Positions 1 through 42,288 of a stretch of DNA of 42,288 nt are shown one piece after another. The stretch covers positions 1 to 42,288 of the forward strand of contig MFPL01000009.1 in assembly GCA_001784155.1 (NCBI GenBank), read 5' to 3'. The position numbers and the translations under genes are program-made. The notes under the pieces were generated by a model, which ran no database searches, was not told where the DNA came from, and worked only from the letters and a program-made list of their open reading frames with translations. How positions within the stretch are numbered: the stretch's first letter is position 1; every line of letters begins with the position of its first letter. Source of the DNA: Candidatus Levybacteria bacterium RIFCSPLOWO2_12_FULL_41_12. GTDB taxonomy: Bacteria; Patescibacteriota; Microgenomatia; Levybacterales; UBA12049.

Positions 1-11
1 CAAGCTCAGGG
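1..11 (+). repeat. REP-like repeat, copy A (cut by window edge)
   Basis: The window opens with CAAGCTCAGGG, which matches the core of the repeat at 20447-20463 (ATTCGACAAGCTCAGGG). It is the inverted counterpart of the repeat at 341-355. Repeats of the TTCGACAAGCTCA type are scattered between genes in many bacterial genomes. Only the right part of this copy is inside the window. Confidence 0.5.
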
Positions 12-35
12 TTTGCTGACCCATTTTTTCAAGGT

Positions 36-326
36 ATGCCTTGGCATATTTATATTCTTCTTTGCGATCAGAAAACCTATTATGTTGGTTTAACCTCAAA
101 TTTAAAACAGAGGCTTGACTCGCATAAACTAAGAAAAAATCTGGCAACAAAAAAGTTTTCTGATTTTGAACTGGTTTATTCAGAAGATTTTAAAACAAGA
201 AAAGAAGCTGAGCTCAGAGAAGCCCAGCTTAAGAAATGGTCTGCCGCAAAGAAGAAGGCGCTAATAGCAGGTGATAAAACCCTACTAATTAGTCTAAGCA
301 AATCCAGAGCCTTGTTGAAAAGTTGA
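36..326 (+). CDS. Small GIY-YIG nuclease family protein
   Basis: This 96-residue protein is a stand-alone GIY-YIG domain of the small UvrC-N/YhbQ-like type. The N-terminus has the Y-I-L/Y-V-G pair (IYILLCDQKTYYVGLT, residues 5-20). It is followed by the K-Q-R helix and a conserved K-E-A-E-L-R-E-Q-L-K block near residues 56-66. Members are probably metal-dependent DNA endonucleases, but the role of the small ones is largely unknown. The ATG at 36 directly precedes the domain and no earlier start fits. The gene sits between REP-like sequences (1-11 and 341-355) in inverted orientation, which could make it part of a mobile or repeat-processing unit. Family call is firm; function is not. Confidence 0.85.
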   Translation: MPWHIYILLCDQKTYYVGLTSNLKQRLDSHKLRKNLATKKFSDFELVYSEDFKTRKEAELREAQLKKWSAAKKKALIAGDKTLLISLSKSRALLKS

Positions 327-340
327 CGGGCACTTAATGG

Positions 341-355
341 TGAGCCTGTCGAATC
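341..355 (-). repeat. REP-like repeat, copy B
   Basis: Read on the minus strand this is ATTCGACAGGCTCAC. It differs by one base over the first 14 from the repeat at 20447-20463 and is inverted relative to the partial copy at 1-11. It lies 15 bases after the stop of the small GIY-YIG gene and 3 bases before the 18-base repeat at 359-376. Confidence 0.55.
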
Positions 356-358
356 CAT

Positions 359-376
359 CCCCGTCATCCACCCCAA
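359..376 (+). repeat. 18-base direct repeat, left copy; resembles tRNA-His 3' end
   Basis: The sequence CCCCGTCATCCACCCCAA recurs exactly at 1537-1554. CATCCAC followed by C and CCA has the form of a tRNA-His acceptor 3' strand: bacterial tRNA-His carries C73 opposite G-1, giving a CCCA end. No tRNA body is attached at either place. The two copies bracket the dgkA/PAP2 pair in the same orientation, as attachment-site duplications would, but no integrase is seen. Confidence 0.6.
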
Positions 377-402
377 TTATAAGTTTGACTTTTGACTTAG
401 TA

Positions 403-780
403 TTAGTTAGGGAAGAATAAGCGGAGAATGTGTGGTGCAAAAATAAGTAAGCCAATAGCAATTGAGCCTGATGCAACTATAAGCACCATTCCAGCGGATA
501 CGTCCTTTGCAAATTTTGCTTCCTCTCTGTAATCTTTTGTAACCAAATCTATAACCTCTTCAATTGCAGTATTGATCATTTCTGCCGATATGACGAGTAG
601 AATGATCATGCTAACAACAGCGATTTCGATAAAGGTCATTTTAAGAATAAAACTGGAGGATAAAACAATAATTGCAATAATAAAATGAATACGGATATTG
701 CGATTGTATTTTGTGGCTATTTTTATGCCCTCCATAGCAAATTTAAATGACTGGAAAAGCGAATGTCTTTTAGTTATCAT
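403..780 (-). CDS. dgkA: Diacylglycerol/undecaprenol kinase family membrane protein
   Basis: The 125-residue protein matches the size and layout of DgkA-type integral membrane kinases. It has three hydrophobic helices (about 32-48, 52-72 and 97-120). The catalytic motif E67-M-I-N70-T-A-I-E74 is followed by a basic stretch and the A-K-D-x-x-A-G-x-V-L-I motif (residues 91-101). In Gram-positive-like lineages this family phosphorylates undecaprenol for the carrier-lipid pool. The start codon overlaps the stop of the upstream PAP2 phosphatase gene in an ATGA, so the two are almost certainly co-translated. A kinase and a phosphatase of the same lipid type side by side suggests carrier-lipid recycling. 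DAG versus undecaprenol specificity cannot be read from sequence. Confidence 0.9.
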   Translation of the reverse strand: MITKRHSLFQSFKFAMEGIKIATKYNRNIRIHFIIAIIVLSSSFILKMTFIEIAVVSMIILLVISAEMINTAIEEVIDLVTKDYREEAKFAKDVSAGMVLIVASGSIAIGLLIFAPHILRLFFPN

Positions 781-1478
781 TTTTTGTTACTTTTATACAG
801 CCGCTTAACTATTATTATCTTCTCAAAAAGGATAGCAGAAACAAACCATAGAAATCCAGCAACGTAACCCCCAACAACATCGCTAGGATAGTGTACGCCT
901 AAATAGATCCTGCTTAAACCGATAAATCCAATTATGATTACAGACAGAATGGAAATTATAAATGTTATTTTTACATTTCTTGTTTCTCTAAAGATAAAAT
1001 AAGATAAAGCGGCAAAAAACACAAAACTATTCATTGCGTGACCCGATGGAAAGCTTAATGTGTTCTCATGGATAAGGGGAAACTCATTCGGACGGGGTCT
1101 TTGATATATATACTTTAATATTAAGTTCAATAATACACCTGAATATAAAATAACCGTGTAGATTACAGCGTCCTTTTTTCGAATTGTACCGATATAGAAA
1201 ATCATAATCAGTGACAAGACGAATAAGGTAACGGCGTTTCCCAGAAATGTAAAATGCATCATTATAGATGTAACAGACGGGCTTCTAAAACTATAGATAA
1301 AATTGGTTAATGCCCGGTCTATTTGAAGGATATCTTTATCAAGGACCTCATGCCCAATTTTTAAAAATAAATATAGCGAGGCTAGGCTTATTAAGACGCT
1401 AAGAATAATTTCTAAAGATAAAACAAAAGCAAGCTTTGAGTTAAGTGAGAATTTAATAAATAGTTTTAGTTGTTTCAT
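777..1478 (-). CDS. PAP2 family phosphatase (BacA-independent undecaprenyl-PP phosphatase-like)
   Basis: The 233-residue membrane protein carries all three signatures of the PAP2 acid phosphatase superfamily: K122-x6-R129-P130, P144-S-G-H147 and S189-R190-x5-H196-x3-D200. H147 and H196 are the expected catalytic pair. About six hydrophobic segments surround them, with the motifs near the membrane face. Bacterial members dephosphorylate undecaprenyl diphosphate, phosphatidylglycerol phosphate or similar lipids. The gene is first in a two-gene unit with the DgkA-like kinase (4-base overlap). A weak TAAAAT box lies about 12 bases before the start. Family is certain; the natural substrate is inferred. 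Confidence 0.9.
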   Translation of the reverse strand: MKQLKLFIKFSLNSKLAFVLSLEIILSVLISLASLYLFLKIGHEVLDKDILQIDRALTNFIYSFRSPSVTSIMMHFTFLGNAVTLFVLSLIMIFYIGTIRKKDAVIYTVILYSGVLLNLILKYIYQRPRPNEFPLIHENTLSFPSGHAMNSFVFFAALSYFIFRETRNVKITFIISILSVIIIGFIGLSRIYLGVHYPSDVVGGYVAGFLWFVSAILFEKIIIVKRLYKSNKK

Positions 1479-1536
1479 CTAGTCCTATCTATTTTAGTAT
1501 ATCAGTGATTTGCAGGTAGGTTTTCTTGGATCTAGC

Positions 1537-1554
1537 CCCCGTCATCCACCCCAA
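1537..1554 (+). repeat. 18-base direct repeat, right copy; resembles tRNA-His 3' end
   Basis: This is an exact second copy of CCCCGTCATCCACCCCAA found at 359-376, in the same orientation. Outside the 18 bases the flanks differ apart from one further C to the left. It lies in the divergent gap between the PAP2 gene and the P-loop kinase gene. Confidence 0.6.
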
Positions 1555-1605
1555 GTTTTTAGCCTCAGTTTTTACTACCTCATATTACAAGGTTTGAACC
1601 TTTGA

Positions 1606-1611
1606 TATAAT
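1606..1611 (+). promoter_or_regulatory. -10 box giving a leaderless start at 1619
   Basis: TATAAT is followed by seven bases and then the ATG at 1619. Transcription would start at or within a few bases of the start codon. No Shine-Dalgarno sequence fits in the gap. No good -35 box is visible. Confidence 0.6.
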
Positions 1612-1618
1612 TATCCTT

Positions 1619-2119
1619 ATGAAAGTTTTAATTTTTGGTCCTTCGGGTGCAGGAAAAACTCATTTATCGGAAAGGTTAAAAAAACAAGGATTAAATTCGA
1701 TTGACGCAGACACCATCGAAAACTTATCCTCGTGGTTTGACGGTAGTGGAAATAAAGTAAACTATCCTGAAGATGCTGACGCTGAGTTTTTAGACAACCA
1801 CTCCTTTCTTTGGGACAAAGACTATTTAAGCAAATATCTAGCTGCTCATCCAGATATATACTTACTAGGGGCTTCGGGAAACATTTTTGAAATGTTTGAT
1901 TTATTTGACAAAGTTTACTACCTAGATGTTCCCGACGATGTTCAAAATGAAAGATTGCAACACGAGTCGAGAGAAAATCCTATGGGCAATACTGAGTATC
2001 AAAGACAAAATGCTATTTCTTGGGGAAATGAGTTGAAGCAGAAAGCGAAAAACTTAAAAATTACTTTTATTGACGCAACCAAAAATACTGAGGACATTTA
2101 TCAAGAACTTATAAAATAG
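1619..2119 (+). CDS. P-loop nucleotide kinase-like protein
   Basis: This 166-residue protein begins with a beta strand and a perfect Walker A loop, G8-P-S-G-A-G-K-T15. An acidic D-A-D follows after beta 2 (residues 29-31), as in adenylate and shikimate kinase-like folds. A second strand with Y-Y-L-D-V-P near 115-120 and an R-x-x-x-E-S-R region look like the lid and base-binding parts of small nucleoside or metabolite kinases. It is close in length to shikimate or gluconate kinases, but no substrate signature was recognised. The -10 box at 1606 supports the start. It is monocistronic, facing the convergent rarA. Confidence 0.7.
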   Translation: MKVLIFGPSGAGKTHLSERLKKQGLNSIDADTIENLSSWFDGSGNKVNYPEDADAEFLDNHSFLWDKDYLSKYLAAHPDIYLLGASGNIFEMFDLFDKVYYLDVPDDVQNERLQHESRENPMGNTEYQRQNAISWGNELKQKAKNLKITFIDATKNTEDIYQELIK

Positions 2120-2202
2120 CAAATGATGTTCTATAAAACTCTATTTCTTCCAGTTGGAGCGTGCTGCAATAAGTCCGAACACCATTCGGTAGATGACTCC
2201 AC

Positions 2203-3405
2203 TTATTTCTCGTAGAATTTTCTTCCTGCTAATTTTTTAGGCAAAAATGGCAGATTTTCTTTTGGCCCAACGTAATTTTGGCTCCACTTATAATTTTTTG
2301 CATAACCTAAATTTTTCATTAATTTTGTTGGAGCGTTTCTTAAATGCAGGGGAACTGGTTCGTTTGGAAATTCATAAACTGCTTCTTTTGCTTTCCCCAA
2401 AGCATTAACGACAGCGCGGGATTTTGGAGCTTTAGATAAATAAATAACTACATATGTCAAAATCAGCTGGGCTTCCGGCATGCCAATTTTTTGAACAGCT
2501 TCAAAAGCTTCATCAGCTTGAATTAAAGCGCCTCTGTCTGCCATGCCTATATCTTCAACTGCAAAAATTATCATTCTTCTTGCAATAAATTTTGGATCCT
2601 CTCCGTTTTCAAGCATTCTTGCCATATAATAAAGCGCAGCATCCGTATCACTCCCCCGCATAGATTTAATGAATGCTGAAATTATATTGTAATGTTCTTC
2701 AGCTTTCTTGTCGTACAATCCCGCAGATTTTGTTTGAAAAATTTCTTCAATTATTTTTTCATTAATTTCTGCTTGATTGTAAGAAGTTACAGCAATTTCT
2801 AGGGCATTCAACATTATTCTTGCATCTGCCCCTGAAAATCTAATTAGTAATTCCTTGGCGTTTTTACTAATTTTCTTTTTGTACCTTCCTAAACCTTTCT
2901 CTTTATCTTTTAAGGCTCTATCTAAAATTATTTCCAATTCTTCAAAAGTTAAGCCTTGTAAAACCAAAACCCTGCTTCTTGATAAAAGCGCTGAAATTAC
3001 TTCAAAAGAAGGATTTTCTGTTGTAGCTCCAATAAGATTCAGTGTTCCGTTTTCAACATAAGGAAGCAAAGCGTCCTGTTGAGTTTTGTTCCATCTATGG
3101 ATTTCATCAATAAATAAAATTGTTTTGATACTTTTGTTTAAATTTTCTTTGCCAGCTTCAATAATTTTATTTAAATCTGCTTTTCCTGCTTCAACTGCAG
3201 AAATTGCATGAAAGTCTGCGTTTATTTCGGAAGCAATTATATTTGCAAGCGTTGTTTTGCCAGATCCCGGCGGACCCCAAAAAATTAAAGAAAAAGAAGC
3301 ATTTGATTTGATGATTTTTTTAACAATTCCGGCTTGTCCAGTTAAATGAGTTTGTCCGACAAATTCGTCAAAGGTAGTTGGTCTTAATCTAAAAGCAAGG
3401 TTCAT
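2203..3405 (-). CDS. rarA: Replication-associated recombination protein A (RarA/MgsA)
   Basis: The 400-residue AAA+ ATPase acts at stalled replication forks and is related to clamp-loader subunits and RuvB. Visible motifs are the N-terminal R-P-x-x-F-D-E-F-V-G-Q block, Walker A G44-P-P-G-S-G-K-T, Walker B F-I-D100-E-I-H-R, sensor 1 in G-A-T-T-E-N-P-S-F, and the arginine-finger region L-L-S-R-S-R. The C-terminal half has the R-G-S-D-x-D-A-A-L-Y-Y and E-D-I-G features of the family. Length is slightly short of E. coli RarA. A TAGAAT box (3415-3420, minus) sits nine bases before the ATG, so its mRNA may be leaderless. The gene is divergent from the copper operon. Confidence 0.95.
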   Translation of the reverse strand: MNLAFRLRPTTFDEFVGQTHLTGQAGIVKKIIKSNASFSLIFWGPPGSGKTTLANIIASEINADFHAISAVEAGKADLNKIIEAGKENLNKSIKTILFIDEIHRWNKTQQDALLPYVENGTLNLIGATTENPSFEVISALLSRSRVLVLQGLTFEELEIILDRALKDKEKGLGRYKKKISKNAKELLIRFSGADARIMLNALEIAVTSYNQAEINEKIIEEIFQTKSAGLYDKKAEEHYNIISAFIKSMRGSDTDAALYYMARMLENGEDPKFIARRMIIFAVEDIGMADRGALIQADEAFEAVQKIGMPEAQLILTYVVIYLSKAPKSRAVVNALGKAKEAVYEFPNEPVPLHLRNAPTKLMKNLGYAKNYKWSQNYVGPKENLPFLPKKLAGRKFYEK

Positions 3406-3469
3406 CTTGCCATTATTCTAGCACATTAATTTTAAGAACGTCCTTGTCTTGCTCTATCAATTTTTCCTC

Positions 3470-3498
3470 TTGACACATACCCCCCCAGGGTATACTAT
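3470..3498 (+). promoter_or_regulatory. Promoter and CsoR-type operator of the copper operon
   Basis: The -35 box TTGACA (3470-3475) and -10 box TACTAT (3493-3498) are 17 bases apart. The spacer holds the inverted repeat ATACCC-N5-GGGTAT (3477-3493), the shape of DUF156/CsoR-family operators with their C/G-rich centre. A repressor bound there would block RNA polymerase directly. Only six bases separate the -10 box from the ATG at 3505, so the operon mRNA is probably leaderless at its 5' end. Autoregulation by the first gene is the natural inference. Confidence 0.8.
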
Positions 3499-3504
3499 CG
3501 AATC

Positions 3505-3777
3505 ATGAAGTCACATTACGAAGACGTTAAGGAGAAATCTCAAAAAAGATTAAACATCATTAAGGGACAGTTAGAAGGTCTACAAAAGATGATTGAGAAC
3601 GATGAGTACTGCATGGATCTCCTCAATCAAAGCCTGGCAATACAAAACTCTTTAAAGAGTTTGGATTCGGTCCTTTTCGAAAGACATGTAAGGACGCACG
3701 TAACGCATCAGTTTAAAAACGAAGAGGAAAAAGCCGTCGGAGAATTAGTTGATTTATTCAAAAGAGTAAATAAATAA
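3505..3777 (+). CDS. CsoR/RcnR family metal-sensing repressor
   Basis: The 90-residue all-helical protein belongs to the DUF156 (CsoR/RcnR/FrmR) family of tetrameric DNA-binding repressors that release DNA on metal or ligand binding. The family core R-x-x-x-I-K-G-Q-L-E-G and the ligand positions are clear: C36, H61 and H65. Copper-type CsoR has Cys at position 65. The His seen here, together with H4, reproduces the H-C-H-H set known for the nickel/cobalt sensor RcnR. The surrounding genes all point to copper, so the true inducer is uncertain. It is first in the ten-gene operon, directly behind an operator-like palindrome. Confidence 0.9.
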   Translation: MKSHYEDVKEKSQKRLNIIKGQLEGLQKMIENDEYCMDLLNQSLAIQNSLKSLDSVLFERHVRTHVTHQFKNEEEKAVGELVDLFKRVNK

Positions 3778-3785
3778 AAACGAAT

Positions 3786-4283
3786 ATGTTTGATAAAAAA
3801 GTGTTCTTTTTAATGATAGCGTCTACTGTCTTGATATTCGCTGGTGCAGTATTTGTCCTTGGTTCTAGTTCTAAATCGACGCCTACTTTAACAGAAAACG
3901 CAGTAGCCTACACCTTAGATCCCACGAGCTTTGATTGGGGAAATATTGACTTTGATGGTGAAATAGCTACCAAAGAATTTAGGATTAAAAATAACGGAAG
4001 CGATATTTTAAAATTCTACAATGTAAGAACATCCTGTCACTGTACGAAAGCACAAATGGTAATCGGAGAAGAAGGGAGTCCATATTTCGGAATGAGTGGA
4101 GTTTCCTCGTGGACTGGAGAAGTTGAGCCAGGAAAAGAAGCTAAAATGATAGTTAAATTTGACCAGAGGTATCATGGTCCTCAGGGAGTAGGGCCAATAA
4201 CGAGATTCGTGTCGGTTGAAACAAACGATAAAGCTACTCCTGAGTTGACATTCACGCTAACCGGAACAGTGGTAAAAAAATGA
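3786..4283 (+). CDS. Membrane-anchored DUF1573 protein
   Basis: This 165-residue protein has an N-terminal membrane anchor (about 6-26) and an extracytoplasmic beta-sandwich of the DUF1573 type. The family start F-D-W-G-x-I-x-F-x-G is at 49-58. The conserved T83-S-C84-H85-C86-T segment follows R-I-K-N-N-G-x-x-x-L. DUF1573 proteins are poorly characterised Ig-like domains. The C-H-C triplet would suit binding of a soft metal or a redox thiol. It lies eight bases after the repressor gene and overlaps the next gene by four bases, so it is firmly part of the copper operon. Metal binding is inference. Confidence 0.8.
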   Translation: MFDKKVFFLMIASTVLIFAGAVFVLGSSSKSTPTLTENAVAYTLDPTSFDWGNIDFDGEIATKEFRIKNNGSDILKFYNVRTSCHCTKAQMVIGEEGSPYFGMSGVSSWTGEVEPGKEAKMIVKFDQRYHGPQGVGPITRFVSVETNDKATPELTFTLTGTVVKK

Positions 4284-5230
4284 AAAAAAGACTGGCAAGG
4301 GTTAAGTATAGAAAGGTACTCTTGAAAACTGTTCCCTTGTGGTTTGCAATCCTGCTTACTATAGAATCCTCCGTTATGGTCGGGCTTACCGAGTACTATT
4401 TTATGAAAAAAAATTTTAATAAATCAGTCCTTGAATTATCAAAGACTACCGGTTCCTCTGAAGAACTGGTCCAATTATTAAAACAGGAAGTAATTCCCCA
4501 GAAAGGTTATGTTTTAGCTGTTAAATGGAACGATGTTGGTAAGTTGCTCTTATCAACAGGCGCAATTGATAAAAAAGCTTTCGAAGAATTATTCATAGAC
4601 GAGCCTGTGGGAGCAAAGCATATGTGGCATTTAGAAAATAATTCAAAGGATCAGATGATGATAAGCGAGGGAGGATCTCGTTTTATGGTAAATACGTTAT
4701 GGGCATTGGGTCTAGTTAACAAAAGTAAAATATTAGATGAAGGCTCTATGCAAAAATACGGAGAAGGTGATGTAATGAGCTTTGCCTCTACTGGAGGTTG
4801 GAATTTAGGAACAAGGCCAACTGAAGAGCTTTATTCTTCATCGAAAATTATAGAACTATCGGAAAAACAAGAAGAGCTGGTAAGAAAAATTGCAGTAAGC
4901 GTCTACCGTCCATGTTGCGGAAATCACACGGAATTTCCCGATTGTAATCATGGAATGGCTGCTCTCGGTTACATTCAATTGGCCGTAAAGCAAGGAGTTT
5001 CGGAAAAGAGAATTTATCAAGATCTTCTAGCTCTTAATTCATTTTGGTTCCCACAAAACTACGTAGAGCTTGCAGCTTACTTTCAAAAGCAAAACATTGA
5101 CTGGAAAAATGTTGATCCTAAACTGGCGTTATCCAGTGAGTATTCATCAGCAGACGGAATGCAAAAAGTAAGAGAGTCTGTTCAGAGCATTCCCGGAATT
5201 GGACCGCAGGGCGGAGGTTGCTCGGCATAA
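4280..5230 (+). CDS. Membrane-anchored orphan with a CC-H-C-H cluster
   Basis: I do not recognise this 316-residue protein. A basic N-terminus precedes one membrane helix (about 18-42), so the rest probably faces outside. The middle is mixed alpha/beta. Residues 209-226 hold a compact cluster, Y-R-P-C212-C213-G-N-H216-T-E-F-P-D-C222-N-H224-G-M, and the tail ends G-G-G-C314-S-A. The Cys/His spacing looks like a metal site or redox centre. It overlaps DUF1573 by ATGA and its TAA overlaps the start of the CcdA-like gene, so the three are translationally linked. A role in copper or thiol handling outside the membrane is inferred from position only. Confidence 0.6.
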   Translation: MKKRLARVKYRKVLLKTVPLWFAILLTIESSVMVGLTEYYFMKKNFNKSVLELSKTTGSSEELVQLLKQEVIPQKGYVLAVKWNDVGKLLLSTGAIDKKAFEELFIDEPVGAKHMWHLENNSKDQMMISEGGSRFMVNTLWALGLVNKSKILDEGSMQKYGEGDVMSFASTGGWNLGTRPTEELYSSSKIIELSEKQEELVRKIAVSVYRPCCGNHTEFPDCNHGMAALGYIQLAVKQGVSEKRIYQDLLALNSFWFPQNYVELAAYFQKQNIDWKNVDPKLALSSEYSSADGMQKVRESVQSIPGIGPQGGGCSA

Positions 5231-6066
5231 TGGAAGGCATTCTTTTTCAAACCTCATTAATTGCAGCTTTCGTTGCGGGTATAGTTGCTTTGTTTGCTCC
5301 CTGCTGCATTTCCTTTTTACTTCCCGCCTATCTTGGAAATGTTTTTAAAGAAAAAGAGAAAGTACTTTTTATGACGTTAATTTTTGGAGCGGGAATCTTT
5401 GTGGTTATGATGCCCGCAGTTTTAGGCGTTGCAGTTTTATCAAAAGCATTATTTGTTTACCACGATCCTATCTACTACATAGGCGGGGTCGTAATGCTTG
5501 CTGCAGCGGGTATAACCTTCTTGGGCCTTAAATTTCCAATGCCTAATCTTCCCGGACGTGAGACAACAAAGACCGATCCCCTTTCGATTTTTACGTTAGG
5601 TATTTTTTCTGGGATTACCAGTGCCTGTTGCGCGCCGGTACTAATTGGCATCCTGACCTTGACCTTTCTTTCAACGAGTTTTTTTGGAGCATTGGCAATA
5701 GGAGGAATGTATGTTTTGGGAATGGTGGTTCCCCTTTTAATAATCGCAGTTTTTCTTTCAGGAAAAGTAAGTAGGTTTACAGTTCTTAGAAAACCTGTAA
5801 TGAATTTTACTTTCTTGGGAAAAGAAAGGTTTGTTACCGTAAGTACTCTTTTGGCCAGTATTATCTTTTTTGTAACGGGTATTATGATTTTATATCTTAA
5901 ATCGATTGGGAGACTTGGTATGGAAGATACAAGAGGATTTGCAGAAATCATAACAAACACAAGCTACTCCGTCGATAGGCTAATAGGAGATAATCCCGTC
6001 TTAAATGTAGCCTTTGTTTTCCTTTTAGCTATTTTCTTCTATACTATTTATAGAAAATTAAAATAA
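5230..6066 (+). CDS. CcdA/DsbD-beta type thiol electron carrier
   Basis: The ATG at 5230 overlaps the previous stop (TAATG) and is preferred over a TTG 12 bases upstream; it gives 278 residues. The protein has about six membrane helices typical of the cytochrome c biogenesis transmembrane family. Two redox positions are visible: A-P-C25-C26-I-S-F-L-L-P in helix 1 and S-A-C133-C134-A-P in helix 4. CcdA moves electrons from cytoplasmic thioredoxin to outside thiols. Both sites carry vicinal Cys pairs rather than single Cys residues. Next to two Cys-bearing anchored proteins, it is the likely reductant supply for this operon. Confidence 0.8.
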   Translation: MEGILFQTSLIAAFVAGIVALFAPCCISFLLPAYLGNVFKEKEKVLFMTLIFGAGIFVVMMPAVLGVAVLSKALFVYHDPIYYIGGVVMLAAAGITFLGLKFPMPNLPGRETTKTDPLSIFTLGIFSGITSACCAPVLIGILTLTFLSTSFFGALAIGGMYVLGMVVPLLIIAVFLSGKVSRFTVLRKPVMNFTFLGKERFVTVSTLLASIIFFVTGIMILYLKSIGRLGMEDTRGFAEIITNTSYSVDRLIGDNPVLNVAFVFLLAIFFYTIYRKLK

Positions 6067-6079
6067 AGGGGGTGAAAAA

Positions 6080-6481
6080 ATGAAAAATGAATATTTATAT
6101 GGAATAATTGGTCTTCTTGCAGGATTGGTGATAGCTGTTTTTTTCGCCAATAATGCTGTGAATACGGGAAACACCAGGATGATGGGGATGATGGGGATGA
6201 GACAACAAAGCCTTAGCTGTCCGATGGCATCAGTAGAGAAAGACAAGTCGATGAGTATGATGGAAATGATGGAGGGATTAGAAGGAAAAGCTGGAGATGA
6301 TTTTGATAAAACTTTCATCGAAGAAATGATAGAGCATCATCAGGGCGCCATCGATATGGCAAAAGAGGCTCAAGTTTACGGAAAGCATGACGAGATAAAA
6401 AATCTTGCTGACGAGATTATTTCCGCCCAGACAAGAGAGATAGAAATGATGAGAAGGTGGCAAAAAGATTGGGATTATTAA
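6080..6481 (+). CDS. DUF305 copper-associated protein, Met-rich
   Basis: The 133-residue protein has a membrane anchor (about 7-24), then a methionine-rich stretch (M34-M40, C47-P-M49, M58-M64). A DUF305 four-helix domain follows, with the hallmark F-I-E-E-M-I-E-H86-H87-Q-G-A-I-D-M-A. DUF305 proteins such as cyanobacterial CopM bind copper outside the cytoplasm. Methionine and histidine clusters fit Cu(I) binding. A strong purine-rich ribosome site (AAAGGGGGTG) lies just before the ATG, 13 bases after the CcdA gene. Its length is near that of one DUF305 domain. Confidence 0.88.
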   Translation: MKNEYLYGIIGLLAGLVIAVFFANNAVNTGNTRMMGMMGMRQQSLSCPMASVEKDKSMSMMEMMEGLEGKAGDDFDKTFIEEMIEHHQGAIDMAKEAQVYGKHDEIKNLADEIISAQTREIEMMRRWQKDWDY

Positions 6482-6503
6482 AGATGAAAGGGGGTGGAAC
6501 ACT

Positions 6504-6773
6504 ATGCTAAACGCAAAGGCATTTTCTAGCGCGGCAACGCTAATAACGGCTGTATTTTATATTGTATGCGCAACAATATCTTTTATAGCGCCTGATTTCG
6601 TATCTGGTATTGCCAGCTCTTGGATTCATTCTCTGAACCTAGAAGCAATAAAAATGAGAGGACAGCTGTCGGTTGGCACACTTGCTTACGGCTTGATAAC
6701 GATTTCAGTACTCACCTGGATTACTTCATTTGCATTCGTTGAATTGTATAATAGATTGGCAAAAGGTAATTAG
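6504..6773 (+). CDS. DUF5676 family small membrane protein
   Basis: This 89-residue protein has two hydrophobic helices (about 9-31 and 57-79) joined by a loop with a conserved-looking S-L-N segment. It resembles the DUF5676 family, small two-helix membrane proteins often found beside copper ATPases and DUF305 genes. A clear ribosome site, AAAGGGGGTGG, precedes the ATG. No Cys, and only one His, is present, so it is more likely a structural partner than a metal binder. The family name comes from overall pattern, not from a diagnostic motif. Confidence 0.7.
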   Translation: MLNAKAFSSAATLITAVFYIVCATISFIAPDFVSGIASSWIHSLNLEAIKMRGQLSVGTLAYGLITISVLTWITSFAFVELYNRLAKGN

Positions 6774-6785
6774 AAGGCGTGTAAT

Positions 6786-7154
6786 TTGGTTTTCTATATG
6801 GATAAGGTGTTGGTGTTTTTTTTTAGCTTAATAGGGATAGTTTTTACATACTGGTTTTTTCTTATGAGAAAGGAAGACTCTACTGTTGTGACAGATAATA
6901 ATGTGGACATTTTGGTTAGAGGAGGCTATAAGCCTGAGGTTATCACTTTAGTTCAAAACCAAACTACGACTTTAAATTTCTTAAGGAGGGATAAAAATCC
7001 ATGCCTTGAGGAAGTAATTTTGTCCGAGTTTAAAATCAGAAAGTTCCTTCCTATGGATAAAAAGGTTTCCATCCAAGTAACTCCAAAAAAGAAAGGAGTA
7101 TTCCCCTTTTCCTGCGGCATGAGCATGTTTCACGGAAAACTCATAGTTAAATGA
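6786..7154 (+). CDS. Membrane-anchored cupredoxin-like protein
   Basis: The 122-residue protein has one N-terminal helix (about 7-26) and a beta-sandwich domain of the small cupredoxin type. Candidate copper ligands are C73 (N-P-C-L-E-E) and the loop F-S-C110-G-M112-S-M114-F-H116-G. A TTG start at 6786 is spaced nine bases from an AGAAGG ribosome site and is preferred. An ATG at 6798 would remove four residues. The stop overlaps the CopA start (ATGA). The ligand loop is nearly repeated in the fused cupredoxin at 9382-10413, suggesting copper is passed between these proteins and the ATPase. Confidence 0.8.
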
Positions 7155-9379
7155 AGGAGATTAAGAAAGCATTTCCAATAAGGGGGATGCATTGTGCATC
7201 GTGTGTTAGGGTAACTGAACGGGCTTTGAAAAAAGTTCCGGGAGTTAGGGAGGCTGTGGTTAATTTGGCAACAGAGAAAGCTACTGTCACCTATGATCCC
7301 TTGTTATGTGAGCCCGAAAATTTAGCTGATGCTATCTCAAAAACTGGGTATGTAATGGAAACTCAAGTGATAAACGAAGATATTGAACAGGAAGAAAAGA
7401 GAAAAGAACTGAATATCTTAAAAGGAAGAGTAGTATTTAGTTTAACGGTAGGAGCATTAATTTTTTGGGCAAGTTTTCCGGGAATTATGGAAACAGCTCC
7501 TTCAATTCTCAGGAATTTTTACGTTCAGCTTCTTTTAGCTACTCCCGTACAGTTTTGGGCCGCACTACCATTTTATAAGGCCACAATCCCCGCTCTAAAA
7601 AATAGACTCGCCAATATGGATACTTTGGTTGCCCTAGGAACAACAGTTGCCTATGTTTATTCGGTATTTGTAACCTTTTTTCCAGACGTTGTAAGAAAGA
7701 CCGGCATGGAGCCTGTTCCCTATTTTGATGTAGGAGTTGTAGTAATAGCTCTAATACTCCTGGGTAGATATATAGAGGCTAGGGCGAAAGCGGGCACATC
7801 TCAGGCTATAAAAAAACTGATAGGACTTGCGGCTAAAACTGCCAGGGTAGTTAGGAATGGAAAAGAAACAGATGTTCCCATAGAGGAAGTTCGTATAGGA
7901 GATACTCTGCGAGTGAGGCCCGGTGAGAAAATACCGGTAGATGGGAAGATTATTTCCGGCGAATCATCCGTAGATGAGTCAATGGTAACAGGAGAAAGCA
8001 TCCCGGTTGACAAAGCCGTTGGAGACACAGTTATAGGAGCTACTATTAATAAGTCGGGAACATTTACCTATAAAGCAATGAAGGTAGGATCAGAAACTAT
8101 GCTCGCTCAAATTATAAAACTTGTGGAGGAAGCTCAGGGGAGCAAAGCCCCTATTCAAAGGTTGGCAGATTTAATCTCCTCTTATTTTGTTCCAATCGTT
8201 ATCATGCTTGCTTTTGCCACTTTTGCTGTTTGGTACATATTTGGCCCACAGCCTGCAACCCTATTTGCAATTTTAAATACCGTGGCTGTTTTAATTATTG
8301 CTTGTCCCTGTGCAATGGGACTAGCGACGCCTACGGCAATTATGGTAGGAACAGGAATTGGAGCAGAACATGGTATCCTCATTAAAGATGCAGAGAGCCT
8401 GGAGATTGCCCATAAAGTTGATACCGTAATCTTTGATAAAACCGGAACTCTTACAAAAGGAAAACCAGAAGTAACAAATGTGATAAGCTTGGAATCTAAG
8501 ACCTATCCCCGACAAATCGTTTTACAGCTTGCTGCTTCAGTTGAAAAAGTTTCAGAGCATTCTCTTGCGGAGGCAGTTGTGAAAAAAGGTGAAGCTGAAA
8601 AAATAAGGCTTGAAGAAGTTGTAAAATTTCAAGCAATTGCAGGGCACGGAGTCGAAGGAATAATTGGTAAAAAAAGAGTAATTTTTGGGAATAGACGATT
8701 AATTGAAAAAGAGAAAATTTCCTATATTGAAGCTTTAGAGCAAATAGAGCAACTGGAAAGCGAAGGGAAAACAGTTATGCTGCTTGGTATAGACGGAAAG
8801 TTAGCGGGGTTAATAGCTGTTGCAGATACCTTAAAAGATACGGCAAGTGAAGGAGTGAGGGCATTACAAGAACTAGGCATAGAAGTTGTGATGATTACAG
8901 GAGATAACAAGGCTACGGCTAACGCCATCGCGGGACAAGTCGGTATAAAGAGAATATTGGCAGAGGTTTTACCGGATCAAAAAGAGAGTGAAGTTAGAAA
9001 AATTCAAGCTGAAGGAAAAAGAGTTGCAATGGTAGGAGATGGAATTAATGATGCTCCCGCCCTTGCCGCCTCAGATGTTGGAATTGCCATGGGATCAGGT
9101 ACGGATGTGGCAATAGAAGCCGCAGATATAACACTTATAAATAAAGACTTAAGAACTGTTGTGCAGGCAATAAATCTGTCGAAAAAAACAATGAGAACAA
9201 TTAGGCTTAACTTATTCTGGGCATTCGGCTATAATATAGTTCTTATACCTGTTGCTATGGGAATTCTTTATCCATTCTTTGGGCTTCTATTAAGTCCGAT
9301 CCTTGCGTCTGTTGCTATGGCTTCCTCATCTATTTCTGTTGTTGGTAATTCCTTATTGCTAAGAAGGGTAAGGATATAA
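7151..9379 (+). CDS. copA: Copper-exporting P1B-type ATPase (CopA)
   Basis: The 742-residue ATPase exports Cu(I). Domain order is a metal-binding HMA domain with G-M-H-C15-A-S-C18, two helices of the MA/MB type, actuator motif T280-G-E-S, and transmembrane C385-P-C387. The phosphorylation loop D429-K-T-G-T-L-T, the nucleotide domain with S-E-H470, and the hinge G-D630-G-I-N-D follow. The final helices have Y-N and M-A-S-S-S, the pattern of the Cu(I) subgroup. The normally conserved SEHP motif reads SEHS (S471). The start overlaps the cupredoxin gene by ATGA. Together with the chaperone at 10410, this is the cytoplasmic export arm of the operon. Confidence 0.96.
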
Positions 9380-9381
9380 TT

Positions 9382-10413
9382 ATGGATCTTTGGGTAATTT
9401 TCATAACGGGGCTTACTGTTGGAGGGCTAACTTGTCTGGCAGTACAGGGAGGGCTTCTGGCATCTGTTATAGCAGCTAGAGAGGAGGAAGAGGTCGAGAA
9501 AGGCATAAATAATAGCAATCCTGTTTTTCCAACTGTATCTTTTTTAATAACCAAGCTCATTGCATACACGGTCCTGGGATTTATTCTGGGAGCTTTTGGC
9601 GGAGCAATTAGCATAAATCAAACAACGCAAATAGTTATGCAATTCGCAGCAGGCCTTTATATGATTGTGGTAGCGTTTAATCTTTTGGACATTCACCCAA
9701 TTTTTAGATACGCCATTATTCAGCCTCCCCGGTTTCTTACCAGAAGAATCAGATCTCAGTCTAAATCTAAAGATATGTATGCACCTGCCCTACTTGGGGC
9801 GATGACTATATTTATTCCTTGCGGGACAACAATAGCGATGGAAGCGTTAGCAATTAGCAGCGCGAGCCCCTTTTTAGGCGCCGCTATTATGGGAGCATTT
9901 GTATTGGGAACTATCCCGGTTTTTCTTGGGGTAGGTGTTATTACAAGCATCCTTGGAGATAACTTTAGGACAAGATTTTTAAGAATTGCTGCTATCGCGA
10001 TTTTTTATCTTGGTCTCACATCAATTAACGGATCTCTTGTAGCTGCAGGTTCCCCCGTTTCATCCAACTCTATAAAAGAGGGGACCCAAAGCGTTATCAG
10101 TATTTTTACTGTTAACTCCAGTAATCAAAATATGAATATAACTACCACTCAAAATCCTGAAATTTACGTGACTTCAGGTGGATATTCTCCTAATTATATC
10201 AGGGTTAAAAAAGGCCTACCCGTTGCGCTAAAATTAATAGGAAAAGACGCATACAGCTGTGCGTCTGCATTCAGAATTCCGTCTCTTGGTTTGTCTGCTA
10301 CGCTTGAGGGACCAAACGATATAAAAGTGGTTAAATTTACTCCACAAAAGTCAGGGCGGATTTCCTTTTCGTGCTCTATGGGAATGTATACCGGGGTAAT
10401 TGAAGTAATATGA
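9382..10413 (+). CDS. TauE/SafE-like membrane protein fused to a cupredoxin domain
   Basis: The 343-residue protein has an N-terminal half with about six membrane helices, of the UreH-like/TauE-SafE type seen near copper genes. It includes G-L-T-C18-L-A-V-Q-G-G and F-I-P-C147-G-T-T. A linker near residues 225-250 leads to a C-terminal cupredoxin domain with C at Y-S-C-A-S and the loop F-S-C331-S-M333-G-M335-Y-T-G. The His found after the Met pair in the neighbouring cupredoxin is Thr here. It lies two bases after CopA and overlaps the chaperone gene by four bases. The fusion suggests a channel or scaffold that hands copper to or takes it from the membrane; this is inference. Confidence 0.8.
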   Translation: MDLWVIFITGLTVGGLTCLAVQGGLLASVIAAREEEEVEKGINNSNPVFPTVSFLITKLIAYTVLGFILGAFGGAISINQTTQIVMQFAAGLYMIVVAFNLLDIHPIFRYAIIQPPRFLTRRIRSQSKSKDMYAPALLGAMTIFIPCGTTIAMEALAISSASPFLGAAIMGAFVLGTIPVFLGVGVITSILGDNFRTRFLRIAAIAIFYLGLTSINGSLVAAGSPVSSNSIKEGTQSVISIFTVNSSNQNMNITTTQNPEIYVTSGGYSPNYIRVKKGLPVALKLIGKDAYSCASAFRIPSLGLSATLEGPNDIKVVKFTPQKSGRISFSCSMGMYTGVIEVI

Positions 10414-10625
10414 AAAAAATTAAATTAGATATCGAAGGAATGCATTGTTCTAGCTGTGCAATGAATATAGATTTTGATCTGGAAGATATGGATGGCGTAA
10501 AAACAGCAAAAACCAGTTATGCCAAACAGCAGTGTGAAGTTGAGTTTGATGAAGGAAAAATAACTGCGGAAGACGTTTTAAAACAGGTTCAGAAAACAGG
10601 TTATAAAGCGGCTCCGGCACAATGA
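10410..10625 (+). CDS. CopZ-like copper chaperone (HMA domain)
   Basis: The 71-residue protein is a single heavy-metal-associated ferredoxin-like domain with the Cu(I)-binding motif G-M-H-C13-S-S-C16. It keeps the usual family length and the K-T-G-Y motif near the end. Such chaperones carry Cu(I) to the HMA domain of CopA. It overlaps the preceding gene by ATGA and is last in the operon. The convergent typA ends 24 bases later. No convincing terminator hairpin was found in the gap. Confidence 0.93.
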   Translation: MKKIKLDIEGMHCSSCAMNIDFDLEDMDGVKTAKTSYAKQQCEVEFDEGKITAEDVLKQVQKTGYKAAPAQ

Positions 10626-10649
10626 TTCATCACTGGGGATACGCAGGTT

Positions 10650-12461
10650 TTAGAGGCTGAGGCCCTGTGCCCTCTGTCTTCTGGCTTCAATTTCATCCAA
10701 AATTACTTTCCTTATCCGAACACTTTTTGGGGTTACTTCAACCAGCTCATCATCAGCGATGTATTCCAAAGCATCTTCTAAAGCCATTGTTTTTGGAGTC
10801 TTGAAATAGACTGAGACTCCTTCTCCCTTTGATCTGTGGTTTGTGAGCTGTTTTGTTTTGCAAGCATTTACTCGCATATCGTCATTTCTTGAACTCCGTC
10901 CTATAACCTGTCCTTTGTAGACTTTTATCTCAGGGCCTATGAAAAGCGTTCCTCTGTCCTGAATATTGGTTAAAGAGTAAGTATTGGTCACTCCTGTTTC
11001 ATGACTTATCAAAGACCCTTGCTCTCTTTGTATAGAAAAGCCCGGATCCTCGGCATATTCAAAAAATAGAGTATTCATGATTCCCAGTCCTTTTGTGTCT
11101 GTCACGAATTCGCTTCTGTAGCCAAAAAGATTTTTCGTTGAGATTATGAACTCCATATAGACGATTCCGTTTTCAGAGGCCATGTCTTTCATTTCAGCCC
11201 GTCTGCCACCCATTTTCTGTATAACTGCGCCGCTAAACTCAACTGGTGCCTCGAGATACACCTTTTCGTAAGGAGTCAATGTTTTACCGTCGATCGCTCT
11301 ATCTATTACCTGGGGACGGCCCACTTGGAATTCATACCCTTCCCGTCTCATGCGTTCAATCAGGATCGCCAAGTGAAGCTCTCCTCTGCCTGAGACAATC
11401 CACCCGCTGTCGTTATCTTCAACACGTAGTGCCATATCGGTCTCTAGCTCCTTATATAGCCTGTCACGAATTTGCCTAGACGTTTTATATTCCCCTTCTT
11501 TTCCTGCGAAAGGAGAACTATTTACCATAAAAGTTGCTCTTATTGTCGGCTCCTCAATCGCAATAAGCGGCAGCGCTTCGGGATTTAGGGAATCAGAGAT
11601 TGTTTCTCCAATCGTGGATTCAGGAATTCCTGCAATTGCTGCCAGATCCCCTGCCTTCACTTCGTCTACTTCTACCCTTTCAAGTCCAACGAAAGTCATA
11701 AGCGAGACTACTTTATGCCTTAGTATTTCCCCATCTCTTTTTATTTGGGAAACTTCCTGATTCTTCTTGATAGTGCCTTTATATATTCTGCCAATTGCTA
11801 TTCTTCCTTTATGGTTATCCGAAGAAAGAGTTGTTACTAAAAATTGAAGTGTCCCGCTGTTGTCTTTTTGTGGAGCGGGAATTTCTTTAAGAATCGTTTC
11901 AAAAATAGGAGTAATGTCAGTCATTTGGGACAAATCGTCACCTAGTCCTGCGACGCCTTGTTTTGCCGATGCATAAACTATCGGAAAATCTGCTGACTGG
12001 TCGTCTGCTCCGAGATCTAAGAATAAATCCAATGTTTTATCTAAGGCATGGTGAATACGCGCATCAGACTTATCTATCTTATTTACTACAACAATTATTT
12101 TTAGCTTCATTTCGAGAGCCTTTTTAAGCACAAAGCGGGTTTGAGGCATTGGACCCTCTTTCGCGTCAATTAAAAGAAGACAGCCGTCAGCCATTTTAAG
12201 GACTCTTTCCACTTCTCCGCCAAAGTCAGCGTGCCCCGGGGTGTCAATTATATTAATTTTTACGTCATTCCATACAACCGAGGCGTTTTTTGAAAAGATT
12301 GTAATTCCTCTTTCCTGCTCAAGCTCATTTGTGTCCATGATAAGGGAATCCGCGGTATCCTTGTGCATCTTTGTTTTTGATTGCTTTAAAAGCGCGTCAA
12401 CAAGAGTGGTTTTACCGTGATCAACGTGTGCGATTATAGCTACATTCCTTATATCGTTCAT
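10650..12461 (-). CDS. typA: Ribosome-associated GTPase TypA/BipA
   Basis: The 603-residue translational GTPase binds the ribosome and helps 50S assembly and stress adaptation. The G domain starts with N-V-A-I-I-A-H-V-D-H-G-K-T (G1, near residues 6-18). G2/switch I reads R-G-I-T-I, G3 D-T-P-G-H and G4 N-K-I-D. The EF-G-like domains and the TypA-specific C-terminus follow. The frame stays open 44 codons upstream. The ATG at 12461 is chosen because the family begins right there and a strong GGAGGG site lies about 10 bases before it. A terminator at 12569-12591 separates it from the upstream minus-strand gene. Confidence 0.96.
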   Translation of the reverse strand: MNDIRNVAIIAHVDHGKTTLVDALLKQSKTKMHKDTADSLIMDTNELEQERGITIFSKNASVVWNDVKINIIDTPGHADFGGEVERVLKMADGCLLLIDAKEGPMPQTRFVLKKALEMKLKIIVVVNKIDKSDARIHHALDKTLDLFLDLGADDQSADFPIVYASAKQGVAGLGDDLSQMTDITPIFETILKEIPAPQKDNSGTLQFLVTTLSSDNHKGRIAIGRIYKGTIKKNQEVSQIKRDGEILRHKVVSLMTFVGLERVEVDEVKAGDLAAIAGIPESTIGETISDSLNPEALPLIAIEEPTIRATFMVNSSPFAGKEGEYKTSRQIRDRLYKELETDMALRVEDNDSGWIVSGRGELHLAILIERMRREGYEFQVGRPQVIDRAIDGKTLTPYEKVYLEAPVEFSGAVIQKMGGRRAEMKDMASENGIVYMEFIISTKNLFGYRSEFVTDTKGLGIMNTLFFEYAEDPGFSIQREQGSLISHETGVTNTYSLTNIQDRGTLFIGPEIKVYKGQVIGRSSRNDDMRVNACKTKQLTNHRSKGEGVSVYFKTPKTMALEDALEYIADDELVEVTPKSVRIRKVILDEIEARRQRAQGLSL

Positions 12462-12568
12462 AATGATAAACCCTCCTTCATTTTCTTCTCGCCTGTTCCA
12501 TTCTATTCGAATACGGCTCGAAGAGCATTTATGGAGGGTCGTATGTATCTTAATCCGTAAGGTATACG

Positions 12569-12591
12569 AAAAAACCGCCCCCAAAGCGGCC
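12569..12591 (-). terminator. Rho-independent terminator after the gene at 12622
   Basis: On the minus strand the sequence forms a CCGC/GCGG stem, extended by two G-U pairs, with a T/G-rich loop. A run of six T follows. It lies 30 bases beyond the stop of the 180-residue membrane protein gene and before the typA leader. Confidence 0.65.
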
Positions 12592-12621
12592 ACAATTAGT
12601 ATAGCAGAGTTTTACCCAACT

Positions 12622-13164
12622 TTATAGTTTTTCGACCGTATCGGCGAGAAGAACAGCTCCTATTTCCCATTTCTCAAGCTGACTGTCGTCTAGTGCAAAC
12701 TCAGAACTATCCAAATCCACTCCCAAGGCTTTTTCTAGCTCGGATTTAGTCAAAATAGCCACCTTCCCTCTTATATGAACCGGTATAATTTCTCCCAGTC
12801 CTACTTCTTTCCCAGTGGTATTTGCAGGTAGTCTGAAGTCTTTTTTGTTAATAACGATTAACCTTGCCCCCCTGCCGCTATTAAAGACTCCGCCCTGTGT
12901 CTGTTTGAACAGAGAGAAAGACTTTTTAGTATTCCAGTCGTTGATCTCAGATTCGACCTCCATAGTCAAGCCTTCATATACGAGAGGATCGTTAACGATG
13001 TTCTCTACTGCTATATTTTTCTTAACGTCCAAGGTTTCCTCAACTGCGTTTTTAGGTTTTCCAGCAGGAGAGGAATCTCGCGCTCCTTTAAGAAGCGTAA
13101 AGATAACTAGAGTGACTGCGATTATTACTACAACAATGATCCCGAAAATGACTTTTGGTCCCAT
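12622..13164 (-). CDS. Membrane-anchored protein of unknown function
   Basis: I do not recognise this 180-residue protein. It has an N-terminal signal anchor (about 5-25), a short Ser/Pro/Lys linker, and a soluble domain from about 48. The pattern I-V-N-D-P-L-V-Y-E-G-x-x-x-x-V-E-S-E-I is strongly beta and recalls an OB-fold or small barrel domain. No Cys, nucleotide-binding or catalytic motif stands out. A good promoter (TTGCAT, 17 bases, TATAAT) lies nine bases before the ATG, supporting this start and a single-gene unit closed by the terminator at 12569-12591. Confidence 0.7.
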   Translation of the reverse strand: MGPKVIFGIIVVVIIAVTLVIFTLLKGARDSSPAGKPKNAVEETLDVKKNIAVENIVNDPLVYEGLTMEVESEINDWNTKKSFSLFKQTQGGVFNSGRGARLIVINKKDFRLPANTTGKEVGLGEIIPVHIRGKVAILTKSELEKALGVDLDSSEFALDDSQLEKWEIGAVLLADTVEKL

Positions 13165-13173
13165 AGTACGCGT

Positions 13174-13202
13174 ATTATAGGATATTGTTCACAAATATGC
13201 AA
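13174..13202 (-). promoter_or_regulatory. Promoter for the gene ending at 12622
   Basis: On the minus strand TTGCAT (13202-13197) and TATAAT (13179-13174) are separated by 17 bases. The -10 box ends nine bases before the ATG at 13164. The mRNA would have essentially no leader. Confidence 0.7.
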
Positions 13203-13250
13203 ATGCAATGCGGAGCGTCTTACGCCGTATCTTCTCTGTTTCAGTTTGCC

Positions 13251-13304
13251 GCCCTGCCTTTTATATTCCTTGCGAGGCGGGAAAAGCCAAATCCGATAAG
13301 ATTG
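13251..13304 (+). repeat. Imperfect direct repeat, left copy, flanking a two-gene cassette
   Basis: About 54 bases here align with 15364-15419 at roughly 70 percent identity by eye, in the same orientation. The best-kept part reads GCGAGGCGGGAAAAG here and GCAAGACGGGAAAAG in the other copy. The remaining bases of the 13165-13397 gap show nothing else recognisable. The pair encloses the genes at 13398-15365. Confidence 0.5.
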
Positions 13305-13397
13305 ATGCTTAGGGGTAGAATTGTTATCTTCTGGCTTTATTCTTTCTTAACCTTGCACCATTAATGATTTTCTAGTAATATAAGCTGCGAATTTATT

Positions 13398-14240
13398 ATG
13401 TCTCTTGAAAAACAAGGGTCAGTAGTTTTAAATAGAAGAATAATTCTGTCCCCTGATTTAATTCAGATACCTGCAGTTCAAGCGGCTGTAGATTTACATA
13501 AAGCATGTGCTCCAGATAACATTTTTCATCGCGTTGCAGGATCAACAGCTAAAATGTTGATTGCCGCAGAAATAAAAGGCACAGTAGAAGGATTAAGTCT
13601 TCCCCATGATGTCGACTCTATAGTTGATCAAGACGCAGAGACTTATCTTGAGATGGCTTTGGGAGAACTAGCCTATAAAAAGGTTATCAAAATACCTAGG
13701 CCTGGAGAACATGTTGTAGCAACAAATAATCGGCATTTGTATGTAAAAACAGGAGAAGATGGACAAAAAAAAGTGCTTGATTTAACTTTTGGCCGCGTAG
13801 ACAAAGATAATGGTATTGTTGATATTTCTCTCGCTCCTTATTTACCGCGTATTTTTGGAGATCGAAGGCCTACTTTATGTCATTTGGTTTTTAGCCAAAC
13901 AATGACTGAAGGAGTGGACTATGTAGTCGGGGATGATCCGCAAGACGTTGTTACCGCATTTAGCTTAGCTGCATTGATCTTTGGATTTGAGGTTCTAATG
14001 CCTCTTAGAGAAATAGGTGATCCCGTTGTCGCAAAAAGAAAAGCAAGTTTGATTTCTCTAAACGAGATGAGCACCGAAGAGACAATGCGCCAAAAAGAGA
14101 GAATTCTTCACGATAGTCCACCCGCAGGATTATACTTAAGAAAGAGTCATCGCTTACCATTAGCAACTGCCAGAAATCCGGGAGCTTTAGGTATTGCAAC
14201 AAACATTATTAAGTCGTTTCACAAGCACCGTCATGGGTAA
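13398..14240 (+). CDS. Possible nucleotidyltransferase-fold protein
   Basis: No clear family was recognised for this 280-residue protein. Residues 45-76 read like the core of the Pol-beta nucleotidyltransferase fold: A-G48-S49-T, then about 20 residues, then H-D71-V-D73-S-I-V. A third acidic position, G-I-V-D142-I-S, comes after a beta-rich stretch. That G-S/D-x-D/D pattern is the metal-binding triad of the superfamily, but the match is by eye. The C-terminal third is helical and basic. The gene shares its direction, and enclosure between direct repeats, with the polyprenyl synthase-like gene 18 bases downstream, while both neighbours point the other way. Confidence 0.5.
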   Translation: MSLEKQGSVVLNRRIILSPDLIQIPAVQAAVDLHKACAPDNIFHRVAGSTAKMLIAAEIKGTVEGLSLPHDVDSIVDQDAETYLEMALGELAYKKVIKIPRPGEHVVATNNRHLYVKTGEDGQKKVLDLTFGRVDKDNGIVDISLAPYLPRIFGDRRPTLCHLVFSQTMTEGVDYVVGDDPQDVVTAFSLAALIFGFEVLMPLREIGDPVVAKRKASLISLNEMSTEETMRQKERILHDSPPAGLYLRKSHRLPLATARNPGALGIATNIIKSFHKHRHG

Positions 14241-14245
14241 TTTGC

Positions 14246-14251
14246 TATAAT
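14246..14251 (+). promoter_or_regulatory. -10 box giving a leaderless start at 14259
   Basis: TATAAT lies seven bases before the ATG of the polyprenyl synthase-like gene, just after the stop of the preceding gene. The second gene could therefore have its own leaderless transcript. No convincing -35 box is seen. Confidence 0.5.
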
Positions 14252-14258
14252 CACTGCC

Positions 14259-15365
14259 ATGTTAACACCCGATACTTTGCGTCCATCGCCTGACGGTACC
14301 CCTTTTGAAATGAAGAGTTCTCGACCCCCAAGTTTTCTGAGATTATATTTAGAGAAAAGACCGGTTATTGAGCAAGAACTTGCACAGTTTATTACAGATA
14401 TTAGGCAAAGAGGCCTTCTTTCCAAGGATATTGTAGAAGCTGTTGATTATGGTGTAATGACACTTGGCGGGAAACGCGCTCGCCCAATGCTTGTTTATCT
14501 TGCCCATAATTTAGTAGGTGGAAATTTTCCGGAAATTGATCAAGCGGCAATAATCCCTGAATTACCGCACAAAGGATCGTTAATTCAAGATGATATCCTA
14601 GATCATGCAACACAACGAGAAGAAAAACCACCTACTTATAGGGCATTTGGTGAAGAAACCGCTCGGTTAGCCTATGAATTTCTTTACCAATCGCCAGCAC
14701 TGGTAATTAACAAGTTATCAATTGATGGAAGCATTAAACAGCGCTTATTAGATGAATACGCAGAATACGCTAGCCGCGCGCGCGAAGGGCAACAGATGGA
14801 ATTGGAATATACAGAAAAAGGCCGGCCTATGCTCGATTTTGTATATACGCGTATGGCAATGCTAAAATGTGCTGCATTTACTTACGCTGTCCGAGTTGGG
14901 GCAATTCTTGGTGGAGCAAACGAAGGGCAAATTGCGGCATTAACAAAGATTGCAGATAGATGTGGTGTTTGTTTTCAAATTCGAGATGATTCGAAAGGTA
15001 TTGAAAAAGGAAGTGAAGCCTCCGCGACAGATATCAGAGATGACATTAGCGAAGGGCACATGAATATTTTAAGTGGCCCAGTAATATATGTATTGGTAAA
15101 ATCTGGAAATCCTGAAGGCAGACGGTTACACGAAATTCTTAGTCTTCATACAACAGCCCCGGCATTGATTAACGAAGCGATTGGTATTATTAAAAAATGG
15201 ACATTTTTCGAATATGGAGGACAGCCCTCGAATCGTCTCGAATGGGCCATAGAGGGACTTACAGACGGATTGACAAAATTATTACGAGAATCTTTCCCGG
15301 AAGAAACTACAGCACGAAGACAAATGGAGGAACTGATTGGTTTCTGTAAAACAGGGAGCTTCTAG
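14259..15365 (+). CDS. Divergent polyprenyl synthetase family protein
   Basis: The 368-residue protein follows the all-helical isoprenyl diphosphate synthase fold. G70-G-K-R-A-R-P76 is the diphosphate-binding motif. The first aspartate-rich motif is Q-D111-D-I-L-D115, with R120 at the family position. The second is degenerate: Q240-I-R-D243-D244-S-K-G247, where the third Asp is Gly. The later Lys motif G-K-x-T appears as E-G-H-M-N. These changes could alter chain length, substrate or activity. Enzymes of this family condense isopentenyl diphosphate onto allylic primers. Whether this one is active is open. A TATAAT seven bases before the ATG supports the start. Confidence 0.8.
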   Translation: MLTPDTLRPSPDGTPFEMKSSRPPSFLRLYLEKRPVIEQELAQFITDIRQRGLLSKDIVEAVDYGVMTLGGKRARPMLVYLAHNLVGGNFPEIDQAAIIPELPHKGSLIQDDILDHATQREEKPPTYRAFGEETARLAYEFLYQSPALVINKLSIDGSIKQRLLDEYAEYASRAREGQQMELEYTEKGRPMLDFVYTRMAMLKCAAFTYAVRVGAILGGANEGQIAALTKIADRCGVCFQIRDDSKGIEKGSEASATDIRDDISEGHMNILSGPVIYVLVKSGNPEGRRLHEILSLHTTAPALINEAIGIIKKWTFFEYGGQPSNRLEWAIEGLTDGLTKLLRESFPEETTARRQMEELIGFCKTGSF

Positions 15366-15419
15366 CTCTGCCCTTCATATATCTCGCAAGACGGGAAAAG
15401 GCAAAGTCCGACCCAATCG
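15364..15419 (+). repeat. Imperfect direct repeat, right copy, flanking a two-gene cassette
   Basis: This is the partner of 13251-13304 in the same orientation, beginning at the stop of the polyprenyl synthase-like gene. Similarity is strongest over GCAAGACGGGAAAAGGCAAA. Such a pair could mark the ends of an inserted cassette, or be a dispersed genomic repeat. Confidence 0.5.
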
Positions 15420-15427
15420 CAAAATGA

Positions 15428-16612
15428 CTACTTCCTTATAAAGAGAAGTGCGTTTGGGATGTTTCGTCCCGGTCCCACTTTATATCCCCCGCTCAAGAGG
15501 GCAGTTGAGCCGCCACTATCCAGGTTAAGCGCATTTTGAATTCCCATACCGTGTAGTACTCTTGCCATTTGTGCAGCGTTCGCGCTGTGTACCACCCCTA
15601 TGTAGACAGTTGATCCGCTTGATCCTACAAAACTTCTGGATCCTGCTCCTGCCCTTTTTATCTCATCGTCTCCTCCGAAAACAACATTTCCGCCTGAAAC
15701 CAAAAGCGGCTGATTGGCAATTACCGAATCTACTCCGGTGTCTCTCCCCCACTCCAGGGACCTGCCTACAAATCTTGCCGAACTACCGCTAAAGATTACC
15801 GCGGGTACATTGCTATAAACATTGTTCCCGGAGTTGAAATAAACCTTATTTTTATTCATAAGGAGAGTATCGAAGGAATTCGACTTGCCTGCGCATGATG
15901 GGTAGTCTGCCGGACAAAAGTAGGATCCGTTTACTGCGGCAAACGCACCGTTTCTCCCGGCATAGTCTCCAAGAGAGAGTACGGGGCAATTGTCAGAACA
16001 GTCGCCATCGGACGCTGTGTCCACAATTACCCTGGTGGATCCTAAATCAGCTGTGACTATATCCACTAGAAAGGTCCCAAAATCTGTTTTGACATTTTGC
16101 CGCGAGTATCCTGATCCAGGGGGAGTATTGTTCACTGCTACGTTTGCTGTGGACGCCGCAGGTACGCCTCCTGGCAGGCTTTTGGCATTCTCAGCCGCAA
16201 TTTTTTTGCCAAGATCCGAAAGAACTGCTTCTGCTGATGCGTAATTCCTTTGAGACAGATAATTCAGGTTTTGGGCAAAAAGGACGGAAAGCGCATCTGT
16301 ATTTTTTTTCTGATCCGCAAGATCCAAAATCTCCTCGTAAGACGACAAAGACTTTTTATAAGTCTCCTCGATTTTCTTAATTTCCGAAGACAATTTTTCA
16401 TTCTTTTTATACTGATCTTCGGCCTTTAGTACAGACAATTCTTTAGATATGGCCTCTTTTTGCTTGGTAGCTTGATTCTTCTGATCATTAAGAGCCTTGC
16501 TCTGGTAACCCAGAATGATTGAAGGGATAAGAATCGCCGCGACAACCGGCAGTAGTATGGGCTTTAGGCTTAATGTTTTTAAAACACTAAAGTTAACGTT
16601 GGGTTTTATCAT
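15428..16612 (-). CDS. Membrane-anchored phosphodiester glycosidase (NAGPA/DUF2233) protein
   Basis: The 394-residue protein starts with a membrane helix (about 15-32). A coiled-coil stretch follows (about 40-100, rich in K, E, Q and L). From about 170 there is a NAGPA-type domain. Its family signatures are A-A-V-N-G-S-Y-F near the middle and N-A-L-N-L-D-S-G-G-S-T-A-L-L near the end, as in the human uncovering enzyme and bacterial exopolysaccharide-processing relatives. Four Cys in two pairs (D-C-S-D-N-C-P, C-P-A-D-Y-P-S-C) may form disulfides outside the cell. It overlaps the upstream DUF2079 gene by 20 bases, so they are one transcript. Likely substrate is a cell-surface glycan. Confidence 0.88.
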   Translation of the reverse strand: MIKPNVNFSVLKTLSLKPILLPVVAAILIPSIILGYQSKALNDQKNQATKQKEAISKELSVLKAEDQYKKNEKLSSEIKKIEETYKKSLSSYEEILDLADQKKNTDALSVLFAQNLNYLSQRNYASAEAVLSDLGKKIAAENAKSLPGGVPAASTANVAVNNTPPGSGYSRQNVKTDFGTFLVDIVTADLGSTRVIVDTASDGDCSDNCPVLSLGDYAGRNGAFAAVNGSYFCPADYPSCAGKSNSFDTLLMNKNKVYFNSGNNVYSNVPAVIFSGSSARFVGRSLEWGRDTGVDSVIANQPLLVSGGNVVFGGDDEIKRAGAGSRSFVGSSGSTVYIGVVHSANAAQMARVLHGMGIQNALNLDSGGSTALLSGGYKVGPGRNIPNALLFIRK

Positions 16613-18023
16613 CTATTCTGGTAAACAGGTACAGTTCGTCGCCGAATTTGGTAAGCCTATAATTCTTATCATAAAGCAGTATTTTTTTTAATTCAAGAGC
16701 GTCACTTTGAGAAAGCGGAAAGAAGTTGTTAGGATTTTGTCCTGGAGTAAGGTTGAGTATAATGTGATTTGGCTTTCTGTCTGTATAGTTCTTATCTAAA
16801 AGCATTAAGTCTTCGTGTGAGAACATTACGCCTAAATCATTTTGAGTCATAATCAGTCCGTTTCTGGGTAATTTTTTTAAAAAGTCACCGATATATTTGA
16901 TATTTTGGGTCTGACTGTAAAAAGCAGAGTTATAAGCGAGACCCAAAGGTCCCCTTAGGTAAAATTGATGCATGAAAAACACAACACTGATAATAAAAAG
17001 AGAATATGGAATTAGAATTTTTTTAAATTTTTTGCTTTTTTCTATCTTCTGAAAAATAAAGGCAGAAGATAGAAACATTAGTGCGGATAAAGGAGCGCTA
17101 TAGTGAAAGGCTAGGGTCCAGCGCGGCGGATCAGATATGAAGCGGCTGATCAGGTTTTCAGAAATCGCAGGAAGAAGGGGCAAATAAAATGCCGGCAAAA
17201 ATCCAAAAGTTGCAAAAGAATAGAAAAGTGTTTTTGCGCGTACATCCAATTGAAAAATTCCTTCAAGCATGAGCTTCACGCCTTCAGGTCCGTTTAAAGG
17301 TGCATAGAAGTAAGGACGTCCGGAAAGTTGCGGAATTATAATGCTTGTTGCTAGATACGCCCACACAAGGCTGATTCCAATAGTTAAAATGCCATGTTTC
17401 AGGTATTCTCTTTTCAATAAAATCAGAAAGAGTCCTATGCCAACTCCCAGTCCTGCGAAAGTCTCCTTAAATCCCAATATGATAAAAAGACATAGGTAAA
17501 ACGTTTTCCATTTTCCCTTCATCGCCGCCCAGACTAAAAGCATTATGGGAACTGTAGCAATAGTTGCTTCATGAAAGTCGGTTATTAATGCATTTTGCAT
17601 TCCGATGAAGCCAAGGTAGGATACGATAATGGCAAAAATTGCAATTCTGCTTTTTATTAAACTTCTGGCAATAAAGAAACCTATAACAGCACTTATTCCT
17701 ACAGATACGGCTTTGGCAACCAAAAGCACTTCCCTTCTCTCGGTGAGCCAGTAAAGAGGCGACAAAATGAATATGCTGGGATTAAAGTGGTCTGCGAGGA
17801 TTATATTTTTTCCGGATTCAAAATTCATGTGATAGACAACCGGAGCATGAAGCCTGGACGCTTCCCATATGGCTTTATCGAAAATTCCGAAATCGAAATA
17901 ATGGGTTTCAAATTGCCAGTATCTGAGGACGGATACGACTACAGCGGCGAGCGTATAAATAGCAATAAATGCAAAGATCGGTAGGTCAGGTTTGCTTTTC
18001 AAAAGATCCTTGACGGACTTCAT
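16593..18023 (-). CDS. DUF2079 polytopic membrane protein
   Basis: The 476-residue protein has about ten to eleven membrane helices and the DUF2079 pattern. Its N-terminal loop reads H-Y-F-D-F-G-I-F-D-K-A-I-W, followed by L-A-D-H-F-N-P and T-D-F-H-E-A-T. DUF2079 proteins look like GT-C type lipid-linked glycosyltransferases; the acidic D-F-G-I-F-D loop would be the catalytic region. Specific function is unknown. It overlaps the small gene upstream by four bases (ATGA) and the glycosidase gene downstream by 20. Together they suggest a small surface-polysaccharide unit. A second DUF2079 domain occurs at 23639-25972. Confidence 0.85.
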   Translation of the reverse strand: MKSVKDLLKSKPDLPIFAFIAIYTLAAVVVSVLRYWQFETHYFDFGIFDKAIWEASRLHAPVVYHMNFESGKNIILADHFNPSIFILSPLYWLTERREVLLVAKAVSVGISAVIGFFIARSLIKSRIAIFAIIVSYLGFIGMQNALITDFHEATIATVPIMLLVWAAMKGKWKTFYLCLFIILGFKETFAGLGVGIGLFLILLKREYLKHGILTIGISLVWAYLATSIIIPQLSGRPYFYAPLNGPEGVKLMLEGIFQLDVRAKTLFYSFATFGFLPAFYLPLLPAISENLISRFISDPPRWTLAFHYSAPLSALMFLSSAFIFQKIEKSKKFKKILIPYSLFIISVVFFMHQFYLRGPLGLAYNSAFYSQTQNIKYIGDFLKKLPRNGLIMTQNDLGVMFSHEDLMLLDKNYTDRKPNHIILNLTPGQNPNNFFPLSQSDALELKKILLYDKNYRLTKFGDELYLFTRIDDKTQR

Positions 18024-18346
18024 TCTTTTTTTGAGTCCTCGATGTCTTTATGTAGCTCTTTTTTTAGCATTTCTCCGGCATTTTTTATCTTACCCTCGAT
18101 ATCTGATATTTTCTCTTTGAGAAGAGCCCAGATTTTATCATGATCGTCTTCAGAGAGATGCGTGAGAAAGATTTTTTTATCATCTTCTGAAAGCTCCGAG
18201 AGGACAGTATTTAGTATTGCATGATGCAGATGGGATTCGGCGAGTTTTGAAAGATGTGCTCTTTCTTCGTTTGTCATGTCTATTTCTGACAAAGTAAGAG
18301 AAATAGATGATGTTTCAACGATATGGCTGTAAAAATATTTCTTCAT
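18020..18346 (-). CDS. Small helical protein of unknown function
   Basis: No family was recognised with confidence. The 108-residue product is almost wholly helical and charged. It has two similar short blocks, L-S-E-D-D-K-K-I-F-L and L-S-E-D-D-H-D-K-I-W, near residues 52-74. There is no signal peptide or membrane helix. Its stop overlaps the start of the DUF2079 gene (ATGA) and it follows the 292-residue orphan by eight bases, so it belongs to the same operon. The doubled L-S-E-D-D block resembles short helical DUF domains common in CPR genomes. Confidence 0.6.
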   Translation of the reverse strand: MKKYFYSHIVETSSISLTLSEIDMTNEERAHLSKLAESHLHHAILNTVLSELSEDDKKIFLTHLSEDDHDKIWALLKEKISDIEGKIKNAGEMLKKELHKDIEDSKKE

Positions 18347-18354
18347 ATTGTTTA

Positions 18355-19233
18355 TTATTTTACTACGTCAATAGGGCCTAACGGTACTACATTTTGGGAA
18401 TCGTCTATAAAATAATACAGAACAGGACCACGGGCACGTCCGTCCTGTCTTTCTAGATACTTCATAACTTCAGGTGAGCCGCCTAAATGCTTACCCGTCC
18501 ATACAGCAGGTCCTGCGTCCCCTATTGCAGTTACTATTCCCTTGCCGTTCTGTGGATTAACGACCAGCATTTTCCTGAAGCGGAAAAAATCGCGATACTG
18601 CTCAACTTTCTGATTAAAGTCCGGTGCCAAAAATGTTTGAACAGCGATGTAGTATCGCTCTCTGTCTTTATCCTCCTCTGTCATCTGTTCTTTGGAAGGA
18701 GCAAAGTATCCCCATGCCGAAAGTCCCGGTGCCATTCCCGATGAGTAGTGGAGCCTTGCTTCCTCCGGGTTGTCAAAATGTGCGGACATATTGTCTCCCG
18801 GAAAGCGGGCGAGATGCTGCTCTGCTCCAATAAGGCCATAACTCCTATTTAATCTTTTTCCGTCGAGGACAGCTGTGGCTTTAACCCCAAAGTCCCGGGA
18901 GAGTATTTGTCCTATTTTCTCTTCCTCGTCCGGAGTCAGCTCTCTAATTTCCTGAGGCAAAAGTTTTTCTAGGTCGGATATCAGAAAAATCTTACTATCA
19001 AGTTCTATCGGGAACGTCTGGGCTTGAGTATCCGGCAGGCGAAGTGTAGGACTTCCGGGTGACGCAAGAAGGATTAGGCTTCCCAAGGATGTAGCTGCAA
19101 TTTGTTTGGTATTTTTTGACAGCCAGTCGAGTGATTCTCGGTGTTTGGTAAAAAGATCTGCGGATAATTCTTCGTGCTTTTTTATCCACTTATCTTTAAG
19201 TTTTTCGTAGTTTCTTTTTCTACCTACAGCCAT
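18355..19233 (-). CDS. Anchored protein of unknown function, beta-barrel-like C-terminus
   Basis: The 292-residue product has a very basic, helical N-terminus and one weak hydrophobic segment (about 47-62, A-A-T-S-L-G-S-L-I-L-L-A). A soluble region follows. The end of the protein reads V-V-N-P-Q-N-G-K-G-I-V-T-A-I-G-D-A-G-P-A-V-W-T-G-K. This recalls the G-D-x-G-P core of double-psi barrel or 3D-type murein enzymes, but catalytic residues were not confirmed. A TATATT box ends seven bases before the ATG, consistent with a leaderless start. It heads the surface operon 19233-15428. Confidence 0.55.
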   Translation of the reverse strand: MAVGRKRNYEKLKDKWIKKHEELSADLFTKHRESLDWLSKNTKQIAATSLGSLILLASPGSPTLRLPDTQAQTFPIELDSKIFLISDLEKLLPQEIRELTPDEEEKIGQILSRDFGVKATAVLDGKRLNRSYGLIGAEQHLARFPGDNMSAHFDNPEEARLHYSSGMAPGLSAWGYFAPSKEQMTEEDKDRERYYIAVQTFLAPDFNQKVEQYRDFFRFRKMLVVNPQNGKGIVTAIGDAGPAVWTGKHLGGSPEVMKYLERQDGRARGPVLYYFIDDSQNVVPLGPIDVVK

Positions 19234-19281
19234 TTATTTAAATATAGCAGATTCGGGAAATAGTATATAATAAGCTTACAT

Positions 19282-19419
19282 TTGAAAGAGAGATTCTTTG
19301 AGATAGTTCTTCTTATTTTTGCAGGAATCGGTCTTATTGTATTTTTTACTCTTCTCTATGGAGGGCCAAGTTTTGTGGTAAGGAAGTTGATCGCGTTCTT
19401 CACGGGTGTCATTCAATAA
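19282..19419 (+). CDS. Small single-helix membrane protein (45 residues)
   Basis: A TTG-initiated frame encodes a peptide starting M-K-E-R-F-F-E-I, with one strongly hydrophobic helix (about 8-28) and a short basic tail ending G-V-I-Q. TATAAT at 19266-19271 lies ten bases before the TTG. Only a single start codon fits, and no ribosome site is possible in the short leader. The stop is directly followed by the terminator hairpin at 19420-19456. No family is known to me. Coding status rests on hydrophobic pattern and signals at both ends. Confidence 0.45.
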   Translation: MKERFFEIVLLIFAGIGLIVFFTLLYGGPSFVVRKLIAFFTGVIQ

Positions 19420-19456
19420 GAAAGCCCCCCCTTGCGTTTAGGCAGGTGAGGCTTTC
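19420..19456 (-). terminator. Terminator hairpin between convergent genes
   Basis: GAAAGCC (19420-19426) pairs with GGCTTTC (19450-19456) around a loop of about 23 bases that includes a C run. On the minus strand it is followed by TTATT, so it should stop transcription of the DUF378 gene. It can also serve the small plus-strand gene ending at 19419. Confidence 0.65.
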
Positions 19457-19474
19457 GAATAAGAACTCCGAATT

Positions 19475-19690
19475 TTATTTCTTGGACATCTTAGCGTACC
19501 AGTCCCAAAGGAGCCAAAGTCCGGATACTCCAACTAATATATATACCACTTGTTCCACGACTGGCCATCCTCCAAGTACCATATTTACTACGTTGAGATT
19601 AAGAAGTCCCATAAGTCCCCAGTTTAATGCTCCTACTATGACTAAAAGTGTTCCTAAAAGTTCAACCCATTTCATATATTGTGCGTTCAT
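19475..19690 (-). CDS. DUF378 family small membrane protein
   Basis: The 71-residue protein has two membrane helices (about 10-32 and 44-64) and the DUF378 signature V-G-A-L-N-W-G-L-M-G-L-L-N-L-N in the first. A second block, V-V-Y-I-L-V-G-V-S-G-L, is in the second. The family is widespread and uncharacterised. A textbook ribosome site, AGGAGGTGA (19701-19709, minus), precedes the ATG by ten bases, so this mRNA has a leader, unlike many neighbours. It ends at the terminator at 19420-19456. Confidence 0.88.
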   Translation of the reverse strand: MNAQYMKWVELLGTLLVIVGALNWGLMGLLNLNVVNMVLGGWPVVEQVVYILVGVSGLWLLWDWYAKMSKK

Positions 19691-19807
19691 TAAAAGACTT
19701 TCACCTCCTCCCGCGAATTACTCACTAACTTGACTTTTACACATTTACATACGCTTGTCAAGAGAGCTTTTCGAAAAGACTCTGTATGTGTTATATTGAG
19801 CATAACC

Positions 19808-20443
19808 ATGGATAACTTAAAGCCCAAGCTCGTTTTTCTAGATGTTGACGGGACGCTTTTTGACTCCAAATCTTACAGGAGTGCATTTAAACAGTTAATC
19901 GTGCAAAAATTGGGAGTGGATCCTGCGTCTTTCGAAGAGATTGAAGATCAGACATACAATTCGTTTTCAATATTTGAGCCGGGAAGCTACCTCAGTCTGT
20001 TATTAAGCAGGCTTGATAAGGCTCAATATGCGGAAGAATTAAAAGGTTTAATTTTCAGTGAGGCGTTTCTGGAAACATTTCTCTTTGATGATGCCGTCCC
20101 GTTTGTCGAGGACGTTTCCCGGATAGCTAAGGTGGGAATCCTCTCAAGGGGAGATCAATCTACTCAGGAGGCAAAAATCAGAAGAATAACGGGTTTATTG
20201 GATTCAGAAAGAATATACATATTGCCTGATAAAATAGGCTCGGCAAAACAGATTATTGAGCTGAATCGTGACTTCAGGGTATGGTTTGTTGACAACAGCC
20301 CAGAGGTACTCCACTCTTATAAGAATGCGGACAGTAGCTGGAAAACCATTTTAATTGAAAGAGGAGAAGCAAAAAGCTATAATAACAGTTCTGATTTTAA
20401 AGCCCGGGACTTAAAAGAGGTCTTAGGTATTATAAGCAAATGA
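19808..20443 (+). CDS. HAD-superfamily hydrolase
   Basis: Taking the ATG at 19808 gives 211 residues beginning just before motif I, F-L-D-V-D-G-T-L-F-D (nucleophile and acid/base Asp). Motif II is in I-L-S-R-G-D. A Lys follows in L-P-D-K-I-G-S, and motif IV is V-W-F-V-D-N-S-P-E. A helical cap is inserted after motif I, as in phosphatases of subfamily I. The frame is open 26 codons further up, but a TATATT box at 19792-19797 lies inside that stretch and ten bases before the chosen ATG. Substrate cannot be told. Confidence 0.85.
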   Translation: MDNLKPKLVFLDVDGTLFDSKSYRSAFKQLIVQKLGVDPASFEEIEDQTYNSFSIFEPGSYLSLLLSRLDKAQYAEELKGLIFSEAFLETFLFDDAVPFVEDVSRIAKVGILSRGDQSTQEAKIRRITGLLDSERIYILPDKIGSAKQIIELNRDFRVWFVDNSPEVLHSYKNADSSWKTILIERGEAKSYNNSSDFKARDLKEVLGIISK

Positions 20444-20446
20444 CCC

Positions 20447-20463
20447 ATTCGACAAGCTCAGGG
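20447..20463 (+). repeat. REP-like repeat, copy C
   Basis: ATTCGACAAGCTCAGGG lies between the HAD gene stop and the YvcK start. It sits inside a short inverted repeat, TGACCC (20441-20446) with GGGTC (20461-20465), so it could form a hairpin in RNA. It matches the partial copy at 1-11 and the inverted copy at 341-355. Confidence 0.6.
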
Positions 20464-20486
20464 TCGTAGTGAGTAAAATCGAATCT

Positions 20487-21479
20487 ATGAAAAAGAGAAA
20501 AAATATTGTAGTAATAGGAGGCGGGACTGGCACTTTTGTTGCCTTATCAGGTCTTAAGAAATATGCTTTTGATCTCACTGCTATAGTTACGATGACTGAC
20601 AGCGGAGGTTCTAGCGGAAGGCTACGAGACGAATTGGGTGTTTTGCCGCCCGGCGATATAAGGCAGTGCCTGGTCGCGCTTGCCCAGTCCTCAAGACTTC
20701 TTCGAAAGATGTTTAATTATAGATTTGAAGAAGGAGGACTAACCGGGCATACTTTCGGCAACATCTTTCTGTCCACCCTTGAGAAAAGCACGGGAAGCAT
20801 GAAAAAGGCTATTGATGAAGTAGGAAAAATTCTTCGAATTCAAGGAAAAGTTGCGCCAGTTACATTTGATAAAGCAGAGCTTTGCGTAGAGCTTGAGGAC
20901 GGAAGAGTCATAAAGGGAGAGACTCACATAGACGTCGTAGAGGGCGTTGAGAAAAGGGCAAAGATTAAAAAGGCATTTCTCTCTACGAAAGCTCAAGCAA
21001 ATCCTGATGCAATTGAAGCTATTCTCAACGCCGATTTTGTTTTAATAGGTCCTGGAGATCTTTACACAAGTATAATCCCCAACCTCTTAGTTTCGGGGAT
21101 CAAGGAGGCTTTAGAAAAGACCAAGGCCCAAGTCATTTTCGTTATGAACCTTATGACTAAGAATGGTCAGACAACAGACTATTCTGCGAAAGAACACCTT
21201 GCGGATCTTCAAAAGTACATCGGGACAACCGTAGTTGATTACGCTCTGGTTAACTCCAAAAAACCTCATAAAAAGGCCCTTTCGTGGTATGAAGAGTTTG
21301 GTGAGGAACCGGTTAGGGATGATTTTACTTCGGAAGCTCTCAATATAATAAGAAAAGACCTTATAAGTTCGTTTATTCTTATTCAGCCTTCAGGAGATCT
21401 TCTTAAGAGGAGCATCATTAGGCACAGCCCCAAAAAACTCGCCGATGAGGTAAATAGACTCGCCTCTCTCCGTTCCTGA
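20487..21479 (+). CDS. YvcK/CofD-like gluconeogenesis factor family protein
   Basis: The protein (330 residues from the ATG at 20487) has the family N-terminus I-V-V-I-G-G-G-T-G-T-F. Next come M-T-D-S-G-G-S-S-G-R-L-R-D and P-P-G-D-I-R-Q-C-L-V-A-L-A, which build the nucleotide-sugar site. YvcK proteins bind UDP-sugars and are needed for cell-wall growth and shape under gluconeogenic conditions. A GTG at 20469 would add six residues but lies just next to the REP-like hairpin, so the ATG is preferred. There is no clear ribosome site for either. Confidence 0.92.
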   Translation: MKKRKNIVVIGGGTGTFVALSGLKKYAFDLTAIVTMTDSGGSSGRLRDELGVLPPGDIRQCLVALAQSSRLLRKMFNYRFEEGGLTGHTFGNIFLSTLEKSTGSMKKAIDEVGKILRIQGKVAPVTFDKAELCVELEDGRVIKGETHIDVVEGVEKRAKIKKAFLSTKAQANPDAIEAILNADFVLIGPGDLYTSIIPNLLVSGIKEALEKTKAQVIFVMNLMTKNGQTTDYSAKEHLADLQKYIGTTVVDYALVNSKKPHKKALSWYEEFGEEPVRDDFTSEALNIIRKDLISSFILIQPSGDLLKRSIIRHSPKKLADEVNRLASLRS

Positions 21480-21549
21480 TATAAAAAGATCCTCTTTATT
21501 CTTATTTTGTTCTATTGATTTTCGTATTTTCTTCAAATAAGCTATAGAT

Positions 21550-22824
21550 GTGAATCGAGTAATTTTACATATAGACTTTGATTCTTACTTTGCAAGCGTA
21601 GAGCAGGAATTTGATCCAAAGCTTAGGGGAAGACCCATAGGAGTTACCGCCACAAATGGCAGGACTTGTATAATAGCCGCCAGTAGAGAAGCTAAAAAAC
21701 TTGGTATAAAATCCCCTACCAGAGTTTGGGAAGCTAGGAAAATATGTCCGGAGCTAATTACAGTTCCGGCGCATTTTGAAAAGTATTGGGAAATAACTCA
21801 GAGGTTTTTGGATATCTGCAAGGATTACTCGCCATATGTTGAACTTTTTTCCCTGGACGAGGTATTTATAGATATAACCCTAACAGAAAACTTATTTGGA
21901 GGTCGTAACGCTATTGTAAAAAAGATAAAAACTAGAATAGCAAAAGAGATAGGAGAATTTATTACCGTATCGGTAGGTCTTTCCCACAATAAGCTCTTGG
22001 CAAAGCTAGGATCAGGAATGAATAAGCCTGACGGATTTTCCGAGATTACGCGTGAGAACGTAGAAGATGTTTATTCAAGGGTAAAGCTTGCGGATTTTTG
22101 CGGTATTGGACAAAGAGTTGAGGCGCGCCTTAACAAAATAGGCATATATACTCCTCTTCAGCTAAGGAGTGCTCCGCTTGAGACTCTTACCCGCGAGTTT
22201 AAGGACGCAGAAGGCCATTTTTTGAAGGAAGTAGGTATGGCTCGGGATGATACGGAAATAATCCCTTATTATCTACCCACTGAGACAAAATCAGTTAGCA
22301 GAAACTGCTGTATTCCTCAAAACGAATACGATCAAATAAAGATTTTACAGCATGTCTTTGAACTGTGTGAGGAAGTTTCCCTAAAGTTAAGAAGGCTTGG
22401 GTTGAAGGCTAGAACAGTAGGTCTCTATTTGGGCGGAGAAAGAAGCAACCACGGAAGAAAAACTTTACAAACGTATATAGATTCAGGTCAGGAGATTTTT
22501 AATCTATGTAAAGCTCTTTACGATGAGTGGGGGTTGGCAATGCTTTCCAGGGAGGAAGGAATGGTCAGGCAAATTTCTATCTGGACGGGAAATTTAGAGA
22601 AAAGTAAAAATCTATCTCTTCCGCTATTTGACTCGGTACGGAAAGAAGGTAGGCTGCAGATTGCAGTAGATAATATAAACGATAAATTTGGCGACCATAC
22701 AATTCGAAGCGGATTTCTTCTCTATGGCCCCAATTTAAAGACAGTCCCCAATGGATATATGGCAGATAGATTCGAGAGGCAAAAAGTGGTTCAGAAATTT
22801 CAGGAGCGCCTGCAGACAAACTGA
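21550..22824 (+). CDS. dinB: DNA polymerase IV (Y family)
   Basis: The 424-residue translesion polymerase starts with H-I-D9-F-D11-S-Y-F-A-S-V-E. The second catalytic block S101-L-D103-E104-V-F-I-D follows, giving the three metal-binding acidic residues. The thumb motif G-I-G-Q-R-V and the little-finger domain follow. The start is GTG at 21550 (an overlapping ATG is out of frame). Its last 25 bases overlap the end of the convergent ATP-cone nuclease gene. Length is a little above E. coli DinB. It copies damaged templates with low fidelity. Confidence 0.95.
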   Translation: MNRVILHIDFDSYFASVEQEFDPKLRGRPIGVTATNGRTCIIAASREAKKLGIKSPTRVWEARKICPELITVPAHFEKYWEITQRFLDICKDYSPYVELFSLDEVFIDITLTENLFGGRNAIVKKIKTRIAKEIGEFITVSVGLSHNKLLAKLGSGMNKPDGFSEITRENVEDVYSRVKLADFCGIGQRVEARLNKIGIYTPLQLRSAPLETLTREFKDAEGHFLKEVGMARDDTEIIPYYLPTETKSVSRNCCIPQNEYDQIKILQHVFELCEEVSLKLRRLGLKARTVGLYLGGERSNHGRKTLQTYIDSGQEIFNLCKALYDEWGLAMLSREEGMVRQISIWTGNLEKSKNLSLPLFDSVRKEGRLQIAVDNINDKFGDHTIRSGFLLYGPNLKTVPNGYMADRFERQKVVQKFQERLQTN

Positions 22825-23609
22825 GCCTCGCGCAGAAATTCCTCTTTTTTATCCTTTGGAAGGTTTAATATATCCGCAGAAGACGGGTTTTTGCAAATAT
22901 CATCAAGGAGGACGAGATGGTTATCGAGTAAGATTTTTTTCTGCGAGAAAGAAAGTTTTTGGAGCTGAGTCATAGGAAATAGTTTTTCTTTTTCAATAAT
23001 ATCCCTAAGGCTTCCCCCATCCGGATAGCTCCAGCTTATGATCTTTATGTTCTCACATATTGCGTAAGCAAGAGCATCGGACGTGATTTTTGTGTTGGTG
23101 ACAATTAGCGCCCCAGTGAAGCCATACTTATCCCTTAGATCCTCTAGACGGGCTTTTGTATATAAAGACACGTGGACTGTGGAACGTGATCCCACGCTGT
23201 TGTGAAATTTACACTCCACTAAGAGTTTTTCTTTTCCTTTTTCGGCAATTATATCTACTTCGTGTGTCACGCACTTACCCATGAGGAGTGAACGGGTCTT
23301 CGTTTTAAAACCTTGAGTTTTTAAGATTTCAGCGACGTAATCCTCAAAAGGGTATCCCGTTGGCCCGAGGTCCATAATTGCCCGTTTCAGGCTGTATTGG
23401 GATTTGGCAAAAGGATATTTAGACTGTGCCAGAAAATCAGTAATATGGTTATAAATATCAGAAGTAGTTATTCCGCTGTAAATATTTCCCTTCACATACT
23501 CAAGAGCTTCGTTTTGAAGAGGTATCGGGATTCCCGCTCTTTTTATCGAAGCCAAGAGTTTTTCAGGGCTAAATTCTTCTCTTTCTCCCGACGCTTTTAT
23601 AACGAGCAT
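22800..23609 (-). CDS. ATP-cone domain fused to a PD-(D/E)XK nuclease
   Basis: The 269-residue protein opens with an ATP-cone (V-I-K-A-S-G-E-R-E-E-F-S-P-E-K-L, to about residue 88), the nucleotide-sensing module of ribonucleotide reductases and NrdR. It continues into an Mrr-type restriction endonuclease-like domain with E117-V-D119-x12-E132-C-K134 and G-A-L-I-V-T-N. A helical tail follows. This architecture exists in bacteria and archaea but its role is not established. A nuclease tuned by ATP/dATP level is a plausible reading. It ends inside the convergent dinB (25-base overlap). Confidence 0.85.
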   Translation of the reverse strand: MLVIKASGEREEFSPEKLLASIKRAGIPIPLQNEALEYVKGNIYSGITTSDIYNHITDFLAQSKYPFAKSQYSLKRAIMDLGPTGYPFEDYVAEILKTQGFKTKTRSLLMGKCVTHEVDIIAEKGKEKLLVECKFHNSVGSRSTVHVSLYTKARLEDLRDKYGFTGALIVTNTKITSDALAYAICENIKIISWSYPDGGSLRDIIEKEKLFPMTQLQKLSFSQKKILLDNHLVLLDDICKNPSSADILNLPKDKKEEFLREAQFVCRRS

Positions 23610-23638
23610 AATCTATTCTATACTCAGTTTCAGAACTT

Positions 23639-25972
23639 TTACAAATTCCCCAGCTTTTTATACACGTAAAAATCCCTGTCTCTAAAAACCAGTATATAGT
23701 ATGGATCTTGAGATACCTGTCTTAGGATCTCTAGAGATTTCTCGTCCGTCTTCGCTAGGATTACCACTACGTCTGCCACATCAACGCCGTTAGGTATTAC
23801 ATAAATTTTTTCTCGCTGGGACAAATGAGCGCCCAGGTTATTGCTCGCTGAGACAGATTTTTCCTTAGGTATTCCGGAAAGAGTCTCTTCTATAACTTCC
23901 CTATTCCCAAGTGGCTCTGTAAACATTACTGTCTGTGGTTTTTTGGCGAGCGGAAGCGGTCCGTATGAGTATGCTGAAATTAATGAAAGGACAAAAACCA
24001 AAGTTGCAAGACTAGAGTAGCTTAGAAAAGGAAAAGCACTCTTAATGTTTTTAAATCCGAAGATCGTAGATACAAATACAAAAGGAGTTATGGCTGCAGA
24101 ATATTGATAGTAAATTTCGTGCATTTGCTTGTTTTGGCTAAGAAGGTTTATTGCAAGATCAGGAAGTGCAAAGAGCAAAGCTAGAGGAGAGAAGATCGAA
24201 AGATATCCCGTGGGAATAAAGATTTTTCTTACATAATCTAGCTGATCTTTTTGAAAAAGCGTTTTTATAGTTGAGACGGGATCTAGAAAGATGTTTTTAA
24301 TAACGTCTGTAGGAGACTCTCCATAATCCGAATAAAACTGTAGTGCGAAATGCTGACTTCCTGAGGCATTAGGAATTGCATGCCAGATAAGAATATAAAA
24401 TATTAAAAACGAAATAGTAAAAATAGAAGCGCCAAGCATCCGTCGTTTGTTAAATAAAAATATGTATGCGCCAAACAAAGCTGTAATTACCAAAATCTGT
24501 TCTTTTGTAATACCGGCAAGAATTAAAAAGAGTGTCATTGGCAGGTATTTCTTATTAAGCATGAAGTAAAAAGCTCCCAGGAAAAAAGTGGTCGCGAGTG
24601 AAACCGCATGAAAATCAAAGAGGTTTGTATAATTTACTGCGGGGTTTATGAAAAAGGCAAAAGCAAAAACTAAGGCGACCAGTTTGTTTTTTAATATTTT
24701 CCAAGCAATGGCATAGACAAAAATTCCACCAAGAGCGAGGATAATAGATTGAGTAAAAAGAAGCATTTTCGGGCTCTCCCACAAAAGATATAAAGGAGAA
24801 AGGAAAATAAGGATAAAATCTGAATGAAAGGCCAGGCGTGAGACTGTCTCGGTCCCATTAGGGTCTGTGAGCTGAAAAATCCTTCCGTGTATGGTGTTCC
24901 ATACAGTCTGATCCATATTTCCTAAGTCAAACCTGCCGGTGTAAAAACTATCATGCTTTAAAAACGTAGCTAGAGTGAAATAGAGGGTATAAGAGACCGA
25001 AAGTAAGAAAAGGATCACTTCGTGTTTATACTTGAGCAATAGGCTTAAGAATCTTCTTGTATTTTGAGCGAATAATCTAGCTGCGACGAAAATCAGTGCA
25101 GCAAAAATCACCTCAGAAGCCATAAGGATAATCCTTGAAAAGATAGCAATTAGCCCAGCATTTCCTATTGGAAGGGATTTTGATAATCCGAATGTAATCA
25201 CAGCTTCTCTAACTCCAAGTCCTGATGGAGTAATAATTGATAAGTATCCCGTAAGGAGAGCAAATGAGAAAAACCCAACGTATTTGAGAAATTCGTGAGG
25301 ATTTAACGGAAAGACCGAAGACGATGCAAAAAAAGTTCCTGCTCCGAAAGAAAAAAATGCAGCGGTATAAATAAAAAGAAGAAAGGCGTTTTCTATTAGA
25401 TCAAAATCAGGGAAAATACTTGAAAATCTCTTTCTTTTTAACAAGCCATTCCCCGAGATCCACAAACCTGCTCCCAAGGCGACTATTGAGTATGAGATGG
25501 CTCGGAATTGGAAATTCAATGAGACTCCCAAATACTCAAGAGCAACTGGAATAGCGAGAAGAGAAAGTATGGCACAAGACACTATTACCAGCTCTATTTC
25601 GTATAGCATTAGGAGGCTGGATGTTTTTTTATCAACTTTTAAGTCTTGGAAGAGAGAAGCTCTGCTTAGGAATGACCAGATATTTCCGGGAACAAACCGT
25701 TTTAATTCGGAGAACTCCCACGCATATCCTGTTTCCAAAATGTCCAGTCTGTGACCTTTCTTATCAAGCATTCTGTGCCATGAATATATCCGCAGTAAAT
25801 AACAGATAAAAAAGAGTAACAAAGAAAGAAGTAGGAAATAAGGATTCGGGTTTTGTATTAGAGGGATTACTTCGTTTCCCTTTTCTACAATAAACTTACC
25901 AACGTACAAAAGCGCAATTATGGAAAGCGGCCAGCCCAGGAGTAGTTTGGCCCAATTTAAAAACCGATTCAC
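23639..25972 (-). CDS. Fusion of LPG-synthase/flippase-like domain and DUF2079 domain
   Basis: This 777-residue polytopic protein combines two families. Residues 1 to about 310 resemble the AglD/UPF0104 (lysylphosphatidylglycerol synthase transmembrane) family, including T-P-S-G-L-G-V-R-E-A. From about 325 on there is a DUF2079 protein with R-F-D-L-G-N-M-D-Q-T-V-W-N, L-A-F-H-S-D-F and N-L-F-D-F-H-A. The start is GTG, six bases after a TATAAT box (25979-25984, minus). The union suggests one polypeptide that both moves and modifies a lipid-linked glycan; that is inference. The two families are recognised by pattern. Confidence 0.8.
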   Translation of the reverse strand: MNRFLNWAKLLLGWPLSIIALLYVGKFIVEKGNEVIPLIQNPNPYFLLLSLLLFFICYLLRIYSWHRMLDKKGHRLDILETGYAWEFSELKRFVPGNIWSFLSRASLFQDLKVDKKTSSLLMLYEIELVIVSCAILSLLAIPVALEYLGVSLNFQFRAISYSIVALGAGLWISGNGLLKRKRFSSIFPDFDLIENAFLLFIYTAAFFSFGAGTFFASSSVFPLNPHEFLKYVGFFSFALLTGYLSIITPSGLGVREAVITFGLSKSLPIGNAGLIAIFSRIILMASEVIFAALIFVAARLFAQNTRRFLSLLLKYKHEVILFLLSVSYTLYFTLATFLKHDSFYTGRFDLGNMDQTVWNTIHGRIFQLTDPNGTETVSRLAFHSDFILIFLSPLYLLWESPKMLLFTQSIILALGGIFVYAIAWKILKNKLVALVFAFAFFINPAVNYTNLFDFHAVSLATTFFLGAFYFMLNKKYLPMTLFLILAGITKEQILVITALFGAYIFLFNKRRMLGASIFTISFLIFYILIWHAIPNASGSQHFALQFYSDYGESPTDVIKNIFLDPVSTIKTLFQKDQLDYVRKIFIPTGYLSIFSPLALLFALPDLAINLLSQNKQMHEIYYQYSAAITPFVFVSTIFGFKNIKSAFPFLSYSSLATLVFVLSLISAYSYGPLPLAKKPQTVMFTEPLGNREVIEETLSGIPKEKSVSASNNLGAHLSQREKIYVIPNGVDVADVVVILAKTDEKSLEILRQVSQDPYYILVFRDRDFYVYKKLGNL

Positions 25973-25978
25973 AGAGGA

Positions 25979-25984
25979 ATTATA
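25979..25984 (-). promoter_or_regulatory. -10 box giving a leaderless GTG start at 25972
   Basis: TATAAT on the minus strand is followed by TCCTCT and then the GTG start codon. A leaderless or nearly leaderless transcript is implied. It diverges from the tRNA-Arg promoter about 20 bases away. Confidence 0.6.
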
Positions 25985-26004
25985 GCATTTACTAGTCCTT
26001 TTTC

Positions 26005-26033
26005 TTGAGCTTCCCTGGATTCTGCTGTATAAT
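26005..26033 (+). promoter_or_regulatory. Promoter for the leader RNA and tRNA-Arg
   Basis: TTGAGC (26005-26010) and TATAAT (26028-26033) are exactly 17 bases apart. Transcription would start near 26040, at the left foot of the first hairpin of the structured leader. Confidence 0.75.
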
Positions 26034-26039
26034 AAAAAC

Positions 26040-26120
26040 GAAAAATCGGTGGCTTTTGAGTGTCGATTTTGCGATCCCTAAAGGGAAATCGTTGGGAAAA
26101 CCGCGAGGTTGTCCCATTTA
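26040..26120 (+). ncRNA. Structured leader RNA of three hairpins before tRNA-Arg
   Basis: Three stem-loops follow one another without gaps. The first pairs AAAATCG (26042-26048) with CGATTTT (26064-26070). The second pairs GCGAT-CCC (26071-26078) with GGG-AA-ATCGT (26083-26092), loop TAAA. The third pairs TGGGAAAACC (26093-26102) with GGTTGTCCCA (26107-26116) around a GCGA tetraloop, with one A-G mismatch. A promoter lies directly upstream and tRNA-Arg begins five bases after the third stem's last base. It is either a processed tRNA leader or an independent small RNA; I know no matching family. Confidence 0.55.
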
Positions 26121-26193
26121 GCGCCTGTAGCTCAATGGATAGAGCACCTGGCTTCGGACCAGGGGGTTGGGGGTTCGACTCCCTTCAGGCGCG
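26121..26193 (+). tRNA. tRNA-Arg (anticodon UCG)
   Basis: A complete cloverleaf is present. Acceptor GCGCCTG pairs perfectly with CAGGCGC. The D arm is GCTC/GAGC. The anticodon stem CCTGG/CCAGG holds loop CTTCGGA (anticodon TCG, reading CGA). There is a five-base variable loop and a T arm with loop TTCGACT and two G-U pairs. The discriminator is G and no CCA is encoded. The promoter at 26005-26033 and the hairpin leader precede it. Confidence 0.95.
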
Positions 26194-26211
26194 CACTGCC
26201 ATAATTAAATA

Positions 26212-26694
26212 ATGAGTAGAGTGATTGAAGGCGAAGCCCTAAGAGGCATCGCACATATAGTTGAGGGAGCACGAGCAGAAGCTAGTAGCTCAACTTGCTC
26301 CAAAGACCACAGAGGTGCAGTTGTCTTTAGAGATAGGCAAGTATTGGGTATGGCTACAAATGGACCAATTTACCCTCATGGATGTAATCCCGCGACATGT
26401 TTTGATGTTTGCGGACTTTTCACAATGCATGCCGAACGGCAGGCATTAGTTAATGCGTTAGCAGATGGTCAAGACTTAAACGGTGCTTCTGTACTTCATG
26501 TAAGAATCAATGAAAACGAAGAAGTTCAAGTATCTGGAAAATTAAGATGCGAAGACTGTACAGGATATATGGCACGCTTTTTAAGAAAGGGTATTCTCTT
26601 AAAAGAATTTATTCTTCTCCAAGAAGGTGGCTGGACTGCTTATGAAATTTCAGAAGCAGACGAAGTCACAAGAAGAAACATTGGCCTCACATAA
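26212..26694 (+). CDS. Cytidine/dCMP deaminase-like protein
   Basis: The 160-residue protein has the zinc deaminase core: T-M-H73-A-E75-R-Q-A-L supplies the His ligand and proton-shuttling Glu. L-R-C113-E-D-C116-T-G-Y-M supplies the two Cys ligands. The usual P-C-x-x-C reads R-C-x-x-C. Extra Cys and His residues occur at 58-67 (H-G-C-N-P-A-T-C-F-D-V-C), which might form a second zinc site, as in some dCMP deaminases. The ATG lies 18 bases after tRNA-Arg and six bases after a weak CATAAT box. Read-through from the tRNA promoter or its own leaderless start are both possible. Confidence 0.72.
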   Translation: MSRVIEGEALRGIAHIVEGARAEASSSTCSKDHRGAVVFRDRQVLGMATNGPIYPHGCNPATCFDVCGLFTMHAERQALVNALADGQDLNGASVLHVRINENEEVQVSGKLRCEDCTGYMARFLRKGILLKEFILLQEGGWTAYEISEADEVTRRNIGLT

Positions 26695-26723
26695 AATTGC
26701 TTTACTCCTGCTATACTAGAGGG

Positions 26724-27914
26724 CTATTCGTATCTTAGGGCATCGATCGGATTTAATTTGGAGGCTCTTATTGCCGGAGCCATTCCAAAAACAACTCCCA
26801 CGAGAACCGAAAAACCAAAGGCTATAAGGATAGACCATGCGGTCACTTGAGAAACTAGTATCTTTGCGATTATTAAAGATGCAGCCATCCCTAAGGCTAT
26901 TCCTATCAGTCCTCCTCCAACGGAAATCATAATGGACTCAAGTAAAAATTGTTTTAAGATATCCGATCTTTTTGCACCCAGAGCCTTTCGAAGTCCGATT
27001 TCGCGCGTTCTCTCAGTGACAGATACAAGCATAATATTTGCAACTCCGATCCCTCCTACCAATAAAGAAATTCCGGCGATTCCTCCTAAGGCGAGTGATA
27101 AGACATTTGTAACATTCGAAACAGTTTCCGAGATGGAATCTGCGGTTTCTATAGTGAAGTCGTCCTTAGTCAGTCGCTTTAAAAGTGTCGTTTCGACTCT
27201 TTTTATAGCTATCGGTATCAGTTCTTTACTGTCTGCAGATATAACAATTTGCCGAATGTATGAAGTTCCGAATTGAGATTGAGCTAGCTCTACCGGAATA
27301 TAAACAATATTGTCTCTGTCAAAGGCTCCAAAAACAGTCCCTGTTTTGTCGGCTACTGCTATAACAGTGTATTGCTTTTCGCCAACATATATTCTTTTTC
27401 CAATGGGATTTCGGTTTTTAAAAAAGTGTTCGTTAATCTTATATCCCAGCACTACTATTGGAGCGCCTGATGCCTCCTGACTTTTGGTAAAAAAGTTGCC
27501 ATATTTCATCTTAAGGCTCGTGACAACTTGAGGATATTCATAGCTTACCCCTCCAACAAATGCGTCTTTGATTTTGACGTTCTTATATTTAATAATTGCC
27601 GCTTGCTGAAGAATTGGAGTGACTTTACCAATTCCAGCTAAATTTCTTTGAATGTTTTTCGAATCCGAAAGTTTCAGATTTGTAGAAAGAAAACCTCCAA
27701 AGATATTGCCTTCTCCTCCCGGTAAAACTTCAAAGATGTTAGAACCAAGGGATGAGATTTGGCTGGTGACGTAGCTGTTAATCCCTGAACCTATTGAAAC
27801 CAGAACAATGATCGAAAAAACTCCTATTACTATTCCAAGAGTTGTTAGAAAACTTCGGAGTTTATTTACCGCGATTGCATGTATTGAAAGAGTAATTAGT
27901 TCTCTTAAATCCAT
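26724..27914 (-). CDS. MacB-type ABC transporter permease
   Basis: The 396-residue permease has an N-terminal helix (about 18-40, L-G-I-V-I-G-V-F-S-I-I), a large outside MacB core domain and three C-terminal helices of the FtsX family. L-G-A-K-R-S-D-I-L-K-Q-F-L-L-E-S is the family coupling helix, near residues 308-323. It pairs with the ATPase encoded just upstream (1-base overlap) and the membrane-fusion-like protein before that. Such tripartite systems in organisms without an outer membrane export peptides, lipids or antibiotics. Substrate is unknown. Confidence 0.92.
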   Translation of the reverse strand: MDLRELITLSIHAIAVNKLRSFLTTLGIVIGVFSIIVLVSIGSGINSYVTSQISSLGSNIFEVLPGGEGNIFGGFLSTNLKLSDSKNIQRNLAGIGKVTPILQQAAIIKYKNVKIKDAFVGGVSYEYPQVVTSLKMKYGNFFTKSQEASGAPIVVLGYKINEHFFKNRNPIGKRIYVGEKQYTVIAVADKTGTVFGAFDRDNIVYIPVELAQSQFGTSYIRQIVISADSKELIPIAIKRVETTLLKRLTKDDFTIETADSISETVSNVTNVLSLALGGIAGISLLVGGIGVANIMLVSVTERTREIGLRKALGAKRSDILKQFLLESIMISVGGGLIGIALGMAASLIIAKILVSQVTAWSILIAFGFSVLVGVVFGMAPAIRASKLNPIDALRYE

Positions 27915-28591
27915 TATTTTATTTCCCCGTCTTCTAAATGAAGCATTCTTTTGGCTTGATTGGCAATATCTTTCTCATGAGTAATAAGGACGATCGTTTT
28001 GTCGTCTTTGTTCAGCTTTTTTAGCGTATTCATAACGTCCTCACCTGATTTTGTGTCTAAATTACCGGTCGGCTCATCTGCGAGTATTAGTTCAGGATCA
28101 TTCATAAGCGCACGGGCTATTGCTACACGTTGTTGCTGACCTCCGGACATTTGGTTTGGTCTCTTATTTAACTGGTCTTCAAGCCCGATTTCAGTCAGAA
28201 GTTTGGTAGCTCGCTCAAGTCTTTCTTCCTCTGAAACGCCGGCGTAGATGGCCGGTAGAGTAACATTCTCCAAAGAAGTAGCTCTTGGAAGAAGGTTAAA
28301 AGACTGAAAAACAAAGCCTATCTCTACATTTCTTTGACTTGCAAGACTATCTTCGTCCAGCTTGGAAACATCAACACCGTTCAGTTTGTAGGCGCCGGAG
28401 GTGGGCGTATCTAAAAGTCCAATTAAGTGCATCAAGGTAGATTTACCGGAACCTGACCTGCCTGTTATCGCAATGAACTCTCCTTTGTTAATTGTCAAAT
28501 TAATATTTCGAAGTGCTACAGTTTCTACGCCTTCGGATCTGTAAACCTTAGATATACCCTTCATCCAAACAATCGGGACGCTATTTTTCAT
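27914..28591 (-). CDS. ABC transporter ATP-binding protein (MacB/LolD type)
   Basis: The 225-residue ATPase carries Walker A G-R-S-G-S-G-K-S-T, Q-loop F-Q-S-F-N-L-L-P and signature M-S-G-G-Q-Q-Q-R. Walker B L-I-L-A-D-E-P-T-G-N-L-D and the H-loop V-L-I-T-H-E complete it. The D-E-P-T-G-N-L-D form is typical of the LolD/MacB/FtsE group. It begins six bases after the adaptor gene and ends in the permease start, the middle gene of a three-gene efflux operon. Confidence 0.95.
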   Translation of the reverse strand: MKNSVPIVWMKGISKVYRSEGVETVALRNINLTINKGEFIAITGRSGSGKSTLMHLIGLLDTPTSGAYKLNGVDVSKLDEDSLASQRNVEIGFVFQSFNLLPRATSLENVTLPAIYAGVSEEERLERATKLLTEIGLEDQLNKRPNQMSGGQQQRVAIARALMNDPELILADEPTGNLDTKSGEDVMNTLKKLNKDDKTIVLITHEKDIANQAKRMLHLEDGEIK

Positions 28592-28597
28592 TTGAAA

Positions 28598-29632
28598 CTA
28601 TTTTCTGATTAATTTTAGTGGAACTAAATTCGGATCAACTGCTACGACATCTCCATCTGAAATTCCTGAAACAATTTCTGCAAGAGTATCGCTTTGCAGT
28701 CCTACCTTGATTTTTGTTTTTTCAAAATAATTTCCCCTTTTTACGAAGACATATTCGTCTTCAAAGACACTTGAAGAAGGAACTGATAGAATGTTTTTCT
28801 TTGACGATACTATTATGTCCGCGTTACCGCTCATTCCCACTCGGTATTTTGAAGGATCAGAAAGACTAGCTTTTACATAAAATGCATTTCCGCCAGATGA
28901 AGTTTTGTGACTTACGAAGTCAATACTGTTAATCTTGAGGGTAACTTCTTTATCTGGGAAAGAGTCAAATATTACTTTCATTTCTTGGCCCTCTTTGATA
29001 TTTCCAATGTCTGCCTCATCAACTTCCATTTTAAAGCTCAAAGAAGATGGGTCGGTAACAGCAAAAGTAGTAGTCGCAGTTACATTTACACCGGCTACCG
29101 GAGCATCAGACCCTGTAATGATCCCATAAATTGGAGAGTAAAGGGTTGAATGAGCTAAATCGTATTCAACTTTTTTCATCGAGTCATAGGCTTTGTTCTG
29201 TGCAGCGTCTAATGCAGTTCTTTCTATTTTTTCGTCAAAACTTTCCGTTGAGTTTTTATGACCATCGTAATATTTTTCCGATTCTGCCTTGGCTGCTATA
29301 AAATCTTGCTCTGCTTGTCGAAAACTTGCCTGAAGCTTATTCTTGTCAAGAGACGCTATTGCCTGCCCTTTAACGATATAATCTCCTTCTTTTACTCCTA
29401 CCCAGCTTAAAGCTTCACCCGATTGAAATTTTAAATCGACAGTTAGATCGGCTGCTACGTCTCCTGTCACGGAAACGATTTTTGTAACGTCATTTTTCGA
29501 AGCGGTTGCCGTAATAGTGGCGTTATCCCTCTTTGGGAGAAGGAAATATAAAAGTAGAAATAACGGAATAAGTCCCAGGACTAAGGGTTTTTTGTGACGT
29601 TTAATTAGGGGCAGGAGTCTCTCAGCAAACAT
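28598..29632 (-). CDS. HlyD/MacA-type periplasmic adaptor protein
   Basis: The 344-residue protein has an N-terminal anchor (about 16-33). The first half of a biotinyl-like hairpin follows (V-K-E-G-D-Y-I-V-K-G-Q-A-I-A-S-L-D), then a helical stretch (about 105-155). The returning lipoyl half Y-S-P-I-Y-G-I-I-T-G and a beta-barrel domain complete the adaptor. This is the membrane-fusion architecture of MacA and YknX, which stimulates the partner ABC transporter. A promoter TTGCTA, 17 bases, TATAAT ends eight bases before the ATG. It heads the operon 29632-26724. Confidence 0.92.
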   Translation of the reverse strand: MFAERLLPLIKRHKKPLVLGLIPLFLLLYFLLPKRDNATITATASKNDVTKIVSVTGDVAADLTVDLKFQSGEALSWVGVKEGDYIVKGQAIASLDKNKLQASFRQAEQDFIAAKAESEKYYDGHKNSTESFDEKIERTALDAAQNKAYDSMKKVEYDLAHSTLYSPIYGIITGSDAPVAGVNVTATTTFAVTDPSSLSFKMEVDEADIGNIKEGQEMKVIFDSFPDKEVTLKINSIDFVSHKTSSGGNAFYVKASLSDPSKYRVGMSGNADIIVSSKKNILSVPSSSVFEDEYVFVKRGNYFEKTKIKVGLQSDTLAEIVSGISDGDVVAVDPNLVPLKLIRK

Positions 29633-29640
29633 TACCGCGT

Positions 29641-29669
29641 ATTATACAACGAAACTAAGCCTATAGCAA
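29641..29669 (-). promoter_or_regulatory. Promoter of the MacAB-type efflux operon
   Basis: On the minus strand TTGCTA (29669-29664) and TATAAT (29646-29641) are 17 bases apart. Eight bases separate the -10 box from the ATG at 29632, so the message is leaderless or nearly so. Confidence 0.75.
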
Positions 29670-29676
29670 AACTCTG

Positions 29677-29706
29677 TTGTCTTTTGAGGCCGTTTTTTAG
29701 TATACT
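29677..29706 (+). promoter_or_regulatory. Probable promoter of tRNA-Lys
   Basis: TTGTCT (29677-29682) and TATACT (29701-29706) are separated by 18 bases and end 12 bases before the tRNA. The spacing suits transcription starting a few bases upstream of the mature 5' end. Confidence 0.6.
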
Positions 29707-29718
29707 AAAAGTGCTTTC

Positions 29719-29791
29719 GGGCCGCTAGCTCAACTGGCAGAGCACCTCCCTCTTAAGGAGGTGGTTACAGGTTCGACTCCTGTGCGGCTCA
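29719..29791 (+). tRNA. tRNA-Lys (anticodon CUU)
   Basis: The cloverleaf is complete. Acceptor GGGCCGC pairs with GCGGCTC through one G-U pair. The D arm is GCTC/GAGC. Anticodon stem CCTCC/GGAGG holds loop CTCTTAA (anticodon CTT, reading AAG). The T arm is ACAGG/CCTGT with TTCGACT. The discriminator is A and CCA is not encoded. Confidence 0.95.
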
Positions 29792-29802
29792 CAACCTATA
29801 GT

Positions 29803-29831
29803 TTGATTATCTCCCCCATCTATGATATATT
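29803..29831 (+). promoter_or_regulatory. Promoter giving a leaderless start at 29839
   Basis: TTGATT (29803-29808) and TATATT (29826-29831) are 17 bases apart. The ATG at 29839 follows after seven bases. This supports the internal ATG over an upstream in-frame start that would lie inside tRNA-Lys. Confidence 0.72.
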
Positions 29832-29838
29832 CTCCGCC

Positions 29839-30582
29839 ATGCCTAAGGAAATTACGTTTTATCACGAAGGTAAAATGCCACGGAAAGTTCAAATTGAGGA
29901 AGGGGATTTACTTGGCTATGGTTACCATGGAATGGTTTTAGGTGCAGAAATAACAGTCGGCAAACACAAAATAAATTTAGCTATCAAAAAATTTAGGGAT
30001 ACTGAAAATGAGGGACTCGTGTTGAGTTCTCAACAAAACGCACAAAATGCTATGGAGAATTACAGAGCTGCTAAGACAGCTGGACTGAAAGTGCTTCCCA
30101 CATACAGATTAAGTGAAGATGGTACTAGTATATTAATGACGAATGGGAACCTAGGAAGTCGCCGATGTTACTCGTATGACGATGTACTTAGCGTTGAAGC
30201 CAGAGCGGTTTTAGGAAGAAGCTTATTAGATTATAGTGAACTAATTGATGGTATGTTTTCTCAAGCTACATTAGCCTCGGGCTCGAATATAGCACTACTT
30301 AGAGATGCTTTTTTCTTTATCGTCGATGAGAAATCAGGCGACATAGATTTTGTCATAGGAGATTTAGACAGAGTTGCCACCATAGGAGAGGGACCCAATA
30401 TGAAACAGATTTATGAATCTCATAACGCTCTAACTGTAAAATGGGCTCTACGTAATTTCCTAGAGAACAACTTACCTAATCCTGAAATTGCATTAGAAAA
30501 AATCCAATGCAGATACGAAGATGCTTTCAATGCGATTGATATTCCATTAACTAATGGTAGTTCAGCTGTAAAGCTGGCTTGA
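29839..30582 (+). CDS. Divergent protein-kinase-like protein
   Basis: The 247-residue protein has features of a kinase N-lobe. A glycine loop G26-Y-G28-Y-H-G31-M-V is followed by L-A-I-K50-K-F. A hinge-like L-M-T-N-G-N comes at 99-104. Later D-A-F-F-F-I-V-D-E and F-V-I-G-D175-L-D could stand for the catalytic strand and the metal-binding D-F-G. A classical H-R-D is absent. It may be an atypical small kinase or a pseudokinase; this is pattern reading only. Start choice rests on the promoter at 29803-29831. It is a lone gene behind tRNA-Lys. Confidence 0.5.
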   Translation: MPKEITFYHEGKMPRKVQIEEGDLLGYGYHGMVLGAEITVGKHKINLAIKKFRDTENEGLVLSSQQNAQNAMENYRAAKTAGLKVLPTYRLSEDGTSILMTNGNLGSRRCYSYDDVLSVEARAVLGRSLLDYSELIDGMFSQATLASGSNIALLRDAFFFIVDEKSGDIDFVIGDLDRVATIGEGPNMKQIYESHNALTVKWALRNFLENNLPNPEIALEKIQCRYEDAFNAIDIPLTNGSSAVKLA

Positions 30583-30654
30583 GACTCGGATTCAGGAGGA
30601 TATTCCACTGTTCAAGCGATCCTCGTATTTGGTTCCAATTCTGAAACATTTGGC

Positions 30655-31294
30655 TCACAAGTATGGAGAAAGATTGAAGGAGGTTCGGTGGATTTGGGAA
30701 AGCCCAAACTGTTTAAGAGCCTCTTTATGATATCGGGTTCCATATCCTTTATTTCTTTCAAACCCGTAATTAGGGTAAACTCTGTTTAGGTCTCTCATAA
30801 ACTTATCCCTTTCCACCTTGGCAATTATTGACGCCGCAGCGATGGATATAGATTTTCTATCCCCGCCTATTATCGCTTTTTGATTTTTAAGTCCTATTCC
30901 CCTAAGGTATTTAACGTGAAATCCGTCCGCCAGAACGAAGCGTTTCCCCTTCAAGCTTTAATAGAGACTGCGCAATAACTTTTCGAAAAACCATTTTATT
31001 TGCAACCCCAATCCCCTTTTTGTTTATTACTCCAACTCCTATGCTTGCGATGGAATAAAACAGCGCGGATTTTTTTATTTCTACAGCCAGAGTCTCTCTT
31101 TCCTTCGGTTTAAGAAGTTTGGAATCATTTATAAATTTAAGAAAGGGACTTTTAAAAAACCTCGGGAATACTACGGCGGCAGCAAATATTGGTCCTGCAA
31201 ATGCTACCCTGCCCACTTCGTCAATTCCTATCGCAAAGTCATACCCTGTGTTCCAGAGGATTTCTTCTTCGTCAAAGGAGGGTTTCGTCTTCAT
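30655..31294 (-). pseudogene. rnhB: Ribonuclease HII gene split by a frameshift
   Basis: Two overlapping frames together encode a full RNase HII of about 212 residues. The first frame (31294-30911) supplies G-I-D25-E26-V-G-R and G-P-I; the second (30954-30655) supplies V-L-A-D-G-F-H and V-E-R-D-K-F. So all four acidic catalytic residues are present but in different frames. Removing one G from a GGGG run (complement of 30946-30949) restores the frame as L-E-G-K-R-F-V-L-A-D-G. RNase HII removes RNA from RNA-DNA hybrids. This is a real mutation, a sequencing error, or less likely recoding. The G-R-G motif of the family also reads G-R-V here. Confidence 0.85.
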
Positions 31295-31305
31295 GATCGT
31301 AAGGC

Positions 31306-32499
31306 CTATTTATATTGATTTTTCTTTAACCCATCAAATTTAGCGGCCATAGTTGGATTGCCTTTGGTTAATTTTTTGATTGTAAGATCCTCTGCTTTGT
31401 TATTGGCTATGCGATAGTGATCATCGGCTTTTTGCAGATTCTCTTTGGTTTTTTGTAGTTGAGCTATAGAATTATCAATGTTTTTAATAGCATCTATAAA
31501 TCGATCGTGGGCGAGCAAATAGCTTCGACCAAAAGCATTCTTAAACTCGACTAGCTCATTCTCAAAGTTTGCAACATCAATGTTTTGATTGCGAACCATA
31601 GCGAGTTCTGCTTTATATTGGAGTGAATTAAGGGCAGCATTACGCAGAAGAGTAATCATTGGAATAAAGAATTGAGGGCGTATGACATACATTTTGTTGT
31701 AACGATGGGATACATCTACGATGCCAGTGTTATACAGTTCGCTTTCTAATTCGAGTAGAGAGACTAACACTGCATATTCGCATTTTTTCTCGGTCCTATC
31801 CTTATCAAGCTCTTTTAAGAAATCTTCATTGCGCCTTTTAATAGCTGTCTCTTCGTTTTCATTTTTCATCTCAAACATAATTGAGATAAATTCATTGCCT
31901 TGCTCATCGGATTCGCGATAGATGTAGTCGCCTTTACTGCCGCTACTAGCATCATTATCTTTGTCAAAGATGGCGTATTTGAAGGCTGTTGATCGTAACT
32001 TTTCAAATTCAATTTCACAATGCTGCTCTAGAGTCTCGCCCAACATTTTCGTGGAGAGTTTTGTCTTCATATCCTTAAGGCGTTCTATTTCCTCTTTGTA
32101 GCTTATCTCTATCGACTCCTTTTGTATCTTAATCTGATCACGTTCTTTTTCAATTGGGTCAACAGCTTTAATTATGGCGAGTTCTTGCGCTTGACTACTA
32201 TTTTCGATCTGATCTTCAAGCCTGGTTATTTTTTGATCTTTCTCAGCGATAACCTCTTTTACTTTGATTTCCAATCGGAGATCGCTTTCACGCTTTATCT
32301 GCTCTGTCTCCTTTTGTAGTGCGTCTTGTAGTGCGTCATTAAATTCTTTACGTCTAATAGAGTTCACAACTGCTGTTATAGTTGTCTTGTCGATATCAAG
32401 ATCATGGAGTGACTTCAGGTCAATTAAATCGCCTTTATTGGCATCTTCTTGGAGGACAAGAGTATTTTCGTCTCGTATGGATACTTTTATGGTTTTCAT
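31306..32499 (-). CDS. DUF2130 protein: coiled coil plus nuclease-like domain
   Basis: The 397-residue protein has a long charged coiled coil (about 50-160). The DUF2130 domain follows, with L-G-E-T-L-E-Q-H-C-E-I-E-F and G-D-Y-I-Y-R-E followed by I-S-I-M-F-E-M-K-N-E. The G-D and E-x-K spacing resembles a PD-(D/E)XK nuclease core. A second coiled segment ends the protein. Role in the cell is unknown. Usual family members begin with a zinc-ribbon-like C-x-x-C segment. Here that segment is encoded separately by the tiny gene three bases upstream. Confidence 0.82.
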   Translation of the reverse strand: MKTIKVSIRDENTLVLQEDANKGDLIDLKSLHDLDIDKTTITAVVNSIRRKEFNDALQDALQKETEQIKRESDLRLEIKVKEVIAEKDQKITRLEDQIENSSQAQELAIIKAVDPIEKERDQIKIQKESIEISYKEEIERLKDMKTKLSTKMLGETLEQHCEIEFEKLRSTAFKYAIFDKDNDASSGSKGDYIYRESDEQGNEFISIMFEMKNENEETAIKRRNEDFLKELDKDRTEKKCEYAVLVSLLELESELYNTGIVDVSHRYNKMYVIRPQFFIPMITLLRNAALNSLQYKAELAMVRNQNIDVANFENELVEFKNAFGRSYLLAHDRFIDAIKNIDNSIAQLQKTKENLQKADDHYRIANNKAEDLTIKKLTKGNPTMAAKFDGLKKNQYK

Positions 32500-32502
32500 A
32501 AT

Positions 32503-32634
32503 CTATTTGGGATATTGTAATCTATATCCTAGCTTATATTTTTCTTGAGAGCGAACTTTCTCCTGTAATTCATGAACTATTGCTTCTGACAGTTCGACCT
32601 TTTTTTTGCAATGAGGACAAATGATAGAATCCAT
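32503..32634 (-). CDS. 43-residue CxxC protein upstream of the DUF2130 gene
   Basis: The frame encodes M-D-S-I-I-C6-P-H-C9-K-K-K-V-E-L-S-E-A-I, then a helical charged stretch ending Y-P-K. The C-P-H-C and following L-S-E-A-I resemble the N-terminal part of many DUF2130 proteins. Promoter elements TTGAAA (32671-32666) and TATATT (32648-32643), 17 bases apart, end eight bases before its ATG. Its stop is three bases before the DUF2130 start. It is probably translated with DUF2130 and may act as its detached half zinc ribbon. Confidence 0.6.
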   Translation of the reverse strand: MDSIICPHCKKKVELSEAIVHELQEKVRSQEKYKLGYRLQYPK

Positions 32635-32642
32635 TAAAGTTT

Positions 32643-32671
32643 AATATACCCCCCAATCGTATTATTTTCAA
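32643..32671 (-). promoter_or_regulatory. Promoter of the CxxC peptide-DUF2130 pair
   Basis: On the minus strand TTGAAA and TATATT are 17 bases apart and the ATG at 32634 follows after eight bases. This makes the short gene, not DUF2130, the first cistron. Confidence 0.68.
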
Positions 32672-32705
32672 CCCTTCAAATTTATTCAGGGTAAAGCATC
32701 ATAAA

Positions 32706-32735
32706 TTGACACAAAAACTTTTTTTCTGCTACTCT
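32706..32735 (+). promoter_or_regulatory. Promoter of the holin-like gene
   Basis: TTGACA (32706-32711) and TACTCT (32730-32735) are 18 bases apart. The ATG at 32746 comes ten bases after the -10 box. Confidence 0.6.
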
Positions 32736-32745
32736 TTACTTAAGA

Positions 32746-33150
32746 ATGAAATCCTTCATAAGGTCGGCTTCGATAAACGGTCTTTCTCTATTTGCTCTAG
32801 GGCAGGGTCTGGAGGGAGTCGTTGTTACCGGAGGTTTAAGAACGTATGTTTTGGGAGGAATAATCCTTTCAATTCTTAGCGTTACTCTAAAGCCTCTGTT
32901 CGGTCTTATCTCGCTTCCTTTAAATATGGTTACATTGGGAATGTTTTCTTTTTTTTCAAACGCTATTCTTCTATATATCCTGACAATTCTTGTGACTGAA
33001 ATAAAAATATCTGCTTTTACTTTTCCAGGATATTCTACGGCTGGCTTTATAATTCCCGAAATCCACTTTAATTCTCTTTTTGCATATGTAATTTCTGCCT
33101 CGGTTCTCTCTCTAGTTCAGGGGTTTATTAACTGGGTGATTAAGCGCTAA
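32746..33150 (+). CDS. Phage holin family (4-TM, superfamily IV) membrane protein
   Basis: The 134-residue protein has four hydrophobic helices. Features of the PF04020-type family are L-G-G-I-I-L-S-I-L-S-V-T-L-K-P and a following L-P-L-N-M-V-T-L-G-M-F-S-F-F-S-N-A. Although named after phage holins, these proteins are normal chromosomal genes in most bacteria and their role is unclear. No phage gene is near. It stands 41 bases before secG, which has its own promoter. Confidence 0.85.
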   Translation: MKSFIRSASINGLSLFALGQGLEGVVVTGGLRTYVLGGIILSILSVTLKPLFGLISLPLNMVTLGMFSFFSNAILLYILTILVTEIKISAFTFPGYSTAGFIIPEIHFNSLFAYVISASVLSLVQGFINWVIKR

Positions 33151-33153
33151 GAC

Positions 33154-33183
33154 TTGCGCAGGGGCCTTGGGAAAAGTTATAAT
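33154..33183 (+). promoter_or_regulatory. Promoter of secG
   Basis: TTGCGC (33154-33159) and TATAAT (33178-33183) are 18 bases apart. The ATG at 33192 follows after eight bases, giving a leaderless transcript. Confidence 0.7.
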
Positions 33184-33191
33184 GACCCTCA

Positions 33192-33407
33192 ATGGTTCTT
33201 TTTATTTTTGAAATTATAATTGCTGCCGCACTAATCGGAGTTATCCTTCTTCAAATGCAGGGATCGGGTCTTTCCGCTAGCTTCGGAGGTTCTGGTGGGG
33301 AGTTTTACAGAAGTAGGCGAAGCATGGAGAAAATTCTGGTTTGGGCTACGATAATTCTAGCAACGCTTTTTGCCGTGCTTTCTCTTTTACTTCTAATACC
33401 CCGTTAA
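33192..33407 (+). CDS. secG: Preprotein translocase subunit SecG
   Basis: The 71-residue protein has the two-helix SecG layout (about 3-22 and 49-68). The connecting loop holds the hallmark L-L-Q-M-Q-G-S-G-L-S-A-S-F-G-G. SecG joins SecY and SecE to help SecA-driven export. The next gene, an exported solute-binding-type protein, starts nine bases later and is probably on the same message. Confidence 0.93.
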   Translation: MVLFIFEIIIAAALIGVILLQMQGSGLSASFGGSGGEFYRSRRSMEKILVWATIILATLFAVLSLLLLIPR

Positions 33408-33416
33408 GAAAAGAGT

Positions 33417-34775
33417 ATGATTTTTTTAAAAAGGAAAAGACTGGTAGTCTGGTTGCTTAAGGCGTATCTAAAAAGATGGGGAAAGACGATTCTCGTATCT
33501 TTTATTTTGGGTCTCATATTCTTTTCCTTTGCTTTTCTTAACAGATCGTTTCTTCTCTCTAAGGTTCCCTTTTCTGTCGAGGAAGAACGGATTGGAATAG
33601 CAGGAGCTCTTACGATAGATGATCTGCCAGCGGAGGTGCTTGATAGGGTATCAATTGGCCTTACCAGGGTTTCATCGGACGGAAGGGTCTCTCCCGCAGC
33701 TTCTGAAAAATGGGAAATAAAAGATGACGGAAGAACTTACGTATTCTATTTAAGGGACGATATATATTTTTCAGACGGTGAAAAATTAACTTCCAGGCTA
33801 ATTAATTATGACTTTACGGATGTTACGGTACAGCGTCCGGCAGAGAAAGTAATTGTATTTAAGCTCAAAGATCCCTACACGCCATTCATAGTTACCGCTT
33901 CGAGAAAGATATTTAAAAAGAACTTTATAGGGCTTGGCGAATACAGACTCACGGACGTAAAGACTAATGGAGAATTTATACAGTCGGTAAAATTAACTTC
34001 TGTAAAAGACCGCAAAAAAGTAATTTATCAATTTTATCCAACACAAGAGGCGCTTAAAAACGCGTTTGTTCTAGGTGAAGTCACAAAGGTTTTAGACATT
34101 AACGATACTGTAGTCTACGGCACGAATCTTGCTTCTTTTAGAAATGCCAAGATATCAAAAGGCGTAAACGAAAACAAGCTTGTGACTGTTTTCTATAATA
34201 CCCAGGACAAAGTTCTTTCAGATAAAAAAATAAGAAAGGCTCTCACGTATTCTCTTCCAGACCAGTTTAAATATGGGAGACGTAATTTTCTATCTTTTCC
34301 CGAAGGCTCTTGGGGAGCAGAGTTGGTATCAGGCATTCCGAAGAGAGATTTAGAGCACGCGAAGACACTTCTTTCGGACAGTAGCGCTTCAGATTCCGGA
34401 AAGCTTGTTTTAGAACTTAAGACCTTGCCTCAGTATGAAAACGTGGCAGAAGACGTGAAGAAAGTATGGGCGGAGCTTGGCGTTAGTGTAAAAATAGAAA
34501 AAATAGATACGGTGCCTGATGTTTTTCAAGTTTTTTTAGGCGAGTTCTTTGTTCCTAAAGATCCGGACCAATATGCCCTTTGGCATTCGGATCAATCAAG
34601 TAACATAAGTAAATATAAAAACCTAAGAATCGATAAGCTCCTAGAGGACGGAAGAAAGACAGTAGATTTAAATGAGAGAAAAAAGATTTATGCTGATTTC
34701 CAAAAGTATTTGCTTGATGATGCCCCTGCGTCCTTTCTATTCTTCCCCTTTGTCTATAAGGTCGAGCGGAAGTAG
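33417..34775 (+). CDS. Membrane-anchored family 5 solute-binding protein
   Basis: The 452-residue protein has an N-terminal anchor (about 25-45) instead of a lipobox. An SBP_bac_5 (peptide/nickel-binding, DppA/OppA-like) domain follows. Family features are G-L-T-R-V, the A-x-x-W-E-I-x-D-D-G-R-T-Y-V-F-Y-L-R-D block and F-S-D-G-E. It is shorter than typical OppA (about 500-550). No permease or ATPase is adjacent, so its transporter partner is elsewhere or absent. The last 22 bases overlap the end of convergent uvrC. Confidence 0.88.
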   Translation: MIFLKRKRLVVWLLKAYLKRWGKTILVSFILGLIFFSFAFLNRSFLLSKVPFSVEEERIGIAGALTIDDLPAEVLDRVSIGLTRVSSDGRVSPAASEKWEIKDDGRTYVFYLRDDIYFSDGEKLTSRLINYDFTDVTVQRPAEKVIVFKLKDPYTPFIVTASRKIFKKNFIGLGEYRLTDVKTNGEFIQSVKLTSVKDRKKVIYQFYPTQEALKNAFVLGEVTKVLDINDTVVYGTNLASFRNAKISKGVNENKLVTVFYNTQDKVLSDKKIRKALTYSLPDQFKYGRRNFLSFPEGSWGAELVSGIPKRDLEHAKTLLSDSSASDSGKLVLELKTLPQYENVAEDVKKVWAELGVSVKIEKIDTVPDVFQVFLGEFFVPKDPDQYALWHSDQSSNISKYKNLRIDKLLEDGRKTVDLNERKKIYADFQKYLLDDAPASFLFFPFVYKVERK

Positions 34776-36043
34776 GATTTATCTCTTAGCTTTTTGTGGT
34801 AAGTTATAGCAAATCGGTGTGCTTCATCCCGGATTTTCTTAAGTAGATTAAATGCGGGAATCTTTGAAAATTTAATTTCTTTAAAATCTTCCGTAATTAT
34901 TGTTTCCTGCCTTTTTGCAAGCCCAATCAGGGGAATCTTTAATTCGTACTCCAAAAGAATTTTTTTAGCGCTACTTACCTGCCCTTTGCCTCCATCGACA
35001 ACAATGAGGTCCGGGTGCGGCCAATCGTTTTTAAACCTTCTCCTCAGTACTTCTTTAATCATTTCGAAATCATTGGGAATAACAATTGGTGGATTTTTTA
35101 TACGAAAACGTCTGTATGAAGATGAATCCCTCTGCCCGCGGGTAAAAACTACCATAGATCCTGTGGCAAATTTCCCTGAAATATTTGAAATATCATAGCA
35201 CTCAATTCTTTCAAGACGTTTAATTCCTACACCGTTTTCTTTAAGAATTTGCTTTAAGCTTTCGGTCTCCTTGGCATAAATATCTTCGATTAGGTTTGGA
35301 TTAACCTCATACCTGAAGGGATTTATCGCAGGTGAAGTTATTCTGAGGATAGCATTGATTTTCCGCTGGGCTTTTTCCGCCTCTTCATAGTTTTCCCGTT
35401 CACTAAATGATTCTCTTTCTTTTTCAAGCTCTAAAGTTATGCTCTTGGTTTTTCCATCTAGAAACTGCGTGATATGTCTGATGTTTTTTCTGTATTCCTT
35501 ATAAGAATCTTGCGAATCAAATACATAAGGGCACGGACAAAGCCCCAGGTGGTTATAAAGACACACTCTTTTGGGGTGATTAATGACTGACTGATAAGGA
35601 AAAATTTTTCTAATTAGTTTAAGAACCGTATATAGGTCTTTTGAGCTGGGATAGGGGCCAAAATATATAGAGTCTTTATCGTCCGACCTTCTAGCTACTA
35701 AAACTTTTGGATATCTGTCCTTTTTAGTTATTTTCACAAACGGGTATGCTTTTCCGTCAGTGAGTCGGGTATTGTATTTAGGTGAATATTTTTTGATTAG
35801 ACTTGCTTCAAGCAAAAAGGACTCAATCTCCGATTGAACTTCGATATATTTTATTTTTCTAATTTTTTCTACAAGTGCTTTGGTTTTTGGTTCTAGGTGT
35901 TTTGGGCTCCTGAAGTAGGATGAGGCCCGGTCTTTCAGATTTCTTGCTTTACCGACGTAGAGTACCCTATTCTCGTTGTCGAGAAAGATGTAGGCGCCGG
36001 AGTTTTTTGGCAACGATAATGCTTGTGATAGTAAAGATTCCAA
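34754..36043 (-). CDS. uvrC: Excinuclease subunit UvrC, short form
   Basis: The 429-residue protein has the N-terminal GIY-YIG nuclease (G-A-Y-I-F to Y-V-G-K-A, residues 16-33). The Cys cluster region C-L-Y-N-H-L-G-L-C-P-C-P, a UVR motif (about 205-235) and the RNase H-like nuclease with C-Y-D-I-S-N, V-V-D-G-G-K-G-Q and R-D-E-A-H-R-F follow. It stops right after the RNase H-like domain. The C-terminal helix-hairpin-helix pair of the usual 600-residue UvrC is missing. The first 77 bases overlap the upstream transglutaminase-like gene in another frame. UvrC makes both incisions in nucleotide excision repair. The gene lies in one group with uvrA. Confidence 0.94.
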   Translation of the reverse strand: MESLLSQALSLPKNSGAYIFLDNENRVLYVGKARNLKDRASSYFRSPKHLEPKTKALVEKIRKIKYIEVQSEIESFLLEASLIKKYSPKYNTRLTDGKAYPFVKITKKDRYPKVLVARRSDDKDSIYFGPYPSSKDLYTVLKLIRKIFPYQSVINHPKRVCLYNHLGLCPCPYVFDSQDSYKEYRKNIRHITQFLDGKTKSITLELEKERESFSERENYEEAEKAQRKINAILRITSPAINPFRYEVNPNLIEDIYAKETESLKQILKENGVGIKRLERIECYDISNISGKFATGSMVVFTRGQRDSSSYRRFRIKNPPIVIPNDFEMIKEVLRRRFKNDWPHPDLIVVDGGKGQVSSAKKILLEYELKIPLIGLAKRQETIITEDFKEIKFSKIPAFNLLKKIRDEAHRFAITYHKKLRDKSYFRSTL

Positions 36044-37802
36044 TTAAAACACCTCCTAGAATTAAATAGTAGTTTAGGAAGATTGGGGAGACTTTGATTT
36101 TGACATCATCTTCTTTGCTACCGAGGCTAATTTTAATATTATCGGTTCTGTTTGTCAAAAACGGAGTTTTGTTAAACGATAATACCACTTCTTTCTTGCC
36201 GAAGGGAGGAATATTTTCTATTAGGTGGAATGGTTTTTTAGGGGTAAGAATCTGGGAACTTGCAGTAAGAATTCCCTCATCAAACATCTCGCCGTTATTA
36301 TTTTCTACGATTACTACTCCCTCAATTGAAAGACCGGCTGTATATTTTTTGTTAAACAGAGGCTTGAGTGATATATTTACCGGAGTTTTCTTATATGTTC
36401 TTTCAAGGGATACTTCAACGTTTTTTACAGACTCATTCCCAGCAAATTTATATCCCCCGGCGGGTATTGGGTACTGACTGTCTATTCCTCTTATGACAAA
36501 AGCAAAGTGATCGAAGTCGAGAGTTTTAAAGTAGTCAACTCCGTTAGTTGTATTCCCCCATGTAGGATCTACCATAATCCAGGCCCTGCGTTTTGAATCG
36601 TAATACTCGGGCCAGGCGTGTAAAACGTCTTTAATTAGGGATAAGGGGCGTTCGCTTGAGTTAGCAGTGTATGCGAATCCGTTAACCTCACGGGCCGGAA
36701 TTCCCGCAGCTCGGGACAGGGCTATAAAAAGATCTGAAAATTCAAGGCATACCGCAGAATCAGGCTTATTAAGAGCATCTAGTGCCCCTAGCCTTACTTG
36801 ACCTTTTTTTACCCGCTGAAAATCATATTTAAGGGTCTTAAGCGTGTAATTGTAAATTGCCTCAGGCGTTTTTAGCTCTTTTGCATGTCTTTGTATTTTT
36901 GGATCATTTGTCTGCCAGTATTTTGTAGGCTTCAAATATTCCGAAAGGTCTTCGCTTTTGACTTCTTGGGGCTTAGGGTTTAAATAAACCTGAGCGTTTC
37001 CCAGCACGTTTACCTCGATACGCTCCCGGGATTTAAGACTGAACTGCGCAAGCCAGTTCCCATCCCTATCTACCACTACATCTGTCGGCTTGGGTAGAAT
37101 GTCATCAATTGAAACATTTTGGTAGTTGGTTGAGGGAGGGAGGGCTATCTCTGTACGTACAGGAAAAAGGTTCGCGTTTTCAAGCTGATACCTTAGGTTA
37201 AATCTATAGACTTGATAGTCTCCATACGCCATTGAGATGCCTGAATTTCCCAGGTCTTTTTTATCAAAAACTACAGTGTTGGAGGATGATGTGGCGACCC
37301 TTTTAATGTCGGGTTTTATGTAGACGGGACTTCCCAAGGACTGCGGTACTATTACAGATGAGCTGAATTTGTCAAAATCGTTACTGTCTGAAAGTCCCGG
37401 AATGTTTACCTCCCAAATCCTGCCCTGGCTTTGTGCTACTTCAAATGTATCAAAAGAAATTGAAAAATTAAGCTTTTGATCTTTCCCGACAACCCTTTGG
37501 TTAAATCTAAGTTTAAGTTCAGTTCCCCGGTCGTTTTCTGTTTTCTCAACACCGATTGGTCCTTCTCCGTCAGAGGCTTGTATGTTTTCAAGATTCTTAA
37601 AACCAACAACAAGCGTATAGGAGGACGCGTATGAATCACCGCTTTTGTTTATGAGGGAATTATTGAATCTAACATTTGTTCTGCCTGTATTCTGGATAGT
37701 ATAAATAGCATTAGACTCCGTAGAAAAAAATTCTGAAGCAAAAGCGTTTTTAGGAAAGAAAATGATCAAGAGGAGAAAAAGGGACAGTAATATCTTTTTC
37801 AT
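35967..37802 (-). CDS. Exported transglutaminase-like domain protein
   Basis: The 611-residue protein starts with a clear signal peptide (cleavage likely after N-A-F-A-S, about residue 23). A large beta-rich region (about 30-290) leads to a transglutaminase-like core with triad C352 (S-A-V-C-L-E-F), H395 (V-L-H-A-W-P) and D412 (M-V-D-P-T-W-G). A beta domain and one C-terminal membrane helix (about 580-600) follow. It is probably a surface-bound thiol protease or cross-linker of cell-envelope proteins. The start overlaps the uvrA stop by one base, while the end overlaps uvrC by 77 bases. Position between DNA repair genes seems accidental to function. Confidence 0.88.
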   Translation of the reverse strand: MKKILLSLFLLLIIFFPKNAFASEFFSTESNAIYTIQNTGRTNVRFNNSLINKSGDSYASSYTLVVGFKNLENIQASDGEGPIGVEKTENDRGTELKLRFNQRVVGKDQKLNFSISFDTFEVAQSQGRIWEVNIPGLSDSNDFDKFSSSVIVPQSLGSPVYIKPDIKRVATSSSNTVVFDKKDLGNSGISMAYGDYQVYRFNLRYQLENANLFPVRTEIALPPSTNYQNVSIDDILPKPTDVVVDRDGNWLAQFSLKSRERIEVNVLGNAQVYLNPKPQEVKSEDLSEYLKPTKYWQTNDPKIQRHAKELKTPEAIYNYTLKTLKYDFQRVKKGQVRLGALDALNKPDSAVCLEFSDLFIALSRAAGIPAREVNGFAYTANSSERPLSLIKDVLHAWPEYYDSKRRAWIMVDPTWGNTTNGVDYFKTLDFDHFAFVIRGIDSQYPIPAGGYKFAGNESVKNVEVSLERTYKKTPVNISLKPLFNKKYTAGLSIEGVVIVENNNGEMFDEGILTASSQILTPKKPFHLIENIPPFGKKEVVLSFNKTPFLTNRTDNIKISLGSKEDDVKIKVSPIFLNYYLILGGVLIGIFTITSIIVAKKLRRLHLSRQRE

Positions 37803-40672
37803 TAAAAAAACTTTTTTAAAAATTGCCCTGTGTAAGACCTGGGATTTGCTGCTATAGCTTCGGGTGTGCCTTCTGCTATGACTTCCCCTCCCCTGTCTCC
37901 GCCTTCCGGGCCTAGATCTATTATATGGTCTGCGTTTTTTATGATGTCAAGGTTATGTTCTATAACTATAACAGTATTTCCGATATCTACCAGCCTGCGA
38001 AGTACATGAAGTAGTTTCTCGAGATCTGCGAAATGAAGCCCGGAAGTTGGTTCATCGAGCATATAAAGAGAGTTTGCTCCTTTTTTTGAGAGTTCTGTTG
38101 CAAGCTTTACTCTTTGCGCTTCTCCTCCTGATAACGTCGGCGCCGGTTGCCCCAGCTTTATATAAGAGAGGCCTACGTCGTTTAACGTCTTAAGTTTGTG
38201 GTAAAGAGGCGGAATGCTTGAAAAAAATTCCAAAGCTTCAGAAACGCTCATTGCTAGGACGTCGGCGATATTTTTGTCGTTGTAATAAATAGTTAACGCC
38301 TCGCTATTATATTGAGCGCCCTTGCACTCCTCACACGTTATGTAGACGTCAGGGAGAAATTGCATCTCGATTTTTATTTGTCCTTCTCCTTCGCACGCCT
38401 CACACCTGCCGCCTCTTACGTTAAAGGAAAATCTTCCGGGTCCGTACCCTCTTACTCTAGCGTCTTTTGTTTTCGCAAAGAGTTCCCGGATGTACGTGAA
38501 TGCCCCTGTGTAGGTCGCAGGATTGCTTCTGGGCGTTCTTCCTATAGCAGACTGGTCAATCATATAGACGTGCTTAACATTCTCAAACCCTACGAGTTCC
38601 TTAAAAATCCCCGGCTTTTCCCGTCTGTAGGGATTCTCGATCTGCATAAGAGCCTGATACAGAATGTCATTTATAAGCGTAGATTTGCCGGATCCTGAGA
38701 CTCCTGTAATTACATTAAGCTTGTTCAACGGAAATGTGACGGTTATATTTTTAAGATTATGTTCCGAAGCATCGATTACCGTAAGCGACTTGCCCTCGTA
38801 TTCATTTTTGCTCTCTGTTTTTATTTTTTTCTCGCCTGATAAATATTGTCCGGTTAGAGACTTCGGATCTTTTATTATTTCCTCAATTGTTCCTTTGGAA
38901 ATTATATGTCCTCCTTTTTCTCCCGCCCCCGGTCCGAAATCGACAATATAGTCAGATGATTCCATTGTTTCCTTATCATGCTCGACAACAAGCACAGTGT
39001 TTCCCAAGTCGCGTAATTTCTTCAAGGTCTCGATAAGTTTTTTGTTGTCTTTCTGGTGAAGTCCTATTGAAGGTTCGTCCAATACGTAGAGTACTCCAGT
39101 TAGTCCTGATCCGATTTGAGAAGCGAGCCTTATTCTCTGTGCTTCTCCGCCCGAGAGTGTTTCCGCGCCTCTTGAAAGAGTAAGGTAATCCAGTCCTACA
39201 TCGACTAAGAAATTAAGTCTCTGTACGATTTCTTTCATAATGAGCTTGGCAATTGCCTCTTCTCTTGCGGAAAAGTCCAGCCTAGTATCTTCGATGAACT
39301 TAAGAGCCTCAAGTATAGGCATGTCGCTGACATTTGTAATCGATTTATCTCTAATCGTTATTAAGTGAGCTTCTTTTTTAAGCCTTGATCCACTGCACGC
39401 TTCACAGACCTCGTATTTCATAAATTTTTCTATCTGAGACTTAAAGAATGAGGAGTCAGTAGACCCGTGTCTCTGTCTAAGCTCCCACAGAACTCCCCTA
39501 AAGGGCTCTTTTATCACAGTGTTTCTGCCATATCTATTGGATCCCCACACTTCGTACTGATTTTCTCCTGTTCCTTCGAGAATTAGTTCCTTTTTGTTTT
39601 TAGAAATATCTTTTAGTCTTACATTGACCGCAATATCATTTTCCTGGGCAAAAGCCTTAAATGTCCTCGAATACCAGGTATCATGCGATAGCATATTGGC
39701 GAAAGGAAGTATTCCCCCTTCGCTAATCGTTAGATTGTCATTAAAAACCATGTCTCGGTCTACATTAAGAATTGTTCCCAGTCCGTTGCAGTCAGGGCAT
39801 GCTCCATGCGGAGTATTGAAAGAAAATATTCTGGGTTCTATTTCGGAAATTGAAATGTTACAGATTGGACATGCGAATTTTGTCGAAAACAGCTGATCTT
39901 CCATTTTCTTGGGCTTATCGGGAATACTAAACCCGGCGTCTTTTATAACAGCCAGAATCAGCTCTCCGTTTCCGAGCCTTAATCCCTGCTCTACGTCTGA
40001 GGCGATTCTTTGTCTGTCAGTGTCTTTTGTTAGCGAAACCTGGTCGATAACTGCCTCAATTGTGTGTTTGTTGGTTTTAATAAGGACAAAATCTTCTGAA
40101 AGGTCAAATATAGTCCCGTCAATTCTGACTTTTTTATACCCTCTTTTCTTTAAATCTAAGAAAAGGTCTTTATATTCGCCTTTTCTGTCTTTTACCACGG
40201 GAGCGAGAGTAAGCGCTCTTACTTGTTTTGCGCCAGTTTTGGCATGAATGCCGGTTATGGTATCTATGATGTGTTCTGCAGTCAGGCTTGCTATTTCTCT
40301 GCCGCAATTAGGACAGTGTGGGTGTCCAATTCTTGCAAATAAAAGTCTCATGTAATCATAAATTTCAGTAACCGTACCCACTGTTGATCTGGGATTTCTG
40401 GAGGTAGACTTTTGATCAATCGAAATAGCAGGAGACAGTCCTTCGATGAGATCAACGTCGGGTTTTTTCATTATGCCCAAGAACTGCCTTGCGTAAGAAG
40501 AAAGACTTTCGACATATCGGCGCTGTCCCTCGGCATAAATAGTGTCAAAAGCCAAAGAGGATTTTCCCGAACCCGAAATTCCCGTAAATACGATTAATTT
40601 GTTTTTGGGAAGCACGAGGTCAACGTTTTTTAGATTGTGTTCGCGGGCGCCTTTAATTATTATGCTATCCAT
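37802..40672 (-). CDS. uvrA: Excinuclease subunit UvrA
   Basis: The 956-residue protein is the damage-recognising dimer of nucleotide excision repair. It has two ABC modules: G-I-S-G-S-G-K-S-S near residue 32 and G-V-S-G-S-G-K-S-T in the second half. Two signature motifs L-S-G-G-E-A-Q-R and zinc-binding C-x-x-C groups (C-P-N-C, C-P-I-C/C-P-D-C, C-E-A-C) are present. The ATG at 40672 begins at the usual M-D-x-I-x-I-x-G-A-R-E-H-N-L-K-N. The TTG nine codons upstream lies only three bases after the TATAAT box at 40702-40707 and is rejected. The leader is about 23 bases. Confidence 0.97.
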   Translation of the reverse strand: MDSIIIKGAREHNLKNVDLVLPKNKLIVFTGISGSGKSSLAFDTIYAEGQRRYVESLSSYARQFLGIMKKPDVDLIEGLSPAISIDQKSTSRNPRSTVGTVTEIYDYMRLLFARIGHPHCPNCGREIASLTAEHIIDTITGIHAKTGAKQVRALTLAPVVKDRKGEYKDLFLDLKKRGYKKVRIDGTIFDLSEDFVLIKTNKHTIEAVIDQVSLTKDTDRQRIASDVEQGLRLGNGELILAVIKDAGFSIPDKPKKMEDQLFSTKFACPICNISISEIEPRIFSFNTPHGACPDCNGLGTILNVDRDMVFNDNLTISEGGILPFANMLSHDTWYSRTFKAFAQENDIAVNVRLKDISKNKKELILEGTGENQYEVWGSNRYGRNTVIKEPFRGVLWELRQRHGSTDSSFFKSQIEKFMKYEVCEACSGSRLKKEAHLITIRDKSITNVSDMPILEALKFIEDTRLDFSAREEAIAKLIMKEIVQRLNFLVDVGLDYLTLSRGAETLSGGEAQRIRLASQIGSGLTGVLYVLDEPSIGLHQKDNKKLIETLKKLRDLGNTVLVVEHDKETMESSDYIVDFGPGAGEKGGHIISKGTIEEIIKDPKSLTGQYLSGEKKIKTESKNEYEGKSLTVIDASEHNLKNITVTFPLNKLNVITGVSGSGKSTLINDILYQALMQIENPYRREKPGIFKELVGFENVKHVYMIDQSAIGRTPRSNPATYTGAFTYIRELFAKTKDARVRGYGPGRFSFNVRGGRCEACEGEGQIKIEMQFLPDVYITCEECKGAQYNSEALTIYYNDKNIADVLAMSVSEALEFFSSIPPLYHKLKTLNDVGLSYIKLGQPAPTLSGGEAQRVKLATELSKKGANSLYMLDEPTSGLHFADLEKLLHVLRRLVDIGNTVIVIEHNLDIIKNADHIIDLGPEGGDRGGEVIAEGTPEAIAANPRSYTGQFLKKFF

Positions 40673-40701
40673 AGAAGATTTAGTATTTTGGGCAAACAAA
40701 T

Positions 40702-40707
40702 ATTATA
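40702..40707 (-). promoter_or_regulatory. -10 box of uvrA
   Basis: TATAAT on the minus strand predicts a transcript starting near 40695 with a leader of about 23 bases before the ATG at 40672. No clear LexA-type SOS box or -35 box was seen. Confidence 0.5.
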
Positions 40708-40828
40708 GAGGAAATTTTGTGAAGATTCTAGTGCCTATGAGTCCATAATCTAAAATTTAGTATAAAAATCTTGTGTCAAAACCTAAGTTGATTATGTTTG
40801 ATCTGGAAAAATCTATTCTAAGGTGATT

Positions 40829-40855
40829 TTAGCGCTTTAGAGGATAAAGTGCTAA
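40829..40855 (-). terminator. Stem-loop after the surface protein gene
   Basis: TTAGCGCTTTA (40829-40839) pairs with TAAAGTGCTAA (40845-40855) with a single G-U pair and a five-base loop, immediately beyond the stop codon. No T run follows on the minus strand, so it may be a weak terminator or an mRNA-stabilising hairpin. Confidence 0.5.
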
Positions 40856-40856
40856 T

Positions 40857-42288
40857 TTAAGAATTTTCGTCGTTTCTTTTTCGCAATTTTATTATGAGCC
40901 AAAGACCCAAAGATCCTAAGACTAAGAGACCAAAACCCAGGGCCAAATTTTTCTGAATTCCTTTAGCTACCTTTTGAGGAATTTCACCTAGAACTCCTTT
41001 TTCAGGTGAGGATGTTGGACTTAGCTCAGCTGAAGGAGTAGCCTCTCCGAGTACTCCGGGAGCAAATCCTGCGGCTGGGCCTGAAATGAAAGGCCCGGGG
41101 ACAAAAACTGAAAGTTCGTTCGAAAAATCTCCGGGCATGCAGTCGTTGCCTGCTCTTACTTTAAAGTAATAAGTCACATCTCCTGAAAGACCGGAAACAG
41201 TATAGGAAGTGGTGTCTTTTCCGCCGACATTAGGATTGCCATATGTCTGGCTACCGGATGATGTTCCATATGTAATAAGATAATAGGTTACAGGATCGGA
41301 TGCCTTACTCCAAGTAAGCGTTACTTGATTATTTGCATTTGAAACTGCGGAAAGAAGAACGGGCGCGCCGGAAGGTTTGACTGCACCGCAAGAAGGGGTA
41401 GAAGCAGTTCCTCCGCTCGGAACAACGTCCTCTGCCAAAAGGACTGTAGTAGCAAAAGATTTTTCATCAGAGATTTTTTCCGGAGATGCGCGAGAAACAG
41501 TTCTATAATAGTAGGTTGTTTCAGGATTTAAGCCGGTTAAGTCGACAGAATGAGAGGTGACTTTTGGTGAGGTATCAAACTCGTCTGTCGTACTGGGATA
41601 TCCGTATTTGTCAAGAGGAGTTTCTCCGCTTGAAACTGCCGTGGTGTGAGATACCGTGTCATAAATCACTCTTGAAGTAGCCGGTTCATCGGTGGTCCAA
41701 GTAATCGTAGTGGTGGTTGATCCGATAGATGAAGAAGATTCTTCAGATATTACAGGCGCAATTCCATAAATAGCTGTCAATATATCGCTTGGGTTACCTG
41801 CATTATCATATGCGATAGCTTTGATAGTCATATCCTTATCCACGGTAATTGCACCTGAATGTAAAGTGGAAGAATTGTCAGGCGTATCTCCGTTTGTCGT
41901 ATAATAAATTCCTTCCAATCCGGTTCCGCCGTCATCGCTACTGGTTAATGTTACTGACTGGTCGCTAATATAGTCTCCGGCGGGCGGATCGGCAACAGGT
42001 ATTAATGGGGGTGCTCCATCTGAGGTGAACCATTCTCCGTCCTCAAGCTCATTACCTACCATATCATGCGTGCTTGTATCCTCGTCCTCGCTTGAAGTAT
42101 AGGAAACATTAGGCGTAGTCCCTGTATCCGAGTTTCCGCTTTCGGAAAATGTAAGAAGCAGTATGTTATCATTTTCATTCTCGCCTGTACCAATCACTTC
42201 GTCCGAATATCCGTCTACATCCCATCCGTCACCATCGGCAAACTCGCTATCATCAAGCATATCGTCGTCGATATCCTCGGAAAATGTA
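40857..42288 (-). CDS. Partial surface protein: chitobiase-C and fibronectin III repeats, C-terminal anchor
   Basis: The reading frame is open to the right edge, so the N-terminus is outside the window. The visible part begins with an acidic Asp-rich segment. A chitobiase C-terminal-like beta domain follows (Y-Y-T-T-N-G-D-T-P-D, then I-K-A-I-A-Y-D-N-A-G-N). Two fibronectin type III-like domains come next: T-I-T-W-T-T-D-E-P-A-T-S to P-E-T-T-Y-Y-Y-R, and V-T-L-T-W to V-T-Y-Y-F-K-V-R-A-G. A Pro/Ser/Thr linker leads to one membrane helix (about 24-50 residues from the end) and a short basic tail. It is probably displayed on the cell surface for adhesion or glycan binding. Confidence 0.82.
   Translation of the reverse strand, partial: TFSEDIDDDMLDDSEFADGDGWDVDGYSDEVIGTGENENDNILLLTFSESGNSDTGTTPNVSYTSSEDEDTSTHDMVGNELEDGEWFTSDGAPPLIPVADPPAGDYISDQSVTLTSSDDGGTGLEGIYYTTNGDTPDNSSTLHSGAITVDKDMTIKAIAYDNAGNPSDILTAIYGIAPVISEESSSSIGSTTTTITWTTDEPATSRVIYDTVSHTTAVSSGETPLDKYGYPSTTDEFDTSPKVTSHSVDLTGLNPETTYYYRTVSRASPEKISDEKSFATTVLLAEDVVPSGGTASTPSCGAVKPSGAPVLLSAVSNANNQVTLTWSKASDPVTYYLITYGTSSGSQTYGNPNVGGKDTTSYTVSGLSGDVTYYFKVRAGNDCMPGDFSNELSVFVPGPFISGPAAGFAPGVLGEATPSAELSPTSSPEKGVLGEIPQKVAKGIQKNLALGFGLLVLGSLGLWLIIKLRKRNDENS

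Follow-up and report, generated by a model that had tools for sequence, protein, structure and literature searches.

Results

The window, by which we mean the whole 42,288-nucleotide stretch analyzed here, lies on contig MFPL01000009.1 of the 853-kb genome of Candidatus Levybacteria bacterium RIFCSPLOWO2_12_FULL_41_12. Its forward strand carries an operon with genes for, in order, a CsoR protein, a DUF1573 protein, the 316-amino-acid protein that is the subject of this report, a CcdA-like protein, a DUF305/CopM-like protein, a DUF5676 protein, a cupredoxin, a copper P-type ATPase, a DsbD_2-cupredoxin fusion, and an HMA protein. A consensus scan placed a promoter-like site at 3470 to 3498 on the same strand, and between its two hexamers sits a palindromic CsoR-type operator, TACCCCCCCAGGGTA (3478 to 3492), which occurs once in the 42 kb versus 0.10 times expected. 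Similar palindromes lie immediately upstream of CsoR at four related loci (L072, L080, L101, and L110). Elsewhere in the window, a small open reading frame at 36 to 326 resembles a GIY-YIG nuclease when read by eye.

The first gene (3505 to 3777) encodes a CsoR-family metal-sensing repressor (Pfam PF02583, E 5.8e-22) with the ligand fingerprint C36-H61-H65. Thus, it reads C-H-H and lacks the copper-type C-H-C fingerprint, which is found in most relatives' copies when these are aligned by eye. The C-H-H reading casts doubt on the identity of the metal, although the pump of the operon is of the copper type. We note that the CsoR copies of the window, L033, L072, L080, L095, L101, and L110 split into C-H-C and C-H-H types, and that TACCC-N5-GGGTA palindromes lie near the C-H-H copies while TATCCC...GGGATA palindromes lie near the C-H-C copies. 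Because the palindrome types sort with the ligand types, the type of operator and the type of ligand may go together.

The DUF1573 gene (3786 to 4283; PF07610, E 1.7e-12) encodes a putative extracytoplasmic partner with an S-C-H-C motif, and both the Pfam match and the motif confirm the prediction of a C-H-C DUF1573 protein to the left. The gene to the right (5230 to 6066) encodes a CcdA-like membrane protein with invariant cysteines in the pairs APCC and ACCAP. It gave no match in Pfam or NCBIfam, but its profile aligns with CcdA as annotated by PGAP (hhalign E 1.3e-38), in agreement with its original identification as a CcdA homolog. The ATG of the gene between them overlaps the DUF1573 stop codon (ATGA), and its own stop codon overlaps the CcdA-like start by one base. 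These overlaps make it probable that the three genes are translationally coupled.

Farther downstream lie genes for the DUF305/CopM-like protein (6080 to 6481; PF03713, E 2e-19, with an NCBIfam CopM match below its cutoff), the small DUF5676 membrane protein (6504 to 6773; PF18926, E 3e-15), and the cupredoxin-like protein (6786 to 7154; PF13473, E 6.6e-20). They are followed by a CopA-like copper-type P1B ATPase with an HMA domain and a CPC motif (7151 to 9379; TIGR01511, 635.7 bits against a cutoff of 397), a DsbD_2 membrane domain fused to a cupredoxin domain (9382 to 10413; PF13386 and PF13473), and a CopZ-like HMA metal-binding protein (10410 to 10625; PF00403, E 3.5e-15). The last also matched the NCBIfam UxxU metal-binding (seleno)protein family (E 2.1e-18), below its cutoff.

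The protein of interest is encoded at 4280 to 5230 on the forward strand. Its open reading frame and translation showed the predicted coordinates and the residue numbers C212, C213, H216, C222, H224, and C314 to be correct, and C212, C213, C222, and C314 are the only cysteines of the protein. The N terminus is rich in lysine and arginine and is followed by a hydrophobic stretch that probably forms a membrane anchor helix (about residues 17 to 38, positions 4328 to 4393; a helix spans residues 20 to 57 in the structural model), which supports the predicted anchoring. Relatives appear to leave the cytoplasm differently. Those of Burkholderia have a twin-arginine motif at the N terminus and a micrarchaeal relative (L105/L115) has a lipoprotein-like start, both as read from the sequence, while the window protein has no Tat export signal in its sequence. 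Three different export modes among relatives support a location of the domain outside the cytoplasm.

The original prediction called the protein an orphan, and that is wrong: relatives number at least 576 in a scan of GTDB species genomes. Of these, the best 80 were fetched, mostly from Patescibacteria, with three from Chloroflexota and one from a micrarchaeon, and together with the window they make up the set of 81 sequences and loci behind the residue and neighbor counts below. The patterns used to find the 80 loci contain the cysteine motif, and the loci are thus biased toward it; a second set, comprising the window protein and 28 relatives, was found without any motif-based pattern. At E of 0.001 or below, relatives occur in 30 of 287 genomes sampled from the same phylum, including the window's own and one marginal match (E 9e-4). 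In Chloroflexota, they occur in 6 of 201 genomes, one of the 6 being the genome on which the sample was centered. Plasmids of Burkholderia and Paraburkholderia also carry relatives, at 30 to 35% identity, and no viral relatives were found.

The prediction could not place the protein in any family, and that statement stood. Neither the protein nor its profile matched a Pfam or NCBIfam family above the curated cutoff, and PDB sequence searches with the single sequence and the profile returned nothing significant (one single-sequence match, E 0.43). A Pfam search match to GRIM-19 (E 0.05) was taken as chance, as it covers only residues 6 to 52, mostly the N-terminal helix. A search of the literature found no description of this copper-operon module. 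We conclude that the protein is a member of a widespread copper-operon family that is as yet unnamed, and that it has no characterized relative in the libraries searched.

C212, C213, C222, H224, and C314 are invariant in all 81 sequences, an alignment that includes the motif-selected loci, and also in 29 of 29 sequences of the motif-free set. Position 216, in contrast, is serine in 53 of 81 and histidine in just 11 of 81, and we rejected H216 as a ligand. Thus, of the six residues proposed, five pass a check of conservation, and the proposed cluster C-C-x2-H-x5-C-x-H loses its first histidine. As read from the alignments, the conserved motif is C-C-x8-C-x-H (RPCCGNxTxFPDCNHG; C212 to H224, positions 4913 to 4951) plus the tail cysteine C314 (5219 to 5221), the third residue from the C terminus in a glycine-rich tail.

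The cysteines were also followed in 109 domain sequences, which combine two overlapping collections that are not all independent and leave out the N-terminal regions. From about residue 65 onward, these sequences have no cysteine beyond those of the motif and the tail, except for four (L017, L022, L094, and L099) in which the C-terminal Gly-Cys motif is present in two copies. The last cysteine is third from the C terminus in 106 of the 109 and fourth in the other 3. About 20 residues that are not ligands are invariant as well, many of them polar or aromatic, and W141, R210, N215, D221, and N223 among them suggest a substrate pocket.

An AlphaFold model built from the 81 sequences has a pLDDT of 91.8 for the whole protein and, for the soluble domain (residues 64 to 316), a pLDDT of 94.9 and a pTM of 0.93. 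In the model, C212 to H224 fall within a 13-residue segment (block-mean pLDDT about 95 to 99) that ends at the N terminus of a helix. The tail with C314 has a pLDDT of only about 42 to 48 and is predicted to be flexible. In Foldseek searches of the PDB, neither the full model nor the soluble domain gave a match at E below 1 (best E, 1.0 and 1.1), and the full model gave nothing significant among viral models (best E, 0.21); the TM-scores listed were at most about 0.24. The absence of a PDB match makes the predicted fold a candidate new fold, in a comparison with the PDB only and with a program that can miss remote matches.

Neighbors were counted as profile-based families within four genes upstream and five genes downstream on the same strand. 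Across the 81 loci, DUF1573 is in range at 66, CcdA at 55, a P-type ATPase matching the CopA profile at 48, CsoR at 39, DUF5676 at 31, a cupredoxin at 21, and ArsR at 15. S/T-C-x-C is found in 93 of 95 DUF1573 copies, and many of the neighboring ArsR proteins have a cysteine-rich C-terminal extension (PVCGMR...YYFCASGC) that we read as YHS-like. Small membrane proteins of family c6, which have an SCCAH-like motif, are encoded near the gene at L033 (10590 to 11048) and at 17 further loci; the L033 copy had no Pfam match. An isoprenylcysteine carboxylmethyltransferase-like gene recurs at L033 (9934 to 10584), at L111 (4703 to 5362), and on a Burkholderia plasmid.

CcdA is missing from the range at 26 of the 81 loci, and 14 of these 26 encode instead a short membrane protein of family c9 or c27, whose motif is CPLC or a similar CxxC. 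The two never occur in range together (0 of 14 CPLC loci), and the tree requires 7 changes between the CcdA and CPLC states, at least 4 of them on strong branches. The pattern suggests that CPLC membrane proteins often stand in for CcdA beside this gene. Families c9 and c27 (L069, 6906 to 7469; L082, 7470 to 7940; and relatives) are unnamed. The representatives that were scanned had no Pfam match, and a weak resemblance hints that the two families may be related. At the remaining 12 loci, some of which are at contig ends, neither CcdA nor a CPLC protein is in range.

Another explanation of the cysteines is that, in a protein exported from the cytoplasm, they serve only as structural disulfides. 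The protein is probably extracytoplasmic, and four cysteines could pair. However, structural disulfides would not usually involve vicinal cysteines, or a terminal cysteine whose tail is disordered, and neither the constant pairing with a CcdA or CPLC membrane protein nor the invariance of H224 would be expected. We therefore consider this explanation highly improbable.

The domain is also found fused to other proteins. At L019 (37 to 2259), a single open frame encodes it together with a metal P-type ATPase that has a CPH motif, and at L104, L022, and L028 it is fused to a membrane segment with CPVC. A rhodanese domain is fused to it at L084, as identified by Pfam, and at L016 and L023, as identified by eye, with a CxxGR-type loop. 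N-terminal extensions similar in length to those of the rhodanese fusions occur at L069, L077, L085, L102, and L108. On the Burkholderia plasmid, the neighbors include cueR and genes for a P-type ATPase, CcdA, a thioredoxin-family protein, TlpA, and SCO, and the CcdA encoded there aligns with the window CcdA profile. Assignment of the family to a copper export module with DUF1573, CcdA, and CopA is well supported.

Discussion

How the protein might act within the copper export module can be proposed from its invariant residues and its partners. We infer metal binding, electron transfer, a swinging arm, and a physiological role as follows. CopA would export Cu(I), and the vicinal C212-C213 with C222 and H224 would form a soft-metal or redox center just before a helix. 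C314, on the flexible C-terminal tail, would be a swinging arm that carries electrons and/or Cu(I) and shuttles between this center, the C-x-C of DUF1573, and the cysteine pairs of the CcdA-like protein. CcdA would deliver reducing power from the cytoplasm, and the center, thereby kept reduced, would maintain extracellular copper as Cu(I) and repair copper-damaged thiols. We give about even chances to this reading of the protein as a membrane-tethered, extracytoplasmic copper/thiol-redox protein that CcdA keeps reduced.

Several observations argue for the copper/thiol-redox mechanism: the five invariant residues with the fixed tail cysteine, duplicated in four members, and flexible tail; the conserved operon of DUF1573, CcdA, and CopA, regulated by CsoR or ArsR genes in the neighborhood; and the exchanges between CcdA and CPLC proteins, the P-type ATPase and CPVC fusions, and the twin-arginine motifs and plasmid context in Burkholderia. 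DUF1573 also exists as a UxC selenoprotein (PMC2398784), which supports redox activity of the DUF1573 partner and, along with the ScsB-ScsC precedent discussed below, counts in favor. The C-H-H fingerprint of the window CsoR and the 12 loci with neither CcdA nor a CPLC protein count against it, and the mechanism leaves the putative substrate pocket unexplained. In the original prediction, the soft-metal or redox site gains support from the invariant cysteines, and the association with DUF1573 and CcdA from the conserved operon, whereas H216 and the orphan status are not supported.

Copper could be handled for tolerance or to supply a cuproenzyme. COX2 and Cu-oxidase_3 were searched for in the window genome and gave no match, and we therefore favor tolerance over cofactor supply. 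The same result fits storage or detoxification by a plain Cu(I) chaperone or sink, in which the motif cysteines, the histidine, and the tail cysteine would take Cu(I) from CopA, and CcdA would just prevent oxidation of the ligands, without catalysis. Copper regulators and pumps are encoded nearby, and the invariant cysteine and histidine ligands are a soft-metal set. Nevertheless, at 250 residues, about 20 of them invariant without being ligands, the domain is large for a simple sink, and the constant membrane thiol partner and the fixed tail cysteine point to electron transfer. A sink is a possibility that we entertain only tentatively.

The protein might instead be an enzyme whose Cys/His cluster holds a metal or metal-sulfur cofactor and which acts on an extracellular substrate, with sulfur provided by the fused rhodanese domains. 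Twin-arginine export, as predicted for Burkholderia, is typical of proteins folded with a cofactor, and the rhodanese fusions and the many invariant polar and aromatic residues would also be accounted for. The window protein, however, does not appear to be exported by Tat, genes for cofactor insertion are not conserved nearby, and Foldseek gave no fold match to any enzyme in the PDB. Such an enzyme is, in our judgment, decidedly unlikely. Unlikely too is a combination of new fold and new chemistry, an extracytoplasmic enzyme with a vicinal-cysteine copper center that is reduced, or supplied with sulfur by way of the rhodanese fusions, through the C-terminal cysteine arm. If that reading were true, copper reduction or the formation of a copper-sulfur center would have a route of its own outside the cell, spread across Patescibacteria and common to Chloroflexota, Micrarchaeota, and Burkholderia.

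If instead the copper/thiol-redox mechanism is true, a dedicated thiol relay, driven by CcdA, shields the surface of very small bacteria from copper, and this protein takes part in it without a thioredoxin fold. The redox link is made testable by the natural exchange of membrane partners between CcdA and CPLC proteins. Moreover, the family is a tractable target: its copper operons are found in hundreds of genomes, many of them of uncultured Patescibacteria, it has five invariant cysteines and histidines, and it is absent from Pfam and NCBIfam and unmatched by fold in the PDB.

The proposed arm has a parallel in thioredoxin reductase, which has a reactive cysteine near the C terminus on a flexible, glycine-containing tail. 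The likeness to the C314 tail is an analogy only, as there is no homology and no flavin domain. The OS_HP2/DUF1573 (seleno)protein, with C-x-C or U-x-C, is a neighboring partner with a different domain and not a relative. CueP, which binds copper in the periplasm of Salmonella, is likewise an extracytoplasmic copper-operon protein with clustered conserved cysteines and histidines (PMC7558416). Its two-domain alpha/beta structure has been solved (4GQZ), but it was not among the PDB matches of the 316-amino-acid protein in either the profile sequence search or Foldseek. In the ScsB-ScsC system (suppressor of copper sensitivity), CcdA-type reduction serves copper tolerance, and Cu(I) is bound (PMC8900818). 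There, as may be the case at the 55 of 81 loci with a CcdA-like gene, a CcdA/DsbD-type membrane protein reduces an extracytoplasmic thiol protein in a copper-linked setting. ScsC, however, has a thioredoxin fold with CxxC, whereas the protein described here has CC-x8-C-x-H plus a tail cysteine and, with no CxxC, no Pfam match, and nothing in the PDB matched by Foldseek at E below 1, does not resemble the thioredoxin-fold proteins ScsC and DsbA-DsbC. Ultimately, the system is a variant of copper export coupled to CcdA-driven thiols, which is already known, and its 316-amino-acid component represents a family so far unnamed.
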